Source of the DNA: Pedobacter sp.
GTDB lineage: Bacteria; Bacteroidota; Bacteroidia; Sphingobacteriales; Sphingobacteriaceae
Direction of reading: 5' to 3'
DNA length: 48,992 bases
NCBI GenBank assembly: GCA_014377775.1
Contig: JACMOW010000202.1
Location: forward strand, 1 to 48,992
The position numbers and the translations under genes were made by a program. This document shows positions 1-48,992 of the stretch, piece after piece. The notes under the pieces were generated by a model, which was not told the origin of the DNA, ran no database searches, and saw only the letters and a program-made list of their open reading frames with translations. Within the stretch, counting starts at the first letter, position 1; each line of letters starts with the position of its first letter.

Positions 1-252
1 CAAGGTAGTACATTTTATTCAGATCAATATGCTCCTCCGTATGGCACTCCTGCTATTTCTGGAAGTTGTAAATGGGTAAGACAGAGCAATACCATTTGTG
101 CAACCAGAAATTATGGAGGGACTAATTACGATCTGTATCCTCATAAATACATTTGCAATGCACCGCTTGATGATAATATTGGGCTTCTATTTTTGACTGC
201 AGGTTTTTTTGGGGTGTATTGGATTAAACGAAAACCTCAGGTTATTCTATAA
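1..252 (+). CDS. C-terminal fragment of a secreted/surface protein with C-terminal TM helix and basic tail (5' end outside window)
   Basis: Frame 1 is open from base 1 to TAA at 250-252 (84 codons): QGSTFYSDQYAPPYGTPAISGSCKWVRQSNTICATRNYGG...CNAPLDDNIGLLFLTAGFFGVYWIKRKPQVIL*; not in the supplied ORF track. Confidence 0.6.
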   Translation, partial: QGSTFYSDQYAPPYGTPAISGSCKWVRQSNTICATRNYGGTNYDLYPHKYICNAPLDDNIGLLFLTAGFFGVYWIKRKPQVIL

Positions 253-484
253 CTACGCCCTATCATCCCTAATGATATTCGTCTAATGTAGTCGTCAAAG
301 AAATATTTTTTGAAAACTCTATGCTATCTTCAGCTACCGCAATTCTGCATGTTTCAGCAATGTTTGTATTAAACATAGGTATCCTAATTGTTTGATGATA
401 AATGTTTTTAACCTTTTCTTCTCATTTTATTAAGTTATTTTTCGTTCCAATAAATATTGGGGCATGAAGATTGTAATTGATTAT

Positions 485-511
485 TTTTACTTAACTAGGA
501 GTTAAGTAAAA
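485..511. repeat. Perfect 11-bp inverted repeat (TTTTACTTAAC-TAGGA-GTTAAGTAAAA) upstream of the PAS protein gene
   Basis: Read directly from sequence; arms 485-495 and 501-511, 5-nt loop. Confidence 0.8.
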
Positions 512-563
512 TGGTTGTCTTAGTTAAGTCTACATCATTAATTAAGCTAAAATAATTACCACA

Positions 564-2300
564 ATGAAGAATACAGATTTTTACAACCTTTTCGAATTGG
601 TTCCCCAGCCGATGTGGATATTTGATATAGAAACGTCATATTTTTTAGATGTAAACCTCGCTGCAGTAGAGAATTACGGCTATAGTAAATTAGAATTTTT
701 GAAGATGACAATCTTTGCAATTAGTCCAAAGAAGGATGAGAAATTAGTAGTAAGGCAGGTTAAAGAAAGCCAGAAAACTGGTGTGTTTTTTAAACATGCC
801 TTTAAACATTTAAGAAAAAATGGCGAAGAGATTTTTGTTGAGATTCAAAGTAGTAAAATTAAATATAAAAATACAGATGCTAAATTGGTTTTAGCAATTG
901 ATATTACAGAGAAATTACAGGCTGAACAAGCACTTTTGATGAGCGAACAACGATTTAAAGCACTTGTTCAAGATGGTTCAGACATGATTACCATTATCGA
1001 CCAAAATTTTAATTACACTTATGTAAGTCCAGCCTCACTACGTGTTTTTGGCGCTAAACCTGAATTTTTTATTGGAGAAAATGCATTTCAGTATATTCAT
1101 AGAGATGATTTGCCAAAGATAAATGAACAAGTCAAGCAGATTTGGAAAAAAAGACAAATTCAACTATCTCCTTATCGTTATCGTTACATGAATGGAGATT
1201 GGCTTTGGATAGAAACTAAGGTAACCAATTTATTAAATGACCCTGCGGTTAAGGGGATCGTTTGCACTTCTAAAAATATTACCGAAAGAATAGTAAATGA
1301 AAAAAATATTCAAGATAATATAGAGCGGTTTAATATGGTTTCGAAAGCTACAAGCGATATTATTTGGGATTGCAGTTTTATTGATAATACAATTGTTTGG
1401 AATAAAGCTATTGATGGTATTTTGAAGTATGAAGGAGTGCAACAAACAACAATCACCTGGTGGAAGGATCATATTCATGTTGAAGACAGAGACAGGGTAG
1501 TAAAAGGCCTAGAAAAACACCTTTTAAATCGGATAGAGAAGTGGAAGGATGAATACCGATTTTTATGTGGTGATGGAAGTTATAAATACATATTTGATCG
1601 CGGCTTTGTAATATTAGATAACGAGGGTAAACCTACTCGGATGATTGGTGCAATGCAAGATATTACTAAGCGCAAAGAAGAGGAACAATGGTCCAAACTA
1701 TTAGAATCAGTAGTAATTAATACCTTAGATGGTGTCTTAATTACAAATGTTGCACCATCTCCTGGTCCATATATCATTTATGCAAACGATGCAATGCTAC
1801 AAATGTCGGGCTATAGCCGAAAGGAGCTGATTGGAAAACCCGTCGTTTTTTTATATGGGCAATATAGTGAGCAAGAGGGACTAAAGGAATTGAATAAAGC
1901 AGTAACTAATCAAACTGATTGTACCGTAGAATTGTCTAGTTACACAAAATCAAGGTTAAGCTATGATGTAAGTATTACTATTTGCCCGGTACTAGATAGC
2001 CAAGGAAAACTAACCAGCTGGATTAGTATTCAAAGAGACATCACTGATAAAAAAAAATATGTTGAAGAAATAGAGCATCAAAATAGAAGATTAAAAGACA
2101 TTAGGTGGTTACAGTCTCATGGTGTGAGGGCTCCATTAGCTAGAATAATGTCGCTAGTAGATTTATTAGAAACAAAAAATGTTGAAGCAGAGCGATTGGA
2201 ATTGATGAAATATTTGAGGATTTCTGCAAATGAACTCGACGAAATTGTTACCCTTATTGCTAACCAAACTCCAACCGAATTTAGTTTAAATAGATCATAA
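564..2300 (+). CDS. Multi-PAS sensor protein with HisKA-like C-terminus, no HATPase domain
   Basis: Repeated PAS/PAC motifs (about four) and a terminal HisKA-like segment WLQSHGVRAPLARIMSLVDLLE..., then stop. Confidence 0.85.
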   Translation: MKNTDFYNLFELVPQPMWIFDIETSYFLDVNLAAVENYGYSKLEFLKMTIFAISPKKDEKLVVRQVKESQKTGVFFKHAFKHLRKNGEEIFVEIQSSKIKYKNTDAKLVLAIDITEKLQAEQALLMSEQRFKALVQDGSDMITIIDQNFNYTYVSPASLRVFGAKPEFFIGENAFQYIHRDDLPKINEQVKQIWKKRQIQLSPYRYRYMNGDWLWIETKVTNLLNDPAVKGIVCTSKNITERIVNEKNIQDNIERFNMVSKATSDIIWDCSFIDNTIVWNKAIDGILKYEGVQQTTITWWKDHIHVEDRDRVVKGLEKHLLNRIEKWKDEYRFLCGDGSYKYIFDRGFVILDNEGKPTRMIGAMQDITKRKEEEQWSKLLESVVINTLDGVLITNVAPSPGPYIIYANDAMLQMSGYSRKELIGKPVVFLYGQYSEQEGLKELNKAVTNQTDCTVELSSYTKSRLSYDVSITICPVLDSQGKLTSWISIQRDITDKKKYVEEIEHQNRRLKDIRWLQSHGVRAPLARIMSLVDLLETKNVEAERLELMKYLRISANELDEIVTLIANQTPTEFSLNRS

Positions 2301-2410
2301 AATGGAAAATGGACAAAACCTGAATGAATTTGAAATTCAATCCATTGCGATGCTATTGATAAAAAAATAAATCTTAATTTAGACTTCTAATAAATCCAAA
2401 CTTTGTTAAT

Positions 2411-3010
2411 TTGAATTTAAAGTCTTACATAGAAAGCGGTATCATAGAATGGTATGTGCTTAATGATTTGCCTGTTGATGAAAAGCGAGGGTTCGAGCGC
2501 ATGCTTCGTACTTATCCAGAATTGAGAGAGGAGTTAAATGCAATAGAATTAGCCCTACAAAGCTATGCCACATCTCAAAAGATTATGCCACCCCATTATT
2601 TACAAGAAAAAGTAGTTAAATCGTTGTTAAACTTGGAAAAGGAAAAGGCGATGGATATCGAGGATTTACCCCTCATTGATCGATTTTCCGACTATAAAAA
2701 TTGGTTGCCAATGGTAGAAAGATTAGGCGAATTGCCGTTAGCAGATGATGGTAGATGTGTTAAGATTCTTCGCTGTGATGAACAAGTTACCCAAACACTT
2801 ATCGTATCTACTACTGATATTGAAGAAGAAACGCATGAAGATGAATACGAAAGTTTCTTAATACTTTCTGGCGCATGTAAATGTACCATCGGAGATAACA
2901 TACGGTTTATGGAAGCTGGAGATTACATGGAAATTCCACTACATATGTTACACAATGTAGCACTAGTTTCGGAAAGTGTAGTGGCTATTTTGCAACGGAT
3001 AAGAAGATAA
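2411..3010 (+). CDS. Anti-sigma-factor-like N-terminus fused to cupin (ChrR-like)
   Basis: TTG start; N-term LKSYIESGIIEWYVLNDLPVDEKRGFERMLRTYPEL typical of Bacteroidota anti-sigma proteins; C-term cupin-like HEDEYESFLILSGACKCTIGDNIRFMEAGDYMEIPLHMLHNV. Confidence 0.75.
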   Translation: MNLKSYIESGIIEWYVLNDLPVDEKRGFERMLRTYPELREELNAIELALQSYATSQKIMPPHYLQEKVVKSLLNLEKEKAMDIEDLPLIDRFSDYKNWLPMVERLGELPLADDGRCVKILRCDEQVTQTLIVSTTDIEEETHEDEYESFLILSGACKCTIGDNIRFMEAGDYMEIPLHMLHNVALVSESVVAILQRIRR

Positions 3011-3387
3011 TATTCGATCTATATTTTAAAACCAAATAATTGCATTCAGTTATAAATTTCGACTCCTGAAATATTAAAGGAAGTTATTAAATGGATGAGC
3101 ATTTTTTCCCCAATTCGTGGAATTAATCCGTAATTTTGAGTAAAAATGTCTACACTTTTTCAGTTATATTGATTTAATTATAACAAGTTAGACGGTTATA
3201 TCTACTTCATTATCAGATAAAAGTTTAGCGCCTAAATCCTAAACGCTATTTGTTATTATCAATTTAAAATGCATTCATTTATTCTTAAAAATTTGGCTTT
3301 CTATTTGAGTATGTTATGATGCGCAATTTGGTAATGTTTATCAATAGCCCAATAATATATGGTTTTAATATAACAGAGTTCGGAGTG

Positions 3388-3771
3388 ATGGAATGTAAGA
3401 ACAAAGTAATGATTGTTGATGATAACCCGATTGACCAATTGATAACGGAATATATTCTGAAATTGAATCATAAAAAAGGAGATATCATTATTACAACCAG
3501 TGCAAAAGAAGCACTTGATTACTTAGCGTCAAATGCAAATGTGCCTGAGGCTTTACCATCACTAATTTTTCTTGATCTGGATATGCCCGTTATGAATGGT
3601 TTTGATTTTCTACAGCAATTTAAAGAGTATGCGGAAGAAGTGAAGCAGGGATGTAGGATTGTTGTAATTACGGCCTCGGATGTAATTGCTGATATAGAAA
3701 AAATGAAATCAGACCCACACGTAATTAAATTAATCGCAAAACCACTTCATAGATATTCATTAGTTTTATAG
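3388..3771 (+). CDS. Single-domain response regulator (receiver)
   Basis: KVMIVDDNPIDQLI, LIFLDLDMPVMNGFDFL, VVITAS, AKP motifs; supplied ORF starts at 3316 but ATG at 3388 fits the REC domain start better. Confidence 0.85.
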   Translation: MECKNKVMIVDDNPIDQLITEYILKLNHKKGDIIITTSAKEALDYLASNANVPEALPSLIFLDLDMPVMNGFDFLQQFKEYAEEVKQGCRIVVITASDVIADIEKMKSDPHVIKLIAKPLHRYSLVL

Positions 3772-3887
3772 TTTATAAACTACTGAATAATCATAATTAA
3801 CCTCTTCAAAATTTTAAGACGTTTTTTTATACAAGAAATTATACTGTATATTGCGAAATCATGATCCAAATTTTATAGCAGTTTTTT

Positions 3888-4316
3888 ATGAAGAAAGTTA
3901 CAGTATTCATTTTATTAATTAGTTTTACTTTGGTGTTAAAAGCGCAAACAAATGCAGAGCGAAAAGTGCAAATTTTGGTTGAGAAATTGAGATTAGCAAT
4001 GATCAGTGGCAATAGAGCCGACTTGGAAACATTAGCTAGTAAAGATTTGAGTTATGGGCACTCGGGCGGTAAATTGGAAGATTTTGCAGCATTTGTTGAA
4101 GCTTTAGCCAGCGGAAAGTCAGATTTTGTAAGCATAGATTTTGTAAAACAAACCCTAAAAATTTCTGGCAGAACTGCTTTAGTTCGTCATGAACTAAATG
4201 CAAAAACAAACGATGGTGGTAAGCCAAACGAGGTTCACTTAGGAGTATTATTAGTTTGGCAAAAGGAAGGTAAAGCATGGAAATTATTAGGCAGACAAGC
4301 ATATAAGCTTCCTTAA
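3888..4316 (+). CDS. Secreted NTF2-like / DUF4440-type protein
   Basis: Signal peptide then AERKVQILVEKLRLAMISGNRADLETLASKDLSYGHSGG...VLLVWQKEGKAWKLLGRQAYKL. Confidence 0.75.
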   Translation: MKKVTVFILLISFTLVLKAQTNAERKVQILVEKLRLAMISGNRADLETLASKDLSYGHSGGKLEDFAAFVEALASGKSDFVSIDFVKQTLKISGRTALVRHELNAKTNDGGKPNEVHLGVLLVWQKEGKAWKLLGRQAYKLP

Positions 4317-4318
4317 TA

Positions 4319-5329
4319 TTACCTTACGCACAAATCAGTTTCCAATATTCGTTTTTCAAATTCCTCAACTGGATATTTCGCCTCTATTAACTGTAAAAGC
4401 ATTTCTGTAGCCATTTGGCCAATGTCAAATGCAGGTTGCCTTACAGAGGTTAATGATGGATTGAATAAATCTAGCACGTCTGAATTACTAAAACCTGCAA
4501 TTGCCATATCGTTAGGCACAGCTATTTTTAAATTTTTAAACACACTTAAACAACCTGTACTCAATCGATCGCCAGCTACAAAAATAGCATCAGGTTTTTC
4601 TTTAAGTCCCATTAATTCCTTTATAGCGGTTTCTGTTTCTGTGTATAGCATTCCGCCATGTAAACAATGCTTAATATATTGAGGGTTTACGGCTAGTCCA
4701 TTATCCTTCAAAGCAGCTTCATAGCCCGATAAACGTTCAATGCTAATGGATAAGTGACTCGAACTGGTTAAATGAGCTATTCTTTTATATCCATTTTTAA
4801 TTAAATAATCAGTTGCTTGATAAGCTCCTTTTTCGTTATTCGCAATCACTTTATGGGTATTAATTGCATCGGCCACACGATCAAAAAACACGATAGGTAA
4901 GCCCCGTTCGTGTAAGTGGGTTAAGTGAGAAATATCTGTCGTTTCTGAAGACAATGAAACCAATAAGCCATCTACTGATCGTGAAGCCAAATGTTGCACA
5001 TTAATGACTTCACGATCATACGATTCATGAGTCTGAGAAATAATAACGTGATAACCTCTATCGTATGCAATAGATTCGATTCCATTAATTGCTTGAGAAA
5101 AATAGCTGTTTGCCACTTCACTCACAACTACACCAATAGACTTACTTCTGCGCTCTTTTAAACTTAATGCAATAGGGTTGGGTTGGTAATTAATTTCTTT
5201 GGCGTAAGCTAAAACAACTTTTTTAGTAGCCGCACTAATTTCATGCGTATCCCTCAGCGCTCTTGAAACTGTAGAAGTAGACAGCCCCAAGGCTTTAGCA
5301 ATATCTTTAATGGTTACGGGCTCAAACAT
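4319..5329 (-). CDS. LacI-family transcriptional regulator
   Basis: N-term HTH VTIKDIAKALGLSTSTVSRALRDTHEISAATKKVVLAYAKEINYQPN and periplasmic-binding-like effector domain; divergent from susC. Confidence 0.95.
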   Translation of the reverse strand: MFEPVTIKDIAKALGLSTSTVSRALRDTHEISAATKKVVLAYAKEINYQPNPIALSLKERRSKSIGVVVSEVANSYFSQAINGIESIAYDRGYHVIISQTHESYDREVINVQHLASRSVDGLLVSLSSETTDISHLTHLHERGLPIVFFDRVADAINTHKVIANNEKGAYQATDYLIKNGYKRIAHLTSSSHLSISIERLSGYEAALKDNGLAVNPQYIKHCLHGGMLYTETETAIKELMGLKEKPDAIFVAGDRLSTGCLSVFKNLKIAVPNDMAIAGFSNSDVLDLFNPSLTSVRQPAFDIGQMATEMLLQLIEAKYPVEEFEKRILETDLCVR

Positions 5330-5410
5330 GATTCAACGCTATAAAAAATGATTTTATAATAATACTATATTTTTACAAGCTTAAAGATAACTTTTTCCAT
5401 TGAATTTCGG

Positions 5411-5432
5411 CAACGTTGTCGGGAACGATTGC
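5411..5432 (+). promoter_or_regulatory. Putative LacI-type operator pair: CAACGTTG palindrome plus GGGAACGATTGC motif
   Basis: GGCAACGTTGTC followed directly by GGGAACGATTGC; both CG-centred; second motif recurs at 20267 and 25282. Confidence 0.6.
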
Positions 5433-5439
5433 ATAAATT

Positions 5440-5454
5440 TAGTGTACTACACTA
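5440..5454. promoter_or_regulatory. 15-bp palindrome TAGTGTA-C-TACACTA in susC promoter
   Basis: Perfect 7+1+7 inverted repeat between the GGGAACGATTGC motif and the -7-like element. Confidence 0.55.
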
Positions 5455-5478
5455 TCATGGTTTTTAAAAAAAACAATG

Positions 5479-5486
5479 TAGACTTG
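5479..5486 (+). promoter_or_regulatory. -7-like promoter element TAGACTTG for susC
   Basis: One mismatch to Bacteroidota TAnnTTTG; extended TGTAGACTTGTT shared with the GH28 promoter. Confidence 0.55.
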
Positions 5487-5536
5487 TTAACGGAAGACCG
5501 TATAGGTTAACTAAACACAACCAAATATAATAATGT

Positions 5537-8500
5537 ATGAAAAAATTTTTACTGTTCCTTTGTGTGCTTGCTATGGGTTTAGGCATTGCAAAAGCACAAA
5601 CAAGACAAATTTCTGGTAAGGTAACAGAAAAAGGTACTGGTGTTGTTTTGCCAGGTGTTAGCGTAATTATAAAAGGAACTAAAGTTGCAGTAAGTACGGA
5701 TGATAAAGGTGCTTACAAACTCCCAGTGCCATCAAAAGGCACAATTACACTTGTATTTAAATCCGTTGGCTTTTCAGATTTAGAAATTGAAGTTGGTGCA
5801 AAAACGCAAGTTAATGTAGCTTTAGAAGAAAATTCTACTTCTTTAAATGAAGTAAATATTGTTAATATAGGTTATGGTACTGTTCGTAAAGAAGCATTAA
5901 CAGGCTCTGTCTCGTCTGTTTCTGCGAAGGATTTGGCAGATTTTCCAGTAGGTACAGCCGCAGAAGCGCTTGCTGGTAAGCTTGCTGGTGTTACCGTAAC
6001 AACCACCGAAGGTAGTCCTGGTGCCGAAATACAGATAAGAGTTAGAGGGGGAAGTTCATTAACTGGTGATAATTCTCCATTGTATATTGTTGATGGAATT
6101 CAAGTTGAAAACGCTTTATCAATCCTATCACCAAATGAAATACAGTCAATTGATGTCTTAAAGGATGTGGCATCTACATCAATATACGGGAGTAGAGGTG
6201 CAAATGGAGTAGTTATTATCACAACAAAAAGCGGCAAGGATGGCAAAACAATTGTTTCATTCGAAACTTACGCAGGTGCCAGACAAATTGTAAATGAACT
6301 TAAGGTAATGAACCCTTTCCAGTTTGTTTCTTACCAGTATGAGCTTTACAATAATAATACCGCACAAGATGTAAAAGACTCATTTACTAAAAAGTATGGT
6401 ACTTGGGAAGATTTGGAGATTTATAAAAATATCCCTAACATAGATTGGCAAGATAGAGTTTTTGGGCGCCAAGCGTTTTCCAATACTCAAGTATTGAACC
6501 TTTCAGGTGGTACAAAAACAACAACTTTTAATTTTAGTCTAAATAATTTGCAAGAAGAAGGTATTATGCTCGAATCGGGTAATCGTCGTACACTTGCATC
6601 TTTCCGTTTTGATCATAAAATTTCTGAAAAAATTCGTGGAGGTATTAATGTACGTTACAGTCGCCAACGTGTAGATGGGGTAGGTACTACAAGCACTGGG
6701 TCTCAAGGTACCAATCGCTTGAGAAATTCAGTTCGCTATCAGCCTTATTCTGGTGGTGGTGACTCAGGCGATTTATTTGATGCAGATTTTTTAACTACGC
6801 AGCTTTCTAACCCAATTTCTTTAGCTCATCAGGAATTAAAATACGATTATCGAAATGATTTAATTAGCAGTGCTTACGCTAGCTATCAAATTTTAAAAAA
6901 TTTAAACATTAGATCAACTATTGGATTAAATTACAGAGATAGAATAGTAAACGGCTTTAATGGTCCTTTAAGCGGCTTAGCTAGAAACAACGCAGGCCTA
7001 CCAGCCATTACACTCGAAAATTCTGATGGTACAACTTTTATCAATACGAATACATTAAATTATAAACCGAAATTGGGTACTAATCACGTCTTGGATTTAT
7101 TAGTGGGACAAGAATTAAATAAATACGATGTACAATCGGCAAATAGCACTATAAAATGGTTTCCGATTAATATTACTGCCGCCGAAGCATTTGCCAGTAT
7201 CCAAAAGGCTGAACCACCAGTGGGTTCTGTACAAGACAAGCCAACAACAGCAACTGGTGGGTCTCGCCAACTGTCATTTTTTGCCAGAGCATCTTATTCT
7301 TATAAAGCCAGATATTTAGCAACATTAAATTATCGTAGAGATGGATCTTCTTTCTTTGCAAAAGGTAAAAGATGGGGTGATTTTCCTTCCGCTCAAATCG
7401 CCTGGCGTGTTTCTGAAGAAGAGTTTATTAAAAGTCAGAATTGGGATTGGTTGGGTAGCTTTAAAATTCGTGCAAGTTATGGTATTGCAGGAAATAATAG
7501 AATTGGGCAAGATTTGTTTAGAACATTATTTTCAGCGAACTCTATATCAGGTGGTTATGCAGCTTCAGATGGTTCAGTAACAACAGGATTAATTGCAGGA
7601 AACGTTTTAGCTAATCCTAACATAACTTGGGAAAAAAATATCTCTGGCAATTTGGGATTTGACATGGATTTATTCGATAATAGAATTTCATTGGCTGTAG
7701 ACCTTTATGATAATCGGACAAAGGATCTTTTGCTAAATGCAAATATTCCACCTATTAATGGCTACAATACTCAGCAACAAAATGTCGGTAAAACTCAAAA
7801 TAGAGGACTAGAAATTCAGCTGAATGGTGTGGTTGCTAAAACAGCTAGTTTCACTTATAATATGGGCCTTAACTTCTCATTCAACAGGAATAAAATTCTT
7901 GAATTGCAAAATGGCGTACAATCTTATGTTGCGCAATCTGGTTGGGTAAATAGCTTGGCCGATTTTAAGATCGAAGTGGGTAAACCGGTAGGTCAGTTCT
8001 ATGGTTTTGTTTCTGATGGTCGTTATGTGGTTGATGATTTTACGACCACTCAAAATGCAACAACTGGCGTTTATACTTATGTCTTAAAACCAACTATCGC
8101 AAATAGTAGAGTATTAATTGGTAACAGAGAGCCTCAGCCTGGTGATATGAAAGTAAAAAAATTGTCGGCCGGAACAAGCATGATGATTGGGGATGATGAT
8201 AAAACAGTATTGGGTACTTCTCAACCTAAATTTACAGGGGGATTTAATAATCAATTTGCCTATAAAAATTTCGACCTGAGTATATTCATGAATTTTTCAA
8301 TAGGCAGTAAGGTTTATAATGCAAATACCATAGAATTTTCGTCTCAATATAATGTTAGAGATAATAATCTATTGGCTACGATGAATGATCGATGGAGAAA
8401 TTTTGATGGCAATGGCGTAAAAATTACAGATCCAACGCAGTTAACCGCTATAAATGCCAATACTACATTGTGGACACCAACACCTGGTAATTATACACTA

Positions 8501-8770
8501 ACCTCGTATGCTATAGAAAATGGTTCCTTCTTACGTATCAGTAATGTAACTTTAGGCTACTCTTTACCCATAAGTTTTGTAAAACGTAGTGGTTTTATTT
8601 CTAAATTGAGAGTATATACTACAGTAAACAACTTATATACCATTACAAATTACACAGGCTACGATCCTGAGGCAAATACCCGTAGATCTAACCCATTAAC
8701 TCCAGGTATTGATTACGCAGCTTATCCGCGTAGCAGATACATATTGGCAGGTATTAATTTAACGTTTTAA
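5537..8770 (+). CDS. SusC-like TonB-dependent outer-membrane transporter
   Basis: Signal peptide, CarboxypepD_reg-like N-term, plug motif LAGKLAGVTVTTTEGSPGAEIQIRVRGGSSLTGDNSPLYIVDGI, C-terminal beta-barrel ending LAGINLTF. Confidence 0.97.
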   Translation: MKKFLLFLCVLAMGLGIAKAQTRQISGKVTEKGTGVVLPGVSVIIKGTKVAVSTDDKGAYKLPVPSKGTITLVFKSVGFSDLEIEVGAKTQVNVALEENSTSLNEVNIVNIGYGTVRKEALTGSVSSVSAKDLADFPVGTAAEALAGKLAGVTVTTTEGSPGAEIQIRVRGGSSLTGDNSPLYIVDGIQVENALSILSPNEIQSIDVLKDVASTSIYGSRGANGVVIITTKSGKDGKTIVSFETYAGARQIVNELKVMNPFQFVSYQYELYNNNTAQDVKDSFTKKYGTWEDLEIYKNIPNIDWQDRVFGRQAFSNTQVLNLSGGTKTTTFNFSLNNLQEEGIMLESGNRRTLASFRFDHKISEKIRGGINVRYSRQRVDGVGTTSTGSQGTNRLRNSVRYQPYSGGGDSGDLFDADFLTTQLSNPISLAHQELKYDYRNDLISSAYASYQILKNLNIRSTIGLNYRDRIVNGFNGPLSGLARNNAGLPAITLENSDGTTFINTNTLNYKPKLGTNHVLDLLVGQELNKYDVQSANSTIKWFPINITAAEAFASIQKAEPPVGSVQDKPTTATGGSRQLSFFARASYSYKARYLATLNYRRDGSSFFAKGKRWGDFPSAQIAWRVSEEEFIKSQNWDWLGSFKIRASYGIAGNNRIGQDLFRTLFSANSISGGYAASDGSVTTGLIAGNVLANPNITWEKNISGNLGFDMDLFDNRISLAVDLYDNRTKDLLLNANIPPINGYNTQQQNVGKTQNRGLEIQLNGVVAKTASFTYNMGLNFSFNRNKILELQNGVQSYVAQSGWVNSLADFKIEVGKPVGQFYGFVSDGRYVVDDFTTTQNATTGVYTYVLKPTIANSRVLIGNREPQPGDMKVKKLSAGTSMMIGDDDKTVLGTSQPKFTGGFNNQFAYKNFDLSIFMNFSIGSKVYNANTIEFSSQYNVRDNNLLATMNDRWRNFDGNGVKITDPTQLTAINANTTLWTPTPGNYTLTSYAIENGSFLRISNVTLGYSLPISFVKRSGFISKLRVYTTVNNLYTITNYTGYDPEANTRRSNPLTPGIDYAAYPRSRYILAGINLTF

Positions 8771-8790
8771 TCATTTAAATTCAAAAGATA

Positions 8791-10632
8791 ATGAAACATA
8801 AATTTATAAATATTGCTTCTTTAGTTATAGCTATAGTAGCAATGATCATTACGCCTTCTTGCAAGAAAGTGTTGGATTTTGAATCAGATTCATCTTCATC
8901 TGAAGTAGTTGTTTTTGAAAGTACAACGTATACAAATTCTGCACTAATCGGAGTTTATAACAAACTAATTGGAGATAACGGTTACGGTAGCCGAATAGCA
9001 ACATTGTTCGGTCTTACCGCCGACGATTTTAAGACATCTGGAAGCTACGCCTCAGCAGATAGGCGTGGTATTAGCATGTACGGTGCAAGTTCAGATAATT
9101 CAGATTTGATTAATCCATTTGCACAACTATACGCTGGCATAGAAAGAGCAAACATATGTATTAAATATATTCCCGCTAGTAATTTATATACAAACGGATC
9201 TGCTACTGATCAGGCTGCAATGAAGCGTTATTATGGTGAAGCGCTTGCCTTAAGAGCGCAATTTTATTATGAATTGATTCGCAACTGGGGAGATGTGCCT
9301 CAACGCTTTGTACCTGCTGCCTTTGCCGAAACACTTTTTCCAGGAAATGCAGATAGAGATTTAACCTACGATCAAATTATTGCAGATCTTAAAATTGCAC
9401 AGGATTTAGTGCCTTGGAGATCTGAAATTTCAGATTATGGTAGTTATCGTTTTACCAAAGGCGCAATTAAGGCCTTAAGAGCAAGAATAGCTTTGGCTAG
9501 AGGAGGCTATTCTTTGAGAAGTAAATCTCATGCAATGGAGCGTAACTCCGATTATTTAAAATATTATCAAATCGCTTTAGATGAATGTAAGGAAATTATG
9601 AACAATCGTTCACAACATACATTAAATCCAAATTACGAAAACGTGTTTAAAACATTGCATGGTGCTCGATTAGATGATGCACACGAATTGATGTTTGAAG
9701 TAGCAGCTTTTGGTGCCAATGCTTCAACAGATAGTAAGTTGGGCTATTATAATGGGGTACGATTTAATGCGGCTTCTACTTATGGAACAGGTGGCGGAGG
9801 TATGAATGCTATCCCAACTTATTTTTATGAGTTCGATGCAAGTAAGGATTGCCGTAGAGACGTAACAATTGGTGTTTTTGAAATTACAGCAACATCTAAA
9901 AAATCAATAAACCTATTAAATAATTTTACCGATGGTAAATTCAGAAAATCATGGACTGCCTTTGATGGGAAATCATCATCTCAAAATTTTGCAGTTAATT
10001 GGCCTATCTTACGCTTTGCAGATGTTTTGTTAATGTATGCAGAAGCTGATAATGAAATTAATAATGGCCCTTCAGCCCCTGCAAGAGCAGCTTTTCAAGA
10101 AGTTCAGAAACGAGCTTACTTAGGTTTTGAAAATGATATACCAGTAACCCCGGCAGATAAATTAGGTTTTTTTAATGCAATTGTTAAAGAAAGGCTATTA
10201 GAGTTTGGCGGAGAAGCAATTAGAAAATACGACTTAATACGTTGGAACTTAATTGCAAGTAAGTTTGAGGAAACTCGTTCTAAACTTCGTAGATTGGTTA
10301 GTGGAGATGGAGAATATGCCAATATTCCGTTATATGTTTATTCGAAAGAATCGAATTACAATCTTACTACAAGTTTAGCAGAGGTTGCAAGTTTAGATTT
10401 GTTTGGAGGTATTCCGAATGTAGTTTTATTTTCTCCTGGCTTAGGTTCTACAACAGCACCAACAGGATATACATTAAGAAATTGGAGAAGAGCAATAACT
10501 GAAGATAATGCAATTAATAGTTTATCTACTGGTTTCGCTTATTACTTTGAAGCAAATAAGAAAGAATTATTCCCTTATCCAAAAGCAGCATTAAATGAAA
10601 ATCCGAATATGATACAAAATTTTGGGTACTAA
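8791..10632 (+). CDS. SusD-like/RagB nutrient-binding lipoprotein
   Basis: Lipobox TPSCKK; GYGSRIATLFGLTADDF, AKLRAQFYYELIRNWGDVP-like and WPILRFADVLLMYAEADNE motifs; directly follows susC. Confidence 0.96.
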   Translation: MKHKFINIASLVIAIVAMIITPSCKKVLDFESDSSSSEVVVFESTTYTNSALIGVYNKLIGDNGYGSRIATLFGLTADDFKTSGSYASADRRGISMYGASSDNSDLINPFAQLYAGIERANICIKYIPASNLYTNGSATDQAAMKRYYGEALALRAQFYYELIRNWGDVPQRFVPAAFAETLFPGNADRDLTYDQIIADLKIAQDLVPWRSEISDYGSYRFTKGAIKALRARIALARGGYSLRSKSHAMERNSDYLKYYQIALDECKEIMNNRSQHTLNPNYENVFKTLHGARLDDAHELMFEVAAFGANASTDSKLGYYNGVRFNAASTYGTGGGGMNAIPTYFYEFDASKDCRRDVTIGVFEITATSKKSINLLNNFTDGKFRKSWTAFDGKSSSQNFAVNWPILRFADVLLMYAEADNEINNGPSAPARAAFQEVQKRAYLGFENDIPVTPADKLGFFNAIVKERLLEFGGEAIRKYDLIRWNLIASKFEETRSKLRRLVSGDGEYANIPLYVYSKESNYNLTTSLAEVASLDLFGGIPNVVLFSPGLGSTTAPTGYTLRNWRRAITEDNAINSLSTGFAYYFEANKKELFPYPKAALNENPNMIQNFGY

Positions 10633-10689
10633 TCATTTTAATACTTTTAAAAAAATGCGGCGATCACAATTAAAAACAAATTTATACAG

Positions 10690-12339
10690 ATGAAAATATT
10701 ATTATATAAAATGGGCGTGAGATTATTGCTTCTATTTGCATTTATGGTTTTAATAAATGCCTGCAAAAAGGAAGCAGAAATATTACCAGCCCCACGCTTA
10801 TTTAAGGCAAGTGAGATCAATATCGCCGCAGGTACAACTTCAGCAAAACTTAAATGGGCAATTCCATTGTTTTCTTTAGGAAAAGCCATAAAGTACACAG
10901 TCGACTTTTCAAAAGATCAAGCATTTACTGCCATCGCTTTTACTAAAGTTGTAGATACGGCTGGAATAACAGTTACAGATGATAATTTAACAACCAGAAC
11001 ACCATACTTTGTCCGTATCAAAGCGAATGCCTATGAAGATCAGCCCGAGTCAAAGTACGTATTAGGGGCTAATTCATTTAGCCTAACAGGAGTGCAATTG
11101 TTTCTTCCCGTGCGTGATGCTGAAATTAGAGAAACATCGGTTACCATACGTTATGTGCCAGCTACAGATTTAACCGCTATAAAATTAACCCCAGCAACTG
11201 GTACAGCAACTACAGTTGCTTTAACCGCTGCAGATGCTGCTGCAGGGTTAAAAGTTATTTCTGGATTATCTGGAGGCATTAAATATGATGCAGATTTGTT
11301 AGCAGGTACAAAAAGTAAGGGCATTATTTCATTTACAACTTTAGCTGTAACAACCTATACAGTTAAAATTTCACCTATAGATGATTTGGCAGCAACAATT
11401 GTTGCTGCAGCAAATGGTGCAGTAATCGGGCTAGATCCTGGTACATATAATTTAACCGCAGTAAATACCTTTATTATCCAAAAATCAATCACCTTAAAAT
11501 CTACATCAGGCACGCCAACAGATACTAAGGTTAATTTTAAAGAAATCGATATTGAAGGAACTGGCGCTGGGATCACCTTATCTGGAATTGAGTTAGATGG
11601 CACGGCAGCTACTTCATTGTATTTTATCAACTTTATTGGTTCACAGGCCAGTAATTCAGCTGCGGCTACATTTACAAATATTATTGTCGATAACTGTATT
11701 GTTCATGGCGCTACAACCTCGTTTATGAGAGCAGATAGGGGGGCAGCGGCACGGGACTTTAAAATAGGCAACATTACCGTAAACAATTCTATTGTTTACG
11801 ATATGGGTTCAAATGGCTCATCAGCTTACTACACTTTTCATTTAAATAAGATGGAATTTAATGCTTTAAATATTTTTAAATCTACTTTTTATAATTCGGG
11901 ACCAGGTTTAATTACAGCGAGTACTACCTATTCGGGTAACGCGATACCGAGTGTAAATATTAGTTATTCTACTTTTAACGGTTTTGGTGGCAATGCCAAA
12001 TATGCGCTACTAGATGCAAATGCGAATCAAGTTAACTTTAGCTTAACAAATAGTATTCTTGCCAATACACCCAAATCTGGAACGGTTGTAGCAGCAATTC
12101 GCTCTTCGGGAGCAGGTATAACGACGACATTTTCTTATAACAATACCTTTAATCTATATAATGCCTTAACAGGAAATGTAGCACTTACTTTTCCGGCAAC
12201 CGTAACGCAAACAGCTAATCAAACCATTGATTTAGGTTGGGTCGCAAATACTGTTGACTTTACTTTGCCTTTAGCCTCAACGCTAAGAACGGCAAGTAAT
12301 ACAGCTACTGCAATTGGTGATCCGAGATGGACTTACTAA
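10690..12339 (+). CDS. Lipoprotein with FnIII-like N-term and right-handed beta-helix (DUF4957/DUF5123-like) region
   Basis: Lipobox INACKK; fibronectin-like segment; DDLAATIVAAANGAVIGLDPGTYNL...SITLKSTSG and multiple NSIVYD/STFYNSG turns. Confidence 0.75.
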   Translation: MKILLYKMGVRLLLLFAFMVLINACKKEAEILPAPRLFKASEINIAAGTTSAKLKWAIPLFSLGKAIKYTVDFSKDQAFTAIAFTKVVDTAGITVTDDNLTTRTPYFVRIKANAYEDQPESKYVLGANSFSLTGVQLFLPVRDAEIRETSVTIRYVPATDLTAIKLTPATGTATTVALTAADAAAGLKVISGLSGGIKYDADLLAGTKSKGIISFTTLAVTTYTVKISPIDDLAATIVAAANGAVIGLDPGTYNLTAVNTFIIQKSITLKSTSGTPTDTKVNFKEIDIEGTGAGITLSGIELDGTAATSLYFINFIGSQASNSAAATFTNIIVDNCIVHGATTSFMRADRGAAARDFKIGNITVNNSIVYDMGSNGSSAYYTFHLNKMEFNALNIFKSTFYNSGPGLITASTTYSGNAIPSVNISYSTFNGFGGNAKYALLDANANQVNFSLTNSILANTPKSGTVVAAIRSSGAGITTTFSYNNTFNLYNALTGNVALTFPATVTQTANQTIDLGWVANTVDFTLPLASTLRTASNTATAIGDPRWTY

Positions 12340-12356
12340 ATAAATGAGCATTGAGG

Positions 12357-12390
12357 AATAGGACGGGGTTTTTGCTCCATCCTATTTTTG
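12357..12390. terminator. Terminator-like hairpin between convergent genes
   Basis: AATAGGACGGGG ... CTCCATCCTATT followed by TTTG. Confidence 0.65.
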
Positions 12391-12398
12391 CTTCATTT

Positions 12399-14861
12399 TT
12401 AGTTAAATCGATAAGAAAGTGTAGTTACAAACATACGAGGAGCAATAGGGTTAATGCTATAGTTATCGTGAGCAAAATAATTAATCTGATTACCAATGTT
12501 AGATACTTTTCCTAGTAAAGAAAGTTTTTTCCAAGTATAACCTGCAGAGAAATCAACTGTAGTAAATGCACCTAATGGAATTAGTCTACTTATTGCACTA
12601 GTTTTGCTATCATTGTATCCTCCATTGCGATCGCCAGTGTAATAAACAGATGCACCAAACTTAAGTCCTTTTTGGAAAGTATAAAATAAGGTTCCATTCG
12701 CTGTGTTTCTGGTAGTACCTACTAAACGTTGTCCCTCCACTATACCTCCAATGGTTGTGGTACCAATGGTTCTTTTATCTAATGTTTCGGTATAACGAAT
12801 AAAATTATAACTATAGCCAGCAATAAAATTAAACCCTTTAATAATCGTTCCAGTTAAATCAAATTCTATACCCTCACTTACCGTTTTACCACCTAATTCT
12901 TTAACATTGATATCGCTATTAGGCGTACCATCTGCTCTTAACAAAGCCTGTTGCGCAAACTTATTATTCAGGATCTTATAAATCGTTAGATTTGCTGAAA
13001 CTCTTCCGCCTAATAGGTCATTTTTAACACCAGCTTCATATTGATCAATAATTGATGGATCTAGTGGAGCATTATAAATGTCGATACCAGTGTTTGAAAT
13101 AAAGTTATTGGCGTAACTCACATAAAATGAAGTGGTTTTAAGCGGCTGATAAATCAATCCAAATTTAGGGGAGAAAGCAGTTTCAATTTTTGATTTGCCA
13201 ATCACATTGTTACTTAAAGTTTTTGTATCTGTAACCAATAAGGTAGTTACAGTTCTGGGCGTTTTTTGAAAGGTATAACGAATTCCAGCTAAAACTTTAA
13301 ATTGATCGCTCAGCGCAATCAAATCTTGTAAAAAAGTACCCATTCTGTAAATTGGAGCAAAAGTTTGAGAAACAACTGCTGTTTCTGGCAAAGAAGCACT
13401 GTTGTTTATGCTACTTGGATTTAGTAAATTAATATTCCCATAATTGAAGGCAGTAGCATTACCCGGATAAACAAAACCATTAGACGTTATTCTGGACTGG
13501 TCTGCATCTGCCCCAATTATTAAAGTATGAACAATATTTCCAGTTTTAAAATTACCATTTAAGTTAATTTGTTCATTGTAGGTAAATTCTTTTGTTTTTG
13601 AACGGGTTAAATTACGTGCTGAAATCCCTGAAGCATCCGCAAACGGGCGTTCAGCACTATAATAATTTCTGTGATAAGCTTGTAGGTTAGCAATTAAATT
13701 TACCTTCCAATTATCATTAAGTTTGTGATTAACGTTTACCTGACTAGTAACAGAATTGGTGTTGTTATATGTATTTGGTGCATTTAGATAAGTACTTCTA
13801 CCAATATTAATGATTTTATTATCAACGGTACCTATACCAAAATCTGGCGTATAATCACTTTTCAAATAATCTCCCTGTAATAGAATATCCGTTTTTTCAT
13901 TGATTTTATACAGCAATGATGGGTTAACATAAATTCTCTCTGTATTTACGTTATTTCTATAGCTTCCAGCATCTTCGAATGTGCCAATTAACCTAAAGGC
14001 AAGTTTCTTAGAAATAGGGCCATAAATATCCCCAATTGGCTTATAAAGGCTGTAACTACCACTTCGCATTGATAACTCGCCGCCAAATTCGAACTTGGGT
14101 TTTTTGGTAATTAGGTTCACTACTGCACCACCTGTAACGCCTCCATATAATAAAGCAGCACTACCTTTTAAAACTTCAACAGATTCTAAAGTGCTTGTTT
14201 CGGGCATACCACCAGTACTTGCGCGACTGCCGTTCTTAAGTACATTATTGCCACCTAAATTATACCCTCTGGCAAAAAAGGTTTCACCGCTTACACCCCC
14301 TCGGTTTTCTCCATAAGCAACACCATTAACGTTTTTTAAAACATCACTTAATCGGCTCGACTGTTGATCGGTAATTACTTGGTTACCTATAACTTGCACA
14401 GATTGAGGCAAATCGATAGGCGCTATAGCCACTTTGCCTAAAGTGGCTGCCTTTTTGTTTGGTGTTTTATAACCTGTAATGGCAACTTCATTAAGTTGTG
14501 ATGAGGATTCAGCAATAACAAGATCTAAATTAATACTCTTACTATCGGTTAGTGAAATTGATTGTTCCTTTGCTACCATTCCAACTGCTGAAGCCTTTAA
14601 GGTATACGTCCCAAAGGTTACATTATTAATTAGGTAATATCCGTTTTCGTTGGTTTGTGTCGTTTTCTTAGTTTCTTTTAAAGTAATGTTTACGTAAGTG
14701 GCAGGCTTGCCATCACTTGTCTTTACCACACCAGAAATTGCCCCAGTTTTAATTTGAGCCTGCACATTTCCTAAAAGGAAGATGGAAATAGTCATCACAC
14801 TAAGTATTTTTGTAAAAAATATCATGTTATATTTATTTGGATTAATTCTAAACAGCGACAA
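12399..14861 (-). CDS. TonB-dependent siderophore-type receptor with carboxypeptidase-regulatory-like N-term
   Basis: AISGVVKTSDGKPATYVNITLKETKK; IAPIDLPQSVQVIGNQVITDQQSSRLSDVLKNVNGV; VEVLKGSAALLYGGVTGGAVVNLITKKP; terminal YRFN. Confidence 0.9.
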   Translation of the reverse strand: MSLFRINPNKYNMIFFTKILSVMTISIFLLGNVQAQIKTGAISGVVKTSDGKPATYVNITLKETKKTTQTNENGYYLINNVTFGTYTLKASAVGMVAKEQSISLTDSKSINLDLVIAESSSQLNEVAITGYKTPNKKAATLGKVAIAPIDLPQSVQVIGNQVITDQQSSRLSDVLKNVNGVAYGENRGGVSGETFFARGYNLGGNNVLKNGSRASTGGMPETSTLESVEVLKGSAALLYGGVTGGAVVNLITKKPKFEFGGELSMRSGSYSLYKPIGDIYGPISKKLAFRLIGTFEDAGSYRNNVNTERIYVNPSLLYKINEKTDILLQGDYLKSDYTPDFGIGTVDNKIINIGRSTYLNAPNTYNNTNSVTSQVNVNHKLNDNWKVNLIANLQAYHRNYYSAERPFADASGISARNLTRSKTKEFTYNEQINLNGNFKTGNIVHTLIIGADADQSRITSNGFVYPGNATAFNYGNINLLNPSSINNSASLPETAVVSQTFAPIYRMGTFLQDLIALSDQFKVLAGIRYTFQKTPRTVTTLLVTDTKTLSNNVIGKSKIETAFSPKFGLIYQPLKTTSFYVSYANNFISNTGIDIYNAPLDPSIIDQYEAGVKNDLLGGRVSANLTIYKILNNKFAQQALLRADGTPNSDINVKELGGKTVSEGIEFDLTGTIIKGFNFIAGYSYNFIRYTETLDKRTIGTTTIGGIVEGQRLVGTTRNTANGTLFYTFQKGLKFGASVYYTGDRNGGYNDSKTSAISRLIPLGAFTTVDFSAGYTWKKLSLLGKVSNIGNQINYFAHDNYSINPIAPRMFVTTLSYRFN

Positions 14862-14967
14862 ATATAACGCATGTATTAACGATTTCGAAATTTATTTAGA
14901 ATTATTTTAAATAAGAAAGAATACTCTTAATTGTAAACTCAATATGCAAACTGAATATTGAAACTAT

Positions 14968-15030
14968 GGCATCGATTGCACAAGTAATTCTGCCTAAATA
15001 CTATTTTAAGACATAAAATTGGGTAATTTG
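14968..15030 (+). promoter_or_regulatory. Weak copy of PUL motif (GGCATCGATTGC) with downstream TAATTTG
   Basis: 10/12 match to GGGAACGATTGC at 14968-14979; TTTG ends at 15030. Confidence 0.4.
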
Positions 15031-15053
15031 CTCTATTAATAGCCAAATATGTC

Positions 15054-15788
15054 ATGTATAAAAATCTAGTTATGGGTTTATCTGTGTTACTTCTATCATT
15101 AACAACAGCACAGCAAAAAATCACAGTATATATTATTGGCGATTCTACTGCAGCAAACAAACTACCACGAGCCTATCCAGAAACGGGCTGGGGCATGGAA
15201 TTAGCACCTTTTTTAGATGCTGAAGTAACAGTTGATAATAGAGCTTTAAATGGTAGAAGTACTAAATCTTTTATCAATGAAAAAAGATGGGAGTTGGTAT
15301 TAACCACTTTAAAAGCTGATGACTATGTGCTGATAGAATTTGGACATAACGACGAAAAAATCGACAAACCAGCAGTTGGAACATCTTTGGAAGAGTACAA
15401 GTTTAACTTAATTAGATACGTAAAAGAAACGCAGATAAAAAAGGCACATCCCATTTTGATGACTCCAATTATGCGACGAAGTTTTAAAAATGGTATTTTT
15501 AAAGATAGTCATATGGGATACCCCGATGTAGTTAGAAAATTAGCTGACTCATTACATATTCCATTAATTGATATGCATCGTAAAACAGAAAAATTAATTA
15601 TTGGTTTAGGTGATTTGAATTCGGTAAAATTATTTAATCACGTAAATAGTGGCCACGTCAATTATCCCATGGGAAAAATGGATAATACCCATTTAAGCCC
15701 AGAAGGCGCCAAAGTAATTGCTGGATTAGTTGTGGAAGGTATTAAGGAAACCAAAACAGGTTTGGCTAATCATTTAATTAATAAATAA
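15054..15788 (+). CDS. GDSL/SGNH rhamnogalacturonan acetylesterase-like
   Basis: VYIIGDSTAANK, NGRSTKSF, VLIEFGHNDEK, DNTHLSPEGAKVIA. Confidence 0.9.
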   Translation: MYKNLVMGLSVLLLSLTTAQQKITVYIIGDSTAANKLPRAYPETGWGMELAPFLDAEVTVDNRALNGRSTKSFINEKRWELVLTTLKADDYVLIEFGHNDEKIDKPAVGTSLEEYKFNLIRYVKETQIKKAHPILMTPIMRRSFKNGIFKDSHMGYPDVVRKLADSLHIPLIDMHRKTEKLIIGLGDLNSVKLFNHVNSGHVNYPMGKMDNTHLSPEGAKVIAGLVVEGIKETKTGLANHLINK

Positions 15789-15803
15789 TCAATAAATCAC
15801 TCA

Positions 15804-16580
15804 ATGAAAATCATTACGAGATCCTTAGTATTTATTTCTTTTACAACACTTTTCGCTTTCTCAATACCAAAAAGGTCAGTTAATATTTATTTAATTGGCG
15901 ACTCTACAGTTGCGGATTATACTTTAGATTCGGGCTATATGGAAAAGAAATTTCCATTAAATGGTTGGGGTCAAGTATTTCAACCGTTTTTTAGAAAAGA
16001 TAGTTTAGTTAAGGTTAAAAATTTAATTAATTCAGATAGTGTAATTATTTTAGATAAGGCAAGGGGGGGGAGAAGCACTCGCACTTTTTTTGAAGAAGGA
16101 AGATGGGCAGCGATTTATAAAGTACTGAAAAAGGACGATATCGTGATGATACAATTTGGGCATAATGATGCAGCAGTAGATAAACCCGAACGTTATGTAA
16201 ATATTGCAGGATATAAAGAATATTTGAGATTATATGTGATACAAACCAGAGAAAGAGGAGCAACTCCGATTTTGATGACACCCGTAAATAGAAATTATCC
16301 CTGGAAAGATGGAAAATTGAGTAATGTACATGGGGAATATCCAAATGCAGTTAAGGAAATAGCCAAAGAGTTAAATGTGAAATTAATAGATTTGACACAA
16401 CTATCTGTCGATGCCTTTACAGCCAAAGGACAAGTAGCCGTAACTTCTAAATATTTCATGAATTTTGAAAAGGGGCTTTATTCGGGATACCCCGATGGAC
16501 AAAAAGACAATACACATTTCCAAAAAGAAGGAGCAATGGCCGTTGCTCATTTAGTATTTAATGCCATGAAAAGATTATAA
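15804..16580 (+). CDS. GDSL/SGNH rhamnogalacturonan acetylesterase-like (second copy)
   Basis: IYLIGDSTVADY, RGGRSTRTFFEEGRW, VMIQFGHNDA, DNTHFQKEGAMAVA. Confidence 0.9.
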   Translation: MKIITRSLVFISFTTLFAFSIPKRSVNIYLIGDSTVADYTLDSGYMEKKFPLNGWGQVFQPFFRKDSLVKVKNLINSDSVIILDKARGGRSTRTFFEEGRWAAIYKVLKKDDIVMIQFGHNDAAVDKPERYVNIAGYKEYLRLYVIQTRERGATPILMTPVNRNYPWKDGKLSNVHGEYPNAVKEIAKELNVKLIDLTQLSVDAFTAKGQVAVTSKYFMNFEKGLYSGYPDGQKDNTHFQKEGAMAVAHLVFNAMKRL

Positions 16581-16582
16581 TT

Positions 16583-17587
16583 ATGAGGAGTATTAGTTTG
16601 TTGTTGGTATTGTTTTATTGCTCAATTGTTAATGCATCTAAGCCCATAACCCTAAACCCACAACTCATAACTCAGTACAACATCACGGTTGCAGCCGACG
16701 GCTCGGGTACTTACAAAACCGTTCAGGAAGCCATCAACGCAGTACCTGATTTTAGAAAGGTAACTACAACTATTTTTATTAAAAAGGGTGTTTATAAAGA
16801 GAAATTGAATTTATCTACCTCAAAGCACTTTATTAAAATAATTGGCGAATGTGTAGAGAAAACGATTTTGACATATGATGATTGGGCCCAGAAAAAAAAT
16901 ATTTTTGGAGAAGAAAAGGGTACTTCTGGCTCATCTAGCTTTTACATTTATGGAAATTCCTTTACTGCAGAGAATATTACTTTTCAAAATACAGCAGGGC
17001 CTGTTGGACAAGCGGTTGCCTTATTTGTAGCGGGTGACAAAGCTAAATTTATTAATTGTAGGATGCTAGGTTTTCAAGATACCCTGTACACTTATGGTTA
17101 TGCAAGTAGGCAATATTATTACAATTGCTATATTGAAGGCACGGTAGATTTTATTTTTGGCTCATCAACGGCTGTATTCGAGGAATGCGAAATCTTTTGC
17201 AAAAAGAGTGGATATATTACCGCTTCTTCTTCACCAGACACTTCTAAATATGGATATGTATTTATCAATAGCAAAATTACGGGAAATGCACCTAAAAATT
17301 CCTACCATTTGGGTCGCCCGTGGCGTCCATACTCAAAATCAGTTTTTATTAATTGCGAATTAGGGGAAATGATTAAGCCAGTGGGATGGAACAATTGGGG
17401 GAAAGAAAGTAACGAAAAAACAGCCTTCTACGCTGAATATAAAAGCACCGGGCCAGGAGCAAATGCTAAATCGCGAGTGACTTGGTCGCATCAGCTTGAT
17501 GAAATAACGGTTAAAGAATATACTTTGGAGAAAATTTTTAACGGCTGGAACCCAATAGAGGGGATTAATAAAACATCTTACAAATAA
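16583..17587 (+). CDS. Pectin methylesterase (CE8)
   Basis: VAADGSGTYKTVQEAINAVP, GPVGQAVAL, FQDTLYTYG, GTVDFIFGSSTAVFEEC, YHLGRPWRPYSKSVF. Confidence 0.95.
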   Translation: MRSISLLLVLFYCSIVNASKPITLNPQLITQYNITVAADGSGTYKTVQEAINAVPDFRKVTTTIFIKKGVYKEKLNLSTSKHFIKIIGECVEKTILTYDDWAQKKNIFGEEKGTSGSSSFYIYGNSFTAENITFQNTAGPVGQAVALFVAGDKAKFINCRMLGFQDTLYTYGYASRQYYYNCYIEGTVDFIFGSSTAVFEECEIFCKKSGYITASSSPDTSKYGYVFINSKITGNAPKNSYHLGRPWRPYSKSVFINCELGEMIKPVGWNNWGKESNEKTAFYAEYKSTGPGANAKSRVTWSHQLDEITVKEYTLEKIFNGWNPIEGINKTSYK

Positions 17588-17589
17588 CT

Positions 17590-18543
17590 ATGAAACTAAT
17601 CATAACTCTTCTATTAACTTTTATCACGCTATCTTCCGATGCCCAAACACAAACCTTCCCAAAATCGTTTATAGTTGCTAAAGATGGAAGTGGTGATTTT
17701 AAAACCATTCAAGAAGCCGTAAACCAAGTAAGGGATTGGTCGGAAGTGCAAGTACCTATTTATGTTAAAAAGGGAATTTATAGAGAAAAACTGATTATTC
17801 CGGCTCAAAAATCAAAAATCTCCTTAGTTGGCGAAGATGCAGCACAAACAATTATCACTTTTGATGACTATTCGGGCAAGAATGGTATGAATACTTATAC
17901 TTCACATACGGTTTTTGTGCAAGGAAACGACTTTACAGCCCAAAACCTGACTTTTGAGAATAGTGCAGGAGCTGTAGGGCAAGCAGTTGCCCTACATGTT
18001 GCTGCAGATCGTGTACTGATTAAAAATTGTAAAATTTTAGGCAATCAGGATACCTTATTTCCATCGGCAGATACCAGTAGGCAATATTACATCGATTGCT
18101 ACATAGAAGGAACAACCGATTTTATTTTTGGAGCAGCAACGGTTGTATTTGAAAATTGCCAGATCCACAGCAAAAAAAACTCCTACATTACGGCTGCTTC
18201 TACCACACAATCACAACTTTACGGCTTTGTATTTTTAAACTGTAAGTTAACTGCCGATCTTGATGCTCAAAAAGTATATTTAGGTAGACCATGGCGCCCT
18301 TACGCCCGTACTGTTTTTATCAATACCGATATGGGAAAGCATATTTTGCCACAAGGATGGCATGTTTGGAATAATAATGACAATCATTTAAACACTTATT
18401 ATGCCGAATATGGATCGTACGGACAAGGTTTTGTAAAAAAAAGTAGAGCAGCATGGTCTAAACAATTAACAAAGAAAGAAGCTAAGCAGTATACATTAAA
18501 AAATATTTTTAAAGGAACAAACACTTGGATTCCTGCTAACTAA
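17590..18543 (+). CDS. Pectin methylesterase (CE8, second copy)
   Basis: VAKDGSGDFKTIQEAVNQV, GNQDTLFPS, GTTDFIFGAATVVFENC, YLGRPWRPYARTVF. Confidence 0.95.
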   Translation: MKLIITLLLTFITLSSDAQTQTFPKSFIVAKDGSGDFKTIQEAVNQVRDWSEVQVPIYVKKGIYREKLIIPAQKSKISLVGEDAAQTIITFDDYSGKNGMNTYTSHTVFVQGNDFTAQNLTFENSAGAVGQAVALHVAADRVLIKNCKILGNQDTLFPSADTSRQYYIDCYIEGTTDFIFGAATVVFENCQIHSKKNSYITAASTTQSQLYGFVFLNCKLTADLDAQKVYLGRPWRPYARTVFINTDMGKHILPQGWHVWNNNDNHLNTYYAEYGSYGQGFVKKSRAAWSKQLTKKEAKQYTLKNIFKGTNTWIPAN

Positions 18544-18560
18544 TCTTATCATCCCCCCTT

Positions 18561-18611
18561 ACAGGTTGTCATCTAGAACGAAATGAAGGATATAAACAAT
18601 GACAAGCCTGT
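18561..18611. repeat. Imperfect intergenic inverted repeat, possible dispersed-repeat copy
   Basis: ACAGGTTGTCAT (18561-18572) / ATGACAAGCCTGT (18599-18611) flanking CTAGAACGAAATGAAGGATATAAACA. Confidence 0.55.
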
Positions 18612-18639
18612 GCGCAATAACAAATTATAAAAATAAAAT

Positions 18640-20256
18640 ATGAAAGCATTTTTCACCGTTTTTATCACCCTCTATACTTTAACCTTAAATGCCCAACAAG
18701 CTTCAAAAACTTGGATACCCGATTTGGGCAATGGAAAGTATAAAAACCCGGTAATTAATGCCGATTACTCTGATCCAGATGCGATACGAGTTGGAAATGA
18801 TTTTTACATGGTATCTTCAAGTTTTGATGCAGTACCAGGTTTACCAATTTTGCACTCCAAAGATTTGGTCAATTGGACCATCATCGGCCATGCCCTAAAA
18901 AGACAAGTTCCTTTTGATCACTTTGCTAAAACACAGCATGGAAATGGCGTTTGGGCACCAGCCATTCGGTTTCACAACGGAGAGTTCTATATCTACTACC
19001 CCGATCCCGATTTTGGTATTTATTTAACTAAAGCAAAAAATGCAGCAGGTCCTTGGTCTAACCCTATTTTAGTAGAAGCAGGTAAGGGATTAATCGATCC
19101 TTGTCCGCTATGGGACGAAGATGGAAAAGTATATTTAGCACATGCCTACGCAGGCAGTAGAGCAGGAATAAAAAGCATCATCGTGGTTAAAAAAATGAAT
19201 ACAAGCGGCAATAGAGTTATCGACGAAGGCAAATTAGTTTACGACGGACATGAATTGGATCCCACCATTGAAGGCCCGAAATTTTATAAACGAAATGGTT
19301 TTTATTATATTTTCGCACCCGGTGGTGGAGTATCAACTGGCTGGCAAACCGTGTTACGCTCCAAAAATATTTATGGACCTTACCAGCGTAAAGTAGTAAT
19401 GGATCAAGGTAAATCTCCAATTAATGGTCCCCATCAAGGCGCTTGGGTAAATACTCCTAGTGGTGAAGATTGGTTCCTACATTTTCAGGATAAGGGTGCT
19501 TACGGACGTGTAATGCATTTACAACCCATGAAATGGATTAATGATTGGCCAGTAATTGGCATTGACGCTGATGGTAACGGAATTGGAGAGCCAGTGCAGA
19601 TCCACAAAAAACCATTAATGGCAAAACAAACAATGATTTCTACACCAGCAGAAAGTGATGAGTTTAACGGCATTAATCTAGGTTTACAATGGCAATGGCA
19701 AGCTAATCCTTTAGCAACATGGTCATTTTTGGACCCTTCAAAAGGTACATTGCGATTATTTTCGGCTAAAATGCCAGATAGCGCTAAAAATCTTTGGGAT
19801 GTGCCCAATTTGTTGTTGCAAAAGTTTCCAGCCGAGAAATTCACCGTCACCACAAAACTAACTTTTTCGCCAAACACAAAGCTTGAAAATGAAAAATCGG
19901 GTTTAATCATTGCAGGATTAAGTTATGCTAACCTCGCAATTAAAAGTAAAAAAGACGGACTTTATTTAGTTTATACAGTTTGTAAAAATGCAGATAAAGA
20001 TAAAGCAGAAGACGAAAAAGCAGTTGTAAAACTTACTTCAAATGATATTTATTTATGTGTATCTGTTGCAGAAGGTGCAAAATGCCAGTTTAGTTATAGC
20101 ATAAATGGAACTAGTTTTACCCCCATAAATGATATTTTTCAGGCAGAAGCCGGTAAATGGATAGGTGCTAAAGTTGGGTTATTTTCCGTTAGAGAACAAC
20201 AGACCAATGACTCTGGGTATGCAGATTTTGATTTTTTTAGGGTTGAAAAGTTTTAA
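18640..20256 (+). CDS. Glycoside hydrolase family 43 with C-terminal beta-sandwich
   Basis: NPVINADYSDPDAIRVGNDFYMVSSSFDAVPGLPILHSKDLVNW; HELDPTIEGPKFYKRNGFYYIF; C-term FFRVEKF domain. Confidence 0.92.
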   Translation: MKAFFTVFITLYTLTLNAQQASKTWIPDLGNGKYKNPVINADYSDPDAIRVGNDFYMVSSSFDAVPGLPILHSKDLVNWTIIGHALKRQVPFDHFAKTQHGNGVWAPAIRFHNGEFYIYYPDPDFGIYLTKAKNAAGPWSNPILVEAGKGLIDPCPLWDEDGKVYLAHAYAGSRAGIKSIIVVKKMNTSGNRVIDEGKLVYDGHELDPTIEGPKFYKRNGFYYIFAPGGGVSTGWQTVLRSKNIYGPYQRKVVMDQGKSPINGPHQGAWVNTPSGEDWFLHFQDKGAYGRVMHLQPMKWINDWPVIGIDADGNGIGEPVQIHKKPLMAKQTMISTPAESDEFNGINLGLQWQWQANPLATWSFLDPSKGTLRLFSAKMPDSAKNLWDVPNLLLQKFPAEKFTVTTKLTFSPNTKLENEKSGLIIAGLSYANLAIKSKKDGLYLVYTVCKNADKDKAEDEKAVVKLTSNDIYLCVSVAEGAKCQFSYSINGTSFTPINDIFQAEAGKWIGAKVGLFSVREQQTNDSGYADFDFFRVEKF

Positions 20257-20266
20257 TGCGACTTTT

Positions 20267-20278
20267 GAGAACGATTGC
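20267..20278 (+). promoter_or_regulatory. PUL motif GAGAACGATTGC upstream of the GH28 gene
   Basis: 11/12 match to the susC and uxaB copies; -7-like TAGACTTG at 20324-20331. Confidence 0.6.
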
Positions 20279-20323
20279 ACAGTTATTTTCGACCATTTAG
20301 TTTCATTCCTGTTTAAAACTGTG

Positions 20324-20331
20324 TAGACTTG
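20324..20331 (+). promoter_or_regulatory. -7-like element TAGACTTG upstream of GH28
   Basis: Same TGTAGACTTGTT as the susC promoter; 57 bp from motif start. Confidence 0.55.
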
Positions 20332-20365
20332 TTTATTACAAACCAATATAATCTGTACTTACCAC

Positions 20366-22036
20366 ATGAGAAAAGTAGTATCCACTCTATTTGTATTAGC
20401 TGTTTTAACCGCCTCAATTTCTTTAAATGCGCAAACGACAAATAAACCTTATTCTTTTGCTAATCTTCCAAAAATTACCAAAACTGCATTTAAAGCAGAT
20501 ACCCTAAATATTTTAAAATTTGGTGCAGTAAGCGACGGCCTAACGTTAAACACAAAGAGCATAAACAACGCAATTATTGACTGCAACAAAAGAGGGGGTG
20601 GGGTAGTGCTTATTCCAAAAGGATTATGGTTGAGTGGTCCAATTGAATTAAAAAGTAATGTGAATCTGCACCTGCAAGAAAATGCTATTCTTCAATTTAC
20701 CAAAGATTTTAATCAATACCCTTTAGTTGCCAGTAATTGGGAAGGCTTACCTCAAATGCGCAATCAATCGCCATTATGGGCTACCAACCAGCAAAACATA
20801 GCCATAACAGGTAAGGGAATTATAGACGGTGCTGGTGATGCATGGCGAATGGTTAAAAAGGATAAATTAACAGAAAGTCAATGGTCTAAATTAGTGGCTT
20901 CGGGTGGGGTGGTGAGTGAAGATAAAAAAACATGGTACCCAACAGAACAGTTCTTCAAGGCTTCAAAATTGAAAAATCCGGGAGAGATTACCCCAGATAA
21001 AACGCCTGAATTCTACCAATCTATTAAAGATTTTTTACGACCTAACTTAGTAGTGCTTACCTCATGTAAGCGAATTTTATTAGAAGGGGTTACCTTTCAA
21101 AATTCAGCTGCTTGGAATATACATCCACTCATGTGTGAAGATTTAACGGTTACGAATATTTATGCGAAAAACCCATGGTACGCGCAAAATGGGGATGGAA
21201 TTGATCTTGAATCATGTAAAAATGTTCTAATTGAAGGAAGTACGTTTGATGTAGGTGATGATGGAATCTGTATTAAATCGGGCAGAGATGCCGCTGGAAG
21301 GAAAAGAGGCATGCCTACCGAAAATGTGATTATTCGCAACAGTACAGTTTATCATGCGCATGGTGGGTTTGTGATTGGTAGTGAAATGAGTGGTGGGGCA
21401 AAGAATATATTTGTGTACGATTGTTCATTTATTGGAACAGATATTGGTCTCCGCTTTAAAACTACCCGTGGACGAGGTGGTGTAGTGGAGAAAATATTCA
21501 TCAAAAACATCAATATGATTGGCATTGTAGGTGAAGCAATTTTATTTGATATGTATTATGCTGCAGTTGATCCAATTCTCTTAAAGGGAGATAAGAGAGA
21601 TGCGCCAAAAGTAGTGATGTTGCCTATAACCGAAGAAACGCCAGTATTTAGAGATTTTCATATCGCTAATGTAGCCTGTGATGGGGCTGCAAAAGCGATC
21701 TTTATTCGCGGGCTACCTGAATTGAGTATCAGTAACATCAGCCTTGAAAACCTTAGCATTAAAGCTAAGGAAGGGATCGATATTCAAGAAGCAAAAAACA
21801 TAACCCTTAACAACGTGAGTTTGGTAGTTACTGAAGCAGAGCCATTAATAAACATCCAAAATGGAAATCAAATTAACTTAAAAAATGTAAAATACAATAC
21901 TGCACGAGTCCTTTTCCGCATTAGCGGAGATCGGAATAGTGCGATCCAGTCTTCGGGTTTAGATACCTCAAAAGCAAAAATTAAAACCGAATTTTTGGTA
22001 GGAGCAGAAGAAAAATCACTACAGATAAACAAGTAA
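20366..22036 (+). CDS. Polygalacturonase-type glycoside hydrolase family 28
   Basis: LKFGAVSDGLTLNTKSINNAIIDCNKRGGGVVLIPKG; NGDGIDLESCKNVLIEGSTFDVGDDGICIKSGRD; HGGFVIGSEMSGG. Confidence 0.96.
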   Translation: MRKVVSTLFVLAVLTASISLNAQTTNKPYSFANLPKITKTAFKADTLNILKFGAVSDGLTLNTKSINNAIIDCNKRGGGVVLIPKGLWLSGPIELKSNVNLHLQENAILQFTKDFNQYPLVASNWEGLPQMRNQSPLWATNQQNIAITGKGIIDGAGDAWRMVKKDKLTESQWSKLVASGGVVSEDKKTWYPTEQFFKASKLKNPGEITPDKTPEFYQSIKDFLRPNLVVLTSCKRILLEGVTFQNSAAWNIHPLMCEDLTVTNIYAKNPWYAQNGDGIDLESCKNVLIEGSTFDVGDDGICIKSGRDAAGRKRGMPTENVIIRNSTVYHAHGGFVIGSEMSGGAKNIFVYDCSFIGTDIGLRFKTTRGRGGVVEKIFIKNINMIGIVGEAILFDMYYAAVDPILLKGDKRDAPKVVMLPITEETPVFRDFHIANVACDGAAKAIFIRGLPELSISNISLENLSIKAKEGIDIQEAKNITLNNVSLVVTEAEPLINIQNGNQINLKNVKYNTARVLFRISGDRNSAIQSSGLDTSKAKIKTEFLVGAEEKSLQINK

Positions 22037-22047
22037 ACTAAAAACAG

Positions 22048-23979
22048 ATGAGATCTTCTTTCATAAAATATATATTATTTGTGGCATTATTTGCAATTTC
22101 TTTTCAAATAAAAGCACAGCAAAGCAAGTCACTTTCTGAACAAATGGCGGCTACCGTAATGAGCATTTGGAAAGACACCCTGAATACCACTCCATCTGGT
22201 TTTAAACCTACAAAATGGTCGTACGATTTAGGGGTTGTTTACGAAGGTTTTGAAGGTATCTGGAAAAGAACAGGAGACGCATCTTATTTTAAAGCCTTAC
22301 AAAAAAATATGGATTCCTATTTAACCAAAGAGGGTGGCATAAATAATTATAAGCAAACTGATTTTAATATCGATAATGTTAAAAATGGTCGCACCTTATT
22401 AATGTTATATAAAGTAACTGGTCAGCAGAAATATTTTAAAGCTGCTACCTTGCTGTGGGATCAACTGCAACAACAACCCCGAACCAAAGAAGGTGGTTTC
22501 TGGCATAAAAAGATCTATCCTAATCAAATGTGGTTAGATGGTTTGTATATGGGCGAACCTTTTTATGCCGAATATGCTGCATTCATTAAAAATGATAAGG
22601 CTTTCGACGATATCGCCAACCAGTTTATTTGGATGGAAAAAAATTCTATTGACACCAAAACCGGCTTAATGTACCATGGTTGGGATGAATCAAAAACAGA
22701 GCAATGGGCCAATAAAATTACTGGTAAATCACCTCATTTTTGGGGTAGAGCAATGGGTTGGTACGGAATGGCATTGGTTGATGTTTTGGATAATTTTCCT
22801 ATAAATCACCCCAAAAGAAAAGAACTGTTAGCTATTTTAAGCCGATATGCCATTGCGATTCAAAAAGTTCAAGATGTAAAAACGGGTTTGTGGTACGATA
22901 TTTTAGATCTGCCAAAAGGAAAGGATAACTATCATGAGGCATCAGCATCAAACATGTTTGTTTATACCTATGCAAAGGCCGTACGCATGGGTTATTTGCC
23001 AAAAGCATATTTCGGTGTAGCGGATAAAGGATATAAAGGAATTAAAAATGCTTTTATTGAACCAGGTGGGATTGATAAAATAAATTTAACTGGAACTGTT
23101 AGTGTATCGGGTTTAGGTGGTAAACCTTACCGTGATGGCAGTTATACCTATTATTTGAGCGAAAAAGTAGTAGTTAATGACCCCAAAGGAGTAGGTGCAT
23201 TTTTGCTCGCGGCCAATGAAATTGAACTGGCAGCGTTGCCAAAACCAGGCTTAGGTAAAACCGTGTTGTTAGATTCGTACTTTAATAACGAAACTAAAAT
23301 AGATCAAAGTGGAAATTCTTTGGTATGGCATTACAAATGGGATGAACAAGCCAATGGAGGATTTTCATTTTTAGGGGGCTTATTCAATACGGCTGGGTTC
23401 AAAACAAAAACCTTATATCAAGCACCAACAGTAGCAAACTTAAAAGCGGCGTCGATTTACATCATTGTAGATCCTGACTTTGAGAAAGAAAATCCAAAGC
23501 CAAATTTTGTATCAGAGCCTAACATCAATGCAATTACAGCTTGGGTAAAAGCAGGTGGAGTTTTAGTATTGATGGCTAATGACGCGCCAAATGCAGAATT
23601 AAAGCATTTTAACGAATTGGCGGCTAAATTTGGTGTGTTTTTTAATGGCGATAGCAAAGGAAAGGTTCCAGTACCTACAAATTTTGAAACGGCAAAAGTG
23701 GTTGTTCCATCGGGTAACGAAATTTTTAAAAGTCCAAGCAATTTATTTATTAAAGAATACAGCAGTTTAAAACTGTCTGAAAATGCAAAACCCGTTCTAA
23801 AAGATGCAGCTGGAGACAATGTAATGTCGATTACCAAAATGGGAAAGGGAATAGTTTATATTATTGGTGATCCGTGGTTGTATAATGAATATGTTGATGG
23901 TAGAAAATTACCTGATACGTACGATAATTTTAAAGCGGCAACTGATTTAGTGAGCTGGCTTTCGAAACAGATAATATAG
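22048..23979 (+). CDS. GH105 unsaturated rhamnogalacturonyl hydrolase fused to a C-terminal DUF4350/GATase-like domain
   Basis: KWSYDLGVVYEGFEGIWKRTGD, MWLDGLYMGEPFYAEYA, HFWGRAMGWYGMALVD, HEASASNMFVYTYAKAVRMGYL; then IDPDF...ITAWVKAGGVLVLMANDAPNAELKHFNELAAKFG. Confidence 0.92.
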   Translation: MRSSFIKYILFVALFAISFQIKAQQSKSLSEQMAATVMSIWKDTLNTTPSGFKPTKWSYDLGVVYEGFEGIWKRTGDASYFKALQKNMDSYLTKEGGINNYKQTDFNIDNVKNGRTLLMLYKVTGQQKYFKAATLLWDQLQQQPRTKEGGFWHKKIYPNQMWLDGLYMGEPFYAEYAAFIKNDKAFDDIANQFIWMEKNSIDTKTGLMYHGWDESKTEQWANKITGKSPHFWGRAMGWYGMALVDVLDNFPINHPKRKELLAILSRYAIAIQKVQDVKTGLWYDILDLPKGKDNYHEASASNMFVYTYAKAVRMGYLPKAYFGVADKGYKGIKNAFIEPGGIDKINLTGTVSVSGLGGKPYRDGSYTYYLSEKVVVNDPKGVGAFLLAANEIELAALPKPGLGKTVLLDSYFNNETKIDQSGNSLVWHYKWDEQANGGFSFLGGLFNTAGFKTKTLYQAPTVANLKAASIYIIVDPDFEKENPKPNFVSEPNINAITAWVKAGGVLVLMANDAPNAELKHFNELAAKFGVFFNGDSKGKVPVPTNFETAKVVVPSGNEIFKSPSNLFIKEYSSLKLSENAKPVLKDAAGDNVMSITKMGKGIVYIIGDPWLYNEYVDGRKLPDTYDNFKAATDLVSWLSKQII

Positions 23980-23988
23980 TTAGGACAT

Positions 23989-25023
23989 ATGAAAAATATC
24001 ACAAATACATTTTTATTTTCGGTTTGCTTAGGGCTAACAAGTTGTGCAACAGCTCAGAATGTAACTTCAACAGCTCTAAATACAGATTTAATTGCAGAAC
24101 GAATGCTAGTTTATCAATTAAGTAATGGTGCTTGGCCAAAACAGTTAAATGGTGGTAGTGTTGTAAAATACGAAACGCCAATAGATGAGGAGCTGATGAC
24201 TAAAATTAAAGCGACAACTTACCTACATGCAACAATTGATAATAGAGCTACCAGTAGAGAAATTAACGCATTAGTAAAAGCTTATAAAGCGACAAGCAAC
24301 CGAGCTTATTTACTAGCGGCAGAAAAAGGTATTGATTATCTCTTCAAAGCACAATATGCCAATGGCGGATGGCCCCAATATTATCCTGATAAGAACCTTT
24401 ACAGAGCTGAAATAACCTACAATGACGACGCTATGGTTAATGTGCTAAATATTATGCTCAATATTGTAACCCAAAGTAGTGATTTTGACGTTGTAAATAA
24501 AGCCTACATTGGTAAAGCTGAAGATGCAGTTAAAAGAGGAATAGATTGTATCTTAAAAACTCAGGTTCTCCAGAATGGGAAACTAAGTATTTGGGCAGCA
24601 CAATATGATCAAAATACTTTGAAACCTACAAAAGCTAGAAATTTTGAACCAGCTTCTTTAAGTACATCAGAGTCCGTTAACATTCTTAGGTTTTTAATGA
24701 AAGTTAAAAATCCACCTTTATCAATAAAAGCTGCAATTACAAGTGGAATAAATTGGTTTGAAACTGCAAAAATTGAAGGCTATAAGTTTGATAAAATGCC
24801 GAGTGGCGATAAGGGTTTAATCACAGATCCTACATCAACTATTTGGGCAAGATTCTATGATTTTAATTCCAATAAACCAATTTTTGGGGATAGAGATAAT
24901 TCTGTGAAAAATAATGTGGCCGACATTAGTTTCGAACGAAGGAATGGTTATGCTTGGTATGGAAACTGGGGTTTTAACTTACTTTTGAAAGACTACCCAA
25001 AATGGGTAAAAGCTAATCCTTGA
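23989..25023 (+). CDS. Pectate lyase PL10 (lipoprotein)
   Basis: Lipobox LTSCAT; RMLVYQLSNGAWPKQL, IDNRATSREINAL, FKAQYANGGWPQYYPDK, ITYNDDAMVNVL, WARFYDFNSNKPIFGDRD. Confidence 0.95.
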   Translation: MKNITNTFLFSVCLGLTSCATAQNVTSTALNTDLIAERMLVYQLSNGAWPKQLNGGSVVKYETPIDEELMTKIKATTYLHATIDNRATSREINALVKAYKATSNRAYLLAAEKGIDYLFKAQYANGGWPQYYPDKNLYRAEITYNDDAMVNVLNIMLNIVTQSSDFDVVNKAYIGKAEDAVKRGIDCILKTQVLQNGKLSIWAAQYDQNTLKPTKARNFEPASLSTSESVNILRFLMKVKNPPLSIKAAITSGINWFETAKIEGYKFDKMPSGDKGLITDPTSTIWARFYDFNSNKPIFGDRDNSVKNNVADISFERRNGYAWYGNWGFNLLLKDYPKWVKANP

Positions 25024-25281
25024 TGATTAAGATAGGTTGTACTGATGGACATACCCAACTTCCTAATGAGGGAATGGATTAGTTAGACATGAGGCAATGG
25101 TTTTGCAAAGATCCAAAATTTATAGTCAATCGTTTTGAAGTAGAAGTTGTAGGTAAAGAAACGACAAGTCATCTTAACAATATAATTTTGCGTAGTATAT
25201 GACTTGCCAGATTTGATAAAGTGGGCCGGTAAAGGGAAACTAGTATTTCAATAATTGTTAAAGCAAAAGGTAGCTAAAATT

Positions 25282-25305
25282 GGGAACGATTGCGCAAATA
25301 TTTGC
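25282..25305 (+). promoter_or_regulatory. PUL motif GGGAACGATTGC joined to palindrome GCAAATATTTGC, upstream of uxaB
   Basis: Identical 12-mer to the susC copy; -7-like TAAAATTG at 25339. Confidence 0.6.
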
Positions 25306-25338
25306 ACTTGAATACGGTTTTTGCAAGTAAAAAATGTG

Positions 25339-25346
25339 TAAAATTG
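25339..25346 (+). promoter_or_regulatory. -7-like element TAAAATTG upstream of uxaB
   Basis: One mismatch to TAnnTTTG; 57 bp from motif start. Confidence 0.45.
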
Positions 25347-25423
25347 TTTTAACCAAAGCTAGGATCGAATAATTTTTTCCTACCCTTAATAAAGTATAAA
25401 TCGAAAAGCCGTAGAATATAAAA

Positions 25424-26935
25424 ATGATCTTATCTCAACAAAATCTTCACCTTGTTAATAAGGATAATGTAGTTATACCTAAAGCCAAAAGTTTAGAACT
25501 TCCAGAAAAGGTACTTCAATTTGGAACGGGAGTGTTGCTTCGTGGACTTCCTGATTACTTTATCAATAAAGCCAATCAACAAGGCGTATTTAATGGAAGA
25601 GTTGCCGTTGTAAAATCAACAAATGGTACTACTTCCGAGTTCGATTTGCAAAATTGTCTTTACACTTTATGCGTAAGAGGTTTAGAGAATGGAGAATTGG
25701 TAAAAAAAAATATTATATCTTCTGCGATCAGCAGAGTAATTGCAGCCGATCATGATTGGATAAATGTTTTGGCTATAGCTGAATCAAAAGATTTAAAAAT
25801 TATTATTTCTAATACCACTGAAGTAGGCATAATATTGGTTAATGAAAGCATTGATCAAAACCCGCCAAGCTCTTTTCCTGCTAAAGTTTTAGCAGTACTT
25901 TATCAACGATTTAAAGCATTTAAAGGCTCTAAAGAAAGTGGTCTGATTATTATTGCAACCGAACTAATTCCTGATAATGGGACTAAATTGGCTTCAATTA
26001 TATTACAATTGGCTCAATTTAATCAACTAGAGGCTAGTTTTGTTGCTTGGCTAAGTAAAACAAATACTTTTTGTAACTCGTTGGTAGATCGAATTGTTCC
26101 AGGTAGACCAGATGAAGCCACTTTAGCACAGTTAGAGCAAGAGCTAGGTTATACCGATCATCTTTTATCGATGACCGAGCCTTATAGACTTTGGGCCATT
26201 GAGGGCGATGAAAAAGTGAAAGAAGTACTCGATTTTGCAAAAGTTGATGCTAATGTTATAATTGCAAAAGATATAGAAGTATATAGAGCGTTGAAAGTAC
26301 GTTTGTTAAATGGTACGCATACCTTAAGTTCGGGTATCGCATTTTTATTGGGAATCGATACCGTAAAAAACGCCATGCAAAACGAACAAGTTAAAAATTA
26401 TATCGAAACTTTAATGGCTTCAGAAATTAGCCCTGCAATACCTTATGTAGTTACATACAAGCAAACTTCTGATTTCTCAAAAGCAGTGCTAGATCGATTT
26501 GCAAATCCCTCAATTGAACATTTATGGCATAATATTACTTTTCAGTACACCATGAAAATGAAAATTCGTATTTTACCCGTATTGGTAAATCACTATGCAC
26601 TTTATGGTAATTTGCCACGTCATATTGTATTGGGTTTTGCTGCATACTTGGTGTTTATGAATGTTGAGAAACTCGAGAACGGTAAATATTATGGTTCCTT
26701 AAATGGAAATTCATATTTGATTAATGATGATAGTGCCGAATATTTTTTTAAGCAACGGGCTAAAAATGCTAATAATTATGTAATAAACGTTTTAGGTGAT
26801 GCAGATTTTTGGAAGTTAGATTTAAATTTAATGAATGGATTTGTCGAATCTGTTGATGAAAAATACAATTCAATAGTAAGCGAAGGAATGGAAGTTGCTT
26901 TACAAAAACTTACAACAAGTGCAAACTTAATATAA
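25424..26935 (+). CDS. uxaB: Tagaturonate reductase (altronate oxidoreductase)
   Basis: VLQFGTGVLLRGLPDYFINKAN, VDRIVPGRP, KVRLLNGTHTLSSGIAFLLG; mannitol dehydrogenase family; operon context. Confidence 0.92.
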   Translation: MILSQQNLHLVNKDNVVIPKAKSLELPEKVLQFGTGVLLRGLPDYFINKANQQGVFNGRVAVVKSTNGTTSEFDLQNCLYTLCVRGLENGELVKKNIISSAISRVIAADHDWINVLAIAESKDLKIIISNTTEVGIILVNESIDQNPPSSFPAKVLAVLYQRFKAFKGSKESGLIIIATELIPDNGTKLASIILQLAQFNQLEASFVAWLSKTNTFCNSLVDRIVPGRPDEATLAQLEQELGYTDHLLSMTEPYRLWAIEGDEKVKEVLDFAKVDANVIIAKDIEVYRALKVRLLNGTHTLSSGIAFLLGIDTVKNAMQNEQVKNYIETLMASEISPAIPYVVTYKQTSDFSKAVLDRFANPSIEHLWHNITFQYTMKMKIRILPVLVNHYALYGNLPRHIVLGFAAYLVFMNVEKLENGKYYGSLNGNSYLINDDSAEYFFKQRAKNANNYVINVLGDADFWKLDLNLMNGFVESVDEKYNSIVSEGMEVALQKLTTSANLI

Positions 26936-26938
26936 ATA

Positions 26939-28582
26939 ATGAAGCAGCTAATTTTAAAAGTTCATCCTAATGACAATGTATTGGTTGCATTGAGCGATTT
27001 AAAGTCAAGTCAAATCGTTAATTATCAAGGTAAAACATATACACTTGCGCAAGATGTTAATGCAAAGCACAAGTTTTATGCAGATGATATGAACACTGGT
27101 GATGAAGTGCTAATGTATGGAACTTTAGTTGGTAAGGTACAATATCCACTTAAATCTGGTTCATTAATGACGACAGATAATTTAAAACATGCTGCAGCTC
27201 CTTACGAATTTCGCCCGTACAATTATAGCTGGGTAGCACCAGATTTTTCTAAATTTGAAGGAAGAACCTTTAATGGGTATCATAGAGCAGACGGTAAGGT
27301 TGGAACAGCTAATTATTGGTTGTTTATTCCGACAGTTTTCTGCGAAAATCGCAATCTCGATGTAATTCGTGAAGCTTTACACAACGAATTGGGTTATGCT
27401 GTAACCGCAAAATATAAAGCCTACACACACAATTTAGTAGAAGCGTTTAAAAATGGAGTAGACATTTCGTTATTAGAAACACCACTTTCTTTTGAGGGCG
27501 TAAAAAACAACAGACCATTTAAAAATATAGACGGAATTAAGTTCTTAAATCACCAAGGTGGGTGTGGCGGAATTAGACAAGACTCTGCAGTTTTAAGCAA
27601 ACTTTTAGCAGCGTATGCAGATCATCCAAATGTGGCAGGAGTAACTGTATTAAGCTTAGGTTGCCAGAATTTACAAGTTCAAGATTTTAATAAGGATCTA
27701 AAAGATAGAAATCCAAATTTTAACAAACCACTTTTTATTTTCGAACAGCAACAATCGCAAAGCGAAGAAAACATGATTGCTTCAGCTATCAAAAAAACAT
27801 TCGAAGGCTTAGTGGAAGCGAATAAAATTGAGCGCCAGCCAGCACCTTTAAGTAAAATGAACGTAGGTGTTAAATGTGGTGGTAGTGACGGATTTAGTGG
27901 TATTTCTGCAAATCCAGCTGTTGGTTATTGTTCAGATTTATTGGTAGGGCTAGGCGCTACGGTCTTATTAGCAGAGTTTCCTGAGCTGTGTGGTGCTGAA
28001 CAGAGTATAATTGATCGCACAAAAAGCGAAACTGCAGCAAAGAAGTTCATTCATTTAATGGGGGCTTATAATATGGCAGCAGAAAATGCTGGCTCTGGCT
28101 TTCACATGAATCCATCACCAGGAAATATTAAGGATGGTTTAATTACCGACGCCATAAAAAGTAATGGCGCCGCAAAAAAAGGTGGAACATCACCCATTGA
28201 AGATGTATTGGATTATACAGAACCAGCTACGAAACACGGTTTAAATTTAGTTTGTACGCCAGGAAATGATGTAGAAGCAACTACTGGGAAAGCAGCAAGT
28301 GGAGCTACTCTGATTTTATTTACCACTGGTTTAGGTACACCAACCGGTAATCCGGTTTGTCCGGTAATTAAAGTATCCACAAACAATGCTTTAATGAAAA
28401 GGATGGGCGATATTATCGATATTAACACAGGCCCAGTAATCGAAGGCGAAAAAACCATTGAAGAAATGGGAGAAGATATTTTAGAATATTGTATTAAAGC
28501 CGCTAGTGGTGAAGTAATTCCAAAGTCTGTTCTACTTAATCAAGATGATTTTATTCCTTGGAAAAGAGGAGTATCTTTATAA
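26939..28582 (+). CDS. uxaA: Altronate dehydratase
   Basis: N-term SAF-like region, then GRTFNGYHRADGKVGTANYWL, HQGGCGGIRQDS, VGVKCGGSDGFSGISANPAVGYCSD. Confidence 0.95.
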   Translation: MKQLILKVHPNDNVLVALSDLKSSQIVNYQGKTYTLAQDVNAKHKFYADDMNTGDEVLMYGTLVGKVQYPLKSGSLMTTDNLKHAAAPYEFRPYNYSWVAPDFSKFEGRTFNGYHRADGKVGTANYWLFIPTVFCENRNLDVIREALHNELGYAVTAKYKAYTHNLVEAFKNGVDISLLETPLSFEGVKNNRPFKNIDGIKFLNHQGGCGGIRQDSAVLSKLLAAYADHPNVAGVTVLSLGCQNLQVQDFNKDLKDRNPNFNKPLFIFEQQQSQSEENMIASAIKKTFEGLVEANKIERQPAPLSKMNVGVKCGGSDGFSGISANPAVGYCSDLLVGLGATVLLAEFPELCGAEQSIIDRTKSETAAKKFIHLMGAYNMAAENAGSGFHMNPSPGNIKDGLITDAIKSNGAAKKGGTSPIEDVLDYTEPATKHGLNLVCTPGNDVEATTGKAASGATLILFTTGLGTPTGNPVCPVIKVSTNNALMKRMGDIIDINTGPVIEGEKTIEEMGEDILEYCIKAASGEVIPKSVLLNQDDFIPWKRGVSL

Positions 28583-28590
28583 AAACAAAG

Positions 28591-28607
28591 CCGTCATCGG
28601 ATGACGG
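28591..28607. repeat. Hairpin CCGTCAT-CGG-ATGACGG between uxaA and kduI
   Basis: Perfect 7-bp stem, 3-nt loop. Confidence 0.65.
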
Positions 28608-28668
28608 ATAAAATAAAAAAGGAAACCCAAAAAGCAAGTTTCACTATAGTTAAGAACAATAAGCACGA

Positions 28669-29499
28669 ATGAAAATTATACAACATGTACATTCAGAAGA
28701 TTTCAAAACCTATCAAACCGATAAAATTAGAGATCGATTTTTATTAGATGGATTAAAAGAAAAAAATAAGGCAAACTTTGTGTATGCCCATTATGACCGT
28801 ATGGTTACGGGATTAATTACCCCCACTACAGAGATCGTAACTTTAGGTATATATGATATTTTGCGTGCCGATTTTTTCTTAGAAAGAAGAGAAATGGGTG
28901 TAATTAATGTGGGTGGCGAAGGCACTATTGTTGCCGATGGAATAGTTTACGATTTAGCAAAGTTAGATTGCTTATACATGGGTAAAGGTGTTAAAGAAGT
29001 AGCTTTTAGTAGTAAAGATGCTAACAATCCTGCGATTTTTTATGCTTTATCTGCTCCCGCTCACGCAACTCATCCAACTACATTTTTAAAAAATAGTGAT
29101 GCATTTTCTGCTCAATTGGGAAGTGTAGAAACTGCAAATGAGCGTAAAATTGCACGTTATATTCATAAAGATGGGATACAAAGTTGCCAGTTGGTAATGG
29201 GACTAACCATTCTTTCTAGTGGAAGTGTTTGGAATACCATTCCGCCACATACACATGATCGACGTATGGAAGTTTATTTCTATTTTGATATAGAAGATGA
29301 GCATCGTGTTTTTCATTACATGGGCGAACCACAAGAAACCCGTCATATCATTGTAGCTAATCACGAAGCGGTTTTATCGCCAGTTTGGAGTATTCACGCA
29401 GGTAGCGGAACAAAAAATTATAGTTTTATTTGGGGCATGGCTGGCGAAAATTTGGACTATGCAGATATGGACACATTTGGCGTAAAAGAACTTAAATAA
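28669..29499 (+). CDS. kduI: 5-dehydro-4-deoxy-D-glucuronate isomerase
   Basis: VYAHYDRMVTGLITPTTE, FFLERREMGVINVGGEGTI, NTIPPHTHDRRMEVYFYFD, VWSIHAGSGTKNYSFIWGMAGEN. Confidence 0.96.
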   Translation: MKIIQHVHSEDFKTYQTDKIRDRFLLDGLKEKNKANFVYAHYDRMVTGLITPTTEIVTLGIYDILRADFFLERREMGVINVGGEGTIVADGIVYDLAKLDCLYMGKGVKEVAFSSKDANNPAIFYALSAPAHATHPTTFLKNSDAFSAQLGSVETANERKIARYIHKDGIQSCQLVMGLTILSSGSVWNTIPPHTHDRRMEVYFYFDIEDEHRVFHYMGEPQETRHIIVANHEAVLSPVWSIHAGSGTKNYSFIWGMAGENLDYADMDTFGVKELK

Positions 29500-30314
29500 T
29501 GGATCAATCATTTTCTTTAGAAGGTAAAGTAATCGTAGTAACTGGAGGAACAGGAATTTTAGGTAATTCATTCATTAATGCCATTGTAGAGGCGGGTGGC
29601 TCTGTTGGAATTTTAGGTAGAAATGCTGAAATCGCGAACCAAAGAGCGGATGTGATTAATAAAAACGGTGGCAAAGCAATTGCACTAATTGCCGATGCAA
29701 TGGATGAAGTACAACTCCTCGCAGCCAGAGAAAAAATTATTACTGCTTTTGGTAAAATAGATGGTTTGGTAAATGCTGCAGGTGGTAATATGCCCGATGG
29801 TGTTTTGCAGCCAGAAGAAAGCATTTTTAGTATGAAAATGGAGGGAATGAAAAAAGTACTCGACCTGAACTTATGGGGAACACTTATTCCAACGCAAATT
29901 TTTGGAGAAGCGATTGCCAATACAGGAAAGGGAAGTATCGTTAATATTTCTTCAATGAACTCTAAGAAAGCAGTAACCAAAGTTTTAGGCTATAATATGG
30001 GTAAAGCAGCGGTAGATTGCTATACACAATGGTTTGCAGTAGAACTTGCCAATCGTTACGGCGATAAAATACGTATGAATGCGTTGGCGCCAGGCTTTTT
30101 CTTAACCGAACAAAATCGCAATTTATTAACTACACCAGATGGTGGATTTACACCTCGGGGCCAGTCGGTAATTAAACAAACGCCTTTTAAGCGTTTCGGT
30201 GATCCGGATGAATTAAAAGGTGCTTTGGTTTGGCTTTTGAGTGATGCATCTCAGTTTGTAACTGGAGCAATGATTTGTGTAGATGGGGGCTTCTCGATAT
30301 TTAGTGGGGTTTAA
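29499..30314 (+). CDS. SDR oxidoreductase, UxuB/YjmF-like (mannonate oxidoreductase type), probably fulfilling the KduD step
   Basis: GKVIVVTGGTGILG, NAAGGNMPDGVLQPEESIF, YNMGKAAVDCYTQWFAVELA, LAPGFFLTEQNRNLL; 1-nt overlap with kduI. Confidence 0.88.
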   Translation: MDQSFSLEGKVIVVTGGTGILGNSFINAIVEAGGSVGILGRNAEIANQRADVINKNGGKAIALIADAMDEVQLLAAREKIITAFGKIDGLVNAAGGNMPDGVLQPEESIFSMKMEGMKKVLDLNLWGTLIPTQIFGEAIANTGKGSIVNISSMNSKKAVTKVLGYNMGKAAVDCYTQWFAVELANRYGDKIRMNALAPGFFLTEQNRNLLTTPDGGFTPRGQSVIKQTPFKRFGDPDELKGALVWLLSDASQFVTGAMICVDGGFSIFSGV

Positions 30315-30345
30315 GGTTAATGGAGAATAGAAACAGAAAATAGGG

Positions 30346-30391
30346 AATAGGAAATAGACAATTTGTATAAGCATCCAATCTATTTCCTATT
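30346..30391. repeat. 13-bp perfect inverted repeat AATAGGAAATAGA / TCTATTTCCTATT
   Basis: Arms 30346-30358 and 30379-30391, 20-nt loop, intergenic before uxaC. Confidence 0.8.
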
Positions 30392-30426
30392 TACCATTTC
30401 CTAATAAAATAAATAAAAGTAAAAAA

Positions 30427-31827
30427 GTGAAAAATTTTCTAGACGATAACTTTTTATTGCAGACCAAAACAGCAGAAACGCTGTATCACGAGTTTGCAAA
30501 ACAGATGCCGATAATTGATTACCATAATCACTTAATGCCAGATCAAATTGCTTTAGATAAAAACTTTGAGAACATTACTCAGGTTTGGCTTTATGGCGAT
30601 CATTATAAATGGAGAGCAATGCGTGCAAATGGAGTAGATGAGTATTATATCACCGGAGCAGCATCAGATTGGGAAAAATTTGAGAAATGGGCCGAAACGG
30701 TTCCGTATACTTTAAGAAATCCGCTTTATCATTGGACTCATCTTGAATTACAGCGCTATTTTGGTATTCATGAAGTATTATCATTAGCCAATGCCAAAGA
30801 AGTATACGACGAATGTAATGCTAAATTGCAAACAAAAGAATACAGCGTACAAGGTTTGTTGAGTATGATGAATGTTAAAACCTTGTGTACAACTGATGAT
30901 CCCTTAGACAATTTAGAATATCATAAACAAATAAAAAACAGTGGGATAGATTTAAAGGTTTTACCTGCATTTAGACCAGATAAGGCGATGAATTCTGATG
31001 ATGTGGGCGGCCTTAATGCCTATATTGATAAATTAGGCGAAATAGGAGGAGCTAAAATACATGATTATGAAGTGTATTTGGCAGCATTAAAATCGCGTCA
31101 CGATTATTTTGCAGCTAATGGCGCATCGGTTTCTGATCATGGCTTAGAGCAAATTTATGCGGAGGATTATACGCAAGGAGAATTAAAAACTATTTTCTTG
31201 AAAATTAGAGAGAACGCGGGGATTACTCCAAAAGAAAGTTTGAAGTTTAAATCGGCTATGCTTTTCAACTTTGCTTTATGGGATCACGAAAAGGGTTGGG
31301 TACAGCAGTTTCACTTAGGTGCTTTACGTAATAACAATACCCGTTTATTGTCGTCATTGGGTCCCGATACTGGTTTCGATTCAATTGGCGATTTTCCGCA
31401 AGGTAAATCATTATCTAAATTCTTAAATAAATTAGATTTAGAGAATAAATTAACAAAAACCATTTTATATAACTTAAATCCTGCCGATAACGAATTAATG
31501 GCTACCATGATTGGTAATTATCAAGATGGAACTGTTGCTGGAAAGGTTCAATGGGGCTCTGGATGGTGGTTTTTAGATCAAAAGGAGGGGATGATTAAAC
31601 AAATAAATACGCTATCTAATATGGGCTTATTAAGTCAGTTTGTTGGGATGTTAACCGATTCAAGAAGCTTTCTTTCGTTCCCACGACATGAATATTTTAG
31701 ACGCATCTTATGCGATTTATTTGGTACAGATGTGGAAAATGGTGAAATTCCTTATAATAAGGAATGGTTAGGAAAAGTTATTCAAGACATTTGCTATAAC
31801 AATGCTAAAACCTATTTCAATTTTTAA
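30427..31827 (+). CDS. uxaC: Glucuronate/galacturonate isomerase
   Basis: PIIDYHNHLMPDQIALDKNFENITQVWLYGDHYKWRAMRANGV, CTTDDPLDNLEYH, LPAFRPDKA, MLTDSRSFLSFPRHEYFRRILCD. Confidence 0.97.
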   Translation: MKNFLDDNFLLQTKTAETLYHEFAKQMPIIDYHNHLMPDQIALDKNFENITQVWLYGDHYKWRAMRANGVDEYYITGAASDWEKFEKWAETVPYTLRNPLYHWTHLELQRYFGIHEVLSLANAKEVYDECNAKLQTKEYSVQGLLSMMNVKTLCTTDDPLDNLEYHKQIKNSGIDLKVLPAFRPDKAMNSDDVGGLNAYIDKLGEIGGAKIHDYEVYLAALKSRHDYFAANGASVSDHGLEQIYAEDYTQGELKTIFLKIRENAGITPKESLKFKSAMLFNFALWDHEKGWVQQFHLGALRNNNTRLLSSLGPDTGFDSIGDFPQGKSLSKFLNKLDLENKLTKTILYNLNPADNELMATMIGNYQDGTVAGKVQWGSGWWFLDQKEGMIKQINTLSNMGLLSQFVGMLTDSRSFLSFPRHEYFRRILCDLFGTDVENGEIPYNKEWLGKVIQDICYNNAKTYFNF

Positions 31828-31828
31828 C

Positions 31829-32845
31829 ATGGGGAAAGTATTAAGCTTTGGCGAACTTTTATTGCGCATCTGCCCAGATGGGGATGGAGAATGGCTAGCG
31901 GAAAATAAATTGCCAATTTACGTTGGTGGTGCGGAATTAAATGTAGCAACCGCATTGGCCTTATGGGATATTCCTTCAGCTTATTTTACGGCTTTGCCCA
32001 AGAATTTTATGGCCGAGCAAATTATCGGCTACATGGATAACTGTAAAATCGATACTTCAAGAATTTATCATGGCGGAGATCGTATAGGTTTATATTATTT
32101 GCCAAAAGGAAAAGATCTGAAAAATGCAGGTGTAATTTACGATCGAGCAAATTCGGCTTTTGCAGCCTTAAAAACCAACAGAATTAATTGGGATAACGTT
32201 TTGGAAGGCGTTAATTGGTTTCACTTTAGCGCCATTTGTCCGGCTTTAAATCAGGATGCCGCCGATGTTTGCTTGGAAGCCGTTAAAGCTGCAAGTGAAA
32301 GAGGTATTACCATATCGATCGATTTAAATTACAGAGCTAAGTTGTGGCAATATGGCAAAAATCCATTAGAAATTATTCCGCAACTGGCACAGTATTGTGA
32401 TTTAATTATGGGAAATATTTGGGCTACAGAAAGGATGCTAGGCATCAGCCTGCCTGAATTTATACACGAAACGAACGATAAAAATACCTATCTTGAGCAA
32501 GCTAAAACTAGCTCAGAAGAAATTAGTAAACAATATATTAAGTGTAAATGGGTGGCAAATACTTTTCGTTTTGATTATCAAAAGGGAATAAAATATTATA
32601 CTACATTGTATATAAATAATGAACTTTTAGTTTCGAAAGAATATAATTCAGAAAAATTTTTAGATAAAGTTGGAAGCGGAGATTGTTTTATGGCAGGTTT
32701 AATTTATGGTTTTTATCAAAATAACAATCCTCTAGACATCTTAAATTTTGCAACAGCAGCAGCATTTAATAAATTATTTATACCAAGCGACTGTACTACC
32801 GCTACAGTTGCAGATGTAAAGCAAACATTATCAACTCATGATTAA
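31829..32845 (+). CDS. kdgK: 2-dehydro-3-deoxygluconokinase (PfkB family)
   Basis: GKVLSFGELLLRICPDGDGEW, VGGAELNVATALALWDIP, DKVGSGDCFMAGLIYG; ATG at 31829, directly after the uxaC stop, preferred over 31802. Confidence 0.92.
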   Translation: MGKVLSFGELLLRICPDGDGEWLAENKLPIYVGGAELNVATALALWDIPSAYFTALPKNFMAEQIIGYMDNCKIDTSRIYHGGDRIGLYYLPKGKDLKNAGVIYDRANSAFAALKTNRINWDNVLEGVNWFHFSAICPALNQDAADVCLEAVKAASERGITISIDLNYRAKLWQYGKNPLEIIPQLAQYCDLIMGNIWATERMLGISLPEFIHETNDKNTYLEQAKTSSEEISKQYIKCKWVANTFRFDYQKGIKYYTTLYINNELLVSKEYNSEKFLDKVGSGDCFMAGLIYGFYQNNNPLDILNFATAAAFNKLFIPSDCTTATVADVKQTLSTHD

Positions 32846-33503
32846 GGATAAGAATACAACAATTGCGGCAATTAGAAAACAAGGCTTATTGCCATTATTT
32901 TATTACGAAAATGAAGATGTAAGTTTAGAAATTGTTCGTGCTTTATACAAAGGCGGTGTTCGAGTTTTCGAATATACAAATAGAGGTAAAGCTGCTTTGG
33001 CAAATTTTAAGTTCTTAAAAAAAGCTTTAAAAACTGAAATGCAAGATTTGTTTTTAGGTGTTGGAACGATTAAAAATACCAATGAACTAAATGATTTTCT
33101 GGCTGCGGGAGCTGATTTTATTGTTTGCCCAGTTGTAGATTTAGAAGTTGGTAAACTCACACATGAAGCTGGTTTATTATGGATCCCAGGGTGTATGACA
33201 CCAACTGAAATTAATATTGCTCACCAATTCGGAGCAGGTATTATCAAATTATTCCCAGCTAATATTTTAGGGCCAGAATATTTATCGTCTGTAAAGGAGC
33301 TTTTCCAAGGTCAGTTATTTGTGCCAACAGGTGGAGTAGAAATTGATGAAACGAACATCGACACTTGGTTTAAAGCAGGTGTTTGTGCAGTTGGAATGGG
33401 TAGTAAATTAGTGAGTAAAAAAATACTAGAAAATAAAGATTACGATACCTTGGTTTCGCTAACTATGAAAGCATTGGAAATTATTAACAAAGTAAAACCC
33501 TAA
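32838..33503 (+). CDS. kdgA: KDPG/KHG aldolase
   Basis: LFYYENEDVSLEIVRALYKGGVRVFEYTNRG, GVGTIKNTNELNDFLAAGADFIVCPVVD, WIPGCMTPTEI, IIKLFPAN, PTGGVEIDE. Confidence 0.95.
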   Translation: MIKDKNTTIAAIRKQGLLPLFYYENEDVSLEIVRALYKGGVRVFEYTNRGKAALANFKFLKKALKTEMQDLFLGVGTIKNTNELNDFLAAGADFIVCPVVDLEVGKLTHEAGLLWIPGCMTPTEINIAHQFGAGIIKLFPANILGPEYLSSVKELFQGQLFVPTGGVEIDETNIDTWFKAGVCAVGMGSKLVSKKILENKDYDTLVSLTMKALEIINKVKP

Positions 33504-33530
33504 CATACAACCAAAATAAACTTTAAGAAT

Positions 33531-35105
33531 ATGAACCAAGCCAAAATTGGTAATTATAGATGGACCATTTGCGCCCTTCTGTTTTTTGCCACAACTGTAA
33601 ACTATTTAGATAGACAGGTTTTAAGTCTGCTAAAACCCGTATTAGAAGAGCAATTTGGTTGGTCAAATAGCGATTACGCAGATATTGCAGCAGTATTTCA
33701 ATTTACTTACGCTATCGCAATGCTTTTTGCTGGTAGATTTGTAGATAAATTGGGTACAAAATGGGGCTATGGAATTGCGATTGTAATTTGGTCTATTGGT
33801 GCGATTATTCATGCCTATTCCATTTCAATTGGTACAGGCGTTGCATCTGTTTTAACAACTTTTGGAATTGCTGCTTTACCCGTTTCTATATTGGGCTTTA
33901 TGTTTTCTAGGGCAGTTTTGGCCATTGGAGAAGCAGGTAATTTTCCCGCAGCAATAAAGGCAACAGCAGAATACCATCCAAAAAAAGAACGTTCATTGGC
34001 AACAGGTATTTTCAATTCTGGAGCTAACGTAGGTGCTGTTTTAGCGCCACTAACTGTACCTTGGATTGCCGAACACTGGGGTTGGGAAAGAGCATTTGAA
34101 TTGGTTGGGGCAATAGGGTTTTTGTGGTTATTCTTTTGGTTAATTTTCTATGAATCTCCAGAGAAACAAAAAAGATTGTCTGCAGGAGAATTGGCCTACA
34201 TTAACAGTGACGAAGATGAGGTTGCAGATAAAGCAAACGTTGATAAAGTATCATGGTTTAAGTTATTGACCTATAAACAAACTTGGGCTTTTACTTTTGG
34301 CAAGTTCATGACGGATGGTGTGTGGTGGTTTTTCTTGTTTTGGTTACCAGGTTATTTAAAGGATCAATACGGTATGACAGGTTCAGATATCGTGCTTCCA
34401 TTATCAATACTTTATAGCATGACGATGATTGGAAGTATTGGTGGCGGTTGGTTGCCTAAATATTTTGTAGATAAAGGTTATGAAGTATATGATGGACGAA
34501 TGAAAGCCATGTTTGCAATTGCACTTTTTCCATTGGTAGTTTTATTTGCACAACCCCTAGGACATTATTCTTTCTGGATTCCAGTTATTTTAATCGGTAT
34601 AGGTACTTCAGCCCACCAAGCTTGGTCGGCAAATATTTTTACCACCGTTTCAGATATGTTTCCGAAAAGAGCGATTGGCTCCGTAGTTGGAATAGGCGGT
34701 ATGGCAGGTGGTTTAGGCGGTGTTTTAGTAACTAAAACTGGTGGTTGGATATTCGATAATTATGCACATAAGGGGATTTCAGAGTCGTTTGCAAAATTTA
34801 ATGAAATGGGTAATAGTGGTTTTATCAGTCAAATTACATCGATGGATTTAGCCAGTAAGTATGGTGATAAGGTAAATTTAAACATGATGGCATTAAGTAA
34901 ATTGCCAGTTGAAGTTGCTGATAAGTTAAAATTAGAAGATGCATCTCTTTTTAATCAACTTTTAGAAATTCAAAAGCCACTGGTTCAATCTAACATGACT
35001 GTAGCCTACACGATCATGTTTGCCTTTTGTGCGGTTGCTTATTTAATTGCTTGGTCGGTTATGAAGTCATTGGTTCCAAAATATAAAAAGATTACTGATC
35101 TATAA
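33531..35105 (+). CDS. MFS hexuronate transporter (ExuT-like)
   Basis: RWTICALLFFATTVNYLDRQVLSLLKPVLEEQFGWSNSDYADI, AIGEAGNFPAAIKATAEYHPKKERSLATGIFNSGANVGAVLAPL. Confidence 0.93.
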   Translation: MNQAKIGNYRWTICALLFFATTVNYLDRQVLSLLKPVLEEQFGWSNSDYADIAAVFQFTYAIAMLFAGRFVDKLGTKWGYGIAIVIWSIGAIIHAYSISIGTGVASVLTTFGIAALPVSILGFMFSRAVLAIGEAGNFPAAIKATAEYHPKKERSLATGIFNSGANVGAVLAPLTVPWIAEHWGWERAFELVGAIGFLWLFFWLIFYESPEKQKRLSAGELAYINSDEDEVADKANVDKVSWFKLLTYKQTWAFTFGKFMTDGVWWFFLFWLPGYLKDQYGMTGSDIVLPLSILYSMTMIGSIGGGWLPKYFVDKGYEVYDGRMKAMFAIALFPLVVLFAQPLGHYSFWIPVILIGIGTSAHQAWSANIFTTVSDMFPKRAIGSVVGIGGMAGGLGGVLVTKTGGWIFDNYAHKGISESFAKFNEMGNSGFISQITSMDLASKYGDKVNLNMMALSKLPVEVADKLKLEDASLFNQLLEIQKPLVQSNMTVAYTIMFAFCAVAYLIAWSVMKSLVPKYKKITDL

Positions 35106-35108
35106 ATT

Positions 35109-36734
35109 ATGAGCTTTCAAGAACAATTAAATGAACTCTTTTTAACGGAAGAGGAAATTCCTACTGATTTTAAATTGGTAGAAGAAGTGAATCAACGTGA
35201 ATATTTATCAAACGGTGAAATGTTAACATGGAGCGGTGATGTCCACACCGTACTTTCACCAATTTGCATTAAAACAGTAAATGGTTTACAGCGTAAAATA
35301 ATTGGCACCTATCCCTTATGCGATAAAGAAGAAGCGAATGCAGCGTTAGACGCAGCCGTACTAGCTTACAATAACGGTAGAGGTGAATGGCCAACCATGA
35401 GCGTAGCAAAGCGAATTGAAAGAGTAGAGAAATTTACGCATGAAATTATTGAGAAAAAGCAAGAAGTTGTAAAGTTAATCATGTGGGAAATTGGTAAAAC
35501 TTATACTGATTCGACTAAAGAATTTGATCGTACTATTGAATATATTCAGGCTACAATAGATGCTTTGAAAGATTTAGATCGTCAGTCGGCTGGTTTTACC
35601 ATTGAACAAGGTATTATTGCTCAGATTCGTCGCTCTCCACTGGGTGTAGTATTGTGTATGGGGCCGTTTAATTACCCTTTAAACGAAACATTTACCACCT
35701 TAATTCCTGCCCTCATTATGGGGAATACCATTTTATTTAAACCACCTAAACACGGCACTTTATTGTTCTATCCATTATTAGATGCATTTAAAAACTGCTT
35801 TCCTAAAGGGGTAGTGAACACCATCTATGGACGCGGAAATAAAATAATCCCAGGCTTAATGGAATCTGGAAAAATCAACGTGCTTACCTTAATTGGTTCA
35901 AGCAAAGTAGCTAATGAGTTAAAAAAAATGCACCCAAAAGTAAATCGTTTACGTGCTATTTTGGGTTTGGATGCTAAAAACGCAGCCATTATTACGGCAA
36001 GAGCTGATTTGAAACTAGCAGTTCAAGAAACTGTATTGGGATCTTTATCATTTAATGGGCAAAGGTGTACTGCTTTAAAGATTATTTTTGTTCACCGTAG
36101 CTTAGCAGATGAGTTTTTAGTACAATTTTCGGAAGCGGTTGGTAAATTAAAATTTGGCATGCCTTGGGTAAGTGGAGTTTCTTTGACGCCATTACCAGAG
36201 CCTCAAAAGCCCGCTTATTTGAAAGCATGTTTAGATGATGCCATTTCTAAGGGAGCAAAAATTGTGAATGAAAATGGTGGTGCTACAAACGAATCATTCG
36301 TTTTTCCGGCAATTGTGTACCCGGTTAATGCAAAAATGAAACTCTATACCGAAGAGCAATTTGGTCCGGTTGTGCCAGTGGTGCCATTTGATGATTTAGA
36401 AGAAACCATAACTTATTTGATCGAGTCAACCCACGGACAGCAAGTAAGTATTTTTAGTAATGATGAAGATGAAATTGCATCCTTAATTGATCCTTTAGTA
36501 AATCAGGTAAGCCGTGTAAACATCAATTGTCAGTGCCAGCGTGGACCAGATGTATTTCCCTTTACAGGGAGAAAAGATAGTGCAGAAGGAACTTTATCTG
36601 TTGTAGACGCATTGCGTTCATTCTCCATCCGCTCTCTGGTTGCGACTAAGCTTAATGATAGTAACAAGCACCTCTTAAATGAAATTATTGATAGTCATAG
36701 TTCAAACTTCTTAAGCACAAAGTATTTATTTTAG
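35109..36734 (+). CDS. Aldehyde dehydrogenase, NADP-dependent (non-phosphorylating) glyceraldehyde-3-phosphate dehydrogenase-like
   Basis: GVVLCMGPFNYPLNETFTTLIPALIMGNTILFKPPKHG, GSLSFNGQRCTALKIIFVHRSLADEF, EEQFGPVVPVVPF, NINCQCQRGPDVFPFTGRKDS. Confidence 0.85.
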   Translation: MSFQEQLNELFLTEEEIPTDFKLVEEVNQREYLSNGEMLTWSGDVHTVLSPICIKTVNGLQRKIIGTYPLCDKEEANAALDAAVLAYNNGRGEWPTMSVAKRIERVEKFTHEIIEKKQEVVKLIMWEIGKTYTDSTKEFDRTIEYIQATIDALKDLDRQSAGFTIEQGIIAQIRRSPLGVVLCMGPFNYPLNETFTTLIPALIMGNTILFKPPKHGTLLFYPLLDAFKNCFPKGVVNTIYGRGNKIIPGLMESGKINVLTLIGSSKVANELKKMHPKVNRLRAILGLDAKNAAIITARADLKLAVQETVLGSLSFNGQRCTALKIIFVHRSLADEFLVQFSEAVGKLKFGMPWVSGVSLTPLPEPQKPAYLKACLDDAISKGAKIVNENGGATNESFVFPAIVYPVNAKMKLYTEEQFGPVVPVVPFDDLEETITYLIESTHGQQVSIFSNDEDEIASLIDPLVNQVSRVNINCQCQRGPDVFPFTGRKDSAEGTLSVVDALRSFSIRSLVATKLNDSNKHLLNEIIDSHSSNFLSTKYLF

Positions 36735-36790
36735 TAAAAACTGAAAGTAATTTAAGCTCTTGTAAGTTACATTTACAATTAAGTCAAAAA

Positions 36791-36816
36791 AGAAGGTGCA
36801 AACTTTCTTTTTTTTT
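36791..36816 (+). terminator. Intrinsic terminator after the catabolic operon
   Basis: AGAAGGT-GCAA-ACTTTCT (one G.U pair, GNRA loop) followed by T8. Confidence 0.75.
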
Positions 36817-36827
36817 ATAAAATTAGT

Positions 36828-36835
36828 TATATTTG
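36828..36835 (+). promoter_or_regulatory. -7 element TATATTTG of a putative sRNA promoter
   Basis: Exact TAnnTTTG. Confidence 0.55.
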
Positions 36836-36840
36836 AGCTT

Positions 36841-36907
36841 ACTCTTTCGAGAGTATGTTTTTCATAGGTAGATGTAGGGTCAGGAACTTTGTTTCTGGCC
36901 CTTTTTT
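36841..36907 (+). ncRNA. Candidate small RNA (about 65-70 nt)
   Basis: Downstream of exact TAnnTTTG; ACTCT-TTCG-AGAGT hairpin; ends with GGGTCAGGAAC-TTT-GTTTCTGGCCC hairpin plus T6. Confidence 0.45.
36877..36907 (+). terminator. Intrinsic terminator hairpin upstream of ubiX
   Basis: GGGTCAGGAAC / GTTTCTGGCCC (two G.U) followed by TTTTTT. Confidence 0.75.
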
Positions 36908-36908
36908 G

Positions 36909-36916
36909 TATCTTTG
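36909..36916 (+). promoter_or_regulatory. -7 element TATCTTTG for ubiX
   Basis: Exact TAnnTTTG 8 nt before the ubiX ATG. Confidence 0.6.
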
Positions 36917-36924
36917 TGTAGATT

Positions 36925-37494
36925 ATGCAGAACAAGAAAAAAATTATCGTTGCCGTTACTGGAGCAAGTGGTTCGATTTATGCCAAACTTTTATTAGATA
37001 ACCTTATAAAACTTTCAGATCAAATCGAACAAGTAGGGGTAGTAATGTCTGATAATGCAAAAGAAGTATGGCGTTTTGAACTTGGTAATGAAGATTATAA
37101 TCATTATCCATTTTCTTTTTATAGTAAAATGGATTTTAATGCCCCTTTTGCCTCAGGCTCTGCCAAATACGACACCATGATTATTGTACCCTGTTCTATG
37201 GGAACACTTGGCCGTATTGCAAACGGTATTTCCAACGATTTAATTTCTCGCGCAGCTGATGTAATTTTGAAAGAACGTAGAAAATTAATCGCAGTAGTTC
37301 GCGACACACCGTTTGGTCTCATCCATATCAATAACATGAAAACGGTTACAGAAGCTGGAGGAATTATATGCCCTGCAAACCCTTCTTTCTATAACCTTCC
37401 AAAAACAATTGAAGAAGTAGCCCAAACAGTGGTTAGTCGTATGATCGATTTGGCTGGGCTAGAACAAGAAAGTTATCGTTGGAATGAAGAGTAG
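36925..37494 (+). CDS. ubiX: UbiX family flavin prenyltransferase
   Basis: KIIVAVTGASGSIYAKLLLDNL, MIIVPCSMGTLGRIANGISNDLISRAADVILKERRKLIAVVRDTPF. Confidence 0.95.
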   Translation: MQNKKKIIVAVTGASGSIYAKLLLDNLIKLSDQIEQVGVVMSDNAKEVWRFELGNEDYNHYPFSFYSKMDFNAPFASGSAKYDTMIIVPCSMGTLGRIANGISNDLISRAADVILKERRKLIAVVRDTPFGLIHINNMKTVTEAGGIICPANPSFYNLPKTIEEVAQTVVSRMIDLAGLEQESYRWNEE

Positions 37495-37514
37495 TTTTTG
37501 TAACTTTACTGCCT

Positions 37515-38837
37515 ATGAAAAAAGTTGCATTTTATACACTTGGCTGTAAGCTAAATTTTTCAGAAACCTCCACCATTGGTCGCCTATTTACCGATGCTGG
37601 TTATGCTGTGGTAGAATTTACTGATGCTGCCGATGTATATGTAATTAATACTTGCTCAGTAACTGATCATGCTGATAAAAAGTGCCGCAAGGTAGTTAAA
37701 GAAGCGTTAAAATATTCTCCTAATGCTTACGTAACCATTGTTGGTTGCTACGCTCAATTAAAGCCCACAGAAATTGCTGAAATAGAAGGGGTAGATATGG
37801 TGTTAGGTGCTGCAGAAAAATTTAGAATCGTAGAATATATTTCAGACCTCACCAAAAATCCGAAAGCAGTTGTTCACCAACAAAATATAGAGAAAGTAAA
37901 CCATAATTTTATTGCTGCATATTCAATTGGTGATAGAACCCGTACCTTTTTAAAAGTACAAGATGGTTGTGATTATCCCTGTACCTATTGTACAATCCCA
38001 TTAGCCAGAGGCGGAAGTAGAAGCGACACCATCGAAAATGTAGTTTATCGTGCTACACAAATTGCAGCTAGTGGCGTTAAAGAAATTGTGCTTACCGGCG
38101 TAAATCTTGGCGATTTTGGAATTAGAGAGGGACAAAGAAAAGATAAATTTTTCGACTTGGTTAAAGCTTTAGACGAAGTCGAAGGAATTGAACGTATTCG
38201 TATTTCATCTATTGAGCCCAACTTGTTGAGCAATGATATTATCGATTTTGTAGCTACATCTAAGCGTTTTGTTCCACACTTTCATATTCCATTACAATCT
38301 GGCTCAGATAAAATATTAGGCTTGATGAAAAGACGGTATCAAAGAGAATTATATACCGAGCGCGTAGCTAAAATTAAGCAAGTGATGCCTAATTGCTGTA
38401 TTGGTGTTGATGTGATAGTAGGTTTCCCTGGCGAAACACATGATGATTTTTTGGATACTTATCAATTCTTAAATGAATTAGATATCTCTTATTTACACGT
38501 TTTTACCTATTCAGAACGTGAGCAAACAGCGGCTGCAACTATGCAAGGCAAAGTAACTGGAAGTACGCGTTTTGACCGTAATAAAATGTTGCATATACTA
38601 TCTGATAAAAAGAGAAGAGCTTTTTACCAATCACAAATTGGCAGCGAAGCACAAGTTCTTTTTGAAGATGATCAGAAAAATGGATTTATGCATGGCTTTA
38701 CCAAAAACTATGTAAAAGTAAAAGCAAAGTATGATCCCGTAATGGTTAATGAACTTAAAAATGTAAAGTTAACCGCACTTTTAGCCGATGGTGAAGTGGA
38801 AGTGATGGAGCTAGATACTGTTTACACACACCAGTAG
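37515..38837 (+). CDS. mtaB: tRNA (t6A37)-methylthiotransferase MtaB
   Basis: TLGCKLNFSETSTIGR, VINTCSVTDHADKKCRK, GCYAQLKP, KVQDGCDYPCTYCTIPLARGGSRS. Confidence 0.96.
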   Translation: MKKVAFYTLGCKLNFSETSTIGRLFTDAGYAVVEFTDAADVYVINTCSVTDHADKKCRKVVKEALKYSPNAYVTIVGCYAQLKPTEIAEIEGVDMVLGAAEKFRIVEYISDLTKNPKAVVHQQNIEKVNHNFIAAYSIGDRTRTFLKVQDGCDYPCTYCTIPLARGGSRSDTIENVVYRATQIAASGVKEIVLTGVNLGDFGIREGQRKDKFFDLVKALDEVEGIERIRISSIEPNLLSNDIIDFVATSKRFVPHFHIPLQSGSDKILGLMKRRYQRELYTERVAKIKQVMPNCCIGVDVIVGFPGETHDDFLDTYQFLNELDISYLHVFTYSEREQTAAATMQGKVTGSTRFDRNKMLHILSDKKRRAFYQSQIGSEAQVLFEDDQKNGFMHGFTKNYVKVKAKYDPVMVNELKNVKLTALLADGEVEVMELDTVYTHQ

Positions 38838-38926
38838 TTCATCCATCTTCCATTTTGCCTTTTCGATCTTTCATATACCTTTAGTCTTTCAGCTTTCTTT
38901 CCTATCTTAGCCTAAACTTTTTTGTT

Positions 38927-40081
38927 ATGTTCCCAACCGTTTCTCATTTTCTAAATTATCTTTTTGGCATAGATTTGCCCCTTCCTTTTAATACTTTTGG
39001 TGTTTTTGTAGCACTGGCTTTTGTGGCGGGGTATTGGGCTTTTTCTGAAGAAGCTAAAAGGAAGGAAGCTTTAGGGATTATTAAGCCTACCTTAAAAAGG
39101 ATTACGATCGGTTCGCCTGCAAGTGCCCTAAGTTTATTTACAAATGCTTTTTTTGGGTTTTTAGTTGGCTATAAATTGGTTTATGCCCTCCTAAATTATA
39201 AACTTTTTGTGAGCGATTCACAACTGGTGTTATTATCAGGAAAGGGAAATATTTTGGGCGGATTAGTGTTAGCCGCTTTATTTGCCTATTGGGAGTATAA
39301 GGAAAAGGAAAAATCAAAGTTACCTAAACCAAAAACGGTAGAAGTCACTGTTCGTCCACATGAATTAATGAGCAATCTAATTGTATGGGCAGCAGTATGG
39401 GGTTTTTTAGGTGCAAAAATATTCGACAATCTTGAGCATTGGGATACTTTTATCCAAGATCCAATTGGGGGCTTACTTTCTTTTAGTGGATTAACGTTTT
39501 ATGGTGGATTAATTTGCGGTGGTGCTGCGGTGCTTTATATCGCGCGTAAAAATGGTATTAAACCCTTGCATATGCTTGATATCGGCGGACCAGGGATGAT
39601 GTTAGCATACAGTGTAGGGCGAATTGGATGCCACTTATCAGGCGACGGTGATTGGGGTATCGTAAATTTAAATCCTAAGCCGTTTAACTGGCTTCCAGAT
39701 TGGCTTTGGGCTTATACCTATCCTAATAACGTAGCAAATGAAGGGGTATCGATTGAAAATTGTGTGGGCAAATTTTGCAATGTATTGCCACAACCTGTAT
39801 ATCCAACACCACTTTATGAAGTGATTGCGGCTTTTCTAATTTTTTTAGTGCTTTGGAAAATTCGTCACCGTATTAAATTGCCTGGCATGATGTTTGGTAT
39901 TTACTTGATGTTTAATGGGTTAGAGCGTTTCTTAGTGGAACTTATCCGAGTAAACTCAAAATATACCGTCGCAGGAATATCATTCACTCAAGCCGAATTA
40001 ATTTCTACCTTATTATTTATCTGCGGTTTGTTACTGGTTACATTTTCCATCAAAAACAAACAAAAACATGCTAATTATTAA
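38927..40081 (+). CDS. lgt: Prolipoprotein diacylglyceryl transferase
   Basis: SGLTFYGGLICGGAAVLYIARKNGIKPLHMLDIGGPGMMLAYSVGRIGCHLSGDGDWG, PTPLYEVIAAFLIF, FNGLERFLVELIRVN. Confidence 0.95.
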   Translation: MFPTVSHFLNYLFGIDLPLPFNTFGVFVALAFVAGYWAFSEEAKRKEALGIIKPTLKRITIGSPASALSLFTNAFFGFLVGYKLVYALLNYKLFVSDSQLVLLSGKGNILGGLVLAALFAYWEYKEKEKSKLPKPKTVEVTVRPHELMSNLIVWAAVWGFLGAKIFDNLEHWDTFIQDPIGGLLSFSGLTFYGGLICGGAAVLYIARKNGIKPLHMLDIGGPGMMLAYSVGRIGCHLSGDGDWGIVNLNPKPFNWLPDWLWAYTYPNNVANEGVSIENCVGKFCNVLPQPVYPTPLYEVIAAFLIFLVLWKIRHRIKLPGMMFGIYLMFNGLERFLVELIRVNSKYTVAGISFTQAELISTLLFICGLLLVTFSIKNKQKHANY

Positions 40082-40876
40082 GTGATGATGAATTACGAAT
40101 TGCTTTGTGCTAAAGTAATTGCCATTGCCCGATTAACAGGAAACTTTATCCGTAAAGAAGCAATGGCATTCGATTCAAAGTCTATTGAGTACAAAGGCTT
40201 GAACGATTTAGTTTCTTATGTTGATAAGCAAGCGGAAAAACAATTGGTTAGAAATTTAACCAAAATTTTACCGGGTGCTGGATTTATTACTGAAGAAGAA
40301 ACTATTAATCGTATAGGTAAAACTTATACTTGGATTATCGACCCCTTAGATGGAACAACTAACTTTATACATGGGATTCCCACCTATTCGATTAGCATTG
40401 CCTTATATGAAGAGTGCCAACCAGTTATTGGTGTAGTTTATGAAATAAATAGAGGAGAAATGTTTTCTGCTTATAAGGGAGGAGCGGCTTATCTTAATTT
40501 AAAAGAAATCAAAGTTTCTTCGAATGCAAAACTTTCTCAAAGTCTCCTGGCTACAGGGTTTCCATATTATCAATTCGAGAAACAACCACAGTACATTCAA
40601 CTATTAACCGAGATGATGCAGAAGTGTCATGGATTAAGACGAATAGGCTCTGCAGCAGTAGATTTAGCATACGTGGCTTGTGGTCGATTTGAAGCCTATT
40701 TCGAGTATAACCTTAATTCTTATGATGTAGCGGCTGGTGCTTATCTCGTTCAGCAAGCGGGCGGAACCATTTTAAACTTTTCTGGTGGCGATGAATTTTT
40801 AGAAATTAGAGAAATATTAGCTACAAATGGCTTGGTTACAGATGAGATTTTAGAAACGATTAAGAAATATTTCTAA
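40082..40876 (+). CDS. Inositol monophosphatase family protein
   Basis: ITEEETINRIGKTYTWIIDPLDGTTNFIHGIPTYSISIAL, GSAAVDLAYVACGRFEAYFEY; GTG at 40082 or ATG at 40085/40088. Confidence 0.94.
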   Translation: MMMNYELLCAKVIAIARLTGNFIRKEAMAFDSKSIEYKGLNDLVSYVDKQAEKQLVRNLTKILPGAGFITEEETINRIGKTYTWIIDPLDGTTNFIHGIPTYSISIALYEECQPVIGVVYEINRGEMFSAYKGGAAYLNLKEIKVSSNAKLSQSLLATGFPYYQFEKQPQYIQLLTEMMQKCHGLRRIGSAAVDLAYVACGRFEAYFEYNLNSYDVAAGAYLVQQAGGTILNFSGGDEFLEIREILATNGLVTDEILETIKKYF

Positions 40877-40880
40877 TGCT

Positions 40881-41432
40881 TTAAAGTGCTTCAGAAACCA
40901 CTTCTTTAACCTCAGGTACCATTCGTTGTAATAAATTCTGAATACCTGATTTTAAGGTAATTGTGGAAGAAGGACAGCCGCTACAGCTTCCTCTTAACTC
41001 AACTGTTACTATACCTTCATCGAATGATTTATAAGAAATTGCCCCGCCATCTTGTTCTACAGCTGGGCGAACGTAATCATGCAAAATTTGTTGAATTTTA
41101 ATTTCAAGATCACTACCTTCAAAAGCCGGGATATCTTCACTACTATTATCTTTTATTTTAAGTTCCGACTCTACAGCGCCCTTTACAAATTCTTTTAAAA
41201 TAGCCTCAATATCTCCCCATTCCGCATCTTCAGTTTTGGTAATGGTTACAAAATTACTGGCAAAGAAAACACCATTAACAAAGTTAAACTTGAACAATTC
41301 GTTTGCAAATGGAGAAAGCGCGGCACTTTCTTTAGTTGCAAAATCTTCACTACCATTAATTAGGAGTTTATTAACCATAAACTTCATGGTAGCTGGATTA
41401 GGTGTTTGTTCGGTATATACGTTTATCGTCAT
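40881..41432 (-). CDS. Nfu-type Fe-S scaffold (Nfu_N + NifU C-terminal domain)
   Basis: INVYTEQTPNPATMKFMVNKLL; LHDYVRPAVEQDGGAISYKSF, LRGSCSGCPSSTITLKSGI; start moved to the internal Met before TINVY. Confidence 0.92.
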   Translation of the reverse strand: MTINVYTEQTPNPATMKFMVNKLLINGSEDFATKESAALSPFANELFKFNFVNGVFFASNFVTITKTEDAEWGDIEAILKEFVKGAVESELKIKDNSSEDIPAFEGSDLEIKIQQILHDYVRPAVEQDGGAISYKSFDEGIVTVELRGSCSGCPSSTITLKSGIQNLLQRMVPEVKEVVSEAL

Positions 41433-41519
41433 GTTTTTAAAATTATACCACAAAAATAATTAATTCTAATTCTAAATAGCAGATGTTGTTGTCTATTTTA
41501 GGTCATTTTGGTTGTGGAA

Positions 41520-42866
41520 CTAAAATACCCCTGTATAATTAAAGGGTGTAATCATTTTCAGTTCCGCTTTAATCTTTTCATTCACATCCAATTGATCAAT
41601 AAAAGCCGCCATGGTTAGTGCTGTAATTTTATTGTTAGTACGTGTTAAAGCTTTTAGTGCTTCGTAGGGATTTGGATAAGCCTCTCTTCTTAACACCGTT
41701 TGGATCGCTTCGGCAACTACCGCCCAATTGTTTTCAAGATCGGCCTCAATGGCTTCGTTATTAAGAATAATCTTATTTAAACCCTTTAAAGTAGAGCTCA
41801 TGGCAATCAAAGTATGCGCCATAGGTACACCAATATTTCTGAGTACAGTTGAATCGGTTAAATCTCTTTGCAGGCGAGAAATCGGTAATTTTGCAGCAAA
41901 AAATTCAAATAATGCATTCGCTAAGCCCGCATTTCCTTCGGCATTTTCAAAATCAATCGGGTTTACTTTATGTGGCATAGCCGATGAACCCACTTCGCCT
42001 TCTTTAATTTTTTGCTTAAAGTAATTCTTAGAAATATAAGCCCAAATGTCACGGTCTAAATCGATAATAATATTGTTGATCCGCTTTAAGGCATCACATT
42101 GCGCTGCAAATTGGTCATAATGTTCAATTTGAGTGGTATACTGTGCGCGATTTAAACCCAAAGTCTCATTCACAAAGCGATTGGAAAAAGCCACCCAATC
42201 CGTAGCGGGGTAAGCGATATGATGTGCATTGAAATTTCCAGTTGCCCCACCAAATTTTGCACTATTGGGTATATTTTTAAGGTTTTCTAATTGGATTTTT
42301 AATCGTTCTGCAAATACTAGAAACTCTTTCCCCAACTTAGTAGGAGAGGCAGGTTGCCCGTGCGTATGGGCTAAAAGTGGAACGTTTTCCCAATCTTTTG
42401 CTAGCGCATTTATTTTTTCAATAAGTTCAACAATGGCTGGATAATAAACTTCTTCCAAACCTAATTTAAACGTATATGGAATGGCCGTATTATTGATATC
42501 TTGAGAAGTTAACCCAAAATGAATAAATTCTTTAAAGGGTTGAAGATTTAACTCGTCGAATTTAGCTTTGATAAAATACTCCACAGCCTTTACATCATGG
42601 TTGGTAATGCTTTCGGTTTCTTTTACACGTGCGGCATCTACATCCGTAAACGATTGATAAATGGTTCTTATGTTCGAATAAAGTTTCGTGTCAAAATTAA
42701 CTAGACCAGGTATTTTAGCTTCACAAAGTGCGATAAAATATTCGATTTCTACGAAAATTCGGTATTTGATTAAGGCAGACTCAGAAAAGTAATCCGCAAG
42801 TTTAGCGGTAGTTTTTCTATAGCGGCCATCAATGGGAGATATGGCCTGAAGCGGAGATAAATTCAT
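41520..42866 (-). CDS. purB: Adenylosuccinate lyase
   Basis: LQAISPIDGRYRKTTAKLADYFSE, FIHFGLTSQDINNTAIPY, AHTHGQPASPTKLGKE, GEVGSSAMPHKVNPIDFENAEGN. Confidence 0.97.
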   Translation of the reverse strand: MNLSPLQAISPIDGRYRKTTAKLADYFSESALIKYRIFVEIEYFIALCEAKIPGLVNFDTKLYSNIRTIYQSFTDVDAARVKETESITNHDVKAVEYFIKAKFDELNLQPFKEFIHFGLTSQDINNTAIPYTFKLGLEEVYYPAIVELIEKINALAKDWENVPLLAHTHGQPASPTKLGKEFLVFAERLKIQLENLKNIPNSAKFGGATGNFNAHHIAYPATDWVAFSNRFVNETLGLNRAQYTTQIEHYDQFAAQCDALKRINNIIIDLDRDIWAYISKNYFKQKIKEGEVGSSAMPHKVNPIDFENAEGNAGLANALFEFFAAKLPISRLQRDLTDSTVLRNIGVPMAHTLIAMSSTLKGLNKIILNNEAIEADLENNWAVVAEAIQTVLRREAYPNPYEALKALTRTNNKITALTMAAFIDQLDVNEKIKAELKMITPFNYTGVF

Positions 42867-42995
42867 TTGAACTTGAAATTTGATATTTCCGCAAAGTTAA
42901 GTATTTAAGGGGGATAAAAAAATCAGTAATACAGGTGTGATTTAAGATGGTGATTTGGTGGGTGGTGTAGGCCTAGACCAAGCTAGAAGAAAGGG

Positions 42996-43050
42996 TTTAC
43001 ATTGGATTTACATTGGACTTGGGTTGGACTTGGGTTGGACTTGGGTTGGA
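42996..43050. repeat. Five-unit 11-bp tandem repeat (2x TTTACATTGGA + 3x CTTGGGTTGGA)
   Basis: Read directly; units end at 43006, 43017, 43028, 43039, 43050. Confidence 0.95.
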
Positions 43051-43079
43051 TCTGTAAATAAAAAAAACGGTTATGAATC

Positions 43080-43114
43080 AAAAAAGCACCAACAAATTTG
43101 TTAGCGCTTTTTTG
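43080..43114. terminator. Bidirectional terminator-like hairpin
   Basis: AAAAAAGCACCAACAAA/TTTGTTAGCGCTTTTTT. Confidence 0.7.
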
Positions 43115-43130
43115 TAAATTTTGTATTTGA

Positions 43131-43322
43131 CTAGTGTTTTACAGTTGAATCTTTAACTGTAGTATCAGTAGTAACAACAGTATCAGTGATAGTAGTGTCT
43201 GCATTGATAGTAGTGTCAGAACCTATAGTATCAGCACCTTCTGCTTTTTTCTCTGAATTACAAGCTGCTACTGATAAAGATAATGCTAAAGCTAAAAAGC
43301 CAAATTTAAATAAGTTTTTCAT
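43131..43322 (-). CDS. Small Thr/Asp-rich lipoprotein
   Basis: Signal peptide with lipobox VAACNS; tail DTIGSDTTINADTTITDTVVTTDTTVKDSTVKH. Confidence 0.8.
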   Translation of the reverse strand: MKNLFKFGFLALALSLSVAACNSEKKAEGADTIGSDTTINADTTITDTVVTTDTTVKDSTVKH

Positions 43323-43646
43323 TCTAATTTTCTGTTTAAATAATTAATTAATTTACTTGTTAATACGGCAAAGTTAAAAAGGTAACCCGTAAATTTGAAA
43401 AAAAGTTAATATTATTTTTTTATCACTCAATGGGATAAGGCTATGGCTGTTTTTAATTAAATATCATCATAAGTTTACACTTACAAATGCAATAAATAAA
43501 ACTCCTGATAGCTTCATTATCGTTAAAAATGAAATTATATCCCAATGAAAATTTGTTGTATTTTGCAAGAAAAATGGTTGAAAAATAGAATTTATGATTT
43601 TTTTTTCAATTGTTGGGTTACCATTCACATTAAAATGTATTAATTA

Positions 43647-44213
43647 GTGAGTATTAAGTTAAGCAGTTCAATTCCAACAGATAGAGAAGTAGTATTAGGT
43701 ATACTTAATAACTCAGAAGAAGCACTTAATAAGTTGTATTTAGGCTATTTTCCAATGGTTTTGCAATTTATTTTAAATAATAGTGGCGATGAGGCGGATG
43801 CAAAGGATGTATATCAAGAAGCCATTATTGTTTTATATGATAAAATTAAGAGTGGTAAATTTGAGTTAAGTAGTAAACTCAAAACATATTTATATTCAGT
43901 AAGTAGACGTATTTGGTTAAAGAAGCTTGCACAACAAAGTAAAAAAACGAATAATATTGCTGATTTTGAAGATGTATTAGCTGTAGACGAAGATTTTGAG
44001 CGGCATGAAGAAAAAGACCAGCAATTTGATCAAATGAAGAAAGCCTTAGATAATTTAGGCGAACCTTGCAAAACGATTATTCAGGATTTTTATATCCATA
44101 ATCTATCAATGCAAGACATTTGTGAAAAATTTGGTTATACCAATACAGATAATGCAAAGACACAAAAATATAAGTGTTTACAACGGTTAAAAAAGTTATT
44201 TTTTCAATTATAA
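43647..44213 (+). CDS. ECF-type RNA polymerase sigma factor
   Basis: GTG start; region 2 YFPMVLQFILNNSGDEADAKDVYQEAIIVLYDKIKSGKF; region 4 LGEPCKTIIQDFYIHNLSMQDICEKFGYTNTDNAKTQKYKCLQRLKKLF. Confidence 0.92.
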   Translation: MSIKLSSSIPTDREVVLGILNNSEEALNKLYLGYFPMVLQFILNNSGDEADAKDVYQEAIIVLYDKIKSGKFELSSKLKTYLYSVSRRIWLKKLAQQSKKTNNIADFEDVLAVDEDFERHEEKDQQFDQMKKALDNLGEPCKTIIQDFYIHNLSMQDICEKFGYTNTDNAKTQKYKCLQRLKKLFFQL

Positions 44214-44214
44214 A

Positions 44215-45303
44215 ATGAACAACGACATTCAGTTAGAATCGATTATTGAAGATTATTTAAACGGTAGGCTTAATCCAGCAGAGTTAGCTGCTTTCGAACA
44301 ATTACGGAGCAATGATCCAGTTGTTGATCATAAGGTTGTTGCGCATAATTTTTTTTTAGAATCTATGCAGAAATATGCTGAAACTTCGATTTTAAAGGCG
44401 CAAATGGATAACGCCCATATCGAAATAGATGTATATGAAATTAGTGCCAAAGTTAAACCACATTCTTCAAAAGTGGTTAGAATTTGGCGCAATAATAAAT
44501 CTGCAATTGCGATAGCCGCTTCATTTCTAATTATGGCAAGCGCTGTTTTGCTGTCTAGCTATAGCCTCAATAAACAAGAAGGTAATTTGCAATTGTTGGA
44601 TAGAAAGGTTTCTCAACTCAATCAATCACAAAACAATATTATTAGAGTAATCACAAACGATGCTCAAAAGGCAAATCGTGCTCCAGCAAAATTTGGTGGA
44701 ACCGGATTTGCCATTTCAAGTAATGGCTTTATTTTAACCAATTATCATGTAATTAAAGGCGCAGATTCATTATACATACAGAATAACAAAGGTGTTTCTT
44801 ATAAAGTAAAGAAATTTTATATGGATCCAGTTAATGATATTGCGATCCTAAAAGTTACTGATTTATCTTTCGTAAGCCTTGGTGCAGTACCCTATAGTAT
44901 AAAGAAAACGAACGCAGGTATTGGCGAAGCAGTTTATACTTTAGGTTATCCCAAAGATGATGTTGTACTTGGCGATGGTTATGTAAGTTCTAAAACAGGA
45001 ATTAATGGTGATACCCTCGCTTACCAAATCGCTATTCCGGTTAACCCAGGAAATAGCGGCGGCCCATTGCTAGACAACAACGGGAACATCGTTGGCGTGA
45101 TTAATGGCAAAGAAGATAAAACAGATGGGGCAGCATTTGCAGTAAAATCACGCTACATTATCGAAGCCCTAAACGCTATTCCTCAAGACTCATTAAGCAA
45201 AAGAGTAGGCTACGGAAAGAAAAGCATATTACAAGGCTTAAAACGTAATCAACAAGTTGAAAAAATTCAAGATTATGTTTTTATGATCAAGGTATATAAT
45301 TAA
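44215..45303 (+). CDS. Anti-sigma-like N-term / TM / trypsin-like serine protease fusion
   Basis: N-term SIIEDYLNGRLNPAELAAFEQLRSNDP; TM SAIAIAASFLIMASAVLLSSYSL; protease TGFAISSNGFILTNYHVIKG, DPVNDIAILKV, PVNPGNSGGPLLDNNGNIVGVING; starts 2 nt after the sigma stop. Confidence 0.88.
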   Translation: MNNDIQLESIIEDYLNGRLNPAELAAFEQLRSNDPVVDHKVVAHNFFLESMQKYAETSILKAQMDNAHIEIDVYEISAKVKPHSSKVVRIWRNNKSAIAIAASFLIMASAVLLSSYSLNKQEGNLQLLDRKVSQLNQSQNNIIRVITNDAQKANRAPAKFGGTGFAISSNGFILTNYHVIKGADSLYIQNNKGVSYKVKKFYMDPVNDIAILKVTDLSFVSLGAVPYSIKKTNAGIGEAVYTLGYPKDDVVLGDGYVSSKTGINGDTLAYQIAIPVNPGNSGGPLLDNNGNIVGVINGKEDKTDGAAFAVKSRYIIEALNAIPQDSLSKRVGYGKKSILQGLKRNQQVEKIQDYVFMIKVYN

Positions 45304-45322
45304 CGCTTAATTATTAAATTTG

Positions 45323-45362
45323 AAAACCCTGTGGTATAAAAGCTTCAGGGTTTTATTTTTTT
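45323..45362 (+). terminator. Intrinsic terminator after the sigma/protease operon
   Basis: AAAACCCTG ... CAGGGTTTT then ATTTTTTTT. Confidence 0.8.
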
Positions 45363-45400
45363 TATTTGCGTCGTCAATTTAGACGATTTATTAAATTACT

Positions 45401-46327
45401 ATGGAATTTGGACGCGTTGAACATTCAGAAATAAAAGCGATTGATTTTACCCTACCAAAAGATGGTGATCAAACTTCAATTACACTAAAGCCTTTAAAAA
45501 ATAAAGCAAATTCCGAATTTTACGTGGGCTGTGCCAAATGGGGAAGAAAGGAGTGGATTGGCCTTATCTATCCAGAGAAAACAAAAGAAAAGGAATTTTT
45601 GGGTGCATATGTTAAGCATTTTAATTCGATAGAATTAAACGCTGTTTTTTATAGCATCCCCAAAGAAGATCAAATTTTGAAATGGAAGGCCATGGTCGAA
45701 GCCAATACAAACAAAGATTTTATCTTTTGTCCGAAATTTTCTAGGACCATCACCCATATCAAACGCTTTAACAATGTGGATGCAGAAACTGACAACTATT
45801 TGAAAGCTATTACTGCATTTGGTAACCAGCTAGGGCCTTGTTTTTTACAGGTAAGCGATAACTTCAGTCCAAAAAACCTTCCCATCCTCGAAGCGTATCT
45901 CAAGAAATTACCAGTAGATTTTAATGTGTTTATAGAAGTTAGACATGAAGATTGGTTTAAAGATAAGAATGCAAGAAAGGAATTATTTCAAATGTTGGCC
46001 AAATTGGGTAAAGGTGCAGCCATTACTGATTCAAGTGGACGAAGGGACTGTGTGCACATGGAATTAACCACCCCCGAAGCCTTCATTCGCTTTGTGGGTA
46101 ATGGTGGTGCATTTTTAGATTCTGATAAAGCCCGAATCGATGAGTGGGTAATTCGGATTAAGCAATGGTTAGATCAAGGATTGGAAAAGGTTTACTTCTT
46201 TTTGCATCAACATGATGAGGCAGATACACCCTTAATTGCCGATCATACGATTGAACAATTTAACAAAAAACTAGGAAGTAATTTAGCACGGATCAATTTT
46301 ATAACAAAACAAGGAGGATTATTTTAG
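45401..46327 (+). CDS. DUF72 family protein
   Basis: FYVGCAKWGRKEWIGLIYPEKTKEKEFLGAYVKHFNSIELNAVFYSIP, FCPKFSRTITH, FIEVRHEDWF. Confidence 0.92.
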   Translation: MEFGRVEHSEIKAIDFTLPKDGDQTSITLKPLKNKANSEFYVGCAKWGRKEWIGLIYPEKTKEKEFLGAYVKHFNSIELNAVFYSIPKEDQILKWKAMVEANTNKDFIFCPKFSRTITHIKRFNNVDAETDNYLKAITAFGNQLGPCFLQVSDNFSPKNLPILEAYLKKLPVDFNVFIEVRHEDWFKDKNARKELFQMLAKLGKGAAITDSSGRRDCVHMELTTPEAFIRFVGNGGAFLDSDKARIDEWVIRIKQWLDQGLEKVYFFLHQHDEADTPLIADHTIEQFNKKLGSNLARINFITKQGGLF

Positions 46328-46382
46328 CCTTTTTTTGTAACTTGTATCACATTTAATTTTTCACATTATAATAAAAAACACC

Positions 46383-47018
46383 ATGAGTTTAAGAATTGGA
46401 GATACCGCACCGAACTTTAAAGCTATAACATCTATCGGAGAAATAGATTTTTACGAATATTTGGGTGACAGTTGGGGCGTTTTATTCTCGCATCCGGCTG
46501 ATTATACACCAGTTTGCACAACAGAACTGGGTAAAACAGCATCACTAAAGCCAGAATTTGATCAACGAAATGTAAAAGTTTTAGCACTAAGTGTTGATTC
46601 TGCCGAATCACACAAAGGATGGATTAGCGATATTAATGAAACTCAAAACACGAATGTAGAATTTCCAATTATTGCCGATCAGGATAAGAAAATAGCCGAT
46701 GCCTATGATATGATTCATCCCAATGCCTCAGAAACAATGACGGTTCGTTCTTTATTTGTGATTTCTCCAGATAAGAAAGTGAAATTAATGATTATCTACC
46801 CAGCATCTACAGGGCGTAACTTTGTAGAAGTTTTAAGAGTAATCGATTCCTTACAGTTAACTGCTAAATATAGCGTAGCAACACCTGCAGATTGGAAAGA
46901 TGGTGAAGATGTAATTGTAATGAATAGCATTAAAACAGAAGATATTCCTGCTAAGTTTCCAAAAGGATATACCGTAATTAAACCTTATTTAAGAACTACA
47001 CCGCAACCGAATAAATAG
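46383..47018 (+). CDS. 1-Cys-type (Prx6-like) peroxiredoxin
   Basis: IGDTAPNF, LFSHPADYTPVCTTELGKTA, YPASTGRNFVEVLRVIDSLQ, FPKGYTVIKPYLRTTPQP. Confidence 0.94.
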   Translation: MSLRIGDTAPNFKAITSIGEIDFYEYLGDSWGVLFSHPADYTPVCTTELGKTASLKPEFDQRNVKVLALSVDSAESHKGWISDINETQNTNVEFPIIADQDKKIADAYDMIHPNASETMTVRSLFVISPDKKVKLMIIYPASTGRNFVEVLRVIDSLQLTAKYSVATPADWKDGEDVIVMNSIKTEDIPAKFPKGYTVIKPYLRTTPQPNK

Positions 47019-47025
47019 TAAAAAT

Positions 47026-47054
47026 ATAGTGCATAGCGAATAGCTATGCACTAT
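47026..47054. terminator. Perfect 12-bp hairpin between convergent prx and DUF2723 genes
   Basis: ATAGTGCATAGC-GAATA-GCTATGCACTAT. Confidence 0.6.
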
Positions 47055-47060
47055 TAGTCA

Positions 47061-48992
47061 TTAGCTAAAATTCTTCATAAATAACGCGTCGTAATTTTTT
47101 AGCTTCTCTTTTATCGCTTTATTTAATTCTTTTTGCTGATGATTTTCTGTTGAACGATCTAATTGTTGCAACACAAAAAAGCCAATCTGCACATCATTTA
47201 TTAAGCTTTGTTGTTGCTCGGGCTTAAGTGATAAAATATAATCGAACTCTTTCGCTATAAATGAAGTAGTAGCAGCTGTGATTTGATTGGTATTACTAAG
47301 CATTCCTAGTTGATACAAGTTTTGAATTAATCCTACTTTATTTAAGGTATCTGAAATGGAACAGTTTTGAAGTCGGATAGCTTTAAGTGTTCTTTCCATT
47401 ACATTTTTAGCCATTTGAACTTTGTTTTCCTGTATAAGATTTCTGGTTAAGGTATTTGCAAAAGATAATGTTCCTTGCATTACACGTCTGCTTTCTGGAT
47501 CTAAATATTTAGCGGTTTTAAAGCCTCCCAATTCAAATTTATTTACATAATGCTGATAGGCTAAATTGCTATTGGTTTGCTCTGTTTTACTGAAATTTTC
47601 AGCTGTAGAAGGTTTTAATGGCAATAAACGATAGGCATAACCCTCTAAATACAAATATTTATCCAATCCAATATACGTGTCTTCTGATACAGAAGCGGCA
47701 AAATAAACCGGCCTCTTCCAATCATTATGTGCTAAAATATCGAACATGGTCAAGTCTGATTTTAAGACATGTTGTTTTTTAAAGTTCCACTCTAACACAT
47801 TAGCGATCTTCCCTTTGTTAGCTATATCAACGGTTTTGGTGGCAATAATATGGTTGGGGTCTATGGTCATCTTCAATTTTTGTGTGGGCATAAAATTTTC
47901 AAAGCTACCATCGCTCAGCTCAATTTTATCGTCTTTATTGTCTGAAGTAAGCACCGAAAGTAATTCGCTCAATTCTACGCTATCTTTAATGCCATAATCG
48001 TAGTAAGTTAAATAATCGCGAGTTCCATCCTTATATTGCTCATTGTGCATAGTTATCGGTAAAGCGGCAGATTTATGTTGTTGTCGCTTCATTTGATCGA
48101 TATAAGATTCTGAAGATAAAAATTGAAGGTTTACCACCCTTACATCTGTTCTAATTCCCTCCACTTCTTGCACATACCACAAGGGGTAGGTATCGTTATC
48201 TGCATTGGTAAACAAAATGGCATTCGGTTCACAACTGTTCAGGTAGTTTTTAGCCATTTCTAAAGCTGTAGTTTTTCCAGAGCGATTATGATCGTCCCAA
48301 CCATTTATTGCCATCAGAGCAGGTGCAACTAAACAAATTATAGTAACCAAAGCAAGATTTAACTTTTGGTATTTGTATTTAGCCATAAATTCTTTTAATG
48401 CAAGTACACTTAAGCCAATTACGATGGCAAAAGCATAAAATGAGCCTACATATGCATAATCGCGCTCTCGTACCTGTAAGGGGGTTTGATTGATGTATAG
48501 AATAATCGCAATCCCAGTACAAAGGAATAGTGTAATCACTGCCAATGCATCATTTCTGTTTTTTCGCCATAAATATACCAAACCTATCATCCCCAAAATA
48601 AAGGGAAAACCATAAAAGAGATTATATCCTTTATTAGTGGTTATGCTTGGTGGTAATTTGCTTTGATCACCTAAATGTAGGGCATCGATAGGCTTAATGC
48701 CCGAAAGCCAATTTCCTTCGTTAAGGCTTCCCTGACCTTGTATATCATTTTGACGACCAATGAAGTTCCATGAAAAATATCGCCAATACATAAAACCTAA
48801 TTGATAATTGGTAAAAAAGTTAAAATTTTGCCAAAACTTAGGTGTTTCTCCCTCCGAAATGTTCATCCAATTTTTATAGAATTTTACATGCTCGGGTTTA
48901 TCGCTAAAAGTTCGTGGGAATAAGGTGTTTTTATCATAAATACGTTCATAATTTTTACCATTCGCCTCATATTTATTTAGCCCTTTTCTATA
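47061..48992 (-). CDS. C-terminal part of DUF2723-family membrane protein (continues beyond the window edge)
   Basis: Frame stays open past the predicted Met at 48866 to the edge (YRKGLNKYEANGKNYERIYDKNTLFPRTFSDKPEHVKFYKNW-MNISEGETPKF); TM helices; NAILFTNADNDTYPLWYVQEVEGIRTDVRVVNLQFL. Confidence 0.85.
   Translation of the reverse strand, partial: YRKGLNKYEANGKNYERIYDKNTLFPRTFSDKPEHVKFYKNWMNISEGETPKFWQNFNFFTNYQLGFMYWRYFSWNFIGRQNDIQGQGSLNEGNWLSGIKPIDALHLGDQSKLPPSITTNKGYNLFYGFPFILGMIGLVYLWRKNRNDALAVITLFLCTGIAIILYINQTPLQVRERDYAYVGSFYAFAIVIGLSVLALKEFMAKYKYQKLNLALVTIICLVAPALMAINGWDDHNRSGKTTALEMAKNYLNSCEPNAILFTNADNDTYPLWYVQEVEGIRTDVRVVNLQFLSSESYIDQMKRQQHKSAALPITMHNEQYKDGTRDYLTYYDYGIKDSVELSELLSVLTSDNKDDKIELSDGSFENFMPTQKLKMTIDPNHIIATKTVDIANKGKIANVLEWNFKKQHVLKSDLTMFDILAHNDWKRPVYFAASVSEDTYIGLDKYLYLEGYAYRLLPLKPSTAENFSKTEQTNSNLAYQHYVNKFELGGFKTAKYLDPESRRVMQGTLSFANTLTRNLIQENKVQMAKNVMERTLKAIRLQNCSISDTLNKVGLIQNLYQLGMLSNTNQITAATTSFIAKEFDYILSLKPEQQQSLINDVQIGFFVLQQLDRSTENHQQKELNKAIKEKLKNYDALFMKNFS

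Follow-up and report, generated by a model that had tools for sequence, protein, structure and literature searches.

The window analysed here is the whole of a 48,992-nucleotide stretch of Pedobacter sp. DNA (contig JACMOW010000202.1). It contains an ECF sigma factor gene followed on the same strand by a gene whose product appears to join an anti-sigma domain, a transmembrane (TM) helix and an HtrA-type serine protease in one polypeptide; a small lipoprotein gene lies upstream on the other strand and is divergently oriented. The features of this locus are the following (positions in the window, strand, feature, and the basis of the assignment in parentheses):

43131..43322, minus strand: gene of a small lipoprotein rich in Thr and Asp, 63 aa with the lipobox LSVAAC (predicted to belong to the sigma regulon)
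43361..43388, minus strand: promoter-like site GGGTTAC-N15-GTATTA of the lipoprotein gene (exact match in its own genome)
43615..43642, plus strand: promoter-like site GGGTTAC-N15-GTATTA of the sigma operon (exact match; predicted autoregulation)
43647..44213, plus strand: ECF sigma factor gene, GTG start, 188 aa (TIGR02937, 1.1e-24)
44215..45303, plus strand: gene of the anti-sigma/TM/HtrA-type protease fusion, 362 aa (family matches, AlphaFold model)
44215..44466, plus strand: predicted anti-sigma domain, residues 1-84, cytoplasmic by topology (hhalign, joint model)
44494..44568, plus strand: single TM helix, about residues 94-118 (hydropathy; model helix 86-117)
44569..44688, plus strand: linker of low conservation with a short helix, residues 119-158, ~40 residues (conservation, pLDDT)
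44689..45189, plus strand: HtrA-type serine protease domain, residues 159-325 (Trypsin_2, nearest structures)
44746..44748, plus strand: codon of the catalytic His178, in NYHVI (invariant where aligned)
44836..44838, plus strand: codon of the catalytic Asp208, in NDIAI (invariant where aligned)
45055..45057, plus strand: codon of the catalytic Ser281, in GNSGGP (invariant)
45190..45300, plus strand: conserved C-terminal tail (helix and strand), residues 326-362, in the place of a PDZ domain (model, secreted relatives)
45323..45366, plus strand: likely intrinsic terminator (fold -15.3 kcal/mol, z -4.5, then a T tract)

The sigma and fusion ORFs lie one base apart (TAA A ATG). The original prediction had located both of them exactly to the base, its wording that the second begins "2 nt later" being imprecise (the ATG is at 44215). 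The hairpin and T tract 3' of the fusion gene make the two genes look like a complete operon. (This terminator does not figure in the list of a consensus scan, whose loop rule is stricter.) Farther downstream are a DUF72-like gene (45401-46327) and a peroxiredoxin-like gene (46383-47018), both named by reading of the sequence, which keep their places near the sigma locus in 21 and 37, respectively, of 62 loci.

The sigma protein matches Sigma70_r2 (1.9e-8) and, over residues 25-183, the ECF superfamily model TIGR02937. Region 4 has no match to its own Pfam model, yet it lies inside the TIGR02937 span; the protein has regions 2 and 4 and no other sigma region, as an ECF sigma should. The subfamily is conserved and its recognition helix region, FGYTN-DNAK-QKYKC, is nearly invariant. 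Scanning one genome per species yields 62 full-length or nearly full-length relatives of the fusion, distributed over Pedobacter, other Sphingobacteriales, Chitinophagaceae, Niabella, Edaphocola, Taibaiella and Flavipsychrobacter; within the genus, a strong match is present in 23 of the 24 genomes searched, all but G014 (referred to again below). Every full-length relative for which there is upstream DNA has the sigma gene immediately 5' of it on the same strand. The search for this two-gene architecture across Bacteroidota that had been suggested at the outset finds the fusion with its membrane part in 29 of 396 genomes, always beside the sigma, and the sigma at E <= 4e-77 in 29 of the 396, these being the same 29 genomes. 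(After these, the sigma scores in this sample go down from 259 bits to 167.) Conservation of the two-gene unit in all full-length relatives with upstream DNA excludes chance, and the occurrence of the fusion in many independent genomes disposes of the notion that it is an accident or an artefact of assembly. No split version was seen: the fusion is intact in all the members found, which belong to several families of a single class. The fusion was not found in unrelated phyla, the weak matches outside Bacteroidota being to ordinary secreted proteases.

A Pfam scan of the window's fusion protein gives no direct match at the N-terminus, and it is for this reason that the nearest relatives of the window sigma in other families (its sister sigmas) were examined. 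Several of them directly precede membrane anti-sigmas of the same plan with different C-termini, which are disordered and then beta-rich in one set (L226-L228) and a TPR domain in another case (L237); others directly precede zf-HC2 anti-sigmas (L230, L232, L233, L236) or unrelated genes (L234, L235, L238, L240). When residues 1-84 are compared by hhalign with the first group of these anti-sigmas (L226-L228 with L237) the score is 97% (E 1e-11), and with the zf-HC2 group it is 93% (E 3e-7); the controls (reversed templates, column-shuffled templates and the sigma alignment) reach at most 1.5%. The likeness that had been remarked between this N-terminus and the anti-sigma encoded at 2411 is also recovered by profile comparison (71%, E 4e-5, residues 9-52). 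Homology in these comparisons, together with the location of the gene beside its sigma, makes residues 1-84 a likely anti-sigma domain of the class I type; they lack the zinc motif HxxxCxxC, which is common but not required in class I. These residues thus derive from ordinary anti-sigma domains. Since the periplasmic parts of the anti-sigmas beside several of the closest sister sigmas are not proteases, the protease appears to be a module that was swapped in.

The protein encoded at 2411-3010 is itself a cupin anti-sigma of the ChrR kind (NF052375 4.8e-7, Cupin_2 2.8e-8); its gene sits between those of a multi-PAS protein and a response regulator, and no sigma gene was recognised beside it among the neighbours examined. 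Family f25 members L121 and L122 (L137, L138) lack residues 1-40 of the anti-sigma (helix 1, helix 2 and the beginning of helix 3). Their proteins retain the helix-4 segment, the TM helix and the protease, and their loci retain the sigma and the promoter sites; these fusions may represent a natural minimal anti-sigma. Helix 4 of known class I anti-sigma domains contacts sigma region 2 (PMC7406223).

In 23 distinct loci the sigma and anti-sigma share one reading frame with a single stop codon between them. One such relative (L007; sigma 85% and fusion 69% identical to those of the window) was modelled as a single chain, sigma plus residues 1-84, with the intervening stop read as Gly. The AlphaFold model of the N-terminus with the sigma, which had been proposed as a check, is a confident one in this relative (pTM 0.82; pLDDT about 93-96 over the anti-sigma helices of the single read-through chain), but its global superposition on solved sigma/anti-sigma chains is poor (TM 0.29); its best structural matches are to the sigma chains of the AlgU-MucA and sigmaE-RseA complexes. 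The model supports a specific sigma/anti-sigma complex but does not prove one. The original interpretation therefore stands in so far as it took the protein for an anti-sigma/TM/protease fusion that is likely, judging by its pairing (29 of 29 genomes), the profiles and the joint model, to be the anti-sigma of the adjacent ECF sigma; its further suggestion, that the protease may cut its own stalk or gate the sigma, draws on analogy and conservation.

Hydropathy confirms one TM helix (the best 21-residue stretch starts at residue 96-98). Basic residues lie on its N side (KVVRIWRNNK), so that, by the positive-inside rule, residues 1-84 should be cytoplasmic and the protease periplasmic. The linker that follows is the least conserved part of the fusion protein; pLDDT is below 50 over much of residues 117-155 in the AlphaFold model of the whole fusion (mean pLDDT 77, with about 90 for the protease, 72-89 for the anti-sigma helices and low confidence for the TM helix), and the alignment of relatives offers no strictly conserved cleavage motif in the linker. 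Its short helix may aid trimer formation. Pairwise dN/dS values, for which several of the dS values are saturated, are 0.03-0.07 for the sigma, 0.10-0.14 for the anti-sigma domain, 0.07-0.41 for the linker and, where dS is computable, 0.05-0.06 for the protease.

The trypsin-like domain that had been read from its motifs matches Trypsin_2 over residues 162-295 (6.1e-24); its nearest named families are the MarP and Do/DegP proteases, and its nearest solved structures are MucD, HtrA1 and PDZ-deleted DegS. The proposed catalytic triad is found in all aligned residues of 115 distinct relatives (H178, 113/113; D208, 114/114; S281, 115/115), and the absence of a PDZ domain is equally clear, there being no PDZ match and only 37 residues after residue 325, too few to fit one. 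With the His-Asp-Ser triad in a trypsin-like domain and no C-terminal PDZ, the fusion protease is HtrA-like in its catalytic domain and is not filed here as a DegS. It looks catalytically competent; a dead, sensor-only domain is unlikely, the triad being invariant where aligned. The C-terminal tail that takes the place of PDZ is confidently modelled (pLDDT about 92 at residues 341-360) and is also present in secreted proteases that have no anti-sigma part. The same PDZ-less protease and tail (xFVYIIxxx) occur in secreted proteins and lipoproteins of other Bacteroidota classes (L127-L134, L094, L096), which likewise have no anti-sigma part and do not have this sigma within about 2-3 kb.

The sequence GGGTTAC-N15-GTATTA has only two exact copies in the 3.17 Mb of its own genome: one is the site before the sigma gene (43615-43642), and the other is the divergent site (43388-43361), which lies 38 bases before the lipoprotein gene (43322-43131). 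(A third match of the motif in this genome, on contig C248, is inside a glycosyltransferase gene and was taken as chance; matches with two mismatches, which were fewer than the control count, were left out.) The site precedes the sigma gene in 104 of 108 distinct loci, with none in the reversed and complement controls. Divergent copies, usually 1-3 to a locus and 157 altogether, occur in 98 of the 108, again with none in the controls. A divergent lipoprotein gene is present in 103 of these loci, and in 94 there is a site less than 80 bases before it. By a hand count, 40 of the 42 exact sites in the 18 site-bearing Pedobacter genomes fall in the sigma locus, and G014, the genome without a strong fusion match, has no site even when one mismatch is allowed. 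In other Pedobacter genomes, sites far from the sigma locus stand before further lipoprotein genes of this kind (L164, L244, L246).

From the location of these sites, their co-occurrence with the sigma and the near-invariance of its recognition region, we infer that the window sigma reads GGGTTAC-N15-GTATTA. Promoters of E. coli sigmaE (GGAACTT-N15-GTCTAA) have the same geometry. A promoter shared by the sigma gene and the divergent lipoprotein genes makes the locus look like an autoregulated circuit of sigma, anti-sigma/protease and lipoproteins. Three features that the original prediction had missed together define this circuit: promoters in common, a small divergent lipoprotein and an apparent history of sensor exchange. 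What is new here is the shared promoter, which lies before the sigma gene and, in its divergent copies, mostly before small Thr/Asp-rich lipoprotein genes. In the window (43637-43649), 4 bases separate the end of the -10-like GTATTA before the sigma gene from the GTG start codon. The same arrangement, with GTG at 4 or a TTG at 1 immediately in front of it, recurs in 69 of 104 loci; the sigma gene may therefore have a leaderless mRNA or one that begins within the start codon.

The mature parts of the lipoproteins consist of T, A, K, D, V and S; aromatic residues are nearly absent. Placing the window's lipoprotein in the PG1828 family (NF050142) was considered and rejected: its 35 bits fall short of the cut-off of 50 (a relative scores 44), the match is one of low complexity, and lipoproteins of the PG1828 type in Flavobacteriaceae-like genomes lack a neighbouring sigma of this kind. 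PG1827 of Porphyromonas gingivalis is an ECF sigma (PMC4324044); the adjacency of the tag numbers PG1827 and PG1828 is only suggestive.

The reading that we favour, with about even confidence, is that of a self-processing switch, in which the fused protease would cut the linker of its own anti-sigma, an M50 protease would follow, and the sigma would be set free. It is built on the anatomy of the protein, its pairing with the sigma, the conserved triad, the shared promoter sites, and the presence of an M50 site-2 protease in the same genome (8.5e-60). The cytoplasmic helical domain would hold the sigma inactive, with the periplasmic PDZ-less protease standing where the usual sensor domain would be. 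Unfolded or unstructured envelope proteins would engage and activate the protease, which would then cut the exposed linker that runs from the membrane to the protease domain, either its own (in cis) or that of a neighbouring chain (in trans). The shortened stub would be cut in the membrane by an RseP-type site-2 protease and the remainder degraded; the freed sigma would transcribe its own operon, refilling the lock, and the genes of the small disordered lipoproteins. In this sequence of events, we infer binding in the cell, catalytic activity, self-cleavage, the nature of the trigger and the use of the promoters by the sigma.

Self-cleavage is made plausible by the ability of HtrA enzymes to shed their own N-terminal anchors and by the presence of the M50 site-2 protease. 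HtrAw of Brevibacillus, which resembles the fusion in having a TM segment, a short linker and an HtrA-type protease, sheds its N-terminal membrane anchor in trans upon encountering unstructured substrate; its active-site mutant does not, and autoprocessing is considered by its authors to be common among anchored HtrAs (PMC5359297). HtrAw differs in having a PDZ domain and no anti-sigma domain, and its processing requires that PDZ (PMC5359297), which counts against self-cleavage by a fusion that has none. Three other considerations count against it: a working protease in the chain might shed the linker constitutively, in which case a brake would be needed; a second, separate HtrA-like gene of the same genome (G000:C311) could provide the site-1 protease; and the linker contains no cleavage motif that is strictly conserved. 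DegS cuts RseA at Val148-Ser149; a similar pair in the linker, V132-S133, is only a candidate, since its first residue may be V, I, L or M. In a more elaborate version, to which we would commit ourselves more tentatively and somewhat short of evenly, an anti-sigma with its own site-1 protease would sense unstructured envelope protein through the active site, cut its own stalk and free the sigma, with an output consisting mainly of the sigma and the small disordered lipoproteins, which may in turn load the protease. If that is true, it would constitute a closed envelope-protein homeostat in Sphingobacteriaceae, Chitinophagaceae-like and related families.

The separate HtrA-like gene also has a place in an alternative that we consider unlikely, according to which residues 1-84 are a true anti-sigma and the fused protease is an anchored quality-control enzyme that only degrades envelope proteins; another periplasmic protease (a DegP-like HtrA or Prc) would make the first cut, and cutting the stalk would free sigma and protease alike. 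The occurrence of the same protease domain in secreted proteins and lipoproteins without an anti-sigma part, implying that it works alone, also speaks for this alternative; retention of the fusion in every member of several families, with no split version, suggests instead that the covalent link matters. Less probable still is the proposal that the small lipoprotein of the regulon is the protease's real client or inhibitor, its occupancy of the enzyme setting the level of free sigma. The lipoprotein genes are indeed the most constant predicted target and neighbour (103/108 loci), and their products have the composition expected of unstructured chains, the kind of substrate that triggers HtrAw, but several loci have no detected lipoprotein and low-complexity lipoproteins of this kind are also found in genomes without this sigma. 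An alternative about as improbable makes the protease a binding sensor, in which substrate would shift the conformation across the membrane and loosen the sigma without cleavage, the triad being kept because destruction of the ligand resets the switch: the invariant triad fits such a reset equally well, and the non-catalytic periplasmic domains at the same place in the sisters (L226-L228, L237) imply that a sensing role is old, but a single TM helix and a poorly conserved linker of low model confidence would make a poor conformational relay.

The self-processing switch has recognisable relatives among known systems. In the RseA/DegS/RseP/sigmaE system of Escherichia coli, a single-pass anti-sigma also holds an ECF sigma, and a periplasmic HtrA-type protease and an M50 site-2 protease are at hand; here, in contrast, the anti-sigma and the HtrA-type protease are one polypeptide, without PDZ. 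The Dma anti-sigmas of Bacteroidota have the same succession of an N-terminal anti-sigma part, one TM helix, a disordered tether and an unusual C-terminal module, encoded beside an ECF sigma, but they end in a beta-barrel and partner ECF21 sigmas, whereas the fusion ends in a serine protease. The zf-HC2 (class I type) anti-sigmas share the homologous helical N-terminal domain followed by one TM helix; unlike them, the fusion has no zinc ligands and has a C-terminal protease. For RsgI of Clostridium thermocellum (PMC12203970) and the FecR-type anti-sigmas (PMC8144685), a periplasmic or extracellular cut of the anti-sigma precedes RseP, as is proposed here, but these proteins self-cleave without any protease domain and the fusion has a full serine protease. 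BlaR1/MecR1 (PMC7593790) likewise unite a sensor and a protease within a single membrane protein through which a transcription regulator is controlled, but they cut a repressor by means of a metalloprotease that faces the cytoplasm, and they are not anti-sigmas. Our proposed reading, by analogy, is that the fusion would work like the RseA/DegS kind of switch, being itself neither a DegS, nor a Dma, nor of the RsgI/FecR type. No description of an anti-sigma fused to a trypsin-like protease was found in the literature searched, which comprised neither subscription papers nor the main ECF classification; the latter may list the architecture as a domain arrangement.

All of this suggests that, in a soil-type bacterium of the Pedobacter group and in its relatives, one protein may serve as sensor, lock and scissors, for which textbook systems use several. 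According to PMC7406223, class I anti-sigma domains are encoded close to only 6% of Bacteroidetes ECFs, and it is otherwise not clear how these sigmas are regulated. A lock and protease in one piece, with a conserved promoter motif that predicts targets, would make this a testable question, and the predicted target set can be named: small lipoproteins of unknown function. Two further observations touch on the reach of such circuits. In two Pedobacter genomes, orthologous small membrane protein genes (L243, MEIVKSVFSF..; L245, MQFIKTVFAF..) start 9-16 bases after a GGGTTAC site with one mismatch and are likely to be further members of the regulon. Two of the sister ECF sigmas (L234, L235), which lie directly upstream of small secreted thioredoxin-like proteins, are preceded by a site close to GGGTGAT-N-GTATT, possibly marking a related circuit.
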